From the NCBI GenBank assembly GCA_013286565.1, contig JABDFM010000007.1:1-64000 (forward strand): a stretch of DNA of 64,000 bases. Reading direction: 5' to 3'. A program made the position numbers and the translations under genes. Below the pieces are notes generated by a model. It made no database searches. It was not told the origin of the DNA and saw nothing but the letters and a program-made list of their open reading frames with translations. Within the stretch, counting starts at the first letter, position 1, and every line of letters starts with the position of its first letter. This DNA is from Bacteroidota bacterium (lineage in GTDB: Bacteria; Bacteroidota; Bacteroidia; Sphingobacteriales; Sphingobacteriaceae). Positions 1 to 64,000 of the stretch are shown in pieces.

Positions 1-2
1 CA

Positions 3-68
3 GATGTGCAAATGGAAGGTAAAAAACGCATGGGTATTGTGGAGTTTTTGAGGGGGGTGAGGTTGTAA
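3..68 (+). CDS. fmt: Methionyl-tRNA formyltransferase, C-terminal end only (truncated by window edge)
   Basis: Frame 3 reads [21 protein letters not shown], resembling the Fmt C-terminal 'GKKRM..FLRG' ending. Confidence 0.6.
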
Positions 69-148
69 GACAACTACATACACCATCACTTTTCTGTCAT
101 AAATCAATAAATATTCATCATCAAACCCATTATCATTATTTTTGCCGG

Positions 149-943
149 ATGATGCAGGGAAATACCGCGAGGATAGCCAGCCTAAAAGCTGAAATTGAAC
201 CATTACGCCAGCAACTGATCGACCATGATCTTTATAAAAATATCCAAACCATTGATGATCTCCATGTTTTTATGGGTCACCATGTGTTTGCTGTGTGGGA
301 TTTTATGTCGCTGCTTAAATCTCTACAGCAAAAATTAACCTGCACCACTTTGCCATGGGTACCCGTTGGCAATGCCAATACCCGTTACCTCATCAACGAG
401 ATCGTTTTAGGTGAGGAGAGTGATGTTGATGCCGATGGAAACCGCACCAGTCATTTTGAATTGTACCTCGCTGCAATGCAGCAGGCGGGCTCCTCAGCAA
501 CAGGCATTAACAGTTTGTTGGGCGAATTAAACAACGGTAAAGATATCAGCGAGGCGTTGAATACCGCCAATATACCAACCACTGCCCGCCAGTTTGTAAA
601 ACATACTTTTGATGTTATCGATACCGGAAAATCACACATACAGGCAGCCGTATTTACTTTTGGCCGTGAAGACCTGATACCCGGCATGTTCATCAGTATG
701 GTAAAAGAGATCAGCAAACAACTGCCCGGCAAAGTAGATACGCTGATCTATTATTTGGAGCGCCATATTGAAGTAGATGGCGAACACCATTCACAATTAG
801 CTTACCAGATGACGGAAGAATTGTGCGGCGTTGACGAAAGTAAATGGATTGAAGCTACAGCGGCAGTGAAAGAAGCCCTGATAGCCCGTATCGCTTTATG
901 GGATGGCATTTTGAAAGAGATCAGAATTGTTGAAACAGCCTGA
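149..943 (+). CDS. DUF3050 family protein
   Basis: 264-aa ORF; '[38 protein letters not shown]' is characteristic of DUF3050. Confidence 0.8.
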
Positions 944-947
944 TCTG

Positions 948-1784
948 CTAAACCTTATTCAATTCATCTACCAGCCCTTTGCTTAAGCGGTTAAAATAGC
1001 GTTTCACCCCAAAACCCATCACCCATTGGATGCCTTTGGTGGCATTGGTCAAAAAAACCTCATCGGCTTCATACAAAATATCTGGGTTGATCTGCGCCTC
1101 TGTAAACGGGATATTGCCTTGCTTGGCCAATTTGATGATCACCTGTCGCATCACCCCCTCTACACAGCCTTCGCTCAGGGCAGGTGTGTATAGATGACTT
1201 TTATACCAGACAAAAATATTGGAGCTACCCGCCTCGCATAAGAACCCGTTTTGGTTCAGTAAAAAGGTATCGTCCAGTTTGTTTTGGGTTTTAAATATGC
1301 CCGCCATGACATAGATCAATGAACTGCAGGTCTTAATGTTGGACAAGTAGTTGGTGGGCTTGGGTAGTTCCATAAAAATATCCATGATCAACCCCTTATC
1401 GTTCAAAAAATAGCGCGGCTCGTCCAGCGGCTGCAATTCAAGACAATACCCCATTTTGTTTTGCGTGGGTGTATATAAACCTTCTGCGTCGCGAAAAACA
1501 GTGAGGCGCAGACGCCCGTGTTTAATTTTATTCCGCGAGGCAAGCTGTTCAACCTTTTCCTTTAAGAACCAGGTGTCCATTTGCGAGTAACCATCAATTT
1601 TAAGGGCTTTCATCCCGCGCTGAAGCCGATCGGCATGCAGGTCGGCAAATTTAAGGTGCCCTTTCATCAGCCGCATACTTTCAAACAGGGCATCCCCATA
1701 CCTGAAAGCACGATTGGCTGTAGTTAGCACCTTGCTATCAGCTGGCAAAAGCTCGCCGTTAAAATTGATAAAAACAGGTACCAT
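948..1784 (-). CDS. Class IV aminotransferase (branched-chain aminotransferase / aminodeoxychorismate lyase-like)
   Basis: FRYGDALFESMR and SNIFV/EAGSSN motifs typical of PLP fold-type IV enzymes. Confidence 0.85.
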   Translation of the reverse strand: MVPVFINFNGELLPADSKVLTTANRAFRYGDALFESMRLMKGHLKFADLHADRLQRGMKALKIDGYSQMDTWFLKEKVEQLASRNKIKHGRLRLTVFRDAEGLYTPTQNKMGYCLELQPLDEPRYFLNDKGLIMDIFMELPKPTNYLSNIKTCSSLIYVMAGIFKTQNKLDDTFLLNQNGFLCEAGSSNIFVWYKSHLYTPALSEGCVEGVMRQVIIKLAKQGNIPFTEAQINPDILYEADEVFLTNATKGIQWVMGFGVKRYFNRLSKGLVDELNKV

Positions 1785-1920
1785 AAGCCCCTCCTAAATC
1801 CTCCCCTGTAGGGAGGACTTTTTTGTTAGTATGTTATAAATATTTTCACTCATGTCACAACCTGATTTTTTAATTTTAGTTTTTAAAGTCTCCCCAACAG
1901 GGGGAGATTTAGAGGGGGCC
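1785..1920. repeat. Inverted-end element, GCCCC...CTCCCC-nnnn-GGGGAG...ACTTT family, ~136 bp
   Basis: Left AAGCCCCTCCTAAATCCTCCCCTGTAGGGAGGACTTT; right AAAGTCTCCCCAACAGGGGGAGATTTAGAGGGGGC; right end identical (34-35 nt, reverse complement) to 56378-56412. Confidence 0.8.
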
Positions 1921-2943
1921 CGCATTAGAATATTTGCGCCATTTTTGTAAAACTGTTTCAAAGTCCTCTGGCAGAGGTGCTTCAAAATGAATATATTTTT
2001 TTTGCGAAGGATGCACAAAACCTAAGGTTTGGGCGTGCAGCGCCTGCCGTGGCATCAGTTCAAAACAATTTTCAACGAATTGTTTGTATTTACTAAAAAC
2101 CGTCCCTTTTAATATTTTGTCGCCCCCGTAAGCTGCATCGCTGAATAATGGGTGCCCAATATGTTTCATGTGCGCCCTGATCTGGTGTGTGCGGCCGGTC
2201 TCGAGTTGACATTCGATCAGCGTTACATAGTTCAACCTTTCCAAAACCTTATAATGCGTTACGGACCATTTTCCTTTTTCCGGGTCGTCATAGATCGACA
2301 TTACCCGGCGGTCGTTCACACTACGCCCGATATAACCCGTTACTGTCCCGTCCTGCTCAATATCGCCCCAAACTAAGGCAAGATATTTACGGGTGATGGT
2401 ATGATCGAAAAACTGGCGGGCAAGATAGGTCATGGAACGTTCGTTCTTACTGATGAGCAACAAGCCTGAAGTATCCTTATCAATACGGTGGACCAAACCT
2501 GGCCTGCCATCATTACCCGGCAAGGTGGGCAATTGCTGAAAGTGGTAAACCAGGCCGTTTACCAAAGTACCTGTATAATTATTGTAACCGGGGTGCACCA
2601 CCATTCCGGCTGCTTTGTTCACCACCAGCACATCATCATCCTCATAAGCAATATTCAGCGGCAGGTTTTCAGGGTAAACTTCGGTGTCCCTCGGCGGATG
2701 CGGCAGCACAACCGAAATAACATCCTGGGGTTTAACCTTGTAACTCGCCTTTATTGGTTTATCGTTAACCAGTACGTTTCCCTGTTCAATCGCATTCTGA
2801 ATACGATTCCGTGAAGCATTTTCAACGCGCGTCATCAAAAATTTATCGATGCGCAACAACGATTGACCCTTATCAACTATTATCCGCAGGTGTTCATATA
2901 GATCCTGTTCTTCCTGCTCTAATAACTCTTCCGGGTTTATCAT
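1909..2943 (-). CDS. rluD: RluD-family 23S rRNA pseudouridine synthase
   Basis: S4 domain + GRPGLVHRIDKDTSGLLLISK catalytic motif; likely start MINPEELLEQEE (ATG at 2943) rather than the longer ORF. Confidence 0.9.
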   Translation of the reverse strand: MINPEELLEQEEQDLYEHLRIIVDKGQSLLRIDKFLMTRVENASRNRIQNAIEQGNVLVNDKPIKASYKVKPQDVISVVLPHPPRDTEVYPENLPLNIAYEDDDVLVVNKAAGMVVHPGYNNYTGTLVNGLVYHFQQLPTLPGNDGRPGLVHRIDKDTSGLLLISKNERSMTYLARQFFDHTITRKYLALVWGDIEQDGTVTGYIGRSVNDRRVMSIYDDPEKGKWSVTHYKVLERLNYVTLIECQLETGRTHQIRAHMKHIGHPLFSDAAYGGDKILKGTVFSKYKQFVENCFELMPRQALHAQTLGFVHPSQKKYIHFEAPLPEDFETVLQKWRKYSNAGPL

Positions 2944-3009
2944 TAGGGCAAAAGTAATCGTTTTTTCATTAGCGTGATGATTGATAAATACTTGTTTTAA
3001 ATTTACCGG

Positions 3010-3900
3010 ATGAATATAGATTTCGAGATTTTTAGCCCTGTTCATCAAATCCAGGATAAACTATTTGATGAACACGGTTTAAAAGTTTTCATCAAGCGTG
3101 ACGATATGATCCATCCCATTATATCAGGCAATAAATGGCGCAAATTAAAATATCTGTTAAAACAGGCGCAAACCGAAAACAAAACCCACCTGGTCACCTT
3201 TGGCGGGGCTTATTCTAATCATTTACTGGCAACTGCTGCTTCGGCAGCAAAGTTTGGTTTTAAGTCGACAGGATTTGTGCGTGGCGAAGAAGTAAATAAC
3301 GACACCTTATTCCTATGCCGCTTACACGGCATGAACTTAATATTTACCGACCGTGAAAGCTATCGTGATAAATCGGCCTTATTTAGCAAACATTTTTCTG
3401 ATTATCCCGATGCCTTTTTTATTGACGAAGGCGGTGCATCGCCATTAGCGGCTAAAGGCTGCAGTGAATTGATTAATGAGCTAACTGACCGTTACGACCA
3501 TATCTTCTGCGCCTGCGGCACCGGAACAACTGCAGCGGGCATTATTAACGGCATTGCCCAACATCAGTTTAAAACACAGTTTCACGGAGTACCGGTATTG
3601 AAGAAGGGTGAATTTTTAAGAAATGACATTGACCATTTTTTAACTGAGCCAGCGGAATATCAATTACACACCGAATACCACTTTGGGGGCTATGGCAAAG
3701 TGACTGATGAATTGATTGAATTTGTGAAACAGTTTGTAGCCTCGACCGGGATATTGATCGAGCCCATTTATATGGGTAAAATGTTATATGCCCTATACGA
3801 TCTTATCGAAAAAAAACACTTCGCCACCGGTAGCCGAATACTGGTTATCCATACCGGGGGAATTTGGGGTTTATTGGGGATGAAGGGGAAGTTTATCTAA
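3010..3900 (+). CDS. 1-aminocyclopropane-1-carboxylate deaminase / D-cysteine desulfhydrase family PLP enzyme
   Basis: KRDDMIHPIISGNKWRKLKYLL, TFGGAYSNHL, CGTGTTAAGI motifs. Confidence 0.85.
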   Translation: MNIDFEIFSPVHQIQDKLFDEHGLKVFIKRDDMIHPIISGNKWRKLKYLLKQAQTENKTHLVTFGGAYSNHLLATAASAAKFGFKSTGFVRGEEVNNDTLFLCRLHGMNLIFTDRESYRDKSALFSKHFSDYPDAFFIDEGGASPLAAKGCSELINELTDRYDHIFCACGTGTTAAGIINGIAQHQFKTQFHGVPVLKKGEFLRNDIDHFLTEPAEYQLHTEYHFGGYGKVTDELIEFVKQFVASTGILIEPIYMGKMLYALYDLIEKKHFATGSRILVIHTGGIWGLLGMKGKFI

Positions 3901-4088
3901 TCATTTCGCGCCGAAAATCACTGCTCTCTAAAAAGATTTTCAAGTAAATTCCTGAAAACTATTTTCGGGTTTAGTCCAAAAACCAACTTTAAACAATTTA
4001 AAGTTACTTTTTCGTCAATCGGTTCAAAAACGGCTTAAATTGTTGTTTCTGAGCACTTTTTAGTAGATTTGTAGAAATCAAACTGCAT

Positions 4089-5420
4089 ATGTATAACCTA
4101 AAAGTTGCTCCAGAAAATGTACAGGATACGCTAAACAAACATATCCTTGCCGATGGCTTCGACCTTACTTTTGACATGGAAAAAAGCAAAGGCGTTTATA
4201 TTTATGATGCCAAACATAAACGCACCTACCTCGACTTTTTTACCTGCTTTGCTTCAGTCCCTTTAGGCTATAATCACCCTAAAATGGTTAATGATGAAGA
4301 GTTCAAAAAGAACTTGATGCTTGCGGCGCTCACCAACCCTTCCAACTCTGATATCTACACTGCGCAATACGCCCAGTTTGTGGAGACGTTTGACAGGGTG
4401 GGCATACCTGAATACCTGCCCCATGCCTTTTTTATATCCGGCGGATCGTTGGCGATTGAAAATGCCCTTAAAGTGGCTATGGATTGGAAAGTGCAGAAAA
4501 ACTTTGCAAAAGGCTATACTAAAGAAAAAGGATTCAAGGTGTTGCATTTCGAGCATGCTTTTCATGGGCGAAGCGGTTATACATTAAGCTTAACCAATAC
4601 ACTTCCAGTTAAAACAAAATGGTTCGCCAAGTTTGATTGGCCAAGGGTTTCCTTTCCGCAGATCAATTTCCCCTATTCAGATAGTAACCACGAGGATCTG
4701 TTAAACAGGGAAGAATTATCCATTTCGCAGATCAAAAAAGCGTTTGAGGTGAATAAGGATGACATTTGCGCCATCATTATTGAACCCATACAATCTGAAG
4801 GCGGCGATAACCATGTAAGGCAGGAGTTCCTGGAGCAATTGAGGCAACTGGCTGATGAGAATGAAGCTATGCTGATCTATGATGAGGTGCAAACCGGTGT
4901 AGGGCTTACAGGCAAGTTCTGGTGCCACGAGCACTTTGGCGAAAACGCCCGTCCTGATATATTGGCTTTCGGTAAAAAGATGCAGGTATGCGGTATCCTG
5001 GCCGGAAAAAAGGTTGATGAGATTGAAGATAATGTATTTCATGTATCATCACGTATCAATTCAACATGGGGCGGCAGCCTGGTAGATATGGTGCGTTCAT
5101 CCAAAATAATGGAGATCATTGAAGAAGATAACTTGTGCGAAAATGCAGCGACCGTGGGCGAATACCTGCAAAACGAATTATTAAAGATCGCTGAAAAGAA
5201 CTCCATGATCAGCAATGTAAGGGGCAAAGGATTACTAACCGCATTTGATTTTCAAAATAAAGCCCAACGGGATAGCTTTGTAAAAGAAGGCATGAAAAAG
5301 GACGTGATGTTCCTTGGTTGCGGCAGCCAAACCATACGTTTCAGACCGGCTCTTATTATGGATAAAGATCATATTGACGAAGGTCTCAGCATCCTTGAAA
5401 AAATATTAGGCATATTATAA
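4089..5420 (+). CDS. lat: L-lysine 6-transaminase
   Basis: Class III aminotransferase; 'DFFTCFASVPLGYNHPKM', 'EPIQSEGGDNH', 'FGKKMQVCGILAG' as in lysine-epsilon-aminotransferases. Confidence 0.85.
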   Translation: MYNLKVAPENVQDTLNKHILADGFDLTFDMEKSKGVYIYDAKHKRTYLDFFTCFASVPLGYNHPKMVNDEEFKKNLMLAALTNPSNSDIYTAQYAQFVETFDRVGIPEYLPHAFFISGGSLAIENALKVAMDWKVQKNFAKGYTKEKGFKVLHFEHAFHGRSGYTLSLTNTLPVKTKWFAKFDWPRVSFPQINFPYSDSNHEDLLNREELSISQIKKAFEVNKDDICAIIIEPIQSEGGDNHVRQEFLEQLRQLADENEAMLIYDEVQTGVGLTGKFWCHEHFGENARPDILAFGKKMQVCGILAGKKVDEIEDNVFHVSSRINSTWGGSLVDMVRSSKIMEIIEEDNLCENAATVGEYLQNELLKIAEKNSMISNVRGKGLLTAFDFQNKAQRDSFVKEGMKKDVMFLGCGSQTIRFRPALIMDKDHIDEGLSILEKILGIL

Positions 5421-5445
5421 TAAGAATGTAATATTTTCGCTACAG

Positions 5446-5481
5446 AGCACCTGTTTGTACAAACAACAGGTGCTTTTTTTG
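5446..5481 (+). terminator. Rho-independent terminator after lysine aminotransferase
   Basis: AGCACCTGTT-tgtacaaac-AACAGGTGCT followed by T run. Confidence 0.85.
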
Positions 5482-5631
5482 TGTTCTACATACTATAATT
5501 CCTTGTTTACGTTTATAAACTATCTATATATTAATATATACTATTTTTTAACCACAATAGGCAATATTTTTAATTATTATAGTGTTTAATTTTGCATTTA
5601 TATATTCTTTGATGGGGTATTGGTAGCGATT

Positions 5632-6072
5632 ATGAGCAAACATATAGAAAAATTAAAAAAGCAATTATTAGAGATATCTGAAGTTGTTAATTCATTCCGG
5701 TCTGAAGCTGTACAAGTAAAGATCATCGACCGTTTTTTAGACGCGATCATAGAATCGGAGAAAAGTGAAGCTGAAGGAGCAGATACTTTTAGCAAGAAGG
5801 GCCGCAAGCAAAGATCTGGTGATGAGGATGATAACCTTTCGCAAGGCCGTAAAAAACCAGGTGCAACTAAGATCCTGAATCAATTATTATCAACTGATTT
5901 CTTTACCAGCAGGCATTCCATATCTGATATTGCCGACTATTGTAAAGATAATTTCTCTTCGGATTTTAAAACTTCCGAACTGTCAGGCATACTTTTAAAA
6001 CTGGCAAAGGAAAACAAACTGAGAAGAGAAAGAAGCAATGATAATAATCGTTTTGAATACGTAAAAGCCTAA
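5632..6072 (+). CDS. Hypothetical protein with basic linker and possible C-terminal winged-helix-like region
   Basis: ORF with ATG at 5632 (MSKHIEKLKKQLLEISE...), preceded by TAATTTTG (-7-like). Confidence 0.6.
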   Translation: MSKHIEKLKKQLLEISEVVNSFRSEAVQVKIIDRFLDAIIESEKSEAEGADTFSKKGRKQRSGDEDDNLSQGRKKPGATKILNQLLSTDFFTSRHSISDIADYCKDNFSSDFKTSELSGILLKLAKENKLRRERSNDNNRFEYVKA

Positions 6073-6075
6073 TTT

Positions 6076-6116
6076 CCGTAGAGACGCAATACTTTGCGTC
6101 TCTCTTAAATTTACGG
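6076..6116. terminator. GTAGAGACGCAA palindrome between convergent stop codons (bidirectional terminator/repeat)
   Basis: AGAGACGCAA-tact-TTGCGTCTCT at 6080-6103 with outer CCGTA/TACGG; related copy at 44779-44804. Confidence 0.75.
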
Positions 6117-6117
6117 A

Positions 6118-6840
6118 TTATCTAAGATCAAATACACTATCCACTCCTAAGATCTTCCTTGAAGTAAAGCCTTCAGCAAATTTCACGCCGATGCTTTTTC
6201 CAAATTCACGTGCCCTTGCCTCAACGACCTGTACAAATTCGGGTGATGATATATAGGTTTGAGGTTCATCCTGCCATTCGGGGTTAAAAAACTGCGAGCC
6301 GTAAGCACGGACACTTTCTATTTTTTTATCCCAATGATCGGTCACATCCACCAATATATCCGGTTTAATATAGTTATCCTGTATAAAATGCAATACCAAT
6401 TTAGGCCGCCATGCTTCCTGTGCCTGTCCGTTATAGCTGGTTTCAATTTTTCGCAAACCGGATAGGAATGCAGCGGATTCCACCAATTCATTTGCCCTGC
6501 CATGGTCCGGGTGACGGTCATGATAAGCGTTGGTGATAATTATGCCGGGCTGGTAACGGCGTATTACTTCGATCACCTTTAACTGGTAATCTCTTGTGTT
6601 TTCAAAAAAACCATCAGGTAAAGAAAGATTATCCCTGACCGCAAGCCCGAGTATTTTGGCGGCGGCAGCGGCTTCCTGATCACGGATCTCGGCTGATCCT
6701 CTTGTACCTAACTCGCCTCGGGTAAGGTCAACAATACCCACCTTTTTGCCGTTTGCGATCTCTTTTAAAACAGTGCCTGCACAACCCAATTCCGCATCAT
6801 CCGGGTGAACAGGCAAAACCAATATGTCTAATTTAAGCAT
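6118..6840 (-). CDS. bshB1: Bacillithiol biosynthesis deacetylase BshB1
   Basis: LDILVLPVHPDDAELGCAGT ... DLTRGELGTRG ... DRHPDHGRA LmbE-type deacetylase, BshB1-like. Confidence 0.88.
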   Translation of the reverse strand: MLKLDILVLPVHPDDAELGCAGTVLKEIANGKKVGIVDLTRGELGTRGSAEIRDQEAAAAAKILGLAVRDNLSLPDGFFENTRDYQLKVIEVIRRYQPGIIITNAYHDRHPDHGRANELVESAAFLSGLRKIETSYNGQAQEAWRPKLVLHFIQDNYIKPDILVDVTDHWDKKIESVRAYGSQFFNPEWQDEPQTYISSPEFVQVVEARAREFGKSIGVKFAEGFTSRKILGVDSVFDLR

Positions 6841-6853
6841 ATATGAAATGGAA

Positions 6854-7354
6854 TTAATGGCCAGCAGACAGTAAACGTGCTATCTTTTTCCTGATCTTGG
6901 AAGAAGTTGGCTTGGTGAACGGATAAAAGAAATCGGTAACCAGGCCCGCTTTGCTGATCAGGTATTTATGAAAATTCCATCTTGGAGCAGAATTCAGTTT
7001 ACCGTTTTGTTTTTTCTCAGCCAAAAACTTGTACAAAGGATCGGCATAAGGCCCTCTTACTCTTATTTTTTCAAAAACCGGGTAATTAACACCTGTATTC
7101 TCACAAAACGCATCTATTTCATGACCTTCGAGGGGTTCCTGCCCGCCAAAATCGTTCGACGGAAAAGCAAGTATCTCGAAATCCTGGTCTTTAAATTCGT
7201 TCTTTAATGCTGATAAATCTTTAAGCTGAGGGGTAAAACCACACTGAGAAGCGGTGTTTACTATCAAAAGTACCTTATCCTTATATTCGGATAAGTTGAG
7301 TTCTTCACCGTTTAACTGTTGTATGTTAAACTGGTAGATGCTGTTATTATTCAT
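6854..7354 (-). CDS. Glutathione peroxidase-family (thiol peroxidase)
   Basis: VNTASQCGFTPQ, FPSNDFGGQEP, WNFHKYLI motifs. Confidence 0.9.
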   Translation of the reverse strand: MNNNSIYQFNIQQLNGEELNLSEYKDKVLLIVNTASQCGFTPQLKDLSALKNEFKDQDFEILAFPSNDFGGQEPLEGHEIDAFCENTGVNYPVFEKIRVRGPYADPLYKFLAEKKQNGKLNSAPRWNFHKYLISKAGLVTDFFYPFTKPTSSKIRKKIARLLSAGH

Positions 7355-7356
7355 TA

Positions 7357-7971
7357 CTAATTGTTAGAGGAATAGTACCCCGCCTGCTGAAGAATAGACT
7401 CGATATCGCGCTCTTCATAAGGGTCATACGTTTCCTTTAGATTATGGCCGAAAACACGTGCAACGGATTGCAGCATAAATGCTTTTAAACCGCCTTTCAA
7501 ATCTTTGACCATATCATAGCTTGTAGTTCCTGTCTGCCTGTCTATCAGTTTAATTAGCACTTCTCCCTGACTAATTGTCAGATTCTCTATTTCGCGTTTA
7601 AACAGGTCTTTTATTTGTGTTTCGCAAGCATTTATCATTTCCTTCTGCTTGCCTTTATCAGCTGTAGTTGCCAGGTCGCGCTGCAATTGCTGGTATCTAT
7701 CTGCAGCAAACTTGGCGTAAGGCAATACTTTATAGATGTTATACCTTAAACGATTATAATCATCACGTTCGGCTTTGCTTTTAAATATCCTTACATCAAC
7801 GATCTTGACCTCCTCAGTTACGATCATTGGTGTCAGTTCACCGTCCAAAAGTGTGACATAAGTTCTTAGGGTATCATTTTTGCCAAGTTGTATTGGACGG
7901 GGTTGCTTTTCCTGGGCTTTTACAACTCCCAGGCTACAGCAAAACAGTAAAAGAAAACCAATAAATTTCAT
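7357..7971 (-). CDS. DUF4294 family protein, secreted
   Basis: Signal peptide MKFIGFLLLFCCSLGVVKAQ at 7971; RDDYNRLRYNIYKVLPYAKFAADRYQQL; the 298-aa ORF start is too far upstream. Confidence 0.7.
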   Translation of the reverse strand: MKFIGFLLLFCCSLGVVKAQEKQPRPIQLGKNDTLRTYVTLLDGELTPMIVTEEVKIVDVRIFKSKAERDDYNRLRYNIYKVLPYAKFAADRYQQLQRDLATTADKGKQKEMINACETQIKDLFKREIENLTISQGEVLIKLIDRQTGTTSYDMVKDLKGGLKAFMLQSVARVFGHNLKETYDPYEERDIESILQQAGYYSSNN

Positions 7972-8075
7972 AATTTTACGTACTACAAAATTAACGCAAT
8001 TTCTTTGGTATTTAAATAATAACCTGCAATTTAATAATTTGTTGCAAGTTAATGATATTATACGCGGATTTGACC

Positions 8076-10298
8076 ATGAAAGATTTAGTGATAGATATAG
8101 AAGCCGAAAAGAATGAGATACTGAAAAGATATCGTGCTTTGCTGCGTGCCAGTAAGTCAACCTTGCAAAAGGGTGATAAGCGCATGATACGCAAAGCCTT
8201 TGATATGGCCCTGGAAAGCCATAAGGATATGCGCCGCAAATCGGGCGAACCATATATATACCATCCTATTGCCGTAGCACAGATCGCTGCTGAAGAAATA
8301 GGTTTGGGAACCACCTCTATCGTATGTGCCCTATTACATGATGTGGTGGAGGATACTGCCGTATCACTCGAGGATATTGAAAGGGAATTCGGAAAAAAGG
8401 TAGCCATGATCATTGATGGCTTAACCAAAATATCGGGCGTTTTTGATACCAATAGCTCCTTACAGGCCGAGAACTTCCGTAAAATGCTGCTTACCCTTGC
8501 CGATGATGTAAGGGTGATATTGATCAAGCTTGCCGACAGGCTACACAATATGCGCACGATGGAGTTTATGCCGCGCGATAAGCAGCTTAAGCTTTCATCT
8601 GAAACAGTTTACCTGTATGCCCCGCTTGCACACCGATTGGGCTTGTATGCCATAAAATCTGAGCTGGAAGACCTTTCCATGAAGTATATGGAACGCGAGA
8701 CCTACCAGTTCATCAAAAATAAACTGAACGAGAAAAAGGCGGAACGCGAGAAATTTATCAGGGATTTTATTGAGCCGCTAAAAAAAGTATTAGAGGGACA
8801 AGGTTTACATGCCGATGTATTTGGCAGGCCGAAATCCATCCATTCCATCTGGAATAAGATGAAGAAAAAGGCTATCCCTTTTGAAGAGGTATATGACCTT
8901 TTTGCCATCAGGATCATATTGGATAGCACGCCCGATACTGAAAAATCAGAGTGCTGGAAGGCTTATTCGATAGTTACTGATCTTTATCGCCCAAATCCCG
9001 ACCGTCTGCGCGACTGGATATCATCCCCAAAAGCTAATGGATACGAATCGCTTCACACTACCGTAATGGGTCCCCGCGGCCAATGGGTTGAGGTGCAGAT
9101 ACGTACCAAAAGGATGAATGAGATAGCTGAAAAAGGTTTTGCCGCGCACTGGAAATACAAGGAGTCATCAAGCGATAGCGGGCTTGACCAATGGGTGCAA
9201 AAAGTACGCGATATGCTGAAAAACCCTGAGTCCAATGCGCTGGATTTTCTGGATGATTTTAAAATGAACCTGTTTTCGGACGAGATATTCATTTTTACAC
9301 CTAAGGGTGCGCTTATCCAGTTACCGTTAAATGCTACCGCACTTGATTTTGCTTTCGAAATACATACCGATGTAGGCGCAAGTTGTATCGGCGCAAAAGT
9401 GAACCATAAGCTGGTACCGCTAAGCTATAAGCTGCAAAATGGCGACCAGGTGGAGGTAATTACCTCGAGCAAGCAAACGCCTAAGGAAGACTGGCTGAAT
9501 ATAGTGGTAACTGCCAAAGCAAAAGCCAAGATAAAATCGGCCCTGAAAGAAGAAAAACGGAAGATCGCTGATAACGGCAAGGAGATTTTGGAGCGTAAGA
9601 TGAAATCATTAAAGATCACTTACAACTCCGAGAACATCCATAAGCTGAGTTATTACTTCAAGCTCCAATCTACCCAGGACCTGTTCTATAATGTCGCCGA
9701 AGGCATTATAGACATGAAAGACCTGAAAGAATACCAGGCATCAGAAAAAGTAATTGAGAACAAGCCACAGGATAAAATAGAGGGCGAACAGGTGCAAAGC
9801 CTTTTGCGCAGTATTAAAGCCAAGGACAGCGATATGCTGCTTATTGGCGAGGATATGCAAAAGATAGACTATAAACTGGCCAACTGCTGCAATCCTATCC
9901 CCGGTGATGATGTGTTTGGTTTCATTACGGTAAGCGATGGTATAAAAATACACCGCACAAATTGCCCCAATGCGGCCAAGCTGATGGCCAACTACGGCTA
10001 CCGCATAGTAAAAGCAAAATGGACCAACCAGCAGGAACTTGCATTTTTAACCGGCTTAAGAATTACGGGTATTGATGATGTGGGGTTGATCAATAAATTA
10101 ACCACAGTTATATCCAACGACTTTAAGGTAAATATGCGCTCTATAACTGTTGATAGCGATAATGGCATTTTTGAAGGCTCTATAATGGTATATGTGAACG
10201 ATACTGAGCATTTGGAGAGCCTGGTAAAAAGACTGAAAATGGTAAAAGGGGTAACCTCCGTAAACCGTTTTGATTCGGCTATTGAGAAAGCATCTTGA
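8076..10298 (+). CDS. Bifunctional (p)ppGpp synthetase/hydrolase (RelA/SpoT)
   Basis: HD (ALLHDVVEDT), synthetase (YDLFAIRIIL), TGS and ACT domains; start ATG 8076. Confidence 0.95.
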   Translation: MKDLVIDIEAEKNEILKRYRALLRASKSTLQKGDKRMIRKAFDMALESHKDMRRKSGEPYIYHPIAVAQIAAEEIGLGTTSIVCALLHDVVEDTAVSLEDIEREFGKKVAMIIDGLTKISGVFDTNSSLQAENFRKMLLTLADDVRVILIKLADRLHNMRTMEFMPRDKQLKLSSETVYLYAPLAHRLGLYAIKSELEDLSMKYMERETYQFIKNKLNEKKAEREKFIRDFIEPLKKVLEGQGLHADVFGRPKSIHSIWNKMKKKAIPFEEVYDLFAIRIILDSTPDTEKSECWKAYSIVTDLYRPNPDRLRDWISSPKANGYESLHTTVMGPRGQWVEVQIRTKRMNEIAEKGFAAHWKYKESSSDSGLDQWVQKVRDMLKNPESNALDFLDDFKMNLFSDEIFIFTPKGALIQLPLNATALDFAFEIHTDVGASCIGAKVNHKLVPLSYKLQNGDQVEVITSSKQTPKEDWLNIVVTAKAKAKIKSALKEEKRKIADNGKEILERKMKSLKITYNSENIHKLSYYFKLQSTQDLFYNVAEGIIDMKDLKEYQASEKVIENKPQDKIEGEQVQSLLRSIKAKDSDMLLIGEDMQKIDYKLANCCNPIPGDDVFGFITVSDGIKIHRTNCPNAAKLMANYGYRIVKAKWTNQQELAFLTGLRITGIDDVGLINKLTTVISNDFKVNMRSITVDSDNGIFEGSIMVYVNDTEHLESLVKRLKMVKGVTSVNRFDSAIEKAS

Positions 10299-10405
10299 TG
10301 ATAGTTGATTAAGTTAAGTGGCTGACTGAGTTGATTAAGTTTTTTAAACCAATCAACCCAATCCAACTTATTCAACTCAATCAACTTAATAAACTCCAAA
10401 CTAAT
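10299..10405. repeat. Intergenic inverted word array (word ~ GTTGATTAAGTT)
   Basis: Left AGTTGATTAAGTTAAG..GAGTTGATTAAGTT; right AATCAACCCAATCCAACTTATTCAACTCAATCAACTTAAT. Confidence 0.8.
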
Positions 10406-10408
10406 TAA

Positions 10409-10416
10409 TACCTTTG
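10409..10416 (+). promoter_or_regulatory. Bacteroidota -7 box upstream of fur
   Basis: TACCTTTG matches TAnnTTTG, ~20 nt before the ATG at 10435. Confidence 0.5.
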
Positions 10417-10434
10417 ACCCTTTAATAATACAAC

Positions 10435-10899
10435 ATGCCACAGGAAACCATAGTCATGGTTAAAAAGATTTTCGAGGCTTATCTCGAAAATAAAAATCTC
10501 CGGAAAACCCCCGAGCGTTTTGCCATACTGGAAGAAATCTATTCACGCAGCGACCATTTTGATGTGGAATCATTATATATCCACATGAAAAATAAAAAAT
10601 ACAGGGTGAGCCGCGCAACGGTTTATAACACGCTGGAACTATTGGTATCGTGTGATTTGGTAACTAAACACCAGTTTGGCAAAAACATGGCCCAGTTTGA
10701 GAAATCATACGGCTATAAACAACATGATCATATTATATGCCTCGACTGCGGCAAAGTGGTTGAATTCTGCGACCCTCGCATACAGCAAATACAAAGTATG
10801 ATGGGCGGCTTATTGAAATTTGAGATCAACCATCACTCGTTAAATCTCTACGGAAATTGTGAAAAACTTAAGGCGGGTTTTTGTGATAGAAAAGCATAA
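10435..10899 (+). CDS. fur: Fur family transcriptional regulator
   Basis: [32 protein letters not shown]. Confidence 0.9.
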
Positions 10900-11151
10900 G
10901 GCAATGGATAAACCGGTTTTAAGCAAGCAGGCATTCTGGGATGTTGATATGGATAAGATCGACTATGAGAAGAATGCGCGGCACGTGGTTGAAAAAGTGA
11001 TCGAGCGAGGAAAAATAGAAGACTTCAATAATCTACTGCGGTTTTATGGTTTCGAAAGAGTACGTGATTTGGCATTGCAAGCGCTTTGGCTATCAGATAT
11101 AAGTATAAATTTTTGCTGTACATTATTCAAGGTTAAACCAACCGATTTTAA

Positions 11152-13061
<1,910 letters not shown>

Positions 13062-13091
13062 CATTGATCAATATCCTTATAAAATAATAAG

Positions 13092-13116
13092 AAGGCCCTG
13101 GTAAACCGGGGCCTTT
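13092..13116 (+). terminator. Terminator after purA
   Basis: AAGGCCCtGGTAAACCgGGGCCTT followed by TTcc. Confidence 0.75.
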
Positions 13117-13141
13117 TCCGTTTAATGATTACTTTTACACC

Positions 13142-14425
13142 GTGGTAATACCTATTAACGATCTGCCGGATTTTAAGCCAAAAGTATTGCAATGGGCATC
13201 CTCGTTTGATGTGTTTTGTTATCTGGATTCCAATAATTTCAGGGATCAGTATTCCAAGTTCGATCTGTTGCTGGCAGTAGGCGTTAAAGAGGAAATTACC
13301 CTAAAGACAGGTTCTGCATTTGATGAATTAGAAACGTTTCGTCAACGTAATCCGGGTTGGATAACCGGCTTTTTCACCTACGATTTGAAAAATGAGGTAG
13401 AAAACCTCGCATCTGGCAATCCCGATCACCTGAATTTCCCTGATCTGTATTTTTTTGTGCCCGAGCATCTCATCCTAATCAAAGATGGAGAGGTTGAGAT
13501 CATTTCCAATCAGCCTGAAAAAGTATTTGACGATATACAAATACAAGTTGTGAGGACGGATGATATACCTCACCCTATTCAATTAAGCTCCCGTTTCAGC
13601 AAAGAGGAATACATTGATACCGTAATCAAAATAAAGGAACATATTAACCGGGGCGATATTTACGTCACCAATTTTTGCCAGGAGTTTTTTGCAGAGGGTG
13701 CAGTTATCGACCCACAGGGCATTTTTTCAAAACTGAATGCTATTTCCCCTAATCCATTCACCGCATTTTTTAAGCTGAATGATAAATACATCCTCTCCGC
13801 ATCGCCCGAGCGTTTTTTGGCAAAAAGAGGCAATAAACTCATTTCCCAACCCATAAAAGGCACTGCGAAAAGATATGATGATACGCAGGATGATAAAGCT
13901 GCCATAGAAAAGCTGAGAGGTCATCCGAAAGAACTACAGGAAAATGTAATGATCGTTGACCTGGTGCGTAATGACCTGACCAGGTCGGCTACCGCCGGGA
14001 CTGTAAGCACTGAGGAACTTTTCGGCATATACAGTTTCAAACAAGTACATCAAATGATATCGACCATTGTATGCGAGCTTAGGGAGGATGTAACAGCCGT
14101 ACAGGCCATCAAAAACACCTTCCCGATGGGCAGCATGACGGGCGCACCCAAGATCAGTTCGATGCGCCTGATGGAGCAATATGAGCGTAGTAAACGGGGC
14201 GTTTATTCAGGTGCTATTGGTTATTTTAGTCCGGATGGCGATTTTGATTTTAATGTGGTGATCCGCACACTGCTGTACAATGCAACAGATAAATATCTCT
14301 CGTTCCAGGTAGGCGGCGCCATTACCTACCATGCCAAACCCGAAAATGAATATGAGGAATGCCTGCTTAAAGCACAGGCAATATTGGAAGTGCTGGGTTA
14401 TGATAAATCTTTCCTGCTGCCCTGA
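13142..14425 (+). CDS. pabB: Aminodeoxychorismate synthase component I / anthranilate synthase component I family
   Basis: Chorismate-binding domain: SPERFL, KGTAKR, LVRNDL, MGSMTGAPK; GTG start. Confidence 0.85.
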   Translation: MVIPINDLPDFKPKVLQWASSFDVFCYLDSNNFRDQYSKFDLLLAVGVKEEITLKTGSAFDELETFRQRNPGWITGFFTYDLKNEVENLASGNPDHLNFPDLYFFVPEHLILIKDGEVEIISNQPEKVFDDIQIQVVRTDDIPHPIQLSSRFSKEEYIDTVIKIKEHINRGDIYVTNFCQEFFAEGAVIDPQGIFSKLNAISPNPFTAFFKLNDKYILSASPERFLAKRGNKLISQPIKGTAKRYDDTQDDKAAIEKLRGHPKELQENVMIVDLVRNDLTRSATAGTVSTEELFGIYSFKQVHQMISTIVCELREDVTAVQAIKNTFPMGSMTGAPKISSMRLMEQYERSKRGVYSGAIGYFSPDGDFDFNVVIRTLLYNATDKYLSFQVGGAITYHAKPENEYEECLLKAQAILEVLGYDKSFLLP

Positions 14426-15119
14426 CCACAACTTCCGATCCGTCAGCGAAAAATGCCGAGTAAGGTTTAACATTTAAATACGGCTCGAATTCCTGACCAT
14501 AAAATATTACAATATCTGCATCAAATATAGTATTGGTCACTTGCGCGGCATTCCACCGGATATGCTCAACCTGGTATTCATTGGTAGTTGTCTCGCTTGT
14601 TTTGTTATATCCCCAGTAATGCTCAAAAATAAATTCTTCGGGGCTGCCCGGTTCTATTGCAGACAACTTGCCTATTGTACCACCCAACCGGTTCCATCGC
14701 CCATCCAGTTTCCATTCGTATAAATATTGGGTTTGTCCTTCCGGTAGTTGATTAATAGAATGGCGCATAGGCATAGCGCTGTAATGCTCTTTATATAAAT
14801 TGTTGGCAATAAGCGAGATCATGGGTTTGGGCACAATTTCGCTTATAAATACTGCGCCACGTTTCCATTCTTCCCCATCAAAATACCTTACATAAAAGCG
14901 TAGGTTGACTTCTTCAAAATCCACGTGAAATGGCCATTTGATTCCTAAAACACGGGTGTCCAAAAACATAAAGCCAACCATGCTTACCAAAGCCTTTCCT
15001 TCCCACAGATCAAGCACGGTGCCTGGTGGTAAATAAGGCTTTAAAATAGCAGGATCAACTTCATAATTAAGCATCAGCAGGTTTTTCCATTCTGCCTGAA
15101 GAAATTTTGTTTTGGCCAT
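14367..15119 (-). CDS. DUF2071 (YqjF) family protein
   Basis: LQAEWKNLLMLNYEVDPAILKPYLPPGTVLDLWEGKALVSMVGFMF. Confidence 0.88.
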   Translation of the reverse strand: MAKTKFLQAEWKNLLMLNYEVDPAILKPYLPPGTVLDLWEGKALVSMVGFMFLDTRVLGIKWPFHVDFEEVNLRFYVRYFDGEEWKRGAVFISEIVPKPMISLIANNLYKEHYSAMPMRHSINQLPEGQTQYLYEWKLDGRWNRLGGTIGKLSAIEPGSPEEFIFEHYWGYNKTSETTTNEYQVEHIRWNAAQVTNTIFDADIVIFYGQEFEPYLNVKPYSAFFADGSEVVVRAAGKIYHNPALPILPVL

Positions 15120-15149
15120 TTGGATTTGCTGATTGTATGGGATGGTATA

Positions 15150-15794
15150 TTAAGCTTCCTTGCGTTTAAACAAGTTTACTTTGGATTCCTTACCCTTAAG
15201 CAAACGCTCTATATTTTTTTGGTGGGTCACCAATATGAGCAGGCAGATACACATACCGAAGATAACTACCAGGTTATTGGTATCTTCATTAAAGTAAAAA
15301 GTTACCCCAATCAGATAAGCAAAGCCCCCTGTAATAGAGCTAAGCGATACATAACGGGTGATGAGCAATACAATAATAAAGGCGATCACACACAACAATG
15401 CAGCATCCATATTAACCGCCAGTACCATTCCAAATAATGTGGCGATACCCTTGCCGCCCCTGAAACCTGCAAACACAGGGAACAGGTGGCCCATAACAGC
15501 GGCTATGCCTAAAGCTAATTTGTAATTTATTTGCAAATGATTTCCCCCGGTGGTGGAAACCCCTATAAAAACAACCAGGCTGGTTGCTGTAAATCCTTTC
15601 AGTATATCGATTAGCATTACCGGGATGCCTGCCTTTTTGCCCAGCACCCTGAAGGTATTGGTGGCCCCAGCGTTACCGCTCCCGTATTCCCTCACATCAA
15701 CCCCGTAAAACGCCTTCCCGATCCATACCGCTGTAGGGATCGATCCACACAAATAAGCAACTATTAATATTGAGATTGAATTGATATTGATCAT
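15150..15794 (-). CDS. plsY: Glycerol-3-phosphate acyltransferase PlsY
   Basis: YLCGSIPTAVWIGK, REYGSGNAGATNTFRVLGKKAG, GHLFPVFAGFRGGKGIAT. Confidence 0.95.
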   Translation of the reverse strand: MININSISILIVAYLCGSIPTAVWIGKAFYGVDVREYGSGNAGATNTFRVLGKKAGIPVMLIDILKGFTATSLVVFIGVSTTGGNHLQINYKLALGIAAVMGHLFPVFAGFRGGKGIATLFGMVLAVNMDAALLCVIAFIIVLLITRYVSLSSITGGFAYLIGVTFYFNEDTNNLVVIFGMCICLLILVTHQKNIERLLKGKESKVNLFKRKEA

Positions 15795-15841
15795 TCCGTC
15801 ACAATATTAATAAAATGATACTACACTAACTACTATACTCA

Positions 15842-16690
15842 TTATTCTTTAATAGCTTTTAGGCTAAGATCTAAACTTTTTACCGAATGGGTTAAGGCCC
15901 CTACCGAAATATAATCCACACCGCACTCCGCATATTGGCGTATATTATCGATGGTTATCCCGCCTGATGCCTCCGTAATATACCGCCCCTCGATCATATT
16001 TACCGCCTGGCACAGATCATTAAAGTTAAAGTTATCCAATAATATCCGGTTAACGCCGCCTGTTTGCAGAACCTGCTCCAGTTCTTCCAGGTTTCTCACC
16101 TCAATTTCAATAGCTAATTTTTTATTATTGGCTTCCAGGTAAGCGTGAGTGTTTTCTATAGCCTGGCGGATACCTCCCGAATAATCCACATGATTATCCT
16201 TGATCAATATCATATCATACAACCCAAAGCGATGATTAACACCACCGCCTATCCTTACCGCCCATTTCTCCAGGTAGCGCATCCCGGGTGTGGTTTTGCG
16301 GGTATCCAGCACTTTGGTATTTGTCCCCTTTAAAAGATCAACGATCTCGCGTGTTTTTGTCGCGATGCCAGACATGCGCTGCATACAATTGAGCACCAGG
16401 CGCTCGGCTTTTAGAATGCTTTGGGCATCGCCTTCAACCTCCAACGCAATATCTTTTGGCTTAACAAGTGCGCCGTCATTGAGCATAACGGTCACTTTCA
16501 GATTAGGGTCAACCTCATGAAATATTTCGAGGGCCAGTTCAACACCGGCCAATATCCCATCATCTTTTACTAATAATTTTGCTTTGCCAATGGTACCGTC
16601 CGGAATAGTTGCCAGTGAGGTGTGATCGCCGTCGCCAACATCTTCGGCTAAAGCATTGGCAATAAATTGGTGTATAATTTGTTTATCCAA
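15842..16690 (-). CDS. nadC: Nicotinate-nucleotide pyrophosphorylase
   Basis: DVGDGDHTS, ERLVLNCMQRMSGIAT, DTRKTTPGMR, ASGGI. Confidence 0.95.
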   Translation of the reverse strand: MDKQIIHQFIANALAEDVGDGDHTSLATIPDGTIGKAKLLVKDDGILAGVELALEIFHEVDPNLKVTVMLNDGALVKPKDIALEVEGDAQSILKAERLVLNCMQRMSGIATKTREIVDLLKGTNTKVLDTRKTTPGMRYLEKWAVRIGGGVNHRFGLYDMILIKDNHVDYSGGIRQAIENTHAYLEANNKKLAIEIEVRNLEELEQVLQTGGVNRILLDNFNFNDLCQAVNMIEGRYITEASGGITIDNIRQYAECGVDYISVGALTHSVKSLDLSLKAIKE

Positions 16691-16731
16691 ACCTTTGATA
16701 TTTTCGCATCAAAAGTAACAACAATTGGCGA

Positions 16732-17127
16732 TTAATTTGTTTTTTCGCCCTCTATGCGTAACTCATTGAGTTCAAATTCCTCTTTATTCTTTTTGAGGGA
16801 GAATGAAATGCGATACACCCCATTATACGTTGTCAAAATGAGCACCGCGAAGCGATAATTAGCATTTGAAGTAATGCGGTGGAGCATCCTATATGATCGT
16901 GGCTGATTACGTTTAAAAAAATCTGTCAATATCTGCTCTGCCTGCGTTTTTGGATAAACATCACCTTCACCCATAACGGTCAGTTCAACGTTTGGGGAAA
17001 AGGTCTGGGATAACTCATGAATATTACCTGATTTGATCAGTCCGGCGGTTTTATCAATAGGGTCGCCGGCAATTGTGAATACAAAAGACAAGGGCAGTAT
17101 CAGCAAAAACAAGTAAAGTAGCTTCAT
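16732..17127 (-). CDS. DUF4783 family protein
   Basis: Small secreted NTF2-like protein adjacent to nadC; 'LIKSGNIHELSQTFSPNVELTVMG'. Confidence 0.75.
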   Translation of the reverse strand: MKLLYLFLLILPLSFVFTIAGDPIDKTAGLIKSGNIHELSQTFSPNVELTVMGEGDVYPKTQAEQILTDFFKRNQPRSYRMLHRITSNANYRFAVLILTTYNGVYRISFSLKKNKEEFELNELRIEGEKTN

Positions 17128-17228
17128 ATTGACCAAAACTTAACCGACCGGGAATAAAACTTAGCAATATTTTAACTATTAATGTTAAACGCTCACCAAT
17201 CTTAAAACGTTGCCTTTATATTTGCATT

Positions 17229-18752
17229 GTGGAAAAACAGAAAAAAGTAGTACTTATTATCCTTGACGGCTGGGGATATGGCCGTAATGACAAGTCGAAC
17301 GCGATAGTAGCAGCCCATACACCTTTCTTTGATTCAATGCTGCAGCAATACCCAAATTCGAAATTAGAAGCATCAGGCACAGCGGTTGGTTTACCCGCCG
17401 GGCAAATGGGCAACTCAGAAGTGGGGCACATGAATTTAGGCGCAGGCCGTATTGTGTACCAGGAGCTGGGCCGTATCCATAAGGCGGTTGACGATAACGA
17501 ATTTGTGACCAACCCAGTAATAAAGGAAGCTTTTGAATACGCTAAACAGAATAATAAGGATGTACATTTTATCGGCCTCGTATCTGATGGCGGGGTACAC
17601 TCCCACACCAGGCACCTGCAAGGCTTGTGCGATGCAGCCGGTGAATTTAATTTAGAAAAAGTTTATATCCATGCCTTTTTGGACGGGCGCGATACTGACC
17701 CTAATTCGGGTATAAAGTTTATCGGCGAACTGGAGGATCATATCAGCAATACCCCTTTTAAACTGGCCTCGGCCATAGGGCGCTATTATGCGATGGACAG
17801 GGACAACCGTTGGGAAAGGGTTAAAAAAGCTTATGACCTGATGGTTAACGGCACAGGAAAACATTCTCAGGATATATTGGCATCGATAAAAGAATCTTAT
17901 GATGCAGGTGTTACCGATGAGTTTATTGACCCGATAGTAATGACCAATGAAAACGGTGAACCGATCGCGGTAATAAAAAATGAGGATGTGGTGATTTGCT
18001 TTAATTTCAGGACCGACCGCGGGCGCGAAATTACACAGGCATTAACCCAAAAGTCGTTCCCGGAGCAAAATATGCATCCACTTAATTTGTATTATATCAC
18101 CATGACCACTTATGATGAAACATTCAAAAATGTGCGGGTGGTGTTTAAAAAGGATGACCTGACAAAAACCCTGGGCGAAATTCTTCAATACGCCGGGAAG
18201 AACCAAATCCGTATTGCCGAAACTGAAAAGTATCCCCACGTTACCTTTTTCTTTTCGGGAGGACGGGAAAAAGAGTTTGCTAATGAAAAACGCCTGCTGG
18301 TACCATCACCTAAGGTTGCCACTTATGATCTGCAGCCCGAAATGAGCGCCGAGGGTATCCGCGATGCTATCATCCCGGAATTAAAAAGCGGCTGGCCCGA
18401 TTTTGTGGTACTCAATTTTGCCAATACAGATATGGTAGGTCATACGGGCGTGTTTGATGCCGTAGTTAAGGCTGCCGAAACTGCCGACCAGTGCACACAA
18501 GCGGTTGTAGAAGTCGGTATCAAGAATAGCTATTCATTTATCATTATAGCCGACCATGGTAATGCAGATTACATGATCAACGATGATGGCTCACCCAATA
18601 CGGCCCATACCACTAACCTGGTGCCCTGTATAGTGATAGATACTGATGTGAAACAGGTAAAAGATGGCAAACTGGGTGATATAGCCCCAACGATCTTAAA
18701 AATATTAGGTGTGGATATACCCGAAGAAATGACCGGTGATGTATTGGTATAA
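17229..18752 (+). CDS. gpmI: 2,3-bisphosphoglycerate-independent phosphoglycerate mutase
   Basis: LDGWGYG, GNSEVGHMNLGAGR, DGRDT, DHGNAD; GTG start. Confidence 0.96.
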   Translation: MEKQKKVVLIILDGWGYGRNDKSNAIVAAHTPFFDSMLQQYPNSKLEASGTAVGLPAGQMGNSEVGHMNLGAGRIVYQELGRIHKAVDDNEFVTNPVIKEAFEYAKQNNKDVHFIGLVSDGGVHSHTRHLQGLCDAAGEFNLEKVYIHAFLDGRDTDPNSGIKFIGELEDHISNTPFKLASAIGRYYAMDRDNRWERVKKAYDLMVNGTGKHSQDILASIKESYDAGVTDEFIDPIVMTNENGEPIAVIKNEDVVICFNFRTDRGREITQALTQKSFPEQNMHPLNLYYITMTTYDETFKNVRVVFKKDDLTKTLGEILQYAGKNQIRIAETEKYPHVTFFFSGGREKEFANEKRLLVPSPKVATYDLQPEMSAEGIRDAIIPELKSGWPDFVVLNFANTDMVGHTGVFDAVVKAAETADQCTQAVVEVGIKNSYSFIIIADHGNADYMINDDGSPNTAHTTNLVPCIVIDTDVKQVKDGKLGDIAPTILKILGVDIPEEMTGDVLV

Positions 18753-19317
18753 GCTATCATATAAAAGACTTAAGCTTTTGATACCGGGGATCTTATTATT
18801 ATCCTGTATCCAATCGTGTAAACCTAATGTTGGCCAGGGTAGTAAAGGCGCGGACTTTTTTGACCTAAAAGGTTATTTCGAGGGCGAAGTTGGCCACCTT
18901 AAAAAACTAAATCCTTTGATCACTAAAACCGTTGTTTATAATGCAAGTACCGAGACCAAAAAAGTACATATCACCAATTGGGAAACTGAACTAAGTATGT
19001 TCATAGAGTCAGATATCAACAAACCTGCATGTATAGCAAACTACAAAGTACAAAAATCGGGTGACTTCCTGATATACAAGGCTACAGACAAAGACTCGAC
19101 GTTGAAAACTCGCGATATTATTATAAAAAAATCAGGGGATAAGATTAAATGGATATTGATTTTCAATAATACTAATCCTAAAAAAAGTAGGTTACAGTTG
19201 TATGAAACTGTTGAAAAACTAAGCTATTTTCCTGATTCGCTTTACTCAATTGTTAAAATACAAAGGGTAAAATTAATGGGCACCGACAAATATACGATCA
19301 GGGGTTCGTTTAATTAG
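18736..19317 (+). CDS. Hypothetical lipoprotein
   Basis: Lipobox-like LLSCIQSCKP; start overlaps gpmI end; exact start uncertain. Confidence 0.6.
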   Translation: MMYWYKLSYKRLKLLIPGILLLSCIQSCKPNVGQGSKGADFFDLKGYFEGEVGHLKKLNPLITKTVVYNASTETKKVHITNWETELSMFIESDINKPACIANYKVQKSGDFLIYKATDKDSTLKTRDIIIKKSGDKIKWILIFNNTNPKKSRLQLYETVEKLSYFPDSLYSIVKIQRVKLMGTDKYTIRGSFN

Positions 19318-19982
19318 TGGTGCACCGAGGTGTTGGTCGCAGCGGCCAGTTTACTCTTAGACGTTTCAAGCAGCGCGGCAATATCCTGCCTGTTAGAGTT
19401 ATCCGCTAAAATCTTTTCAAAATCTGCAACAGAAGCTTTTAATGAATTGATGCCCCGGTTTTTATCAAAAAAGCGCGAATTGGGCTGCAGCTTAAAATCG
19501 CCATAGTCGCGGTAAGCAATGGCACGGTTCTGATAAAATTTAACATTGTTTTCATTATCACCCGGATCAACAGCAATTGCCTTGGTAAAATCAACAATTG
19601 CGCCTAAAAGATATTTTTCCTTATCGGCATCCGTTAGTTGGTTATCTTTAGCCAGGTAACTTTTCGCCCTTGCTCTGTAATAATAAGCAGAACCATCAGC
19701 CGGTTTGATCGCAATTACGCGGGTATAGGCTTGTATTGATTTTTTATAATTTTCGCTATGGTAATAGGAATAACCGAGCATCCAAAGCGCGCTTGCATTG
19801 GTTGAATCAATGATACATGATTTTTCAAGATGATTAACCGCCGTTTTAAAATCTCCGTCAAAAAAAGCTTGTTGCCCTAACTTAAAATAAGCATTTTGAG
19901 CTAAAGCTGTTTCCAGCGAAAAAATAAGCAAAAAAGACAGTGCTGCAGATAGTTTCATTAAGAAGTTTTGTCCCGGTAACAA
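19314..19982 (-). CDS. Tetratricopeptide repeat protein, secreted
   Basis: TPR-like repeats with signal peptide. Confidence 0.75.
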   Translation of the reverse strand: MLPGQNFLMKLSAALSFLLIFSLETALAQNAYFKLGQQAFFDGDFKTAVNHLEKSCIIDSTNASALWMLGYSYYHSENYKKSIQAYTRVIAIKPADGSAYYYRARAKSYLAKDNQLTDADKEKYLLGAIVDFTKAIAVDPGDNENNVKFYQNRAIAYRDYGDFKLQPNSRFFDKNRGINSLKASVADFEKILADNSNRQDIAALLETSKSKLAAATNTSVHH

Positions 19983-20351
19983 AAATAATAAACTTTATCT
20001 TATGTTGTTATTAACTTGATTTATATTAAATTATTATATCGGCGTATTAATTTATTATGAACATCTGTATAATAATATCCTTACCCCTTGACAAGATCAT
20101 GCTGACGTTTTTTCACCTTTCCTATCAATTTCAGCATTTATGTATAAAAAAGGGCCGATTAATGTAAATTGCATATAATCATACGTTTATACATTATTAA
20201 TAGTTGTTATTTCATTATATAACATCTTGGCATAGGTCTTGAACGATAGTAATAACGTCTCCTGCATACCGGTTTTTGTCCGTATGCATTATTACTGTAA
20301 TTTTACAGGCTGACATTATGACGTTTTTTAAACAAACAGAAAGGGTATTTG

Positions 20352-22826
20352 ATGAGTTTTGATCCATTTGATTTTAAAAATGCTTTACCAATTATAAACG
20401 AAGATTCCGAATTTTTCCCACTGATGTCGTCAGAGGATGAGGAGGAAATGAATAATGAACAAATGCCCGAGGTGTTATCCATATTGCCCTTGCGCAATAC
20501 GGTGTTATTTCCGGGGGTGGTTATTCCTATCACGGTAGGCAGGGACAAATCGATCAAACTGATACGCGACGCCAACAAGGGAAAACGTATGATCGGGGTG
20601 GTTTCCCAGCAGGATGTAGCTATTGAAGACCCAACCTTTAGTCAGCTGAATAAAGTTGGTACAGTTGCGCTGATCATAAAAATGCTCCAGATGCCCGACG
20701 GTAATACCACGGTGATATTACAGGGGAAAAAGCGTTTTATCTTAAAGGAAGAAGTACAAAGTGATCCCTATATAAAAGCAACGGTTGACCCCTTTAAGGA
20801 AATTAAGCCTAAAGAGGATAAAGAATTCAAGGCCATGGTATCGTCCATCAAGGATATGGCCATGAGTATTATCCAGTTTTCGCCTAACATACCAAGTGAG
20901 GCCGGCATCGCCATACGTAATATCGAAAGCACTTCATTTTTGATCAATTTTATCTCGTCGAACATGAATGCCGATATGTCTGCCAAGCAGCAATTGCTTG
21001 AAGTGCCCAATCTGCACGACAGGACAAAAATGGTATTGGAACATCTCACCCTTGATCTTCAAATGCTGGAGCTAAAGAACCAGATACAAAGCAAGGTACG
21101 TGTGGACCTGGATAAGCAGCAGCGCGATTACTTTTTAAACCAGCAATTAAAAACCATACAGGAAGAACTCGGCGGCAATAGCCCCGACCTGGAGATAGAA
21201 GATCTGCGCCTTCGCGCGATAAAAAAGAAATGGGCCAAAGAAGTAAAGGATCATTTTAATAAGGAGCTGGAAAAATTGGTGAGGACCAATCCTGCCGCTG
21301 CAGATTATTCCGTACAGATCAATTATTTGGAACTATTGCTTGAATTACCCTGGAACGAATTCACCAAGGATAACTTCGACCTGAAACGTGCCCAGAAAGT
21401 TTTGGACAAGGATCATTTTGGATTAGATAAAGTAAAACAGCGTATTATTGAATACCTCGCGGTGCTGAAGCTAAAACACAATATGAAAGCGCCTATCCTG
21501 TGCCTGGTAGGGCCTCCGGGAGTGGGTAAAACATCATTAGGTAAATCTATAGCAAAGGCATTGGGCCGTAAATATGTGCGTATGGCACTAGGCGGCATTC
21601 GGGATGAAGCTGAAATAAGAGGGCACCGTAAAACTTACATCGGCGCTATGCCGGGCCGGATTGTACAGGCGATTAAGAAAGCAGGTGCCGCAAACCCGGT
21701 ATTTATATTGGACGAAATTGACAAGGTTGGCAACGATTTCAGGGGCGACCCGTCATCAGCTTTGCTTGAAGTGCTTGATCCCGAACAAAACAGCACCTTT
21801 TACGACCATTATGTGGAGGTTGATTTTGATCTTTCGCACGTGATGTTTATTGCTACGGCAAACTCGTTAAGCAGTATCCAGCCCGCTTTGTTAGACCGTA
21901 TGGAGATCATTGAAGTAAATGGCTATACGATAGAAGAGAAGATCGAGATCGCTAAACAGCATCTGGTGCCCAAGCAACGCGAGGCCCATGGCTTAAAAAC
22001 CAAGGATGTTACTTTAAAGAATGATGTACTTGAAAAACTGATTGAAGATTACACCCGGGAGTCTGGTGTTCGTGCATTGGAGAAAAAGATCGGTTCGGTA
22101 GTGCGCGGTGTGGCAAAAACCATTGCCATGGAAGAAGCACATACCCCGTTAGTGAGCAAAAAAGATATCGAAAGGATACTTGGCGCACCTATATATGATA
22201 AGGACCTTTATGAAGGTAACGAAGTGGCCGGTGTGGTAACGGGTTTGGCCTGGACGTCAGTAGGTGGTGATATCTTATTTATTGAGGTAAGCTTAAGCCC
22301 GGGTAAAGGGCGCTTAACCTTAACAGGGAACCTTGGCGATGTAATGAAGGAATCAACCACCATCGCGTTAGCTTATTTAAGGGCCCACGCAAAAGATTTT
22401 GATATCAACCCAAAACTTTTTGATCAATGGGATGTGCATGTGCACGTTCCGGCTGGTGCAACACCAAAGGACGGCCCTTCGGCTGGTATTACCATGCTTA
22501 CCGCGCTTACCTCCGCCTTTACCCAGCGTAAAGTAAAACCCCACCTGGCAATGACGGGTGAGATCACCCTGCGCGGCCGTGTTTTACCGGTTGGCGGCAT
22601 AAAAGAAAAGATACTGGCGGCTAAACGCGCTAATATCAAAGAGATCATCCTCAGCAAATCAAATAAAAAGGATATCCTCGAAATTAAAGAAGACTATATT
22701 AAGGATCTGCAATTTCATTATATAACTGATATGCACGAAGTGATCAACCTCGCGCTTTTGGAACAGAAGGTCGATAACCCTACAGACCTTACTGTTAATG
22801 AAGACCTTAAACCTGTTATGAACTGA
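20352..22826 (+). CDS. lon: ATP-dependent protease Lon
   Basis: [23 protein letters not shown] catalytic Ser, full Lon architecture. Confidence 0.97.
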
Positions 22827-22861
22827 CAGGAACATCGCCGTATTTTAACCCGCTTTATATC

Positions 22862-22892
22862 AATACCCCTGCATAAAACAGGGGTATTCTTG
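22862..22892 (+). terminator. Terminator after lon
   Basis: AATACCCCTG-cataaaa-CAGGGGTATT. Confidence 0.75.
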
Positions 22893-22983
22893 TTTATATT
22901 AGGTATCCTACTGAAACCTTTTGATTCACAGTAACGTATTATGCGATAACTAAACTAATAATAGTTATATAAATACACTTATA

Positions 22984-24339
22984 ATGAATAATCTTTTTAC
23001 TTTGAAAACCAGGCTTATCTTCCTCTCGCTTCTGATTTGTCAGTTGAGCTTGAAAGCGCAAATCACCACTGGAACCAACACAGTATCAGCCAAAACGACT
23101 GACACTACGCTTGCAAAAAAAGGAGATACATCCTTTGCTATAAAAGCTGATACTTCCCTGGCTATAAAGGCAGGTAGTACCATGATCATAAAGGCGGATA
23201 CCACACTCGTTATAAATGGGGCCACTGCTATCAAACAAACAGACCCGGCACTTACTACAACGCCTGATATGAGTAAAAAAACAGACGTTGCTCTCGTTGC
23301 AAATACCGAAAATACGGTTGCAAAAAAGGCAGATGTTACTATTGCAGCAAAACCGGATGCTTCCCTTGCTAAAACGCCAGATGTTACCATTGCAGCAAAA
23401 CCGGATACTTCAATTGCAAAAAAACCGGATCCCAGCATTACTAAAACAACTACTATCGCACCCCCTACAGATGGTTTGATAGAAGTTAAAAATGCTTCGG
23501 ACGCAACCCGCGAAAAGGGACAGGTAGAATCTAAAGGAATCAACGGTGTTATCCAGGTAAGAGATACTACTACTTCATCATTGTCTATAAGATCAGACTC
23601 TGCCGGAGTTCAAAAACCAGGCACCCCCGCAGTAACCCCGGCACAGGACCCAGCAATAAATGCAGCGCCTGCGGCTACCAATAACAATAACAGTCCGGCA
23701 GCTACTGATACAAAAGCAACTACTGATACAAAAGCAACTACCGATACAAAAGCCGATCCGGCCGTTTCTGCAAGTGCAGATACCACTAAGAAAGCGGCAA
23801 CAGATACAACTAAAAAAGCAGCGACAGATACACTTGTTAAAAAGTCAGATACTACGCTGGTTAAAAGATCAGATACTACTGTAGTGCAAAAAGATACTAC
23901 GGCTGCGATAACCGAGATACAGGCAAAAAATGTGTTCCTGGAAGTAGGCGGCGCAGGTCTTGCAATATCGGCAAACTATGATACACGTTTCCACAAAGAG
24001 CGTAATGGCTGGGGTTACCGTGTTGGGGTTGGTTTTTTCACCTCTGGTGGTAACACAGTTGAGACAGTTCCTTTCCAGGTCAATTACCTCATAGGGCAGC
24101 ATAGTAGTATGATCGAGTTTGGCGCAGGTACAACCTTCCTCAACTCCGTCGGTACCAATGTGGGCAATAGTAAATGGGAATTTGATAAGGTAACGGGCTT
24201 CATTGCAACGGCTACTATCGGCTACCGTTACCAGCCTACACACAAAGGGATCAACTTCAGGATTGCATTTACGCCGATCCTTTACGATGAAGGCATTGTA
24301 CCAGCAGGCGGTATAAGTGTTGGATACACTTTCAAATAA
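22984..24339 (+). CDS. Outer-membrane beta-barrel-like protein with long low-complexity repeat N-terminal region
   Basis: Signal peptide, ~300 aa of T/K/D/A repeats, then a C-terminal FLEVGGAGLAISANYD...barrel-like segment ending SVGYTFK. Confidence 0.65.
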   Translation: MNNLFTLKTRLIFLSLLICQLSLKAQITTGTNTVSAKTTDTTLAKKGDTSFAIKADTSLAIKAGSTMIIKADTTLVINGATAIKQTDPALTTTPDMSKKTDVALVANTENTVAKKADVTIAAKPDASLAKTPDVTIAAKPDTSIAKKPDPSITKTTTIAPPTDGLIEVKNASDATREKGQVESKGINGVIQVRDTTTSSLSIRSDSAGVQKPGTPAVTPAQDPAINAAPAATNNNNSPAATDTKATTDTKATTDTKADPAVSASADTTKKAATDTTKKAATDTLVKKSDTTLVKRSDTTVVQKDTTAAITEIQAKNVFLEVGGAGLAISANYDTRFHKERNGWGYRVGVGFFTSGGNTVETVPFQVNYLIGQHSSMIEFGAGTTFLNSVGTNVGNSKWEFDKVTGFIATATIGYRYQPTHKGINFRIAFTPILYDEGIVPAGGISVGYTFK

Positions 24340-24360
24340 AAAAATTAATATTTCCTATAC

Positions 24361-24390
24361 AAAAGCCCCGGTTTTACCGGGGCTTTTTCT
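24361..24390 (+). terminator. Terminator
   Basis: AAAAGCCCCGGttttaCCGGGGCTTTTT. Confidence 0.85.
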
Positions 24391-24421
24391 ATTTTAGGCA
24401 TTATTTCCCTAATCGTCCCTG

Positions 24422-25393
24422 ATGAAATATAAAATATTTTGCTTCGTGCTATCTTTTACCTGCTGGTATGGAGCTTTTGCACAGTCGCACACTGAGGAGA
24501 TCGGTGCACAAACTGATAATGACTCCTACCTCTTACAAGGCTCTGACCGGTATTACACCGATGGCATTTTTCTTTATTACCGACGGGCATTAAAGATCAG
24601 CAATAGCAGCAACCTGCAAAACAAAGTATTAGGTTTTGAAGCCGGGCAAAAGATATTCAACCCCCAAACAGGGAGTATTGCCAACTATGCAGGTGTAGAT
24701 CAGCCCAGTTTGATAGACCGCCCTTTTGCCGCTTATTTGTATGTAGGCTCAACGCTCAATTTTTTATATAAGGACGAAAGTAATTTAAAAATAGGGGCAC
24801 AAATAGGTGTAGTAGGGCCTGATGCTTATGGCAAGCAGGTACAATCCTTTGTACATGACAATTTTGGCTTTTACCATCCAACCGGATGGGAATACCAGGT
24901 GGATAATAGCTTTATACTGAACCTTTCTGCTGAGTACAACAAACTGCTTGCACGAAGCTCGTGGATAGATGTTTCCTTAACAAGCTACGCCAACCTGGGT
25001 ACTGGTTTTACCGGCGCAGGTGTTGGGCCAATGTTTCGCCTGGGTACATTCAATCAATTATTCAATTCTGTAAGCACACAAAGTACAGCTATCCAATCAG
25101 CCGGTTACACACGTTTAAATCCGCACGAATTGTTTTTTTATTACAAACCACAATTCAACGTAGTGGCTTATGATGCTACCGTGCAGGGCAGCCTGTTTGG
25201 CACACACAACCCAAATAGTATGGAAATAACGTTGGACCCCGAACGCTTTGTTTTCAGCAATCAATTAGGGCTTGGCTATTCGGGCAAACGCTTTGTTTTG
25301 GATGCTGCCGTCATATTTCACACCAAAGATGTGAAACAGATGGTACAGTCGCACCAATGGGGAACGGTGACATTATTGTACCGCTTTCATTGA
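24422..25393 (+). CDS. Lipid A deacylase LpxR family protein
   Basis: QTDNDSYLLQGSDRYYTDGIFLYYRR, 'PYAAYLYVG'-like DRPFAAYLYVGS. Confidence 0.8.
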   Translation: MKYKIFCFVLSFTCWYGAFAQSHTEEIGAQTDNDSYLLQGSDRYYTDGIFLYYRRALKISNSSNLQNKVLGFEAGQKIFNPQTGSIANYAGVDQPSLIDRPFAAYLYVGSTLNFLYKDESNLKIGAQIGVVGPDAYGKQVQSFVHDNFGFYHPTGWEYQVDNSFILNLSAEYNKLLARSSWIDVSLTSYANLGTGFTGAGVGPMFRLGTFNQLFNSVSTQSTAIQSAGYTRLNPHELFFYYKPQFNVVAYDATVQGSLFGTHNPNSMEITLDPERFVFSNQLGLGYSGKRFVLDAAVIFHTKDVKQMVQSHQWGTVTLLYRFH

Positions 25394-25800
25394 TCGTCAA
25401 AATTCTTTTTCCGGTTATCTTTTTTAGCTGATTGTATTTTCTTTTTTGCAAGCCGTGCAGCAATCATGGCTTTAGTGGGCTTAACTGCTTTGCGTATTTT
25501 GGGTTGCTGTAAAGCCCTGGTGAGTATAAGGATAAGTTTTTCTATCGCCTTTTCTTTATTCAGGTACTGGCTCCGCTCCTCTTCGCATACCACCTGCAGG
25601 TTACTATCCTTATTTAACCTCGATTGCAATTTGGACCATAACAATTGCTTCTCTTCCTCTGTAAACAACGCCGACTGATCAAAATTAAACAGCAATTCAA
25701 CTTTACTGGATACCTTGTTTACATTTTGCCCGCCCTTGCCCCCGCTTCTTGAGGTTTTATAACTGACCTCCTTTTGCAAGTCTTCTTTAGTAAAGTTCAT
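25387..25800 (-). CDS. arfB: Alternative ribosome-rescue factor / peptidyl-tRNA hydrolase ArfB
   Basis: SRSGGKGGQNVNKVSSKVEL GGQ motif; start is either 25806 or the adjacent Met. Confidence 0.9.
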   Translation of the reverse strand: MNFTKEDLQKEVSYKTSRSGGKGGQNVNKVSSKVELLFNFDQSALFTEEEKQLLWSKLQSRLNKDSNLQVVCEEERSQYLNKEKAIEKLILILTRALQQPKIRKAVKPTKAMIAARLAKKKIQSAKKDNRKKNFDDQ

Positions 25801-25803
25801 GGC

Positions 25804-25890
25804 CAAATTTAAGGAAAGTTTGCAGTTGGCGGTGGGCAGTTAACAGTTTTCAATCTGATATGCAAACTGCCCACTAAAAACTGCAAACTT
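25804..25890. repeat. Intergenic inverted word array between divergent arfB and cmk (word ~ AAGTTTGCAGTT...GGGCAGTT)
   Basis: Left AAGTTTGCAGTTGGCGGTGGGCAGTTAACA; right TGCAAACTGCCCACTAAAAACTGCAAACTT. Confidence 0.8.
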
Positions 25891-25911
25891 AATTTGTACC
25901 TTAGTTCCCCG

Positions 25912-26589
25912 ATGAGCACTAACATTGTAATAGCCATTGATGGCTATTCTTCATGCGGTAAAAGCACATTGGCCAAGGCATTAGCCCAAAAGCTTCATTT
26001 TATTTATGTCGACAGCGGGGCGATGTACAGGGCCGTAACTCTTTATTTTCTGCGGAACCATGTCGACCTGCACGATCACGCACAGGTTGCCGAAGCGTTA
26101 AAAAACATCCACCTTAACTTTCATTCGCGCGATTACCAGACTCATATCACCCTAAATGATGAAGAGGTTTCTGACGAGATCCGCCAGATGCCCGTATCGG
26201 ATAACGTAAGTGATGTTGCAGCCCTGCGCGAAGTACGGCACGAAATGGTAAAGCAGCAGCAGCGCATGGGTCGCTCAAAAAACATCGTGATGGATGGGCG
26301 GGATATCGGCACAACCGTATTCCCCGATGCGCAACTAAAGATATTTATGACCGCTGACCCCAAAGTTCGCGCCGAACGACGCTATAAGGAGCTGCACGAA
26401 AAAAATCCGGATGTTACTTTAGAAGAAGTTTTTGAAAATATCGCCCATCGTGATTACCAGGATACTACCCGCGAGGAAAGTCCGCTGGTGCGGGCCGAGG
26501 ACGCTATTATATTGGATAATACTAATCTTACTCCAGATCAGCAATTGCAGTTTGCTTTGGATAAGATACATGCTTTGTCTGAACCTTGA
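25912..26589 (+). CDS. cmk: Cytidylate kinase
   Basis: IAIDGYSSCGKSTLAKALA, YVDSGAMYRAVT, DGRDIGTTVFPDA. Confidence 0.95.
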   Translation: MSTNIVIAIDGYSSCGKSTLAKALAQKLHFIYVDSGAMYRAVTLYFLRNHVDLHDHAQVAEALKNIHLNFHSRDYQTHITLNDEEVSDEIRQMPVSDNVSDVAALREVRHEMVKQQQRMGRSKNIVMDGRDIGTTVFPDAQLKIFMTADPKVRAERRYKELHEKNPDVTLEEVFENIAHRDYQDTTREESPLVRAEDAIILDNTNLTPDQQLQFALDKIHALSEP

Positions 26590-27060
26590 TCAATCGGTGG
26601 AATCATCAAAAATAACTTTCTGAGCGCCAACCCCAAACCTATTTAGAAAATCGACCCCTTCATCGCTGGGCAAGCCTTTATATTCAGCATATGAATTGAG
26701 GAAATAAACGTGTTTGATACCAGCAGAGAATATCAACCTTGCACAAGGCAAACAAGGCGACAAGGTGGTATATAAGGTAGCACCTTCGAGGTTGGCCCCA
26801 TTCTTTACCGCATATAATATGGCATTTTCTTCGGCGTGCAGTGCAAGGGAACAACTGCCGCGTGCATCACGTGGGCAACCGGTTCCGGGCCATTCCTCAT
26901 CACAGTTGTGCGTACCCGCCGGTGGGCCATTATACCCGATAGAAATAATGCGCGTATCCTTCGCTAAAACGGCCCCAACCTGCGCCTTAACGCAATGTGA
27001 GCGTTTGGCCAGGTCGGTTGCCAGGTTCATGAAAATATGATCGAAACTTAGTTTGGTCAT
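26590..27060 (-). CDS. dCMP deaminase family protein
   Basis: GYNGPPAGTHNCDE, HAEENAI, SPCLPCARLI. Confidence 0.92.
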   Translation of the reverse strand: MTKLSFDHIFMNLATDLAKRSHCVKAQVGAVLAKDTRIISIGYNGPPAGTHNCDEEWPGTGCPRDARGSCSLALHAEENAILYAVKNGANLEGATLYTTLSPCLPCARLIFSAGIKHVYFLNSYAEYKGLPSDEGVDFLNRFGVGAQKVIFDDSTD

Positions 27061-27061
27061 T

Positions 27062-27163
27062 TAAATAGTTCATTAGTTCACTTGCTCATTAGTTCATTAG
27101 TAGCAAAGTAACACGCAAATGCCCCAATGAACTAATGAACTATTGAACCAATGAACAAATAGA
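27062..27163. repeat. Intergenic inverted word array (word ~ AGTTCATTAG)
   Basis: TAGTTCATTAGTTCACTTGCTCATTAGTTCATTAG ... CCAATGAACTAATGAACTATTGAACCAATGAAC. Confidence 0.85.
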
Positions 27164-27164
27164 A

Positions 27165-28802
27165 TTAGTGCCCTCCCGAGGCTTCCATGTTGTCAATATC
27201 GATACCCTGTTTCTTTAATACAGAGCCTGCTTTCCAGGCAAAAAATGCGAGGTAAGCAAAACCAATTACGGGTACTATATAAGAGAAATGAATGCCCGAC
27301 ATGCCGGCAACGGCAGTTGCTGATCTATCGGCCAAAACGCCTTGAATTGGCGGGATAATGGAGCCTCCTAATATCATCATGATCAATAGCGATGAACCCT
27401 GGCTGGTATGTTTCCCTAAGCCCGCAATAGCCAGCGAAAAGATAGACGGCCACATGATCGAGCAGCATAGGCCACCGGAAACCAAAGCAAATAAGCCAAC
27501 ATTACCGGTTGTAAATAAGCCTAAAATAATGGTACCAACGCCTAATAAACCGAAAATGGTAAGCGTGCGTACAGGTTTGTAGTTACCAATAAAGAAGCCA
27601 ACTATTAATACTGCAATACATAACGCATAGATAAAGAAGCCGGAAATATCCTGGCCGTTTAGGAACTTGTTAACGGTCAATACTACTCCAAATGCAATAA
27701 AAGGCACCACGATTGTCAGTATATTTTTGGTGCTTTTAGTGAGGTTAAATGCACCTATAGCCCCTGTCCAACGGCCTATCATTAAGCTGCCCCAGTACAA
27801 AGATATGAAAGGCGCTATTTTTGAAGCCTCAAGCCCGCCAAATTCCTTCGTTTTTAACAACGAGCCCATGTTACTCTGGATAGTAACTTCAACACCAACA
27901 TAGGTAAAGATGGCTATCATACCAAATATTAACTGCGGGTAGTGCATAGCACCCCAACCGTCTTTGGTTTTGCTTGATGCCATCAGCGCGCCGAATAACG
28001 TTAACAGGATAATAACTAACGATGAATAAACAAATACATATTCTGGTATGCCGGTAGCTGCCGAGGTTGGTTTGGCTATAAACACCAAACAAAAGCCTAT
28101 GAAGATGATGAATAAAGGCAGTATGGTTTTCTTACTCGATTCAAACTTTTCATCCGAGGTAACTTTGGGCAATTTAGATACCCAAAAGAATATCGCCACT
28201 GCTATAAATAAACCTGCTAATATTAAGTAAGCATTGTTGATAGATGATATTTGCACCTGGTCGGCGGGCAATTGTTTGCTTGCACTGCCAAACAGGATAA
28301 TGCTTATAGCAGCAGGGCCCAGCAAAGTACCGAAGTTGTTTACACCACCGGCAAAATTCAACCTGTTTCCACCAGTTTCTGGTGAACCCAATGCAACCAC
28401 AAACGGATTTGCTGCGGTTTGTTGTAGCGAAAATCCTAATGCGATAACAAAAAATGAGCCTAAAATAAACAGGAACGAGCCTGAATTTACCGCAGGGATC
28501 ATCAATAAAGCGCCTAATGCAGATAGTACCAAACCATATATGATACCATTTTTATAGCCCAGTTTGTTCATGATATCAACTTTGCTTATCTCTGAAGCGT
28601 AGTATAATACCAATGAACCTATGAAATACCCACCATAAAAAGTGTAATCGATCAACTGGGATTCAAATTGGGATAAATGAAAATGCGCCTTACAAAAAGG
28701 GATAAAAACCCCGTTTGACGCTGCTGAGAAGCCCCAGAAAAAAAATACCGTGATAAGGGTATATAAAGCCGACCCGTAGCTTTTTGCTTTGTTTTGTTCC
28801 AT
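27165..28802 (-). CDS. Sugar MFS transporter (FucP/GluP-like)
   Basis: 12-TM-like protein; [19 protein letters not shown]. Confidence 0.85.
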
Positions 28803-28970
28803 TTCTAATTTAGGTTGGAGGTTGAGTGTTTATAAAACACTAACATAAATTATTTTTTATAATAACAGGCATACTATTTTAAATTAATAAATCCCAATTT
28901 TGAGTTTGGATGGATAGCAGATAAAATTGCATCTTCGCATTATGCAAATTAAACCTAAGTCTTCATTCTA

Positions 28971-29624
28971 ATGATAGAAGCTATAATTAGGGGAATCGGG
29001 ATTGGATTAGTACTCACGTTTTTGACCGGCCCGGTCTTCTTTGCATTGATAAAAACAAGCATCGAAAAAGGCTTTCATGCCGGGGTTGCTATGGCTTTGG
29101 GCGTAGTTACCAGCGATGTGGTGTTTGTAGGTGCCATATTATTCGGTTCCCAGTATTTTGATATCTCCAGCCAGGATAAACAACATGCAGGCGTAATAGG
29201 CTGTATCATCCTTTTTGCTTTGGGCTTTTATTACATCTTCAAAAAATCGGAAGTCAATTATAATAATAAGGTGCCATCCAGGTTGAAGCGCACGGGCTAT
29301 TTTCTGAAAGGCTTCCTGATGTGCATCCTAAATCCTACCCTTTTGTTTCATTGGACAGTGGTGATCGGTACCGCAAGTACCCTGTACATCTACGGCGTGC
29401 CTAACCGGTCTTTAAAAATAGCGGTGATGTTCCTCACCATTCTGATCGTTCAGTTCGGCCTCGATACCACCAAAGCTTTTTACGCCAACAAACTCCGCGA
29501 CCGAATATCTGTTAAATTTGTGCACCGGCTTAATGCGGTTGCAGGCATAGCGCTGATCATAGCCTCTCTGATATTGTTTGATAAGCTGGTTACGCATTAT
29601 GTTTTCGCACGTTTCAGCACATAG
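28971..29624 (+). CDS. LysE family translocator
   Basis: GPVFFALIKTSIEKGFHAGVAMALGVVTSD. Confidence 0.88.
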   Translation: MIEAIIRGIGIGLVLTFLTGPVFFALIKTSIEKGFHAGVAMALGVVTSDVVFVGAILFGSQYFDISSQDKQHAGVIGCIILFALGFYYIFKKSEVNYNNKVPSRLKRTGYFLKGFLMCILNPTLLFHWTVVIGTASTLYIYGVPNRSLKIAVMFLTILIVQFGLDTTKAFYANKLRDRISVKFVHRLNAVAGIALIIASLILFDKLVTHYVFARFST

Positions 29625-29797
29625 TGAGCAGGCAGTAGTGAGTAGTGAATGGGCAGCTGTGAGTGGGTGAATGGTCAATAGTGAGTGGTGAATGAGCAGC
29701 GGTAAGAAGTGGTAGCGAATAGGCAGCCGTGAGTGGTGAATAGGTTATATGACTATTGACTACTCACCACTCACTATTAACTACTCACTACTCACCA
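29625..29797. repeat. Intergenic inverted word array filling the convergent gap (word ~ AGTGAGTAGTGAATGGGCAG)
   Basis: Many drifting copies of GTGAGTGGTGAAT/GTGAGTAGTGAAT, opposed by ACTATTGACTACTCACCACTCACTATTAACTACTCACTACTCACC. Confidence 0.9.
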
Positions 29798-29799
29798 TC

Positions 29800-31707
29800 T
29801 TACATATACCCTCTTTGATTCTTTCCTTCCATCCAGTTCACAAAAGCGCGGTTAACCACTTTGTTGCCACCGGGTGTTGGGAAATCTCCTGAGAAATACC
29901 AATCGCCGGTATGATCCGGGCAGGCTTTGTGCAGGTTATCAAGGGTTTGGTAGATCACTTTTACTTCGGCATTTATTTCCTTTGGTGTGATGATCTGTGC
30001 GATACGGTCTGATACCTGCTGATCGGTAAAAGGCTCATAAATGGCCTTTACATAATTTTCAACTTCTTCTTTTGGCAGCGAGGCGCTATCCTTACACTTT
30101 TTATAAACGTCAAGGATAATATCTTCTTTTTTCTGCTCTTTTAGCAGGCTGATAGCCGCTTCAAAAGCAACAAACTCGCCCATACGCGACATATCGATGC
30201 CATAACAATCAGGGAAACGTATCTGCGGTGCCGATGAAACCACCACGATCTTTTTAGGCCCTAAGCGGTCAAGTATCTTTAAAATACTTTGTTTCAGTGT
30301 AGTCCCGCGTACGATCGAATCGTCCAGCACCACTAAAGTATCAGCATCTTTGTTGATCAGGCCGTAAGTGGTGTCATAAACGTGGGCCACCATTTCGCTG
30401 CGGTCGGCGTCCTGGGTTATAAAAGTGCGGAGCTTAACATCCTTGATGGCGATCTTTTCTATACGCGGTGCCAGGCTTAATACTTCCGTTAATTCCTCGT
30501 CCGTAATTTTATCATCTCTATTCAGCAGCTTATCGCGCTGGTACTTTTTGATGTATTTATGGATACCTTCAACCATGCCATAAAAGGCTACTTCGGCGGT
30601 ATTGGGGATATAGGAAAAAACGGTGTTCGGAATATCATTATTTACGGCATCCAATATCTGCGGACAAAGCAATCTTCCCAGTTGCTTACGCTCGCGGTAG
30701 ATATCTGCATCACTGCCGCGCGAAAAATAAATACGCTCAAATGAGCAAGATTTTTTCTCCGCAGGTTCGCTGATCATATCTTCGGTGATCTTACCATTTT
30801 TCTTAACGATCAATGCATGGCCGGGTTTGATCTCCTTAATATCTTCAATAGGTATATTAAACGCGGTTTGAAGCGCGGGGCGCTCGGATGCGGCAACCAC
30901 TATTTCGTCATTATAATAATAAAACGCCGGCCTTATCCCCGCCGGGTCGCGCATTACAAAAGCGTCACCATGTCCCAATATCCCGGCAATAGTATAACCA
31001 CCATCCCAGCTCCTGGCCGATTTGCGCAATATCTTGGCGATATCCATATCATTGGCTATCAGCTTGCTGATCTTCATGTTATTATCAAGACCCTCCCTTT
31101 TGTATTGGTCAAACAGGCCCTGGTTTTCGGTATCTATAAAATGCCCTATTTTTTCTAATACCGTAATGGTATCGGCTTTTTCTTTCGGATGTTGGCCCAA
31201 ATCATACAACTGCTGTAACAGCTCGTCAACATTGGTCATGTTGAAGTTACCGGCAATAACCAGGTTACGGGTTTGCCAGTTATTTTGCCTTAAAAATGGG
31301 TGACAGTTCTCGATGCTATTTTTACCGTGGGTACCGTATCGCAGGTGGCCTAGTAAAACTTCGCCGGTAAAGCTCACATTTTCTTTCAGCCATTCGGCAT
31401 CCAGCATCTTCTCAGGCTGCTCTTTTTGTATCTCGGCAAACTTCTTCTGGATATACTCAAAGATATCGGCAACAGCGTTTGAAGCCATTGATCGGTGCCT
31501 GCTGATGTATCTTTTACCCGGCTCAATATCCAGTTTAATGGTAGCAACGCCTGCGCCATCCTGGCCCCGGTTATGTTGTTTTTCCATTAAAAGGTAAAGC
31601 TTGTTTAGCCCATACAGCGCAGTGCCGTATTTTTTTTGGTAAAAGGACAGTGGCTTTAAAAGGCGGATAAATGCCACACCGCATTCGTGTTTTATCTGAT
31701 CACTCAT
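29800..31707 (-). CDS. Amidophosphoribosyltransferase-like (PurF family)
   Basis: HECGVAFIRLL, EKQHNRGQDGAGVAT, LLGHLRYGTHG, VVLDDSIVRGTTLKQS PRPP motif. Confidence 0.88.
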   Translation of the reverse strand: MSDQIKHECGVAFIRLLKPLSFYQKKYGTALYGLNKLYLLMEKQHNRGQDGAGVATIKLDIEPGKRYISRHRSMASNAVADIFEYIQKKFAEIQKEQPEKMLDAEWLKENVSFTGEVLLGHLRYGTHGKNSIENCHPFLRQNNWQTRNLVIAGNFNMTNVDELLQQLYDLGQHPKEKADTITVLEKIGHFIDTENQGLFDQYKREGLDNNMKISKLIANDMDIAKILRKSARSWDGGYTIAGILGHGDAFVMRDPAGIRPAFYYYNDEIVVAASERPALQTAFNIPIEDIKEIKPGHALIVKKNGKITEDMISEPAEKKSCSFERIYFSRGSDADIYRERKQLGRLLCPQILDAVNNDIPNTVFSYIPNTAEVAFYGMVEGIHKYIKKYQRDKLLNRDDKITDEELTEVLSLAPRIEKIAIKDVKLRTFITQDADRSEMVAHVYDTTYGLINKDADTLVVLDDSIVRGTTLKQSILKILDRLGPKKIVVVSSAPQIRFPDCYGIDMSRMGEFVAFEAAISLLKEQKKEDIILDVYKKCKDSASLPKEEVENYVKAIYEPFTDQQVSDRIAQIITPKEINAEVKVIYQTLDNLHKACPDHTGDWYFSGDFPTPGGNKVVNRAFVNWMEGKNQRGYM

Positions 31708-31785
31708 GACTGGGAACGAGCCGCAAAATTACAATTTAAATGTTGAAACTCTAAATTTACAATGTCATTAAATTGCATTAATATT

Positions 31786-31816
31786 AGTGGTGAATGGGCA
31801 GTTGTGAGTAGTGAGT
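31786..31816. repeat. Second copy of the 29.7 kb array word on the other side of the purF-like gene
   Basis: GTGGTGAATGGGCAGTTGTGAGTAGTGAG vs TAGTGAATGGGCAGCTGTGAGTG at ~29643-29665. Confidence 0.7.
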
Positions 31817-32071
31817 TTCCTAACAGACTTACGAAGTTTTAGAAACTTCGTAAGTCTAATCTCACCAAAAGGCATAAGCGTAATAGGTAGAATAAAATCA
31901 ATAAAAGGAGAACTATCACTTGATAATCCCGCCGATTTTCGCTATATTTATAAACGAAGAAGGAATAGGTCGTTTAACTTAGTCTATCAAACAAGTCAAC
32001 TAATTAAAGCTAATCAGCCAAATATTACCGTGCATTTATTAAGTTTGCAGCTAAAGCAAACTGATACTTGA
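31811..32071 (+). CDS. Small uncharacterised ORF abutting nuoH (start doubtful, overlaps hairpin)
   Basis: 86-aa ORF; stop TGA overlaps nuoH TTG start; body GELSLDNPADFRYIYKRRRNRSFNLVYQTSQLIKANQPNITVHLLSL looks protein-like. Confidence 0.4.
   Translation: MSFLTDLRSFRNFVSLISPKGISVIGRIKSIKGELSLDNPADFRYIYKRRRNRSFNLVYQTSQLIKANQPNITVHLLSLQLKQTDT
31825..31857. repeat. Perfect 15-bp-stem hairpin
   Basis: AGACTTACGAAGTTT-tag-AAACTTCGTAAGTCT. Confidence 0.9.
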
Positions 32072-33138
32072 ACTTTTATCTTAAATACTTTGCTATCGCG
32101 ATTGGCCTGTTTGCTTTTTCAGGCTTGTTCACCCTGTTTGGCGTTTATGCTGAGCGCAAAGTATCCGCCTTTATACAGGACAGGCTTGGCCCCACAGAAA
32201 CGGGCAAATACGGCACGCTTCAAACTATCGCGGATGTATTAAAGCTGATAACCAAGGAGTTGATCATACCTGCAGCGGCTGATAAATTACTGTTTATGCT
32301 GGCCCCTGCGATCATTTTCATTGCGGTGTTTATGGGCTTTGCCGCCATACCCTGGGCACCGGGTATAGCACCCTCAAACCTGAACTTAGGTTTGTATTAC
32401 ATTTTTGCCATCCTGTCGATAGAAACCCTGGGTATTTTAATGGCAGGCTGGGGATCAAATAATAAGTATTCCATATTGGGTGCCATGCGTTCGGCAGCGC
32501 AGATCATATCTTACGAGATACCTGCCGGGTTCGCTATTATCTCGGTAGTGATGATCGCTCAAACGCTTAACCTGCAAACCATATCGGCCCAGCAGGGAAT
32601 ATTATCTTCAGAAAACACCAAGTTCCTGGGGATATGGGATGTTACTGCAAATGGCGGTATCCTGGCCTGGAATATTTTCAGGGCGCCGCATTTGATCATC
32701 GCTTTTGTGATCTATTTTATCGCATCACTGGCCGAAAGTAACCGGGCCCCATTTGATATACCGGAAGCTGAATCAGAGTTGGTTTCCGGCTTTCATACCG
32801 AATATACAGGCATGCGGTTCGCCTTTGTATTTTTGGCCGAATATTCGATGATGTTCCTGGTATCCACGGTTGGAGTGATCTTGTTTTTAGGCGCCTGGAA
32901 CACGCCGTTGCCAAATATCGGCCCGGTACATTTAGCCGACTGGACAACCGGCGCTGCCTGGGGGGTACTCTGGACCATCATAAAAGTGCTGTTACTGGTT
33001 GGCGTACAAATGTGGATCCGCTGGACCCTCCCCCGTTTGCGGGTGGACCAGCTAATGAATTTATGCTGGAAGATATTAACACCCCTGGCATTTATATGTA
33101 TGCTAATATCAGGAATATGGCGGTTGTGGATGATGTAG
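32068..33138 (+). CDS. nuoH: NADH-quinone oxidoreductase subunit H
   Basis: ERKVSAFIQDRLGPTETG, AESNRAPFDIPEAESELVSGFHTEYTGMRFA; TTG start. Confidence 0.95.
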   Translation: MNFYLKYFAIAIGLFAFSGLFTLFGVYAERKVSAFIQDRLGPTETGKYGTLQTIADVLKLITKELIIPAAADKLLFMLAPAIIFIAVFMGFAAIPWAPGIAPSNLNLGLYYIFAILSIETLGILMAGWGSNNKYSILGAMRSAAQIISYEIPAGFAIISVVMIAQTLNLQTISAQQGILSSENTKFLGIWDVTANGGILAWNIFRAPHLIIAFVIYFIASLAESNRAPFDIPEAESELVSGFHTEYTGMRFAFVFLAEYSMMFLVSTVGVILFLGAWNTPLPNIGPVHLADWTTGAAWGVLWTIIKVLLLVGVQMWIRWTLPRLRVDQLMNLCWKILTPLAFICMLISGIWRLWMM

Positions 33139-33245
33139 GTTAGAGATTGGAGAATAGAGATTAGTTAATTAGGTGGGATTGGTTGGTTAATGGTTGAATT
33201 GAGAAAATATAATCATGGAAATCATTTAATCATATAAATCAAGGT
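33139..33245. repeat. Word-array-like intergenic segment between nuoH and nuoI (words AGAGATTAG / GGTTGGTTAATGGTTG / AATCAT)
   Basis: GTTAGAGATTGGAGAATAGAGATTAGTTAATTAGG...; shares AGAGATTAGTT with the 60.2 kb array. Confidence 0.6.
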
Positions 33246-33254
33246 TCAGACAAA

Positions 33255-33839
33255 ATGAAGAACACACTCAAAGGATTGACAACTGCGTGGCATGGTTTAA
33301 CCATCACCATCAGGCACCTTTTTGCATCCAATGCGAAAAGGAATGTCATATCTGTGAGCGATGATAACTATTTTAAACAACTGGAAGGCACCAACACCAT
33401 CCAATATCCTAAACAGGAGTTGCCCGTGCCCGAAGTGGGCCGTTACCAGCTTGAAGTGGAAATGGATGATTGCATCGTATGCGACCTATGCGCCAAAGTA
33501 TGCCCGGTCGATTGCATCGACATAGAACAAATAAAAGCAACTGAATTGATCGGTAACACATCAGACGGCAGCCCGAAACGTATATATGCCGCCAAATTTG
33601 ATATCGATATGGCCAAATGTATGTACTGCGGCCTGTGTACCATAGTATGCCCTACGGAGTGCATCATCATGACCAATCAATACGATAAAAGCGTATTTGA
33701 ATTAAAAGACCTCACCTACGAGTTCTCGGATATGACACCCGAAGAAGCTGCGGAAAAGCGGGAGTTGATCGAAAAACAAAACGCCGAGAGGCAGGCGGCC
33801 AAACTGGCCGCTATGCAGAAAAAGGAGGGCGGGGAATGA
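33255..33839 (+). CDS. nuoI: NADH-quinone oxidoreductase subunit I
   Basis: Two 4Fe-4S motifs CIVCDLCAKVCPVDCI and CMYCGLCTIVCPTECI. Confidence 0.95.
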   Translation: MKNTLKGLTTAWHGLTITIRHLFASNAKRNVISVSDDNYFKQLEGTNTIQYPKQELPVPEVGRYQLEVEMDDCIVCDLCAKVCPVDCIDIEQIKATELIGNTSDGSPKRIYAAKFDIDMAKCMYCGLCTIVCPTECIIMTNQYDKSVFELKDLTYEFSDMTPEEAAEKRELIEKQNAERQAAKLAAMQKKEGGE

Positions 33840-34384
33840 CGATGGTCCGGCTTGTATTTTATTTGATGGGGTTTATCGCGCTGGCATCTGCCGTGTTTGT
33901 TGCCGCTACTAAGAACGTGGTGCGCTCCGTCTTCATGTTCTTCGTGACCCTGATGGCTTTGGCGGGATTGTACGTACTGGCTTTGGCCGATTTCATTGCC
34001 ATCACACAGATCGTGATCTATGTGGGCGGGATACTGGTGTTGATCTTATTCGCTTTCATGCTGTCCGGCAAGGAGAACCTGGCTGTTTTGGAGCAGCAAA
34101 ACAGTCGTTTTATCAGTATTAGCAAATTACCTGCATTGCTGCTGGCTGTATTATTTTTTGTAGTGATACTGAACATCCTGTTTAAAACCGACATCAATAA
34201 TTTGCTATGGATCAAAAAATCCATCACGCTAAAAAACGCCGTAACGCCCGGCGATGAAATGACAAATAACATCGGCATCAATTTAATGAGCCGTTACCTG
34301 TTGCCTTTTGAGGCCATATCCATTCTATTAATGATGGCGCTGGTGGGTGCCGCGCATTTATCACGAAAGGAGAAGAGTTCATGA
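33836..34384 (+). CDS. nuoJ: NADH-quinone oxidoreductase subunit J
   Basis: TQIVIYVGGILVLILFAFML; position in operon. Confidence 0.92.
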   Translation: MTMVRLVFYLMGFIALASAVFVAATKNVVRSVFMFFVTLMALAGLYVLALADFIAITQIVIYVGGILVLILFAFMLSGKENLAVLEQQNSRFISISKLPALLLAVLFFVVILNILFKTDINNLLWIKKSITLKNAVTPGDEMTNNIGINLMSRYLLPFEAISILLMMALVGAAHLSRKEKSS

Positions 34385-34686
34385 TATCACTGATGGATTT
34401 TTTAATGGTGGGTGCAGGTTTATTTTGCACGGGCATGTATGTCATCCTTACCAAACGCAATGCAATACAAGTGCTGATCGGTATCGAGCTGATGCTGAAC
34501 GGGGCTATTTTAAACCTGGTCGCCTTTGGCAAATACGACCGTTTTAACAATGGGGGCCAAATGTTCGCCCTGTTTGCCATTGTACTGGCAGCAGCCACAA
34601 CAGCCGTGGCGCTGGCCATTATTTTAAATGTTTACAAAAAATATAAAACCATCGATCCGGGTAAGGTGGATGGATTAAAAGATTAA
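34381..34686 (+). CDS. nuoK: NADH-quinone oxidoreductase subunit K
   Basis: RNAIQVLIGIELMLNGAILNLVAF. Confidence 0.95.
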   Translation: MISLMDFLMVGAGLFCTGMYVILTKRNAIQVLIGIELMLNGAILNLVAFGKYDRFNNGGQMFALFAIVLAAATTAVALAIILNVYKKYKTIDPGKVDGLKD

Positions 34687-34687
34687 A

Positions 34688-35677
34688 ATGAGAATATTCG
34701 CTATCCTATTTTGCCTGTCGGCCTTTCTTAACGCAGCATCCGCCCAGGCGCCTGCCAAGCTAGCGAAAAACCCTTCCGAACTGGCGAAGTGGGAATTATA
34801 CGATACCAAATACAACCATCCCTCCTACATGATTGATGAAACACCTGTAGCTGATGCCGATTCAAAACGCATTGTCGGTGGCCTTGATCCTTATGCTATT
34901 CTTAAAACGACTATCGTACAAACAGGCACTCTTAAAACGCGATATGTGGTTTACATTACTACTACTCTTAAAAAGATCGCAGAATACCAGAAGAAATTAG
35001 GGGCATTCTCCAATGAATATAGAAATTACCTGGCTGCACATCAAAACAGGGATGCACATTTCAGGTATTATGTCGACGGGCGGTTGATAGAAGGATTCAG
35101 GCCGGATGTGATTGACCGATTATGCGCTATCCCGGCAGGAAAAATCAAAGAAGTGAATTTTAAAGCAGATAAGAAAGACGGCGATTTTCAAATGGTTACT
35201 ATAATAACTGATGCAGTCACACCAATCAAAGTAAATGTTCCTTCTCAAAATCTGCATTTTAATAATGCGTCATTGATTATTTTAAACGGTACCATTTATG
35301 ATAAAAAACAGCTGAGCAAGATCAATCCGAACGATATAGAAGATGTATCAGTTATGAAGCCTGAAAGTGCAAAACAGATCTATGGTACCAAGGGTGAGAA
35401 TGGCGCATTGCTGATCACAACTAAGCAATATGTGATCAGTACCGTAAAAAAAAGGCTTGCTTTATTTTCACAAGAATATAAGGATTATATAACCGCAAAC
35501 CCGGATAGCCAGCATATAATTTATATATTGAACGGGGAAGAACTCGTCAGAAACACTTTAGGAGTAGCCAATGTGCTATATAATATTCCTGTCACCCAGT
35601 TTAAAGACGTAAGTTTTAAAATTCAAAAAGATAGCACCGGTAATAATGAGGCAGTGGTAAATATTACAGCTAATTAA
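34688..35677 (+). CDS. Secreted protein with TonB-plug-like segment and two copies of an uncharacterised repeat domain
   Basis: Signal peptide; 'DVSVMKPESAKQIYGTKGENGALLITTK' plug-like; repeated YQKKLGAFSNEYRNYL.. / VKKRLALFSQEYKDYI.. Confidence 0.65.
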   Translation: MRIFAILFCLSAFLNAASAQAPAKLAKNPSELAKWELYDTKYNHPSYMIDETPVADADSKRIVGGLDPYAILKTTIVQTGTLKTRYVVYITTTLKKIAEYQKKLGAFSNEYRNYLAAHQNRDAHFRYYVDGRLIEGFRPDVIDRLCAIPAGKIKEVNFKADKKDGDFQMVTIITDAVTPIKVNVPSQNLHFNNASLIILNGTIYDKKQLSKINPNDIEDVSVMKPESAKQIYGTKGENGALLITTKQYVISTVKKRLALFSQEYKDYITANPDSQHIIYILNGEELVRNTLGVANVLYNIPVTQFKDVSFKIQKDSTGNNEAVVNITAN

Positions 35678-35679
35678 TA

Positions 35680-36219
35680 ATGAAAATATTCACTGTCATA
35701 TTTTGTTTGTTGATGTCAGTGAGTGCCTGGGGGCAAAGCAGTGATACCATGCGTAAGGATTCATCTATGAACAATCATAAAACGGCTTTTATTCCCGGTC
35801 GTCCTATGATTGTAGTCGATGGTGTTATTTTTCCTTATGATAGCCTTAAAAATTTAAGCATTGCAAATATTATAAGTATTGATACTTTAAAAAATAGTCT
35901 TAGGCAAGACACCAATCCTAATTTACCCGATTATGGAACGATCATTTATGTTACAAAGCAAGGCGCAATAAAGTCTTATCAAAAAAAGTTTAGCATTATT
36001 TCAAAGAAATATAAAAAACATCTGGAACATCAGAAAAATGATAGAGACATTGGTTATATCATAAATGGGATATTTTTAGGTTTGAAGCCTGATGAACAGA
36101 CCAAAACATTATATGAAATACCTGCTAAAAAAATAAAATCATTTGATTTTACAGAAAACAGGTTTTACAATGGGGGCGTTAGCAGACCATATATTGTAAT
36201 TATTATCACTAAAAAATAA
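35680..36219 (+). CDS. Secreted protein, partial paralogue of the upstream gene
   Basis: Signal peptide MKIFTVIFCLLMSVSAWGQ; IKSYQKKFSIISKKYKKHLEHQ..YIINGIFLGL repeat domain. Confidence 0.65.
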   Translation: MKIFTVIFCLLMSVSAWGQSSDTMRKDSSMNNHKTAFIPGRPMIVVDGVIFPYDSLKNLSIANIISIDTLKNSLRQDTNPNLPDYGTIIYVTKQGAIKSYQKKFSIISKKYKKHLEHQKNDRDIGYIINGIFLGLKPDEQTKTLYEIPAKKIKSFDFTENRFYNGGVSRPYIVIIITKK

Positions 36220-36222
36220 ACA

Positions 36223-38253
36223 TTGGAAAACTTTCTACAAGCAATAGATACCTTAACCATACGCTTCGCCCTTGCAGCGGTGGTATTGCCTTTGCTTGCC
36301 TTTGTCATTAATATTTGCCTGCCCGGTAAAAGCAATAAAGTTGCCGGTTGGGTTTCTACCATTGCCATTTTATTAAGCTGTGTGCTATCCGCATTTGTAT
36401 TTGCCAAAGTTTGGAACCAACACCAGGTGCATCAGCAGCAGCTTTGGTTCACCATTGGTGCTACTAAGGTATATGCGGGTGTTTTGCTGAATAACCTTTC
36501 CGCTTTGATGCTGCTGTTGGTATCCGTCATTGCGCTTCCGGTTCATATTTACTCCACCGCTTATATGAAGGAGGATGAGAACTATAAACGTTACTTCACT
36601 TATCTCAGCTTCTTCTGTTTCAGTATGCTGGCATTGGTGGTGGTGGATAGTTTGGTTCTGTTCTATGTATTCTGGGAACTGGTGGGTTTTTCATCTTACT
36701 TGCTGATAGGCTTCTGGTACACCCGCCCAAAGGCTATCATGGCCAACAAAAAAGCCTTTATCATGAACCGCATCGGCGATATTGGGCTGCTAACCGGCAT
36801 CATTATCCTGTTCACCCAATACCACACGTTTGATTTGGAGCAATTATTCGGGCAGAATGGCTTGGTTCAATCTGCAACGCAAATATCAGCCACATGGCAA
36901 TATATCGCCTGCGCGGGTATCTTTTTAGGTGTGGCGGCAAAATCGGCACAATTCCCGCTACATACCTGGCTGCCGGATGCGATGGAAGGACCAACATCCG
37001 TTTCCGCCCTCATTCACGCGGCAACAATGGTAGCGGCGGGTGTATTCCTGTTGGGTCGGGTTTATCCCCTGTTTAACCCCGAAGAGTTGATCATCCTTGC
37101 AGTAATAGGTTGTTTCACTGCTTTTATGGCGGCCACCATCGCCCTCACCCAAAACGATCTGAAACGCATCCTCGCCTACTCCACCATATCGCAATTAGGC
37201 TATATGATCATGGCAATGGGTATTGGGGCTTATGCCTCCTCGCTGTTTCATTTGGTTACACACGCCTTTTTTAAATGCCTGTTGTTTTTGGCTGCCGGTA
37301 TCATCATCCACGAAGTGCAGCATATTAAAGATGAAAATCAACTGCACATCGACCCGCAAAATATCCTCTACATGGGCGGCTTGCGTAAAAAAATGCCGCT
37401 TACCTTTATTGCTTGCATCGTAGCCGGGCTGGCATTGATCGGGCTGCCGTTTACCTCCGGTTATCTCTCCAAAGATGGCATTTTGATACAAGCCTTTGAA
37501 TGGTCGGAAGGTAAAAGCTGGGCGTTTAAACTGGTACCCATCGGTGCTCTAATTACCAGTTGGTTGACCGCGTTCTATGTAACCAGGCTGATCGTCAAGG
37601 TATTTTTTGGCGACTTTAAACTACTCAAGATCAACCCATCCATCAAGTTACACATCAGCGACGGGGCATGGCAATACCGGGTGCCCTTAATATTCCTGGC
37701 GATCTGCTGCCTGTTCCCGCTATTCTCACTCAACCCGGTTTTGTATGAACATGCCTGGCTGTTCGGTGGTTTCTCTAAAATTACGGCGCTTGATAGGGTG
37801 AATATCTACCATACCATTATCCCGGCAGGGGTTAACATTTTAAGTGTACTGATTATTTACTGGGCATATTCGGTATATATCAAGCAAAAAGCACTGGCTT
37901 TCCCCGAAACCGGGTTCCTGTTCAAGCTTTCCTATCACGAATGGTATATTGATCCGTTTTACAACCGGTTCATCATTGCGCCGGTAATGGCGCTCGGTAA
38001 AACAAGCCAATGGATCGACCGCAATATCATTGATGGTTTTATACATTTGTTGCAGCGGTTAGCTCTCGGCTTTGCAAAAATTGCGGAGTGGACCGATCGC
38101 TATATTATTGACGGCATATTACATTTAGCAGCATCTATCGTATTGGGTATTGGCAATTTCGCCCGTTATTTTCAGGGCGGCAAGGTGCAATACTACCTGT
38201 TTAGCATGCTGGCAATTATACTGGCTATATTTTTATTTAAAATCCTGATCTGA
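36223..38253 (+). CDS. nuoL: NADH-quinone oxidoreductase subunit L
   Basis: FPLHTWLPDAMEGPTSVSALIHAATMVAAGVFLL; TTG start. Confidence 0.95.
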   Translation: MENFLQAIDTLTIRFALAAVVLPLLAFVINICLPGKSNKVAGWVSTIAILLSCVLSAFVFAKVWNQHQVHQQQLWFTIGATKVYAGVLLNNLSALMLLLVSVIALPVHIYSTAYMKEDENYKRYFTYLSFFCFSMLALVVVDSLVLFYVFWELVGFSSYLLIGFWYTRPKAIMANKKAFIMNRIGDIGLLTGIIILFTQYHTFDLEQLFGQNGLVQSATQISATWQYIACAGIFLGVAAKSAQFPLHTWLPDAMEGPTSVSALIHAATMVAAGVFLLGRVYPLFNPEELIILAVIGCFTAFMAATIALTQNDLKRILAYSTISQLGYMIMAMGIGAYASSLFHLVTHAFFKCLLFLAAGIIIHEVQHIKDENQLHIDPQNILYMGGLRKKMPLTFIACIVAGLALIGLPFTSGYLSKDGILIQAFEWSEGKSWAFKLVPIGALITSWLTAFYVTRLIVKVFFGDFKLLKINPSIKLHISDGAWQYRVPLIFLAICCLFPLFSLNPVLYEHAWLFGGFSKITALDRVNIYHTIIPAGVNILSVLIIYWAYSVYIKQKALAFPETGFLFKLSYHEWYIDPFYNRFIIAPVMALGKTSQWIDRNIIDGFIHLLQRLALGFAKIAEWTDRYIIDGILHLAASIVLGIGNFARYFQGGKVQYYLFSMLAIILAIFLFKILI

Positions 38254-38258
38254 ACCTG

Positions 38259-39863
38259 ATGAATATATTATCCCTGCTCATATTTACACCCCTGCTGTTC
38301 GGCCTGCTCATTTTGCTGCTGCCGTCGGCCTGGCGTGCAAGTTTTAAATACATCACGCTGCTGGCTACCCTTATCCAGCTGGGCATCAGTGTGTGGATGT
38401 ATATTCATTTTAAAACCGGGGCGAGCTTTGGGGGAATAAACCAGGAAAGCCAGTTCCAGTTTACGCAAAAACTGCCCTGGATCAACCTCAACCTGGGCAG
38501 CATGGGCAAAATGCAGATCGATTATTTTGTGGGCATCGATGGCATATCCATTATGATGGTGATGATGACCTGCGTAGTAATGGTTATTGCGGCGTTGGCA
38601 TCCTGGGAAATTAAAAGCAACCTCAAAGGTTTTTTCGCTCTGTTCCTACTGCTCAACATGGCATTGATTGGCGTTTTCTGCGCGTTGGATTTCTTCCTGT
38701 TCTATATCTTTTATGAACTGATGCTGCTCCCACTATACTTCCTCATCGGGATGTGGGGCGGCCCACGGCGGGAATATGCAGCTATCAAATTCTTCCTGTA
38801 CACTTTATTCGGATCTGTCTTTATGCTGCTGGTGATGATTGGCTTATATCTATCTGTTAAAGATCCTGCAACCGGCAACCATACCTTCAACATCATCCAG
38901 ATGATGAACCCGGCCAACTACGACGCTAATTCGGTATTCGCGGTATTGGGGCATCAAACCATTTTGGGTATGCCTGCGCGCACGGTCGGTTTCGTTGTGC
39001 TGTTCATCGCCTTTGCCATAAAAGTGCCCATAGTACCCCTGCATACCTGGCTGCCCGATGCGCACGTGGAGGCACCTACCCCGGTTTCTATCATACTAGC
39101 GGGTATATTATTAAAGGTTGGCGGTTATGGAATTATCCGTATTTGCCTGGGTATTTTCCCCGAGATCGCTTCATCAGGGGCATTTTGGTTGGGTCTGTTA
39201 GGGGTCGTCTCCATCATCTACGGTGCACTGAATGCCCTTGCCCAGCGGGATTTGAAACGTATGATCGCCTATTCGTCTGTATCACACATGGGCTTTGTGA
39301 TACTGGGTATCGCTTCGCAAACCACCGAGGGTATCAGCGGCGCGGTGATGCAGATGGTGAGTCATGGTTTCTTGTCTACCATGCTGTTCTTCCTTGCCGG
39401 GGTGATCTATAACCGGGTACACGACCGTGATATTTATAATTTCCGTGGCCTGGGAACACTGATGCCGAAATACACCACCTTTATCATGATCGCATTTTTT
39501 GCATCCTTGGGCTTACCGGGTTTTTCAGCATTTATCGGGGAAGCTTTCTCGCTGGTCGGTGCGTTTGAATCACCTTCAGTTAATGGCGCTTTGCCCTACT
39601 GGATGGCAGTTTGCGGCTCGGTAGGTATCCTGCTAAGCGCGGCCTATTTTCTGTGGACCTTACAGCGTATGTTTTTCGGGTCATTATCATTAAAAGGCGG
39701 CGAGGTATGGAAAACAGCATTGGTCGACCTGAATATAAGAGAAACTATCACCCTGTTACCATTGGCCTTATTGACACTGGTTTTGGGAGTGATGCCATCA
39801 TTAGTGTTTGACAAGATCAATGATTCGGTATTGGCATTAATACATTATATAGGGGTTAAATAA
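38259..39863 (+). CDS. nuoM: NADH-quinone oxidoreductase subunit M
   Basis: VPLHTWLPDAHVEAPTPVSIILAGILLKVGGYGIIR. Confidence 0.95.
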   Translation: MNILSLLIFTPLLFGLLILLLPSAWRASFKYITLLATLIQLGISVWMYIHFKTGASFGGINQESQFQFTQKLPWINLNLGSMGKMQIDYFVGIDGISIMMVMMTCVVMVIAALASWEIKSNLKGFFALFLLLNMALIGVFCALDFFLFYIFYELMLLPLYFLIGMWGGPRREYAAIKFFLYTLFGSVFMLLVMIGLYLSVKDPATGNHTFNIIQMMNPANYDANSVFAVLGHQTILGMPARTVGFVVLFIAFAIKVPIVPLHTWLPDAHVEAPTPVSIILAGILLKVGGYGIIRICLGIFPEIASSGAFWLGLLGVVSIIYGALNALAQRDLKRMIAYSSVSHMGFVILGIASQTTEGISGAVMQMVSHGFLSTMLFFLAGVIYNRVHDRDIYNFRGLGTLMPKYTTFIMIAFFASLGLPGFSAFIGEAFSLVGAFESPSVNGALPYWMAVCGSVGILLSAAYFLWTLQRMFFGSLSLKGGEVWKTALVDLNIRETITLLPLALLTLVLGVMPSLVFDKINDSVLALIHYIGVK

Positions 39864-39939
39864 ATTTAATAGGGTTTATGGAAAAAGAGTAAGTAAAGCA
39901 TCCTGATTAAAAGCTCCCGCAATGGAGCGATAATCAAGA

Positions 39940-41835
39940 TTGTATTACTTAACTCAAAAAACCATGTTTAAAAAACTATTAATGGCTGTAACTATTTTTT
40001 TTATAACAATAGCAGCAAAAGCAGATGATCAAAAGATCGAATCAAAGGTTCAAAAAGTTATTGTGTTTTTAAACGGGGCACAGGTAACACGCACGGCAAT
40101 GGTAAATGTAAATGCAGGTACTTCAACATTAGTTTTCGGGAATATTTCCCCCGGCATTGATGTGCAAAGTATCCAGGTACATGCCGGTGGCGAGTTTACC
40201 ATACTTTCTGTTAAGCACGAAATGAACTATATAAACGAGCAGGCAAAGCAAAAGCAAGTAGAGGATTTGCGCGCCCAGCAAAAAGCGTTGAGGGATAAGA
40301 TCATACTAAAAAGCAGCTACCTGTCCATTTACAGGGAAGAAGCAAATATGCTGACAAAGAACCAGGTAATTACCGGGCAAAACGCCAGCCTGGATGTGAT
40401 CAAACTAAAACAGGCTTTGGATTTCCAAACCGAACGCTTAATTGATCTGAAGAAAAAAGAACAGGAAGTTAACGGTGAGATCGAATTGCTTAATATCGAA
40501 TTGCAAAAATATAACAGGCAAATAGCAGATATCATGAAGGGGAGCAGTACGGCTACCAGCAATATTTTGGTAACTATTTCTTCAAAAACCAACCTGCATT
40601 CCGAGTTTACTTTAAAGTATGTGGTGCATAATGCAAGTTGGTTCCCTACGTATGATATCCGGGCAAAAGATGTGAACAGTCCCATCAGCATATCCTACAA
40701 GGCCAATGTATCACAACAAAGCGGCGAGGACTGGAAGAATATTAAACTGACCCTATCAACAGGCAATCCTTCAGTAAGCGGAAGCAAACCGGAGTTAAGC
40801 CCTGATTACCTAAACTACGGCATGTATTATAAGCCGCAGGATGGGTCGGTAACAAGTACAGCCGGAAGAGTAGTGGGCAGTGACGATGGTCAGCCTCTAC
40901 CGGGTGCAACGGTTAAAGTTAAAGGGACATCTATAGGAACGGTAACAGATGCAAATGGGAATTACTCGCTTCAATTACCAAATAATGCGCAAGCACTCGA
41001 GTTTTCTTACATTGGATATTCAAAAAATGTAATGCCTATTACTTCTGAATTAATAAATGCAAGGCTTGATCCGGCAGCAAGCCAATTGAATGAAGTAGTC
41101 GTAACCGGATATGAAACTCAATATAAGAGTAATCTGTCCGGTGCTGTAGCTCAAGTTTATATCCGTGGCACTGCAAGTGACAAGCTATATTCAACAATCC
41201 CTATCGGGGTTAACCAGATTGAGAACCAAACCAACATAGAATTTAATATTGATAACCCCTACTCTATACCCAGTGATGGTAAACAATATACGGTGGAGAT
41301 CAACCAACTAAATTTAGATGCCAGCTATGAATATGCCGTTGCACCAAAACTAAGCACGGATGTATTTTTAACAGCCAAACTAACCGACTGGAATAAATAC
41401 AATTTCTTGTCGGGAGAAGCTAACCTGTTTTTTGAGGGGACATTTATCGGCAAATCTTTAATAAACACCAATGCAACTGCTGACACTTTAAGCCTTTCGC
41501 TGGGAGCCGACAAGAATATCGTAGTAACCCGCAAATCGTTAAAAGACCTGAGCGAAAAGCAAAGCCTGGGTTCGAACAAAAAAGAAACCAAAGACTGGCA
41601 GATAGAAATAAAGAACCGTAAAAATCAGCCAATAAATTTATTGGTGGAAGACCAGGTGCCTGTTTCGCAAAACTCCTCCATTGATGTGGACACACAGGAA
41701 TTATCAGGCGGGCAACTGGATAAGCTTACCGGTAAAGTGGTATGGAACTTTGCGCTGAAAGCACAGGACAATAAGAAAGTAGAATTAAAATACCAGGTGA
41801 AATACCCTAAAAACCAAACAGTAATAGTACAATAG
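39940..41835 (+). CDS. DUF4139 (MuiA-like) protein with inserted CarboxypepD_reg/plug-like segment
   Basis: KVQKVIVFLNGAQVTRTA..., 'YVVHNASWFPTYDIRA', inserted 'GRVVGSDDGQPLPGATVKVKGTSIGTVTDANGNYSL...LNEVVVTGYE'. Confidence 0.8.
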   Translation: MYYLTQKTMFKKLLMAVTIFFITIAAKADDQKIESKVQKVIVFLNGAQVTRTAMVNVNAGTSTLVFGNISPGIDVQSIQVHAGGEFTILSVKHEMNYINEQAKQKQVEDLRAQQKALRDKIILKSSYLSIYREEANMLTKNQVITGQNASLDVIKLKQALDFQTERLIDLKKKEQEVNGEIELLNIELQKYNRQIADIMKGSSTATSNILVTISSKTNLHSEFTLKYVVHNASWFPTYDIRAKDVNSPISISYKANVSQQSGEDWKNIKLTLSTGNPSVSGSKPELSPDYLNYGMYYKPQDGSVTSTAGRVVGSDDGQPLPGATVKVKGTSIGTVTDANGNYSLQLPNNAQALEFSYIGYSKNVMPITSELINARLDPAASQLNEVVVTGYETQYKSNLSGAVAQVYIRGTASDKLYSTIPIGVNQIENQTNIEFNIDNPYSIPSDGKQYTVEINQLNLDASYEYAVAPKLSTDVFLTAKLTDWNKYNFLSGEANLFFEGTFIGKSLINTNATADTLSLSLGADKNIVVTRKSLKDLSEKQSLGSNKKETKDWQIEIKNRKNQPINLLVEDQVPVSQNSSIDVDTQELSGGQLDKLTGKVVWNFALKAQDNKKVELKYQVKYPKNQTVIVQ

Positions 41836-41840
41836 CAAAC

Positions 41841-43340
41841 ATGAACGATCTGTTACCATTTTTACCCGGCCAGTTAAACCAGGTTTTTGAAAGCATACCC
41901 CTATTTATGCCCGAAATTTACCTGGCGGCCTTATTTGTCGTGGTGTTGGTAACAGATCTTTTGTTTGGTAAAACCTCTGGCAAATTATGCTGGCTGATAG
42001 CCATCGGTGGATTACTGAAAGTTATCTACCAGGATTTCGGGCAATTTCATCTTTTGCTTACCGGTCCGCATTTCCTGTTCAGCGAAATGTTATTGCTGCA
42101 TCAAACATCGCTAATATTAAAGCTGATCATAGATTCCCTGTCGGTGATCCTCCTTATATATTTTGAATTGGACGATGATCTGAGGTCACATACCAAAGGC
42201 TTATCCGACCTGTACGCTATCACCATCGCTGCCATATTTGGGCTGCATTTAATGGCGATGTCCGTTAACTTGCTTTCCATTTATCTGTCTATCGAAATGG
42301 TTTCCATCGCCTCTTACCTGATGGTAGCTTACCGCTCAGAAAATAGTTGGAGCAGCGAAGCGGGCTTAAAATATGTACTTTTCGGTGCAGCCTCGTCAGC
42401 CATCATGCTATATGGAATATCGTTGCTATATGGTTTTGGTGGTACATTAAATTTATTTACCGGCAACCTGCTTCCGGGTCTGTTGCACGTAAATCCTTTG
42501 GCTGTTTCTTTCGCGCTGATATTGTTTTTTGTGGGTATAGGTTTTAAATTATCATTTGTGCCCATGCATTTTTGGGTGCCCGATATTTACCAGGGTGCGC
42601 CTACTCCCATTACCGCTTTCTTATCTACCGTCCCTAAAGTCGCGGCATTTGCATTGCTGATCAACTTTTTAACACCCTTTATCTATTTTCCAAAATGGAC
42701 GGCATTTGATTTTCGTTTGTTTTTATCTGTCATCGGTATCATCACTATGGTAGCCGGTAATTTTGCCGCTACACTGCAAAACAATGTTAAAAGGATGCTG
42801 GCTTACTCCAGCATAGGACATACGGGGTTTATCTTAATGGCGATAGTCACTTTTACTCCCCAGGGAATATCAGCCCTCACTTTTTACCTTTTTGCTTATA
42901 CCCTTGCTAATGTTGGCGCCTTTATGCTGGCAAGCTATTTTGCCAATACCGCTAAGGCCGAAGATATGAATGCATATAAAGGTCTCGGCCTTAAGTACCC
43001 TGTTGCCGGGGTGGTTTTTGTCATTATATTAATATCCCTCGCAGGTTTACCTATTACCGCGGGCTTTAACGGTAAATTGCTGATATTTTCTTCGGTGTAT
43101 TCAGTCTATCAGCAAGATCATGATATATGGCTGCTGTTGCTGATGATAACCGGGGCATTAACAACGGTGGTATCCTTATTCTACTATATTAAGATCCCGC
43201 TCAACTTATTTTTGCGCAAACCTGAAAATGCGATCGATTTTCCAGCATCCACGCCTTACTTAGTGATCGTTTCGGCGATAATTGCATTATTGTTAATTTA
43301 TTTTGGAATTTTCCCGGATATTTTAGCAAAGTTTATGTAA
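41841..43340 (+). CDS. nuoN: NADH-quinone oxidoreductase subunit N
   Basis: GFKLSFVPMHFWVPDIYQGAPTPITAFLSTVPKVAAF. Confidence 0.95.
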   Translation: MNDLLPFLPGQLNQVFESIPLFMPEIYLAALFVVVLVTDLLFGKTSGKLCWLIAIGGLLKVIYQDFGQFHLLLTGPHFLFSEMLLLHQTSLILKLIIDSLSVILLIYFELDDDLRSHTKGLSDLYAITIAAIFGLHLMAMSVNLLSIYLSIEMVSIASYLMVAYRSENSWSSEAGLKYVLFGAASSAIMLYGISLLYGFGGTLNLFTGNLLPGLLHVNPLAVSFALILFFVGIGFKLSFVPMHFWVPDIYQGAPTPITAFLSTVPKVAAFALLINFLTPFIYFPKWTAFDFRLFLSVIGIITMVAGNFAATLQNNVKRMLAYSSIGHTGFILMAIVTFTPQGISALTFYLFAYTLANVGAFMLASYFANTAKAEDMNAYKGLGLKYPVAGVVFVIILISLAGLPITAGFNGKLLIFSSVYSVYQQDHDIWLLLLMITGALTTVVSLFYYIKIPLNLFLRKPENAIDFPASTPYLVIVSAIIALLLIYFGIFPDILAKFM

Positions 43341-43448
43341 TTGCTAACAAAAAATAGAATTTATTGAATAATTTAAATTCATTCGTTTGTTTTTTAGGAA
43401 ACATGTTAATTTGCCCTACCAATTAACAAACCAATCTTTCTAAAATTA

Positions 43449-44759
43449 ATGAAACGTTATTTCCCTTTTGGCCTCATCGTGGGCATTTTGATACTGACCT
43501 TTATTTTCCCATCAGTCGAATTTCACAATTCAGCCACCAATCCGCATTTCAATTCCGGCGATATAGCCTGGATGCTGATGTCAACCGCTTTGGTCTTGAT
43601 CATGACACCCGGCCTTGCTTTCTTTTACGGCGGTATGGTGAATAAAAAGAACGTGATATCCACCATGCTGCAAAGTGTTGTTTGCATGGTCATCATTACC
43701 GTAATGTGGGGCATATTCGGTTTTAGTCTGGCCTTTGGCGAATCGTTCCACGGGATCATCGGCAATCCATCCACCTATTTTATGATGAAAGGGATGCTGG
43801 GCAACTCCACCTGGCCATTGGCGCCAACCATACCCCTGTTACTTTTTGCGATGTATCAGTTAAAGTTCGCTATTATAACGCCTGCATTGATTACCGGCGC
43901 TTTTGCCGAACGCATCCGCTTTAACAGCTATATTATTTTCCTCTGCCTGTTCTCTATTTTTATCTTTTCGCCATTAGCTCACGCTACCTGGCACCCAGAT
44001 GGGATATTATCAAAACTTGGCGTACTCGATTTCGCAGGCGGAACGGTAGTGCACATGTCGGCAGGATGGGCGGCGTTGGCATCTGCACTGTACCTGAAAC
44101 GCCGTAATGAAGCAAACCATGCACCCGCACGCGTTACTTATGTAATAATAGGTACGGGCTTATTGTGGTTCGGCTGGTTCGGTTTTAATGCCGGCTCGGC
44201 TTTCGGAGCAAATCATTTGGCAGTAAACGCGCTGGCTACAAGCACAACCGCATCAGCTGCAGCCGGGTTAACCTGGATATTTTTTGATATGCTGCGAGGT
44301 AAGAAACCATCAGCCATGGGTACCTGTATTGGTGCGGTGGTTGGTTTGGTGGCCATCACCCCGGCAGCAGGTTATGTATCAATACCACACTCACTGGCTA
44401 TAGGTATCATCTCGGCTGTGGTGAGTAATTTGGTAGTGGAGTGGCGCACCCGTACTTCAATTGATGATACCCTGGATGTGTTCCCTTGCCATGGCGTGGG
44501 CGGTATGGTTGGTATGGTGCTTACTGGTGTATTTGCCAATCAGAATGTAAACGCGGGCAATACCACCGGTAATGGCTTATTCTTTGGCCATACCCATTTG
44601 TTTTTTGTACAATGTATCGCACTGGTTGCCGTGTCTATTTTCTCCTTCTTCGGATCGTTATTGTTATTGAAGATCACCGATATGATAGCCCCATTACGCG
44701 TTTCAAAAGAAGAAGAAGAGATCGGCCTGGATATAAGCCAGCACGGCGAGCGGTTGTAA
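43449..44759 (+). CDS. amt: Ammonium transporter
   Basis: ALVLIMTPGLAFFYGGMVNKKNV, CHGVGGMVGMVLTG. Confidence 0.95.
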   Translation: MKRYFPFGLIVGILILTFIFPSVEFHNSATNPHFNSGDIAWMLMSTALVLIMTPGLAFFYGGMVNKKNVISTMLQSVVCMVIITVMWGIFGFSLAFGESFHGIIGNPSTYFMMKGMLGNSTWPLAPTIPLLLFAMYQLKFAIITPALITGAFAERIRFNSYIIFLCLFSIFIFSPLAHATWHPDGILSKLGVLDFAGGTVVHMSAGWAALASALYLKRRNEANHAPARVTYVIIGTGLLWFGWFGFNAGSAFGANHLAVNALATSTTASAAAGLTWIFFDMLRGKKPSAMGTCIGAVVGLVAITPAAGYVSIPHSLAIGIISAVVSNLVVEWRTRTSIDDTLDVFPCHGVGGMVGMVLTGVFANQNVNAGNTTGNGLFFGHTHLFFVQCIALVAVSIFSFFGSLLLLKITDMIAPLRVSKEEEEIGLDISQHGERL

Positions 44760-44778
44760 ATTTTGATTAGCATTTTCG

Positions 44779-44804
44779 TAGAGACACAATGCATTGTGTC
44801 TCTA
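44779..44804. repeat. Perfect 26-nt palindrome, GTAGAGACrCAA family
   Basis: TAGAGACACAATGCATTGTGTCTCTA; same 5' context 'CGTAGAGAC' as 6077-6103. Confidence 0.85.
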
Positions 44805-44876
44805 TACCATGTTTCGGTTCGGTATTTATGTAAGAAAATAAATATAACTTTACGTAACAACTTTTAAACTGAACTT

Positions 44877-46850
44877 ATGAAACGATACCTATTCTCCATC
44901 CTTTTATCGGGTTTGTTTTTTACTGCCTATGCCCAGAATAACGCAGCTGATAGCGGTACTTTCCTGATTCATAAATTTGCACAGCATATAGGCAAAGAAA
45001 CCTATCATATCAGCAAAAGTGTGGATGTGATTACTTATACAGCCGATTTTAAGTTTGTTGACAGGGGATCGCCGGTGCCATTTAAGGCTGAATTAAAAGT
45101 GACGCCTAAGTTAGATCCTCTTGAGTTTAACATAAAAGGGCGATTTTCCCGATTTTCAACCATTAACGATAAGATAAGTATTGCCAACGGCCAGGCACAT
45201 GTGCAGGTGGACGATTCGGCTCATGATGTAAAAATAACAGCTGCAACATTCCCGGTTGCCGGTTATGCACCGGTTATTGGTCAGCAATTACTGCTGCAAT
45301 ACTGGAAAAAACATCACGAACCTGCCAATATCCACACTTTACCTGTTGGATCGGTACAGATCAGACGCGACGGCTCAGATACATTGACCTATAATGACCA
45401 ACCGCTAATACTGGAAAGATATACGATAGGCGGCCTGATATGGGGTAATGAATTTGTGTGGACGGATAAACAGGGCGAGGTAATATGTATTATCACTAAT
45501 GATGCGGAATTCGACAAGTTTGAAGCTGTACGTGAAGCTTACGAGTCCCTGTTGCCCAAGCTTATCGGAAAAACAGCAACCTATAGTATGCGCTTATTTA
45601 CTAAATCTGCTTCGGTCAGTGATAAGGCAGATAAGGTAATCGCGATAAAAGGAGGAACGGTGTATGATGTGGTAAATGAAAAGACGATATCTGATGCCGT
45701 TGTATTGATTGAAAATGGCATTATCAAAAAAGTAGGCAAAAGCGGCGAGGTTAGTATCCCGGCCGGTGCAAAAATAATTGACGCTACAGGCAAAATGATA
45801 TTCCCTGGTTTATGGGATATGCACGCTCATTTTGAACAAGCCGAATGGGGACCGGCCTACCTGGCAGCGGGTGTTACCACCGTGCGCGATTGCGGTAACG
45901 AGTTTGATTTTATCAATGCTATAAAAGAAGCAATTGACGGGGGCAAGGGCATAGGGCCGCTGATATTAAAAGCTGGTATTATCGATGGCAAAGGCAATTA
46001 TTCTTTGGGCATCATCCAGGCGGACACCAAAGAGGAAGCCATAAAGGAAGTGGATCGCTATAAGGACAATGGATTTGTCCAGATCAAAATATATAGTTCT
46101 ATAAAGCCCGCTATTGTTAAAGTGATATGCGATGAGGCACACAAACTGGGCTTAACTGTAACCGGCCACATCCCTAATGGCATGACTTTAATAGCAGGGG
46201 TAGATTCGGGTATGGATATGGTTAACCATGTTCAATATGTGTATTCGATCATGAAGCGCAATAAGGACCGTTCGATTGATTTTAATGATTCAACAAGTAT
46301 TGCAGCCATCAGGTTTATTAAAGATCACCATGTAGTGATCGATCCGACACTGGGTGTTTTTGAAATGTCCTTCCGATCCACCAAAGATGATATAACTGCT
46401 ATAGAGCCTGCTTTTAATACGCTTCCGTTGTCTTTACAGGCTTTACTGATCAACTTTGGAATGCCGCCTGCCCAATCAGAAGAATATAGACCACTTTATC
46501 AAAGCATGGTAGCCATTGTGAAAAAACTGCATGATGCCGGGGTAACCATAGTTGCCGGAACAGACCAGGGCTTTCCCGGTTTCAGCGTCCCCCGCGAACT
46601 GGAATTATATGTACAAGCCGGACTTACCCCTGCCGATGCCATCCAAACAGCCACCATTATACCTGCAAGGGTAATGAAGCTGGATAAAGTTACCGGATCG
46701 ATTGAGGAAGGAAAACAGGCCGATCTGGTCATTATAGATGGCGATCCGCTAAAAAATATCAGGGATATCCGTAATGTAACCACAGTGATAAAGGCCGGTC
46801 ATATTTATGAGCCGATGAAATTGCATCAGTTGGTTGGGTTTAGTAAGTAG
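44877..46850 (+). CDS. Amidohydrolase family protein, secreted
   Basis: GLWDMHAHFEQ, IVAGTDQGFPG, IEEGKQADLVIIDGDPL. Confidence 0.88.
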   Translation: MKRYLFSILLSGLFFTAYAQNNAADSGTFLIHKFAQHIGKETYHISKSVDVITYTADFKFVDRGSPVPFKAELKVTPKLDPLEFNIKGRFSRFSTINDKISIANGQAHVQVDDSAHDVKITAATFPVAGYAPVIGQQLLLQYWKKHHEPANIHTLPVGSVQIRRDGSDTLTYNDQPLILERYTIGGLIWGNEFVWTDKQGEVICIITNDAEFDKFEAVREAYESLLPKLIGKTATYSMRLFTKSASVSDKADKVIAIKGGTVYDVVNEKTISDAVVLIENGIIKKVGKSGEVSIPAGAKIIDATGKMIFPGLWDMHAHFEQAEWGPAYLAAGVTTVRDCGNEFDFINAIKEAIDGGKGIGPLILKAGIIDGKGNYSLGIIQADTKEEAIKEVDRYKDNGFVQIKIYSSIKPAIVKVICDEAHKLGLTVTGHIPNGMTLIAGVDSGMDMVNHVQYVYSIMKRNKDRSIDFNDSTSIAAIRFIKDHHVVIDPTLGVFEMSFRSTKDDITAIEPAFNTLPLSLQALLINFGMPPAQSEEYRPLYQSMVAIVKKLHDAGVTIVAGTDQGFPGFSVPRELELYVQAGLTPADAIQTATIIPARVMKLDKVTGSIEEGKQADLVIIDGDPLKNIRDIRNVTTVIKAGHIYEPMKLHQLVGFSK

Positions 46851-46869
46851 AATTAAGTTACATCCCGGC

Positions 46870-47700
46870 TTATTTCAAAGGAATAAACTCTGATTGTACT
46901 TTGGCCGAGAAAAACAGGGAAGCATGATGATCAAAATCCGCTGTATCATCTGAGGTAGTAAAGAATTGCTGTGTGCCATTTTTGCTAAGCTTTTGCTCCA
47001 TTTCGGGATGGCGGTGCAGGTAATCTGACAGGCTTTTCGCCACGATCTCTCCCTGCGATACTACCTGGATATGCCCGGGTAAATAGGCCCTGATCTTATC
47101 GAGTAGCAAAGGATAGTGCGTACATGCCAGCAATAGTGTATCGATATTGGTTGACTGGGCCAATATCTGATCAAGGTAAGATGCTACAAAATAATCAGCT
47201 CCGGGTTTATCGTACTCCCCATTCTCAATAAGCGGAACCCAAAGCGGGCAAGCCTGCTGATAAACTTTCAACTCAGGGAAAAAGTGTTCTATTTCCATCA
47301 GATATGAACCCGATTGCACCGTTCCCTTGGTGCCCAGTACACCGATCTCTTTTGTTTGGGTATAATTGCCTATTACTTCTGCAGTGGGCCTGATAACGCC
47401 TAATACTCTTTTAGCGGGGTCTTCATTTTGCAGGTCTTGCTGCTGAATGGTCCTGAGCGCTTTTGCCGATGCGGTATTGCAGGCCAGTATCACCAGCGGG
47501 CATCCCATTTTAAAAAGCATTTGTACACACTCCCAGGTGTATTGGTGGATGGCCTGAAATGACCGGTTGCCATAAGGCGCCCTTGCATTGTCACCTAAAT
47601 AGATATAATCATAGCCGGGAAGCTGGTCGGCAATTGAGCGGAATACGGTTAAACCGCCATATCCGGAATCAAAAATACCTATAGGTTGCTTGTTTAACAC
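46870..47700 (-). CDS. murI: Glutamate racemase
   Basis: IGIFDSGYGGLTV, YLGDNARAPYG, ACNTASA, LACTHYPLL. Confidence 0.95.
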   Translation of the reverse strand: MLNKQPIGIFDSGYGGLTVFRSIADQLPGYDYIYLGDNARAPYGNRSFQAIHQYTWECVQMLFKMGCPLVILACNTASAKALRTIQQQDLQNEDPAKRVLGVIRPTAEVIGNYTQTKEIGVLGTKGTVQSGSYLMEIEHFFPELKVYQQACPLWVPLIENGEYDKPGADYFVASYLDQILAQSTNIDTLLLACTHYPLLLDKIRAYLPGHIQVVSQGEIVAKSLSDYLHRHPEMEQKLSKNGTQQFFTTSDDTADFDHHASLFFSAKVQSEFIPLK

Positions 47701-47711
47701 GCGACAAAAAT

Positions 47712-47745
47712 AAAAAAAGCGTCGCGCAAATTGCGGACGCTTTTG
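47712..47745 (-). terminator. Terminator hairpin between murI and ompH
   Basis: AGCGTCGCGCAAATTGCGGACGCTTTT flanked by A/T runs. Confidence 0.6.
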
Positions 47746-47764
47746 AAAATGACTTATAAATTAA

Positions 47765-48277
47765 TTATTTCAAGCCTAGTTTAGCTTTAACATCGTTCAT
47801 CAGGTCATCTCCAGCAGGAGAAACTATTAAATCAGTTTGTGATGAATTAATTACGTAGGTATAACCTTTTTCTTTAGCTACCTGGGCAACTATTCCACGT
47901 ACTTTTTCGATAATGGGTTTACCCAACTCGTTCTTTTTAGCATCCACCTGCTGCTGTGCAGTGTTCTGGTAATCCTGGAAACGCTTTTGCATATCAGTTA
48001 ATTCACCCTCTTTGGCAGTGCGTATTGCATCTGTCATTGTTGCACGCTGTGCCTGGTATGACTGACCTGCGGTTTGTAACGCATTGTTCATCTTGGTCAA
48101 TTCATCAATAAATTGTTTGTTATATGCGGTAATGGTTGCAATAGCAGTTTTCGTTTCGGGCATCTGGTCAACTACCTGGTCAATGGCAATATAACCGATC
48201 TTAGTTTGTGCTTTCGCTATACTTCCGGCAAATACAATGCACACGGCAACTAAAGCAACTTTCAATAATTTTTTCAT
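47765..48277 (-). CDS. OmpH/Skp family periplasmic chaperone
   Basis: KIGYIAIDQVVDQMPETKTA... coiled coil. Confidence 0.9.
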   Translation of the reverse strand: MKKLLKVALVAVCIVFAGSIAKAQTKIGYIAIDQVVDQMPETKTAIATITAYNKQFIDELTKMNNALQTAGQSYQAQRATMTDAIRTAKEGELTDMQKRFQDYQNTAQQQVDAKKNELGKPIIEKVRGIVAQVAKEKGYTYVINSSQTDLIVSPAGDDLMNDVKAKLGLK

Positions 48278-48334
48278 TTTTCTGTTCTGATTTTTAATAA
48301 TAGTTCAATTTTATGTATAAATTCTTATTTAGGT

Positions 48335-48865
48335 TCATTTGGCAAATACACCGGGTTTAAGGCCCAGTTTGGTAATCACATCCGCACTTTTATCCAACCG
48401 CGGGCTGGCATATAACATGAGCACTTCACTGTTCTTATCAAATATCATATCCAGGTTATCACTCTCAGCTACTGACTGTATAGCTTTCATCAAACGATCC
48501 TGTATAGGTTTGATCAAAGCACTGCTTTTTTTTGCCAGTTCCCCATCGGGCCCGAATTTTTGACGCTGAAAATCCTTCACGGATTTTTCTTTGTCAGAAA
48601 TTTCAGCTTCTCTACGCTTTTTCATATCGGCTGTCATTAAAACCTGGTCAGCCTCGTATGCTTTATATAAACGGTCAATCTCCTGAAAATGGCTATCCAC
48701 TTCCTTCTGCCATTGATCAGATAAAGCCGCTATCTGTTTTTGTGCAGCAGCATATTCTGGTATATGTTTTAAGATATAATCAGAATCTACAAATGCAAAG
48801 CGTTGCGCAAATGTACTTGTAAACGCTGTAAACGTAAAAACTAATAATAAAATTATCTTTTTCAT
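48335..48865 (-). CDS. OmpH/Skp family periplasmic chaperone (second copy)
   Basis: RFAFVDSDYILKHIPEYAAAQKQI. Confidence 0.9.
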   Translation of the reverse strand: MKKIILLLVFTFTAFTSTFAQRFAFVDSDYILKHIPEYAAAQKQIAALSDQWQKEVDSHFQEIDRLYKAYEADQVLMTADMKKRREAEISDKEKSVKDFQRQKFGPDGELAKKSSALIKPIQDRLMKAIQSVAESDNLDMIFDKNSEVLMLYASPRLDKSADVITKLGLKPGVFAK

Positions 48866-48936
48866 TTAAGTAATCCTTTTTAACTTTCCTCGCAACAGGA
48901 AAAGCTATCATGATTTGCTTACTAAACAATTGCAAA

Positions 48937-51489
48937 TTAATTAAATCCTCCGTTCAAGCTCTGAGAGATTGAAAATGAAAATTGCCCTTTGTTTGCACTT
49001 GGTATGCCTGGAATTGCATCAAAACCATACCCATAATCCAAACCAAGCAAGCCAAAAATAGGTAAAAATATTCGTGTTCCAATTCCTACCGAACGCCTTA
49101 CGTTAAAAGGGTTAAATTGACTGAAATTATTCCATACGTTACCACCTTCGGCAAATGCCAGAACAAATATTGTTGCCGACTGACCCGTGATAACAGGGTG
49201 CCGCAGTTCGAGCGTGTATTTATTATAAATCGTGCTGCCAGGGTTATTATTGACGTTGTAGTTTGTTCCTACGGGTATAATAGAGAAGTTTTGATATCCA
49301 CGTAATCCAACAATTTCACTACCCTGTAAGAATTGGTAACTCTGCATACCGTCGCCGCCTAACTTGAACCTTTCAAATGGCGACTGCCCAACCTCTGAGT
49401 TATACGTACCCAGGAAACCAAACCTTATCTGGGTCATCAGCACCAATTTACCATAAACTTTCTGGAACCATTGTGCGTCATATTTAAATTTATAGTATTC
49501 TACAAACTGATATCTTTCCTGTGGGGTAGCTATTTTATAGTTTGTGCTATTAAATAACGAGTATGGCGGAGTTGCCTGTATAGTCAACTTCAGATTTGAA
49601 CCCTCAGTAGGAAATATAGGCGCGTTCAATGAGTTACGCATCAACTCCTGTGTCAGTTTAATATTGTATGATGTTCCATTGGTAAACAAATACCCTGGAT
49701 AATTATCGAGGTTGTAGTGGTCAAAGTTTAAGGAATAGTTCAGCTGGAAATAGTTATCGGGCCAGTTTAATTTCTTTCCCAAAGTAACACCTATACCATT
49801 GATGCGCAGGTTATTATAATTTTGGTCTGTTTTTGCATAATACTGCCCGGTTGAGCTTAACTGTGTATAGGCAGATAAGGCAAAATAGATGGGTTTTTTA
49901 CCGCCAAGCCATGGCTCAGAGAAAGTAAACGAAAAGTTCTGATATGTCCTTCCGCTTGATTGGCCTCTCAAACTCAATTTCTGACCGTCCCCTTTTGGTA
50001 AAGGCTTGTAGTCTTTTAAGTGAAAAATATTCTTTAACGAGAAGTTATTGAAGGTTAAACCCAGCGTACCAACTATTTGTCCGCCACCAAAACCACCTGA
50101 TAGCTCAATCTGATCGGATGGTTTTTCAACCACATTAAATATAATATCTACCGTCCCGTCGGCCGGATTGATGTTCGTTGGCTTTGGTTCTGTTTTTTGC
50201 TCATCAAAATTTCCTAACTGCGATATCTCCCTGGTACTGCGTATCAGCAGGTCCTTGTTAAACTTCTGGCCCGGTTTTGTCTTGATCTCGCGCATAACCA
50301 CCTTATCGTTGGTTACATCGTTACCTTTAAGGATAACGCGGTTAATGGTGTATTGCGGCCCTTCATAGATCCTTATATCCAGGTCAACCGTGTCGTTATA
50401 TATTTTGGTTTGTACAGGATCGGCGTTGTAAGTTAAATAACCGCCATCCAGGTACAGGGTTGAAACGTCGTCATTATTTGGGGTAGGCCCCGATAATCTT
50501 TTGTTCAGCTCTTCTTCGCTAAAAACGTCCCCTTTTTTAACACGCAGCAGTTTATTTAAAAGAGCAGACGGGTACCGGGCATTGCCAGACCATGTAACAT
50601 TCCCAAAGTAGTATTTATGCCCTTCAAAAACCTTTATTTTAACGTTTACTGTTTTATCATCATGCTTCCACACTGAGTCGCTTACTATTACCGCATCACG
50701 GTAGCCCTTATCCTGCATTTTATCGATCAGGTTTTGCTTGTCCTCGGTGTATTTATCATTTAAAAACTTCCTGGAGCCAAAGAGGTTGTACCATTTCCGC
50801 TTTCGGGTTTTACTTAGGTATTTCCTTAATTTTTTTTGTGAGAAAGCTTTGTTGCCTTCAAATATTACATCATTGATCTTTACTTTTTGCTTTTTATCAA
50901 CGGCAACATCCAGGATAACGCTATTTGCATCTCCCGGGTCTTTCCTTTGTTTGATATCAACTGTAGTATTTAAAAAACCTTTTTCGTTAAAGTGTTTTTT
51001 AATGATAGCAGTAGTGGTGCTTAGTAAGTTTTCGTTTACAATTTTTGAAGCCTTATCGCTCAGTTTCTTCTGCAGATCTTCAATTTCTCCTTTGCGTATC
51101 CCTGTTATATGCAGTCTTGATAAACGGGGGCGTTCCACAACAGCAATTTCAAGGTAAATAGTATCAAGGTTGATCTTTGTAATATTTAACTGTACATCGT
51201 CAAAAAGCCCCTGGTCGTACATTCTTTTGACTACCGCGGCGTTTTGTTCGCCGGGTAAATTAATTTTGTCGCCCTTGCTTAATTTAGATATCTGTACCAG
51301 TACATCTTTATCAAGGTACTTTGTACCGGTAACTGTAATACCGCCTATAATGTAGTCCTTAGGATTAAGATAACTCAAACTATCAGCAGGTATAGATTTT
51401 ATTAGCGGTGGCCTTTGTTGATTCATCACCTGGGCCAACGCAGCAGTACTCATTACAGAGAAAAGAATAGCAAAAAGAAATTTATTCAT
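48937..51489 (-). CDS. bamA: Outer membrane assembly factor BamA
   Basis: POTRA repeats plus Omp85 barrel (GIGTRIFLPIFGLLGLDYGYGFD). Confidence 0.95.
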   Translation of the reverse strand: MNKFLFAILFSVMSTAALAQVMNQQRPPLIKSIPADSLSYLNPKDYIIGGITVTGTKYLDKDVLVQISKLSKGDKINLPGEQNAAVVKRMYDQGLFDDVQLNITKINLDTIYLEIAVVERPRLSRLHITGIRKGEIEDLQKKLSDKASKIVNENLLSTTTAIIKKHFNEKGFLNTTVDIKQRKDPGDANSVILDVAVDKKQKVKINDVIFEGNKAFSQKKLRKYLSKTRKRKWYNLFGSRKFLNDKYTEDKQNLIDKMQDKGYRDAVIVSDSVWKHDDKTVNVKIKVFEGHKYYFGNVTWSGNARYPSALLNKLLRVKKGDVFSEEELNKRLSGPTPNNDDVSTLYLDGGYLTYNADPVQTKIYNDTVDLDIRIYEGPQYTINRVILKGNDVTNDKVVMREIKTKPGQKFNKDLLIRSTREISQLGNFDEQKTEPKPTNINPADGTVDIIFNVVEKPSDQIELSGGFGGGQIVGTLGLTFNNFSLKNIFHLKDYKPLPKGDGQKLSLRGQSSGRTYQNFSFTFSEPWLGGKKPIYFALSAYTQLSSTGQYYAKTDQNYNNLRINGIGVTLGKKLNWPDNYFQLNYSLNFDHYNLDNYPGYLFTNGTSYNIKLTQELMRNSLNAPIFPTEGSNLKLTIQATPPYSLFNSTNYKIATPQERYQFVEYYKFKYDAQWFQKVYGKLVLMTQIRFGFLGTYNSEVGQSPFERFKLGGDGMQSYQFLQGSEIVGLRGYQNFSIIPVGTNYNVNNNPGSTIYNKYTLELRHPVITGQSATIFVLAFAEGGNVWNNFSQFNPFNVRRSVGIGTRIFLPIFGLLGLDYGYGFDAIPGIPSANKGQFSFSISQSLNGGFN

Positions 51490-51552
51490 TCGAATATTTT
51501 AGTGGGCTAAAAATAATTTATACAGTTGTTAAAAAGTGTTAAAAGTAAAAAT

Positions 51553-52371
51553 TTAGTTGAGTTGCTCGCTGGTCATCCCAAATCGGCGTTCTCGTTTCTG
51601 GTAATCAATGATGGCTTCATACAGGTCTTCCTTCCTGAAATCGGGCCAAAGTTTCGGCGTAAAATACAGTTCGGCGTATGCAATTTGCCAGAGTAAATAA
51701 TTACTTATGCGGTATTCGCCGCTGGTCCTGATCAATAGTTCCGGGTTGGGCATACCGCTTGTATATAAATTATTCTCAAAAGTTTCTTCATCAATATCGT
51801 CCAGGCTCAGTTCACCTTTCTGCACTTTGCAGGCTATACTTTTAGCAGCCTGCAGTATTTCGCGTCTCGAACTATAGCTCAAAGCCAGTGTAAGTATAAT
51901 ACCGGTATTCGTTTTAGTCTGTTCGATTGCTCCTGCAAGCTCGCGATAGCATTTTCCGGGCAGCATTTCAAGATCACCAATAGCATTCAACCGCACATTA
52001 TTTTTCATAAAATTGTTGATCTCTTTATGAATCGTACTGATCATCAATTCCATAATTGCGCTAACTTCCATTTTCGGCCTGTTCCAGTTTTCCGACGAGA
52101 AAGTATATAAAGTAATATACTTTACACCGATCTCAGCCGCCCCCTCAACTACATCCCGTACCGAAACCACACCGTTACGGTGGCCAAATACGCGTAGCTT
52201 GCCTTTTTCTTTGGCCCAACGGCCATTGCCATCCATGATGATAGCTATATGCTGAGGTAACTTTAACAAATCGATCCGGTCCTTATATCCCATTTTGTCT
52301 ATTATTAAAAGCCGGATTAAAGGCTTAAAAAGACCTGCTTTTTTTAAAAATTTACTATCGGCATTGCTGAT
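51553..52371 (-). CDS. uppS: Isoprenyl (undecaprenyl) diphosphate synthase
   Basis: HIAIIMDGNGRWAKEKG, TLYTFSSENWNRP; true start may be internal (MGYKDRIDLLKLPQH). Confidence 0.93.
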   Translation of the reverse strand: MSNADSKFLKKAGLFKPLIRLLIIDKMGYKDRIDLLKLPQHIAIIMDGNGRWAKEKGKLRVFGHRNGVVSVRDVVEGAAEIGVKYITLYTFSSENWNRPKMEVSAIMELMISTIHKEINNFMKNNVRLNAIGDLEMLPGKCYRELAGAIEQTKTNTGIILTLALSYSSRREILQAAKSIACKVQKGELSLDDIDEETFENNLYTSGMPNPELLIRTSGEYRISNYLLWQIAYAELYFTPKLWPDFRKEDLYEAIIDYQKRERRFGMTSEQLN

Positions 52372-52561
52372 CATATAAAAATAACCAGTGTATAAGCTAA
52401 GTTTTTAACCACTTATGCCCTTTTTTTCAGGGTACAAAGGTAAAACTTACTTTGTACTTTTTTAGTATTCAATGGAAAAAGAAAATGTCGCTGAAAATTG
52501 CGCGATGACAGGGCCCAAATGGCATATAACGGGATGAATCGCCGGCATCTGCAGTTAATGC

Positions 52562-53347
52562 TTAATAATAGCACTTGGTGCTTACAATGGTGTAGGATAC
52601 GCTAAACATCAGGAACAGGTAAGTATCATGTGGCCTGAGATCGCCGCGCTGGGTGCCTGGTGTGCCGATATATATGCCCGTAGTTTCGCCGGAACGGTCT
52701 GATAAAGCCCTTGAAAGGTCGCTGGGTAATTTGCTCTTAACCGGATAAACGCCCGAAACATCATCCAGGTAATCGGTATTGGGGTTGCGGTAACCTAAAT
52801 CGGCAGTAAGGTTCCATTTGCCCGAGAAATTATACTTAAAGCCTACGCCGTAAGGAATAGCAAGCGCCACTTTAGAATATGGCTTTGTTTCCCCTTCGGT
52901 CATTAAGGGGCGCAGATCATAGGTTTTTCCCTGGTAATTGGCTTGTGGGTTATAACCCACAGCAGCTACTCCCAGGAAAATGAAAGGTGTGTACCTGTTT
53001 TCGCCTGCTTCGGGAATAAATTTCATGAAATTAAACTCCCCTATCATGCTAAATTCGCTCAACTGGGTTACAAAGCTCAGGTTACGCGCCCTTGTTTGCG
53101 CATTGCTTGAGGTATTGTCGGCACCGCTTATCTGGCCAAAAGTATAACCGAGTTTTGCCGATAAATAACCATCAAAATTGCGTTTTACAAATGCGCCTAA
53201 AGCTGGACCGCTAAATTTTACCGGGTTATTGGGGTTAAGATCGCCCATATAGCCTGCTGCGCCAACAGAGCCGCCTAACTCCCAGCTTTGGGCCTGCAGA
53301 TCAAAGGAAATAAAAACGAGGAGTAAAAAGATTGCAAATTTGGGCAT
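52562..53347 (-). CDS. DUF6089 family outer-membrane protein
   Basis: WELGGSVGAAGYMGDLNP... beta-barrel between uppS and nadK. Confidence 0.85.
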   Translation of the reverse strand: MPKFAIFLLLVFISFDLQAQSWELGGSVGAAGYMGDLNPNNPVKFSGPALGAFVKRNFDGYLSAKLGYTFGQISGADNTSSNAQTRARNLSFVTQLSEFSMIGEFNFMKFIPEAGENRYTPFIFLGVAAVGYNPQANYQGKTYDLRPLMTEGETKPYSKVALAIPYGVGFKYNFSGKWNLTADLGYRNPNTDYLDDVSGVYPVKSKLPSDLSRALSDRSGETTGIYIGTPGTQRGDLRPHDTYLFLMFSVSYTIVSTKCYY

Positions 53348-53356
53348 TAATAAAAT

Positions 53357-54238
53357 TTAATAATTGCGGGCATCCAATCCCCACAATAGTTTGTTCCTTA
53401 ACGTTGACAAATAACTTTCATTATTTAAACGGATCAGATTTAGCCGGAACTTCGCCTTACGTATGTGAAATTTCATCGTTTTTTCAATAATTGCCGTCCT
53501 CGAATCACATGATACCAGGTAATTGGCACTCCGGCATTCTACGTCAAAACTAAGCGTGCAGCTATCAGGTAATACGATAGGGCGCACATTAAGGTTGTGG
53601 GGAGAAATAGGCGTCACCACAATGCTGTTTGATTGAGGGAAAATAATAGGCCCCCCACAGCTCAGAGAATAAGCGGTAGAGCCTGTTGATGTGGAGATGA
53701 TAATACCATCGCCCCAGTAGGAGTTTAAAAATTCCCCATCGAGGGAGGCATGCATCGTGATCATGGCTGAATCATCACGTTTATGGATGGTAAAATCGTT
53801 CAGCGCGAAATTATCATCACCAAATATCTTTTCTTCTGTTTCAATTTGCAGCAATTCGCGGCTGTCAATCGTAAACTCTTTATTTACCACGGCATAAATC
53901 GCGGCGGCTATGTCGCTTTTGTTTACACTCGCCAGGAAACCCAGTCGACCAAAATTAATACCGATAACCGGGGTGCCTGAGTCACGGACCAGAGTAACCA
54001 CATCCAACATGGTACCATCCCCCCCTAATGTGATCAGCACATCGATGGATTCGCGCAGGTAATCATGATCTTTTAGGATATCATATTTTACCGCCTTTAA
54101 TTTGCCGTTTAAATAGTCATGAAGTTGTTGGTGAACATAAATACCGACCTTATGCTGGGTAAGCACGTCAAACACCTGCTGTATGTAGGGTATTACCGTT
54201 GGTTCATTAAATGGCCTGCCGTAAATTGCTATTTTCAT
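53357..54238 (-). CDS. nadK: NAD kinase
   Basis: LITLGGDGTMLDVV, GINFGRLGFLA, STSTGSTAYSLSCGGPI. Confidence 0.95.
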   Translation of the reverse strand: MKIAIYGRPFNEPTVIPYIQQVFDVLTQHKVGIYVHQQLHDYLNGKLKAVKYDILKDHDYLRESIDVLITLGGDGTMLDVVTLVRDSGTPVIGINFGRLGFLASVNKSDIAAAIYAVVNKEFTIDSRELLQIETEEKIFGDDNFALNDFTIHKRDDSAMITMHASLDGEFLNSYWGDGIIISTSTGSTAYSLSCGGPIIFPQSNSIVVTPISPHNLNVRPIVLPDSCTLSFDVECRSANYLVSCDSRTAIIEKTMKFHIRKAKFRLNLIRLNNESYLSTLRNKLLWGLDARNY

Positions 54239-54239
54239 T

Positions 54240-54336
54240 GGTCATTATTGGGAGTCCATAGCTGAGTCTATGGTCCATAGTTGTAATAGTATGTTATTGA
54301 TAAGTCTATGGACTATTGACCATCGACTATGGACTT
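54240..54336. repeat. Intergenic inverted word array (word ~ GTCTATGGAC)
   Basis: GAGTCCATAGCTGAGTCTATGGTCCATAGTTG ... AAGTCTATGGACTATTGACCATCGACTATGGACTT. Confidence 0.85.
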
Positions 54337-54337
54337 C

Positions 54338-55000
54338 TTACAAATTCAGGTAATTCATAAATGAATCAAAACGATCTTTTGAGTTGTCATTATCTCCGGT
54401 ATGATTAAAAGTAGCTTTTATATTGTACTCGTACCGTAAAAACGTTGCTATGATAGCCGATATATCCACTTTGTTTACTTTGAGAGTTACTTCCATACGT
54501 GTAGAATCCGGGAAGGTACTCACATAGGAGCTCAATATCTGCGCGTTATCTGATTCCACGATCTGTGCCATGTGGGCCAGCGAGTTATTTTTATTACTGA
54601 TCTCTAACACAATAATACCACCAGGACCGGTAACCGAGGTAAGACTGGCAAAATAATCAACCATATTATTGATGGAGATCAGTCCCAGATAATTCTTTTT
54701 CAAATCCAGCACCGGCACAACCGTTAATTGCTGTTCATAAAACAGGCGGATCACATCATAAATATGCTGGTCTTCGAGCACATAAGGGTTTACAAGCGAC
54801 AGCGCAAGTGCGCCAATGGCTACCTGGTTATCCGTTTCTGCAATAAGATCATTTTCGGCCACCAGGCCCAGGAACTGGTCCTCGTTTACAATTGGCAGGT
54901 GCCTTACCCGAAACTCTATCATACGGTCCAATACTTTCTGAATAGTATCAGAAGTATGCACCGGTAGTATCGCGTTGGCAACTAATTCAATCGCAAGCAT
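54338..55000 (-). CDS. CBS domain protein
   Basis: Two CBS motifs (DTIQKVLDRMIEFRVRHLPIVNED). Confidence 0.9.
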   Translation of the reverse strand: MLAIELVANAILPVHTSDTIQKVLDRMIEFRVRHLPIVNEDQFLGLVAENDLIAETDNQVAIGALALSLVNPYVLEDQHIYDVIRLFYEQQLTVVPVLDLKKNYLGLISINNMVDYFASLTSVTGPGGIIVLEISNKNNSLAHMAQIVESDNAQILSSYVSTFPDSTRMEVTLKVNKVDISAIIATFLRYEYNIKATFNHTGDNDNSKDRFDSFMNYLNL

Positions 55001-55002
55001 AA

Positions 55003-55770
55003 TTATACTTTTTCTTTATTTCTTTCTAAAAATCTCCTTAACAAGCGGTTAAATTCCTCCGGGTGCTCCATCATAGGTGCATGTCCGCAGTGATCTATCC
55101 ACTGTAAGTCCGAATCAGGCAATAGCTGGTTAAACTCTACTGCTACCTCGGGTGGTGTAATCTTATCATTCCTACCCCATATTAACGAAACCGGGATATG
55201 AATCTTATGCAGATCCTTTGACATATTATGGCGTATAGCTGATTTGGCCATCGCTAATATCCTGATCACCTTGTGGCGGTCGTTAATAGTTTTAAAAACA
55301 TCATCAACCAATTCTTTTGTTGCAGTTTTCGGATCGTAAAAAGTATATTCCACCTTTTCCTTTACAAAATCATAATTTTCTCTACGGGGGAACGTTCCGC
55401 CAAAGGCATTCTCATATAAGCCCGAACTGCCTGTAAGCACCAAGGCCTTAACCAGGGGCTGATGATTGAGACAGTAGATTAACCCTACATGGCCGCCTAA
55501 AGAATTGCCAAGTATGGTGAAATCCGTAATCCCCATATACCTAACAAATTTGTGTACATACTTTGCCATCGTTTTTACACCTGTAGTTAGCAGTGGCAGA
55601 TCATATATTGGCAGTATAGGTATAATAACACGGTACTCCTTACTGAAATCTTCGATCACCATATCCCAGTTACTTAACGCACCCATTAAACCGTGTAGCA
55701 GCAACAATATTTCACCTTCGCCCTCATCGATGTAACTATAGCCATGTTCCTCTTTAAGCACGAAATCCAT
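55003..55770 (-). CDS. Alpha/beta hydrolase
   Basis: LLLHGLMGALSNWD, LGNSLGGHVGL. Confidence 0.92.
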   Translation of the reverse strand: MDFVLKEEHGYSYIDEGEGEILLLLHGLMGALSNWDMVIEDFSKEYRVIIPILPIYDLPLLTTGVKTMAKYVHKFVRYMGITDFTILGNSLGGHVGLIYCLNHQPLVKALVLTGSSGLYENAFGGTFPRRENYDFVKEKVEYTFYDPKTATKELVDDVFKTINDRHKVIRILAMAKSAIRHNMSKDLHKIHIPVSLIWGRNDKITPPEVAVEFNQLLPDSDLQWIDHCGHAPMMEHPEEFNRLLRRFLERNKEKV

Positions 55771-55890
55771 AAATAATTGTAAAAGTTAAGTATAAAATTA
55801 TCACCCTGTAGCCGTATCCCGGATCAACCTGAATTTATCCGCTATAAAAATAGTTTATTGAAATTGAGTTACAACAATTAATGCCATTAT

Positions 55891-56340
55891 TTATCCTAAT
55901 AATTGTTTCACGATCTCTGATATCGTTTTTCCGTCAGCCTTACCGGCCAGTTCTTTATTGGCTGCACCCATAACTTTCCCCATATCCTTTACCGATGTAG
56001 CGCCTACCCTGCCAATCAGTTCCTTTAAATATGCTTCTACGTCGCTGGGCGCCATTTGTTTAGGCAGATAGACTTCTATCACCTCCATTTCTTCCACCTC
56101 TATCTGATAAAGATCCTCCCGGTTCTGCGCCTTATAGATATCTGCTGATTCTTTACGTTGTTTGATCAGCTTTTGCAACACTTTAATTTCGGTTTCCTGC
56201 GAGATATCTTCAGATGCGCCTTTTTCTGTGCGCGCTAACAGTAAAGCTGATTTGATGGCGCGCAAGCCTCTGAGCCTTGCTTCCTGCTTGCCTAACATCG
56301 CTTGTTTGATATCCTGATCTATTGTGGTAATTAAAGACAT
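55891..56340 (-). CDS. GatB/YqeY domain protein
   Basis: RLRGLRAIKSALLLARTEKG, KDMGKVMGAANKELAGKADG. Confidence 0.92.
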   Translation of the reverse strand: MSLITTIDQDIKQAMLGKQEARLRGLRAIKSALLLARTEKGASEDISQETEIKVLQKLIKQRKESADIYKAQNREDLYQIEVEEMEVIEVYLPKQMAPSDVEAYLKELIGRVGATSVKDMGKVMGAANKELAGKADGKTISEIVKQLLG

Positions 56341-56377
56341 GGTATTTAATTATTGAATTACTGATTTATTTAATTAA

Positions 56378-56450
56378 GCCCCCTCTAAATCTCCCCCTGT
56401 TGGGGAGACTTTTTAAAGCCCTCCCTTCCGGGGAGGGTTGGGTGGGGCTA
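56378..56450. repeat. Back-to-back inverted element of the 1.8 kb family
   Basis: GCCCCCTCTAAATCTCCCCCTGTTGGGGAGACTTTTT + AAAGCCCTCCCTTCCGGGGAGGGTTGGGTGGGGC. Confidence 0.85.
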
Positions 56451-57212
56451 ACCGCTTTTTCTAAAAATATTGGTTGCCGTGGCCTGCGCGGTTGGCATCA
56501 CCGTTAATTCATTAATATTAACATGAGCCGGGCGCGATACCGCGAACCATATCGTTTCGGCAATGTCCATCGCTACTAAAGGCTCAAAACCTTCATACAC
56601 CTTTTTCGCTCTTGCCTTATCCCCTTTAAAACGTACTTCAGAAAATTCTGTCTCTACCGCTCCGGGGTGTACTGCCGTAACTTTTATCCCGTAGGGAAGC
56701 AAGTCTATACGCATCCCTTTATTTAAGGCATCAACCGCGTGCTTGCTGGCGCAATATACATTGCCATTTGCATATACTTCTTTCCCGGCTATTGAACCAA
56801 GGTTGATGATGTGCCCAAAGCCATTGTTGATCATCCAGTTGGATACTACACGGCTCACATACAGCAATCCTTTTATATTAGTGTCGATCATCGTTTCCCA
56901 ATCATCATAGCTGCCTTTCTGTATGGGATCGAGCCCCATGCTTAAGCCCGCATTATTTACCAGCACATTGATTTTTTTCCATTCGGCGGGTAATTCTTCC
57001 AGCTTGCTGATCACCACATCGCGGTCCCTTACGTCGAATGACGAAACAGCTACTTCAACATTATATTCCTTATTTAATTGGTATGCTAATTTTTCGAGCC
57101 TGTCAGCCCTCCGGCCTGTCAATATCAGGTCGTAACGTTCTCGGGCGAATACGTGTGCACAAGCTTCACCGATCCCTGCGGTGGCGCCTGTAATTAATGC
57201 TATTTTAGACAT
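56448..57212 (-). CDS. SDR family NAD(P)-dependent oxidoreductase
   Basis: ITGATAGIGEACA, NNAGLS, YCASKHAVDAL. Confidence 0.92.
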   Translation of the reverse strand: MSKIALITGATAGIGEACAHVFARERYDLILTGRRADRLEKLAYQLNKEYNVEVAVSSFDVRDRDVVISKLEELPAEWKKINVLVNNAGLSMGLDPIQKGSYDDWETMIDTNIKGLLYVSRVVSNWMINNGFGHIINLGSIAGKEVYANGNVYCASKHAVDALNKGMRIDLLPYGIKVTAVHPGAVETEFSEVRFKGDKARAKKVYEGFEPLVAMDIAETIWFAVSRPAHVNINELTVMPTAQATATNIFRKSG

Positions 57213-57286
57213 AGGTATTTATATCGTGAACGAAATTAGGGATTTTCAGTGATACAATTGTCTTTTTAGTCTGAAAGTCGGGAAGA

Positions 57287-58018
57287 CTACTCAAACAATA
57301 GGCTAAATGTAACCGTGTGCAATGATAATTTATTGATGGGAGTTGCATAAGGGTTGTCCTCCGGTATCAGCAGGTTACCAAACGAATTGGATAATTTAAT
57401 TTCGGGCGAAAGCTTAAAATATTCAAAATAAATATCGCAACCCATACCCACTTCATAAGAACCGAACCCATTCTTATTTCTTACCAATTGCTGAAGCGGG
57501 TCAGTGCCGGGAACATTCCTTTTTGCACCAATGGCCTCTGAATATTTAACACCACCCAATATATAGGCCCTGAAATCCTGGATACGGTCTGACTTTAGTT
57601 TTAATGATACCGGGAACTCGATCATGGTGGCCTGGATCGGTTTATTGACATCCTCGGATGGTGTGGCGTAAGTATAGCTCAAATCCCTGTCGGCAAAAAC
57701 CAATCCGGGTGTGGTACGGACTTCCAGGTGCTCATCCAAACGATAACGTGCAATAAAACCGACGGCAAAACCCGGTGAATTGTTTGAATAGATGCTATTC
57801 ACATAATCGGTAATTAAATGACCTACCCCCGGATCGAAGAATGGTTGGCGCCAATTGGGCTTCTTGTCTATTTTGAGATAGCTGTTCACATATTGAAAAG
57901 TAAATCCGAAACTGACATCATTCTGATCGGCGTTGCCACCCCATGCCGGGGCCTGTGCAAAAAGGCTTTTGCTGCAAAAAATGAGAAGAATGATGATCAG
58001 GTAACTGATTTTATTCAT
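57287..58018 (-). CDS. PorT family outer-membrane protein
   Basis: Secreted barrel, 'VSFGFTFQYVNSYLKIDKKPNW...LDEHLEVRTTPGLVFADRDLSY', next to ubiE as in other Bacteroidota. Confidence 0.8.
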   Translation of the reverse strand: MNKISYLIIILLIFCSKSLFAQAPAWGGNADQNDVSFGFTFQYVNSYLKIDKKPNWRQPFFDPGVGHLITDYVNSIYSNNSPGFAVGFIARYRLDEHLEVRTTPGLVFADRDLSYTYATPSEDVNKPIQATMIEFPVSLKLKSDRIQDFRAYILGGVKYSEAIGAKRNVPGTDPLQQLVRNKNGFGSYEVGMGCDIYFEYFKLSPEIKLSNSFGNLLIPEDNPYATPINKLSLHTVTFSLLFE

Positions 58019-58027
58019 AATTTATAA

Positions 58028-58122
58028 TTCCCCTCCATGGAGGGTGCGCGTGGCCTGTGAAGTAGCGGGGTGGGTTTCTATGCTATGCTTAGAACACACC
58101 CCTACCCCTCTCGAGAGGGGAA
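58028..58122. mobile_element. MITE-like element A (inverted ends, no ORF)
   Basis: TTCCCCTCCATGGAGGG... TAGAACACACCCCTACCCCTCTCGAGAGGGGAA. Confidence 0.7.
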
Positions 58123-58143
58123 TCGTACAGCCCTTACTTTTCT

Positions 58144-58169
58144 AAACTCATTTAACGCCTGTATATATT
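58144..58169 (-). pseudogene. Duplicated fragment of ubiE 3' end
   Basis: AAACTCATTTAACGCCTGTATATATT, identical to 58292-58317 (end of ubiE plus stop). Confidence 0.85.
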
Positions 58170-58173
58170 TTTG

Positions 58174-58270
58174 TTCCCCTCTTGGGAGGGGGTGTGCAGG
58201 GCTGTGTGGTAGCAGGGGTGGGTTTCTACGCAATGCTTAGAACACACCCCTACCCCTCTCGAGAGGGGAA
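58174..58270. mobile_element. MITE-like element B (inverted ends, no ORF)
   Basis: TTCCCCTCTTGGGAGGGGGTGTGC ... TAGAACACACCCCTACCCCTCTCGAGAGGGGAA; right 33 nt identical to 58090-58122 and 61329-61361. Confidence 0.75.
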
Positions 58271-58295
58271 TTGCACCGCCCTTACTTTTTTAAAC

Positions 58296-59027
58296 TCATT
58301 TAACGCCTGTATATATTGAACAGATACCAAACGCTAACGGCCTGCATTTGGTATGTTTAAAGCCCACCTTATCCATTAAACCGGTAAAGTCTTTCCCGTC
58401 AGGAAAAGCCGCTACCGACTCGGGCAGGTAGGTATAAGCCCTGGCATCTTTGGAAAACAGCTTACCGATACCCGGTGTTATATAATTGAAATAAAAGTTA
58501 TACAACTGTTTCACCGGGAACACTTTTGGCTTTGAAAACTCCAATATTACCGCCTTGCCCCCCGGTTTTATTACGCGGAAAATATCCCCTATCCCAACTT
58601 CCAGATTCTCAAAATTACGTACACCATAGGCAACCGTAACCGCGTCAAATTCATCATTGGTGAAAGGCAGCCTTTCCGAGTCACCCAGTTTTACTTCAAA
58701 TTGGCTGTTTAAGTTGCGTTTAGCTATCTTTTGTTCGGCGATATCCAGCATTCCGCGCGATATATCCACGCCGATTATTTTTTCGGGCTTTAATATTTTG
58801 AGCGCCTCAAAAGCGAAATCGCCCGTGCCGGTAGCAACGTCCAGTATCAGTTTGGGTTGATCTTTCTTCAGCTCATTAATGGCCTTTTTACGCCAGATGA
58901 CATCGATACCCAGCGACAAAAAATGATTCAGGAAATCGTAAGTTTTGGAAATATTATTGAACATTTCGGCCACCTGCTGTTTTTTGGTGCCCTGCTCATC
59001 GGTATAAGGAGTAACGGTTTTGCTCAT
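58296..59027 (-). CDS. ubiE: Demethylmenaquinone/ubiquinone methyltransferase
   Basis: VATGTGDFAFEAL, VAYGVRNFENLE, FSKP. Confidence 0.95.
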   Translation of the reverse strand: MSKTVTPYTDEQGTKKQQVAEMFNNISKTYDFLNHFLSLGIDVIWRKKAINELKKDQPKLILDVATGTGDFAFEALKILKPEKIIGVDISRGMLDIAEQKIAKRNLNSQFEVKLGDSERLPFTNDEFDAVTVAYGVRNFENLEVGIGDIFRVIKPGGKAVILEFSKPKVFPVKQLYNFYFNYITPGIGKLFSKDARAYTYLPESVAAFPDGKDFTGLMDKVGFKHTKCRPLAFGICSIYTGVK

Positions 59028-59168
59028 TGGGGCAAAGATAGCGTGAATTGTTGTAATGTTGGAAGGTTGTAAAGTTGAAAGGTTTGTATAAACACATGTT
59101 GTGACGCGGGTAGTTGGGATTTGGGATTATTATTTTGAAAATTGTAGTTTTAGGAAAACTTTAATGTA

Positions 59169-59528
59169 ATGACTTTAAAATCATTAGCACCCACACTATA
59201 TACCAAACAGGTTAAGGAAACGGTAAAATTTTATACAACCGTATTGGGATTCACTTGCAATAATTTTATGGATGATTGGGGTTGGGTATCCATGTCGCGT
59301 GACGAGGTAGAAATAATGATCGCTTATCCAAATTCTCACTTGACGTTTGAAAAACCTTGTTTCACAGGTTCATTCTACATACAAACCGATAATGCGGACA
59401 GCGTTTTTGATCAGTTAAAAGACAAGGTAAAAATATGTTATCCTATCGAGACATTTGATTACGGCATGAGAGAATTTGCAATTTATGATAATAACGGGTA
59501 CCTGATTCAGTTTGGTAATCCGGTATAA
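59169..59528 (+). CDS. VOC family (glyoxalase/bleomycin-resistance fold) protein
   Basis: TLYTKQVKETVKFYTTVLGF. Confidence 0.85.
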   Translation: MTLKSLAPTLYTKQVKETVKFYTTVLGFTCNNFMDDWGWVSMSRDEVEIMIAYPNSHLTFEKPCFTGSFYIQTDNADSVFDQLKDKVKICYPIETFDYGMREFAIYDNNGYLIQFGNPV

Positions 59529-59623
59529 TTTTTACCCAGGAGTATGTTTGTTCGAATCGTTTCCCCTATATATTATCCACGCAATTATCCACGCACTACA
59601 ACTTAGAAAGAAGCTTTAATTTC

Positions 59624-60112
59624 TCACTTCGCTAACGCCAGCAACCCATGCACATCCAATGCTTTGGTAAACATGGTCAAGTCGCCGTTATCATCTAATG
59701 GCCATTGGTCTTTGGGCCTGTCCCAATACAGTTCAACGCCATTACCATCCGGGTCATCCAAGTAAATTGCTTCTGATACGCCATGATCGGATGCGCCGGT
59801 GATGGGATATTTGGCGTCGATGAGTCGTTTTAAGATAATAGCAAGGTCTTTGCGTTCAGGATATAGAATAGCTGTATGATATAATCCAGGAGCAGTTTCG
59901 GGTGCTGGTGGCTGACCCTTACTGTGCCAGGTGTTCAACCCGATATGATGGTGGTATCCCCCTGCTGATATAAAAGCAGCCTGGTCGCCATACTTCATCA
60001 TCAATTCAAAACCGAGCAAGCCGCAATAAAAATCAAGTGATTTTTGCAGATCACTTACCTTTAAATGAACGTGACCGATGCGGGTATTTGCCGGTACTTT
60101 GTAATCTTCCAT
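59624..60112 (-). CDS. VOC family protein, catechol 2,3-dioxygenase-like
   Basis: GHVHLKVSDLQKSLDFYCGLLGFE, DPDGNGVELYWDRP. Confidence 0.9.
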   Translation of the reverse strand: MEDYKVPANTRIGHVHLKVSDLQKSLDFYCGLLGFELMMKYGDQAAFISAGGYHHHIGLNTWHSKGQPPAPETAPGLYHTAILYPERKDLAIILKRLIDAKYPITGASDHGVSEAIYLDDPDGNGVELYWDRPKDQWPLDDNGDLTMFTKALDVHGLLALAK

Positions 60113-60130
60113 AATAATATATGTTTAAAC

Positions 60131-60257
60131 ATCAAAGATAGCGATTAGAGATTAGTAAATTAGCGATTAGGCAATACAGTTACAATGAAATGATATTACT
60201 CCAAAAGTACGCCCCAAACTAATCTCCAATCAACTAATCTCTAATCACTATCTTTGC
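60131..60257. repeat. Inverted word array mirroring two divergent promoters (word ~ GATTAGAGATTAG)
   Basis: CAAAGATAGCGATTAGAGATTAGT (60133-60156) vs reverse complement of 60233-60256 CAAAGATAGTGATTAGAGATTAGT; both ends carry TATCTTTG. Confidence 0.88.
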
Positions 60258-60260
60258 AGC

Positions 60261-60902
60261 ATGATTGTAAAATCTGCCGAATTCATTTGCAGCAACACCC
60301 AGATATCCAAACTACCGCCACCGGTAAAGCCCGAATATGCTTTTATTGGTCGGTCAAATGTAGGGAAATCATCCCTCATCAATATGCTGACAGGCAAAAA
60401 GGGGTTAGCCAAAACTTCGCAAACGCCAGGTAAAACACAGCTGATCAACCATTTTTTGATCAACGATAGCTGGTATATCGTCGATTTGCCTGGTTACGGT
60501 TACGCCAAAATATCAAAGAGCAAAAAGGAAGACTGGAACAAATTTATCCGCAGCTACCTGGATAAGCGCGAAAGCCTGCAATGTGTGATGGCGCTGATCG
60601 ACAGCCGCCTTGAACCACAAAAGATCGACCTGGAGTTTTGCAATTGGCTGGGCGAAAAAGGGCTGCCATTTGTACTGGTTTTCACCAAAACGGACAAACA
60701 ATCAACCGTAAAAACTGATCAGAATGTTGCTAAGTTTAAAAAGGCATTATTAGCTACCTTTGATGAAGTACCCGATTGCTTTTTCACTTCAGCAGAAACG
60801 CAACTGGGGCATGACGAAGTTTTAAATTTTATTGATGGAATAAACAGGAAGTTTGAAGTGCCTGAATGGGTTTCCCCTCTCGAGAGGGGCAGGGGTGTGT
60901 AA
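60261..60902 (+). CDS. engB: Ribosome biogenesis GTPase EngB/YihA
   Basis: FIGRSNVGKSSLINML, DLPGYGYAK, TKTDK; C-terminus SPLERGRGV is encoded by the inverted repeat. Confidence 0.94.
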   Translation: MIVKSAEFICSNTQISKLPPPVKPEYAFIGRSNVGKSSLINMLTGKKGLAKTSQTPGKTQLINHFLINDSWYIVDLPGYGYAKISKSKKEDWNKFIRSYLDKRESLQCVMALIDSRLEPQKIDLEFCNWLGEKGLPFVLVFTKTDKQSTVKTDQNVAKFKKALLATFDEVPDCFFTSAETQLGHDEVLNFIDGINRKFEVPEWVSPLERGRGV

Positions 60903-61361
60903 TTAATGAAGCGAAAAATCATACCGTACAACCCTAAGCTAAAAGAATTAGCGCGTAAACTAAGAAACGACAGTACGTTAGGCGAGGTTTTACTTTGGAA
61001 GGAATTAAACAATAAAAAAATGTATGGCTATGATTTTCACCGTCAAAAGCCATTATTGAATTATATTGTAGATCTCTATTGCTATGAATTAAATTTAGTT
61101 ATTGAGATAGATGGACAATATCATACTCATGAAGAAACCTACAAACTGGATTTATTGAGAGAACAAGAACTTGAAAAATACAATTTAACCATTATGCGTT
61201 TTACGGAACAGGAGGTCAGAAAGGATATGGTGAATGTGTTAAGAACAATTGAAACGTATATATTGAAACAGGAAGCTTCTCAAGAGTAAACTTTATAACA
61301 AGAGATCGTAATATTTAATAGCATATTGTAGAACACACCCCTACCCCTCTCGAGAGGGGAA
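60872..61361 (+). mobile_element. DUF559 nuclease gene bracketed by 29-nt inverted repeats (490 bp)
   Basis: IR-L 60872-60900 TTCCCCTCTCGAGAGGGGCAGGGGTGTGT; IR-R 61333-61361 reverse complement TTCCCCTCTCGAGAGGGGTAGGGGTGTGT (1 mismatch). Confidence 0.75.
60906..61289 (+). CDS. DUF559 endonuclease-domain protein (Vsr/PD-(D/E)XK-like)
   Basis: ARKLRNDSTLGEVLLWKELNNKKMYGYDFHRQKPLLNYIVDLYCYELNLVIEIDGQYH. Confidence 0.9.
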   Translation: MKRKIIPYNPKLKELARKLRNDSTLGEVLLWKELNNKKMYGYDFHRQKPLLNYIVDLYCYELNLVIEIDGQYHTHEETYKLDLLREQELEKYNLTIMRFTEQEVRKDMVNVLRTIETYILKQEASQE

Positions 61362-61374
61362 CTATAAAATCAAG

Positions 61375-62229
61375 ATGAAAAAATATCTTTCATTAGTCAC
61401 CTTTGCGCATACCATATTTGCAATGCCGTTTGCCTTTATCGGCTTCTTTTTGGCGGTGACCACTACTGAGCATCATTTCGAATGGCAAAAATTGGTATTA
61501 ATGCTGTTTTGCATGGTTTTCGCACGTAATTCTGCCATGGCATTTAACCGCTATCTCGACAGGGATATTGATGCCAAAAACCCGCGCACCAAGGTACGCG
61601 ATATCCCGGCAGGGAGGATAAGTCCGGCCTCCGCTTTGACTTTTACTTTGATCAACTGCGCATTGTTTATTATTACTACCTGGTTCATCAACCCGCTTTG
61701 CTTTTATCTTTCGCCGATAGCTTTGCTGGTGGTGTTGGGCTATAGCGCTACCAAAAGATTTACTGCGCTTTGTCATTTGGTTTTGGGTTTAGGGCTTTCA
61801 TTAGCACCCATTGGAGCTTATTTGGTGGTGACCGGCGAATTTGCTTTATTACCTATATTCTTCTCACTATCGGTATTGTGCTGGGTAAGCGGCTTTGATA
61901 TCATCTATGCCTTACAGGACGAGGACTTCGACCGCAATGAGCACCTACATTCGATACCGGCCTGGTTGGGTAAGGTTAACGCACTACGTTTATCCAGTTT
62001 TTTGCATATTCTTTCAGCGGCCTTTATTATTATGCCTGCCATTTTCACTGTAGTTGGCTGGCCATATTATGTAGGGATAGCCTTCTTCTGCGCGATGCTG
62101 ATCTACCAGCACCGTTTGGTAAAACCGAACGACCTTAGCCGGGTTAATTTCGCCTTTATGACCACCAATGGCATAGCCAGCGTAGTATTTGCCGTTTTCT
62201 TTTTGTTGGACAGGTTGTGGATCAGGTAA
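61375..62229 (+). CDS. UbiA-family prenyltransferase (4-hydroxybenzoate octaprenyltransferase-like / putative MqnP)
   Basis: NSAMAFNRYLDRDIDAKNPRTKVRDIPAG, YALQDEDFDR. Confidence 0.88.
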   Translation: MKKYLSLVTFAHTIFAMPFAFIGFFLAVTTTEHHFEWQKLVLMLFCMVFARNSAMAFNRYLDRDIDAKNPRTKVRDIPAGRISPASALTFTLINCALFIITTWFINPLCFYLSPIALLVVLGYSATKRFTALCHLVLGLGLSLAPIGAYLVVTGEFALLPIFFSLSVLCWVSGFDIIYALQDEDFDRNEHLHSIPAWLGKVNALRLSSFLHILSAAFIIMPAIFTVVGWPYYVGIAFFCAMLIYQHRLVKPNDLSRVNFAFMTTNGIASVVFAVFFLLDRLWIR

Positions 62230-62271
62230 TTTGATTCGGATGTTCGATATCGAATTTGTTACCTTTACCTC

Positions 62272-62877
62272 ATGGATACTGTAACCGCACTAAATAAATT
62301 CAGGCAGCAGGTAGAAATGTTTGTTCCGCTAAATGAAACGGAATGGCAGGTTTTAATGCCCCTCCTGGAGTTAATTGCCTTGAAGAAAAAGCAAAATTTC
62401 ATTGAGCCGGGTATGATCGCTAATCATATCGGGCTCGTGGTAAAAGGATCTGTAAGATATTTCTATGTAAAGGATGGCGAAGAAATTACAAACTATTTTA
62501 GTTTTGAAAATGAATTTGTGAGTTCCTATAAAAGTTTTTTAACCCGCCAGCCTTGTTCCAATTATATACAAACCCTGGAAGACACACTAATCGTCGTCCT
62601 TAACTATAGCAATTTGCAACTACTTTACGCCAACCCGTTAATTGGGCATAAAATGGAGCGTTTTGGTAGGCTGGTAGCTGAGTTTTACTTGTTGTGTTAC
62701 GAAGACCGTATGTCGTCATTTGTAACCCAAACCCCCGAGGAACGTTACAACCAATTGCTGGAAACCGGCGGCGAGGTATTACAACGTATCCCACAGCATT
62801 ATATAGCTAATTTTTTAGGCATCACCCCCGTTTCATTATCACGCATTCGCCGACGGATAATGAAAATAAGCGCTTAG
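62272..62877 (+). CDS. Crp/Fnr family transcriptional regulator
   Basis: cNMP-binding-like N-terminus and HTH 'YIANFLGITPVSLSRIRRRI'. Confidence 0.9.
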   Translation: MDTVTALNKFRQQVEMFVPLNETEWQVLMPLLELIALKKKQNFIEPGMIANHIGLVVKGSVRYFYVKDGEEITNYFSFENEFVSSYKSFLTRQPCSNYIQTLEDTLIVVLNYSNLQLLYANPLIGHKMERFGRLVAEFYLLCYEDRMSSFVTQTPEERYNQLLETGGEVLQRIPQHYIANFLGITPVSLSRIRRRIMKISA

Positions 62878-62962
62878 TCTACACACTGTTTTTCTTATCT
62901 TTTGTTAACGTTTTGGGCGATTAAGCTCCTGTACATTTGTATCAATCAAAACAGAAAAAGAT

Positions 62963-63895
62963 ATGCACACCATATTAGGAGCCGGCGGGCCAGTAGCCAA
63001 TGCACTCACCCGCGAATTATTGAGCAACAACGAAACAATCCGCCTGGTTAGTCGCAAGCCTATCCAGCCACAAGGGAAAAACATTACCTGGCAAAAAGCC
63101 GATCTGCTTAACTACAATGAATTACTGGCAGCCTCAAAAGGTTCAACGGTAATCTATTTAACCGCAGGGTTGGTTTATGACAAAAAAGTATGGGCTGAAC
63201 AATGGCCCGTTATTATGCAAAACTTTATCAATCTTGGTAAAGAAACCGGTGCAAGATTGATCTTCTTCGATAATGTTTATAGCTACGGATTAGTTAACGG
63301 CCCTATGCTGGAAACAACACCTTATCACCCAAGCAGTGTTAAAGGCGGGATTCGTGCTAAAATAGCCACTCAATTAATGGATGAGGCTAAAGCAGGTAAT
63401 ATCAGAGCAAGCATTGCCAGGGGCGCTGATTTTTATGGAACTGAAAGCGGCAACGGCGTGATGGATGTTATGGTATTGGCCAAACTGATGAAAGGACAGA
63501 AGTCACAATGGCTGGGAGACGCTAGTAAACTGCACAATTTTAGCTATATCCCGGATATGGGTAAAGGCATGTTTTTGCTCGGCCAAAATCCTGATAGCGA
63601 CAACCAGATTTGGCACATGCCAACAGCAGCGCCATTAAAAGGAATTGAATTTATTGAGATGGCATCAGGCATTTATGGCAGGGAGCCGAAATATATGGCA
63701 GCCAATAAATTTATGCTAAGACTAGTAGGCTTGTTTAGTAAAATGACAAGCGAATTAGTTGAAATGTATTATCAGTACAACCACGATTACAATTTCAACT
63801 CGGATAAATTTGAGGATGCCTTTAATTTTAAACCGACTTCTTATAAAGATGGGATAAAACTGATGTCGGAGACGTTGTATAAGAAGTCTATTTAA
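62963..63895 (+). CDS. NAD-dependent epimerase/dehydratase family protein
   Basis: ILGAGGPVANALTREL, SRK, GADFYG. Confidence 0.88.
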   Translation: MHTILGAGGPVANALTRELLSNNETIRLVSRKPIQPQGKNITWQKADLLNYNELLAASKGSTVIYLTAGLVYDKKVWAEQWPVIMQNFINLGKETGARLIFFDNVYSYGLVNGPMLETTPYHPSSVKGGIRAKIATQLMDEAKAGNIRASIARGADFYGTESGNGVMDVMVLAKLMKGQKSQWLGDASKLHNFSYIPDMGKGMFLLGQNPDSDNQIWHMPTAAPLKGIEFIEMASGIYGREPKYMAANKFMLRLVGLFSKMTSELVEMYYQYNHDYNFNSDKFEDAFNFKPTSYKDGIKLMSETLYKKSI

Positions 63896-63903
63896 TTAAT
63901 AAT

Positions 63904-63995
63904 GTCATGCCGAACTTGTTTCGGCACCTCACAGGACAGTTCGCCAGCATAACGGTCACTTAGCTTGTGGGATGTCGAAACAAGTTCGGCATGAC
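63904..63995. repeat. Inverted-repeat element with ~32-nt arms
   Basis: GTCATGCCGAACTTGTTTCGGCACCTCACAGG vs reverse complement of 63964-63995 GTCATGCCGAACTTGTTTCGACATCCCACAAG. Confidence 0.88.
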
Positions 63996-64000
63996 TTTTT

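Follow-up and report, generated by a model that had tools for sequence, protein, structure and literature searches.

The divergent genes for engB and a VOC-superfamily protein are separated by an inverted repeat with a match to the Bacteroidota -7 promoter box, TAnnTTTG (PMC6847099, PMC9723704), at each outer end, which raises the question of whether the repeat gave rise to the promoters or came to lie between promoters that were already present. The initial annotation of the window, which is the whole stretch of 64,000 nucleotides that was analyzed, proposed that an inverted duplication had created or homogenised the promoter pair. The arrangement itself holds as described there, in sequence, in coordinates and in the divergent starts (60112 on the minus strand, 60261 on the plus strand). 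Read directly, positions 60133-60156 are CAAAGATAGCGATTAGAGATTAGT and the reverse complement of 60233-60256 is CAAAGATAGTGATTAGAGATTAGT, with one mismatch in 24 nt, at 60142 (C). By repeat search, the arms extend to 38 nt each (60133-60170 and 60219-60256), are 87% complementary and enclose a 48-nt loop. The outer 8-mer of each arm, read from 60140 to 60133 on the minus strand and from 60249 to 60256 on the plus strand, is TATCTTTG and fits TAnnTTTG.

The inverted-repeat score of the 148-nt spacer is 25.5, whereas the best of 1,500 dinucleotide shuffles reaches 13 (0/1,500 match it), and the spacer folded as single-stranded DNA gives z = -6.2. For the rest of the source genome, the analysis covered a 464-kb sample together with targeted searches. 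An inverted repeat with a score of at least 13 is found in 47 of the 208 intergenic gaps of the sample, versus 2 gaps after shuffling (three shuffles per gap), and that between VOC and engB is the third strongest. Word arrays with a period of 7-8 nt occur 16 times in intergenic and twice in coding sequence, and 0 times in shuffled sequence. Given a score far above the shuffles and the many similar gaps, the inverted repeat is real and part of a genome-wide class. The spacer has no match in Rfam at gathering score; all hits are sub-threshold, and the one to MIR2630 (34.2 of 144 bits) was dropped as a by-product of the hairpin.

Features of the VOC-engB locus, in window positions
Feature	Positions	Strand	Basis
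VOC/glyoxalase-superfamily gene, divergent from engB	59624..60112	-	ORF; PF00903 E=2.9e-16 (Pfam)
ATGTTTAAACAT palindrome beside the VOC promoter, spanning the predicted VOC TSS (60128); candidate operator	60121..60132	.	kept in most VOC spacers of the genus; operator role putative
VOC -7 box TATCTTTG (relatives: TAAATTTG); letters 60137-60138 derived	60133..60140	-	Bacteroidota consensus (PMC6847099, PMC9723704)
Left word-array arm GCGATTAGAGATTAGTAAATTAGCGATTAG, 3 mismatches to the dispersed 30-nt unit	60141..60170	+	comparison with dispersed copies
Loop; aligns with that of the orthologous G130 inverted repeat	60171..60218	.	
Right word-array arm, minus strand GTGATTAGAGATTAGTTGATTGGAGATTAG, 2 mismatches to the dispersed unit	60219..60248	-	
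engB -7 box TATCTTTG; predicted TSS 60261, the A of ATG (leaderless)	60249..60256	+	position in relatives; -12..-5 placement (PMC9723704)
engB/ysxC, ribosome-biogenesis GTPase	60261..60902	+	TIGR03598 E=3e-66, above cutoff (NCBIfam)

Matches to the VOC protein at E<=1e-60 are found in 139 of 150 genomes of the genus. The 3' end of engB (window 60870-60902) enters a dispersed repeat, CCCCTCTCGAGAGGGG, that is also found between 58019 and 58295; the C-terminal tail that it encodes, SPLERGRGV, extends past the region matched in most relatives. An ORF of the DUF559 family, which has an endonuclease-like fold, follows directly after engB (window 60906-61289).

The age of the promoters was assessed with 95 Mucilaginibacter genomes that have the divergent VOC-engB pair. 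The engB box is kept in 90 of these, 4 nt before the ATG in 85 and 5 nt before it in 5, with TACC (70 genomes) and TATC (12) as its main variants. The VOC box is TAAATTTG in 54 of the 60 genomes where it is readable, and abuts the ATGTTTAAACAT palindrome. Both boxes lie at the same positions with or without an array, and both persist where the spacer has no array and measures 51-57 nt, as in G138, the sister of the window in the tree (SH-aLRT 87). The promoters therefore do not owe their origin to the inverted repeat, and that part of the proposal is refuted. The same comparison shows that the position of the VOC box predates the array; it also shows identical VOC and engB boxes in the window only, so that equally similar promoters were not found in the array-free relatives.

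The -7 box of the Bacteroidota sigma-A promoter is thus present at both genes. Upstream of engB, there is no conserved TTG at the offset expected for the -33 TTTG, in genomes with an array or in those free of it, and the -33 element may be dispensable at this promoter. The engB box, the following C and the A residues at -17/-18 are retained whether or not the array is present. In Flavobacterium psychrophilum the box is placed at -12..-5 (PMC9723704), and by analogy engB would be leaderless. The ATGTTTAAACAT palindrome is conserved in the genus beside the VOC promoter, yet the copy at 60121-60132 is the sole site in the 3.2-Mb assembly, which makes it a candidate operator with one target.

Whether the boxes were homogenised is a narrower matter than their resemblance implies. 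Six of the eight letters of the box mirror each other in any divergent TAnnTTTG pair, and the 16 array letters belong to a genome-wide repeat, so the information in the matching boxes comes down to two letters (60137-60138). At these adjacent positions the VOC box of the window has undergone a lineage-specific change from AA to TC (CAAATTTA to CAAAGATA on the plus strand), and it alone among the 60 readable VOC promoters reads TATC. Relatives G130, G160, G162 and G164 have the orthologous inverted repeat, yet in each VOC TAAATTTG stands beside engB TACCTTTG or TAACTTTG (TACC or TAAC). The letters TC are found in 6 of 75 upstream boxes and in 3 of 15 near-leaderless boxes, and from such counts identity of the two boxes would be expected by chance at about 10%. 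Given that the second n is C in nearly all engB boxes, treating nn as random understates the coincidence.

One account of the change is a quasipalindrome template switch in which the VOC arm was copied from the engB arm, such that VOC TAAATTTG became TATCTTTG and an engB-type box was transferred. Template switching evens out the arms of inverted repeats in tracts of a few bases and yields multinucleotide changes (PMC8604942), and the double adjacent substitution, unique to the window among the 60 readable relatives, both makes the boxes identical and makes the inverted repeat more perfect. However, the neighboring 30 nt have no shared derived change, the arms still disagree at the next informative site (60142), which is 4 nt away from the two changed letters, and a single event must be set against a chance identity of about one in ten. 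In addition, the promoter of ubiE, at a distance of 1.1 kb, contains CAAAGATAGCG (59035-59045), which would be an equally good donor. Templated homogenisation is therefore considered unlikely. What survives of the claim is that only the window has identical boxes, by a 2-nt change that perfects the repeat; what does not is homogenisation of the adjacent array from arm to arm. The likeness to quasipalindrome mutations (PMC8604942, PMC7202029) lies in the evening out of arms by a few bases, but these describe a mutational process rather than an element, and the locus offers one 2-nt candidate event.

The two arms differ at 5 of 30 sites, which are exactly the 3 private differences of the left arm and the 2 of the right arm from the dispersed consensus, and these private differences rule out arm-to-arm conversion within the array. 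Inversion of the spacer by a template switch is likewise ruled out, as the loop aligns in direct orientation with that of G130. It seems very doubtful that, across the genus, boundary word arrays act as templates that copy a promoter box onto the divergent neighbor and so rewrite promoter strength, with the window as one completed transfer (VOC TAAATTTG to TATCTTTG).

Three smaller observations touch on these arms. The CAAAGATAGCG site of ubiE is an 11-nt identity to the VOC box and the start of the left arm, and has a GTTGTAA array upstream. Between the near-identical spacers L056 and L058 (from G164 and G160), there are about 12 substitutions, and these cluster within 18 nt of the left arm. 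Two consecutive words in G164 are GATTTT where G130 reads GATTAG.

The arms are copies of a dispersed 30-nt repeat with the consensus GTGATTAGAGATTAGTTAATTAGAGATTAG, built of 7- and 8-nt words. Elsewhere in the genome, nine copies match the right arm with no more than 3 mismatches. One of these has a single mismatch, so that the right arm resembles an unlinked locus more than it does the arm it faces. At up to 2 mismatches, 27 of 69 Mucilaginibacter genomes contain GTGATTAGAGATTAGTTAATTAGAGATTAG, as opposed to 0 of 232 genomes from 24 other genera of the family; within this family sample, the repeat is specific to Mucilaginibacter.

Placement of the repeat follows a rule. The 5' end lies within -8..+12 nt of a gene boundary in 41 of 46 copies, with boundaries taken from crude calls (codon-score ORFs) that may leave single distances off. 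Some copies follow directly on a stop codon of the same strand, whose TAG they often overlap, and others lie immediately before a start on the opposite strand; the commonest distance on the promoter side is 12 nt, or 4 nt plus the 8-nt box. Three word families were tested, with the words GATTAG, GTTGTAA and GTTCATT. For GTTGTAA, 19 arrays hug a boundary with the 5' end only and 1 with the 3' end only, and for GTTCATT the counts are 19 and 0. Arrays therefore mostly sit with the 5' end at a gene boundary and point away from it, so that a spacer forms an inverted repeat whenever both of its ends carry a copy. A G-left/C-right polarity holds for the three word-array families tested, but does not extend to intergenic inverted repeats in general (26 versus 14, with 7 ties).

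More intergenic word arrays that hug gene ends are found in the window at 27061-27160, 29620-29795, 10306-10410, 25816-25890, 33138-33164 and 59044-59084. Several of these are inverted pairs made of other words: GTTCATTA, TAGTGAG, GTTGATTAAG, GTTTGCAGTTGGC and GTTGTAA.

Relatives also bear on how the paired arms arose. In 19 of the 22 spacers that have two arms, both arms belong to one word family, which lends some support to inverted duplication as a general origin of the pairs. For the GTTGTAA family, changes of the left arm on the tree go along with changes of the right arm (about 6:0 independent pairs, p about 0.03). The engB-side (right) arm stands alone in up to 14 spacers, an upper bound given that the counter of left-arm words did not register the left arms of G160/G162/G164, which are degenerate, and through its thresholds may have passed over others. 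Being solitary in several lineages, the engB-side arm may be the older of the two at this locus. Array-free spacers of 52-56 nt in G138, G121 and G030 fall within the same clade of 13 genomes, so arrays come and go.

A single inserted inverted-repeat element, MITE-like or REP-like, could in principle have entered between the two boxes, and it would fit with arms that are dispersed and common to other loci, with the TA at both outer ends and with the existence of short array-free spacers. Rather than a common loop, however, the other loci have unrelated loops of different lengths, and no consistent target-site duplication was found by eye. The native ATGTTTAAACAT palindrome lies between the arms in many relatives (G156, G072, G074, G027, G021, G069 and others), so the pair is not one inserted cassette, and solitary engB-side arms are common. 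A mobile cassette was rejected on the loops and on the palindrome inside the arms, and insertion of one element of any such kind is judged highly improbable. Instead, the second arm was probably copied in inverted orientation from the first by template switching, or the pairing was selected.

Selection for pairing would be expected if the arms formed a functional DNA hairpin or cruciform that insulates the divergent promoters. Arms matched by family, the folding score of the single-stranded spacer (z = -6.2) and the location of arms at gene boundaries throughout the genus are consistent with such an insulator. Yet the structure is absent or lost in G138, G121 and G030 of the same clade, the right arm can stand alone (in up to 14 spacers), and the sequence turns over between species, all of which make the insulator quite unlikely.

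The locus is best explained by two old divergent promoters, with a TA-YC-TTTG box 4 nt before the ATG of engB and a TAnnTTTG box beside ATGTTTAAACAT for VOC, that enclose two facing copies of the Mucilaginibacter-specific repeat GTGATTAGAGATTAGTTAATTAGAGATTAG. The arrays would have taken the place of DNA upstream of the -7 boxes and left the boxes, the A-tract and the start codon undisturbed. If the TSSs are at the consensus positions, 5 nt after the boxes, then neither the engB nor the VOC mRNA would contain the arrays. The identical nn letters would go back to two letters of the VOC box that changed later and in the window only, whether by chance drift or by a very short templated correction. 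It is probable that the inverted repeat represents two facing copies set against pre-existing promoters, as a tolerated repeat that spaces them with no regulatory role shown. Most likely, the array has no such role here beyond holding the promoters about 108 bp apart. Persistence across the genus, strict polarity and family-matched arms could nonetheless reflect a selected function.

Several known repeats resemble these arrays. The G-rich heptamer repeats of Xanthomonas and Nostoc, of the GGGAATC type, are mostly intergenic, lie nearer to the 5' ORF and often form convergent pairs (PMC4692102), and the Mucilaginibacter arrays are placed in the same way. Both have heterogeneous 7-nt words, convergent sets that form inverted repeats and turnover between close species (PMC4692102). 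Unlike those repeats, the Mucilaginibacter words lack GGG tracts, mix 7 and 8 nt and fall into several families per genome; GATTAG, GTTGTAA and GTTCATT do not correspond to GGGANTN or GGGGA(T/C)T. By this analogy, the arrays would work like the Xanthomonas and Nostoc heptamer repeats, the closest kind described, but are not of that family. The TAACTGA intergenic direct repeats of Beggiatoaceae, Cyanobacteria and some Bacteroidetes also are heptamer arrays near start codons that vary in presence among close relatives (PMC4679880), but these have a different word, a single inverted case in the genome studied there and a proposed role in translation. REP, BIME and REPIN sequences (PMC3733652, PMC3116915) are likewise dispersed extragenic repeats of 20-40 bp, often in inverted pairs; the Mucilaginibacter unit, in contrast, is a word array that is itself no palindrome.

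The boundary and polarity rule for several word families extends the Xanthomonas and Nostoc pattern to Bacteroidota. It also means that a striking mirrored promoter is possible without duplication of a promoter: divergent -7 boxes mirror each other by nature, and polar boundary repeats do so by placement. Copying of arms by template switching becomes testable with strains sampled at the population level. Among the relatives searched for GTTCATT word arrays, G015 has 67 matches, including long direct arrays and inverted clusters, versus 0-14 in the others.
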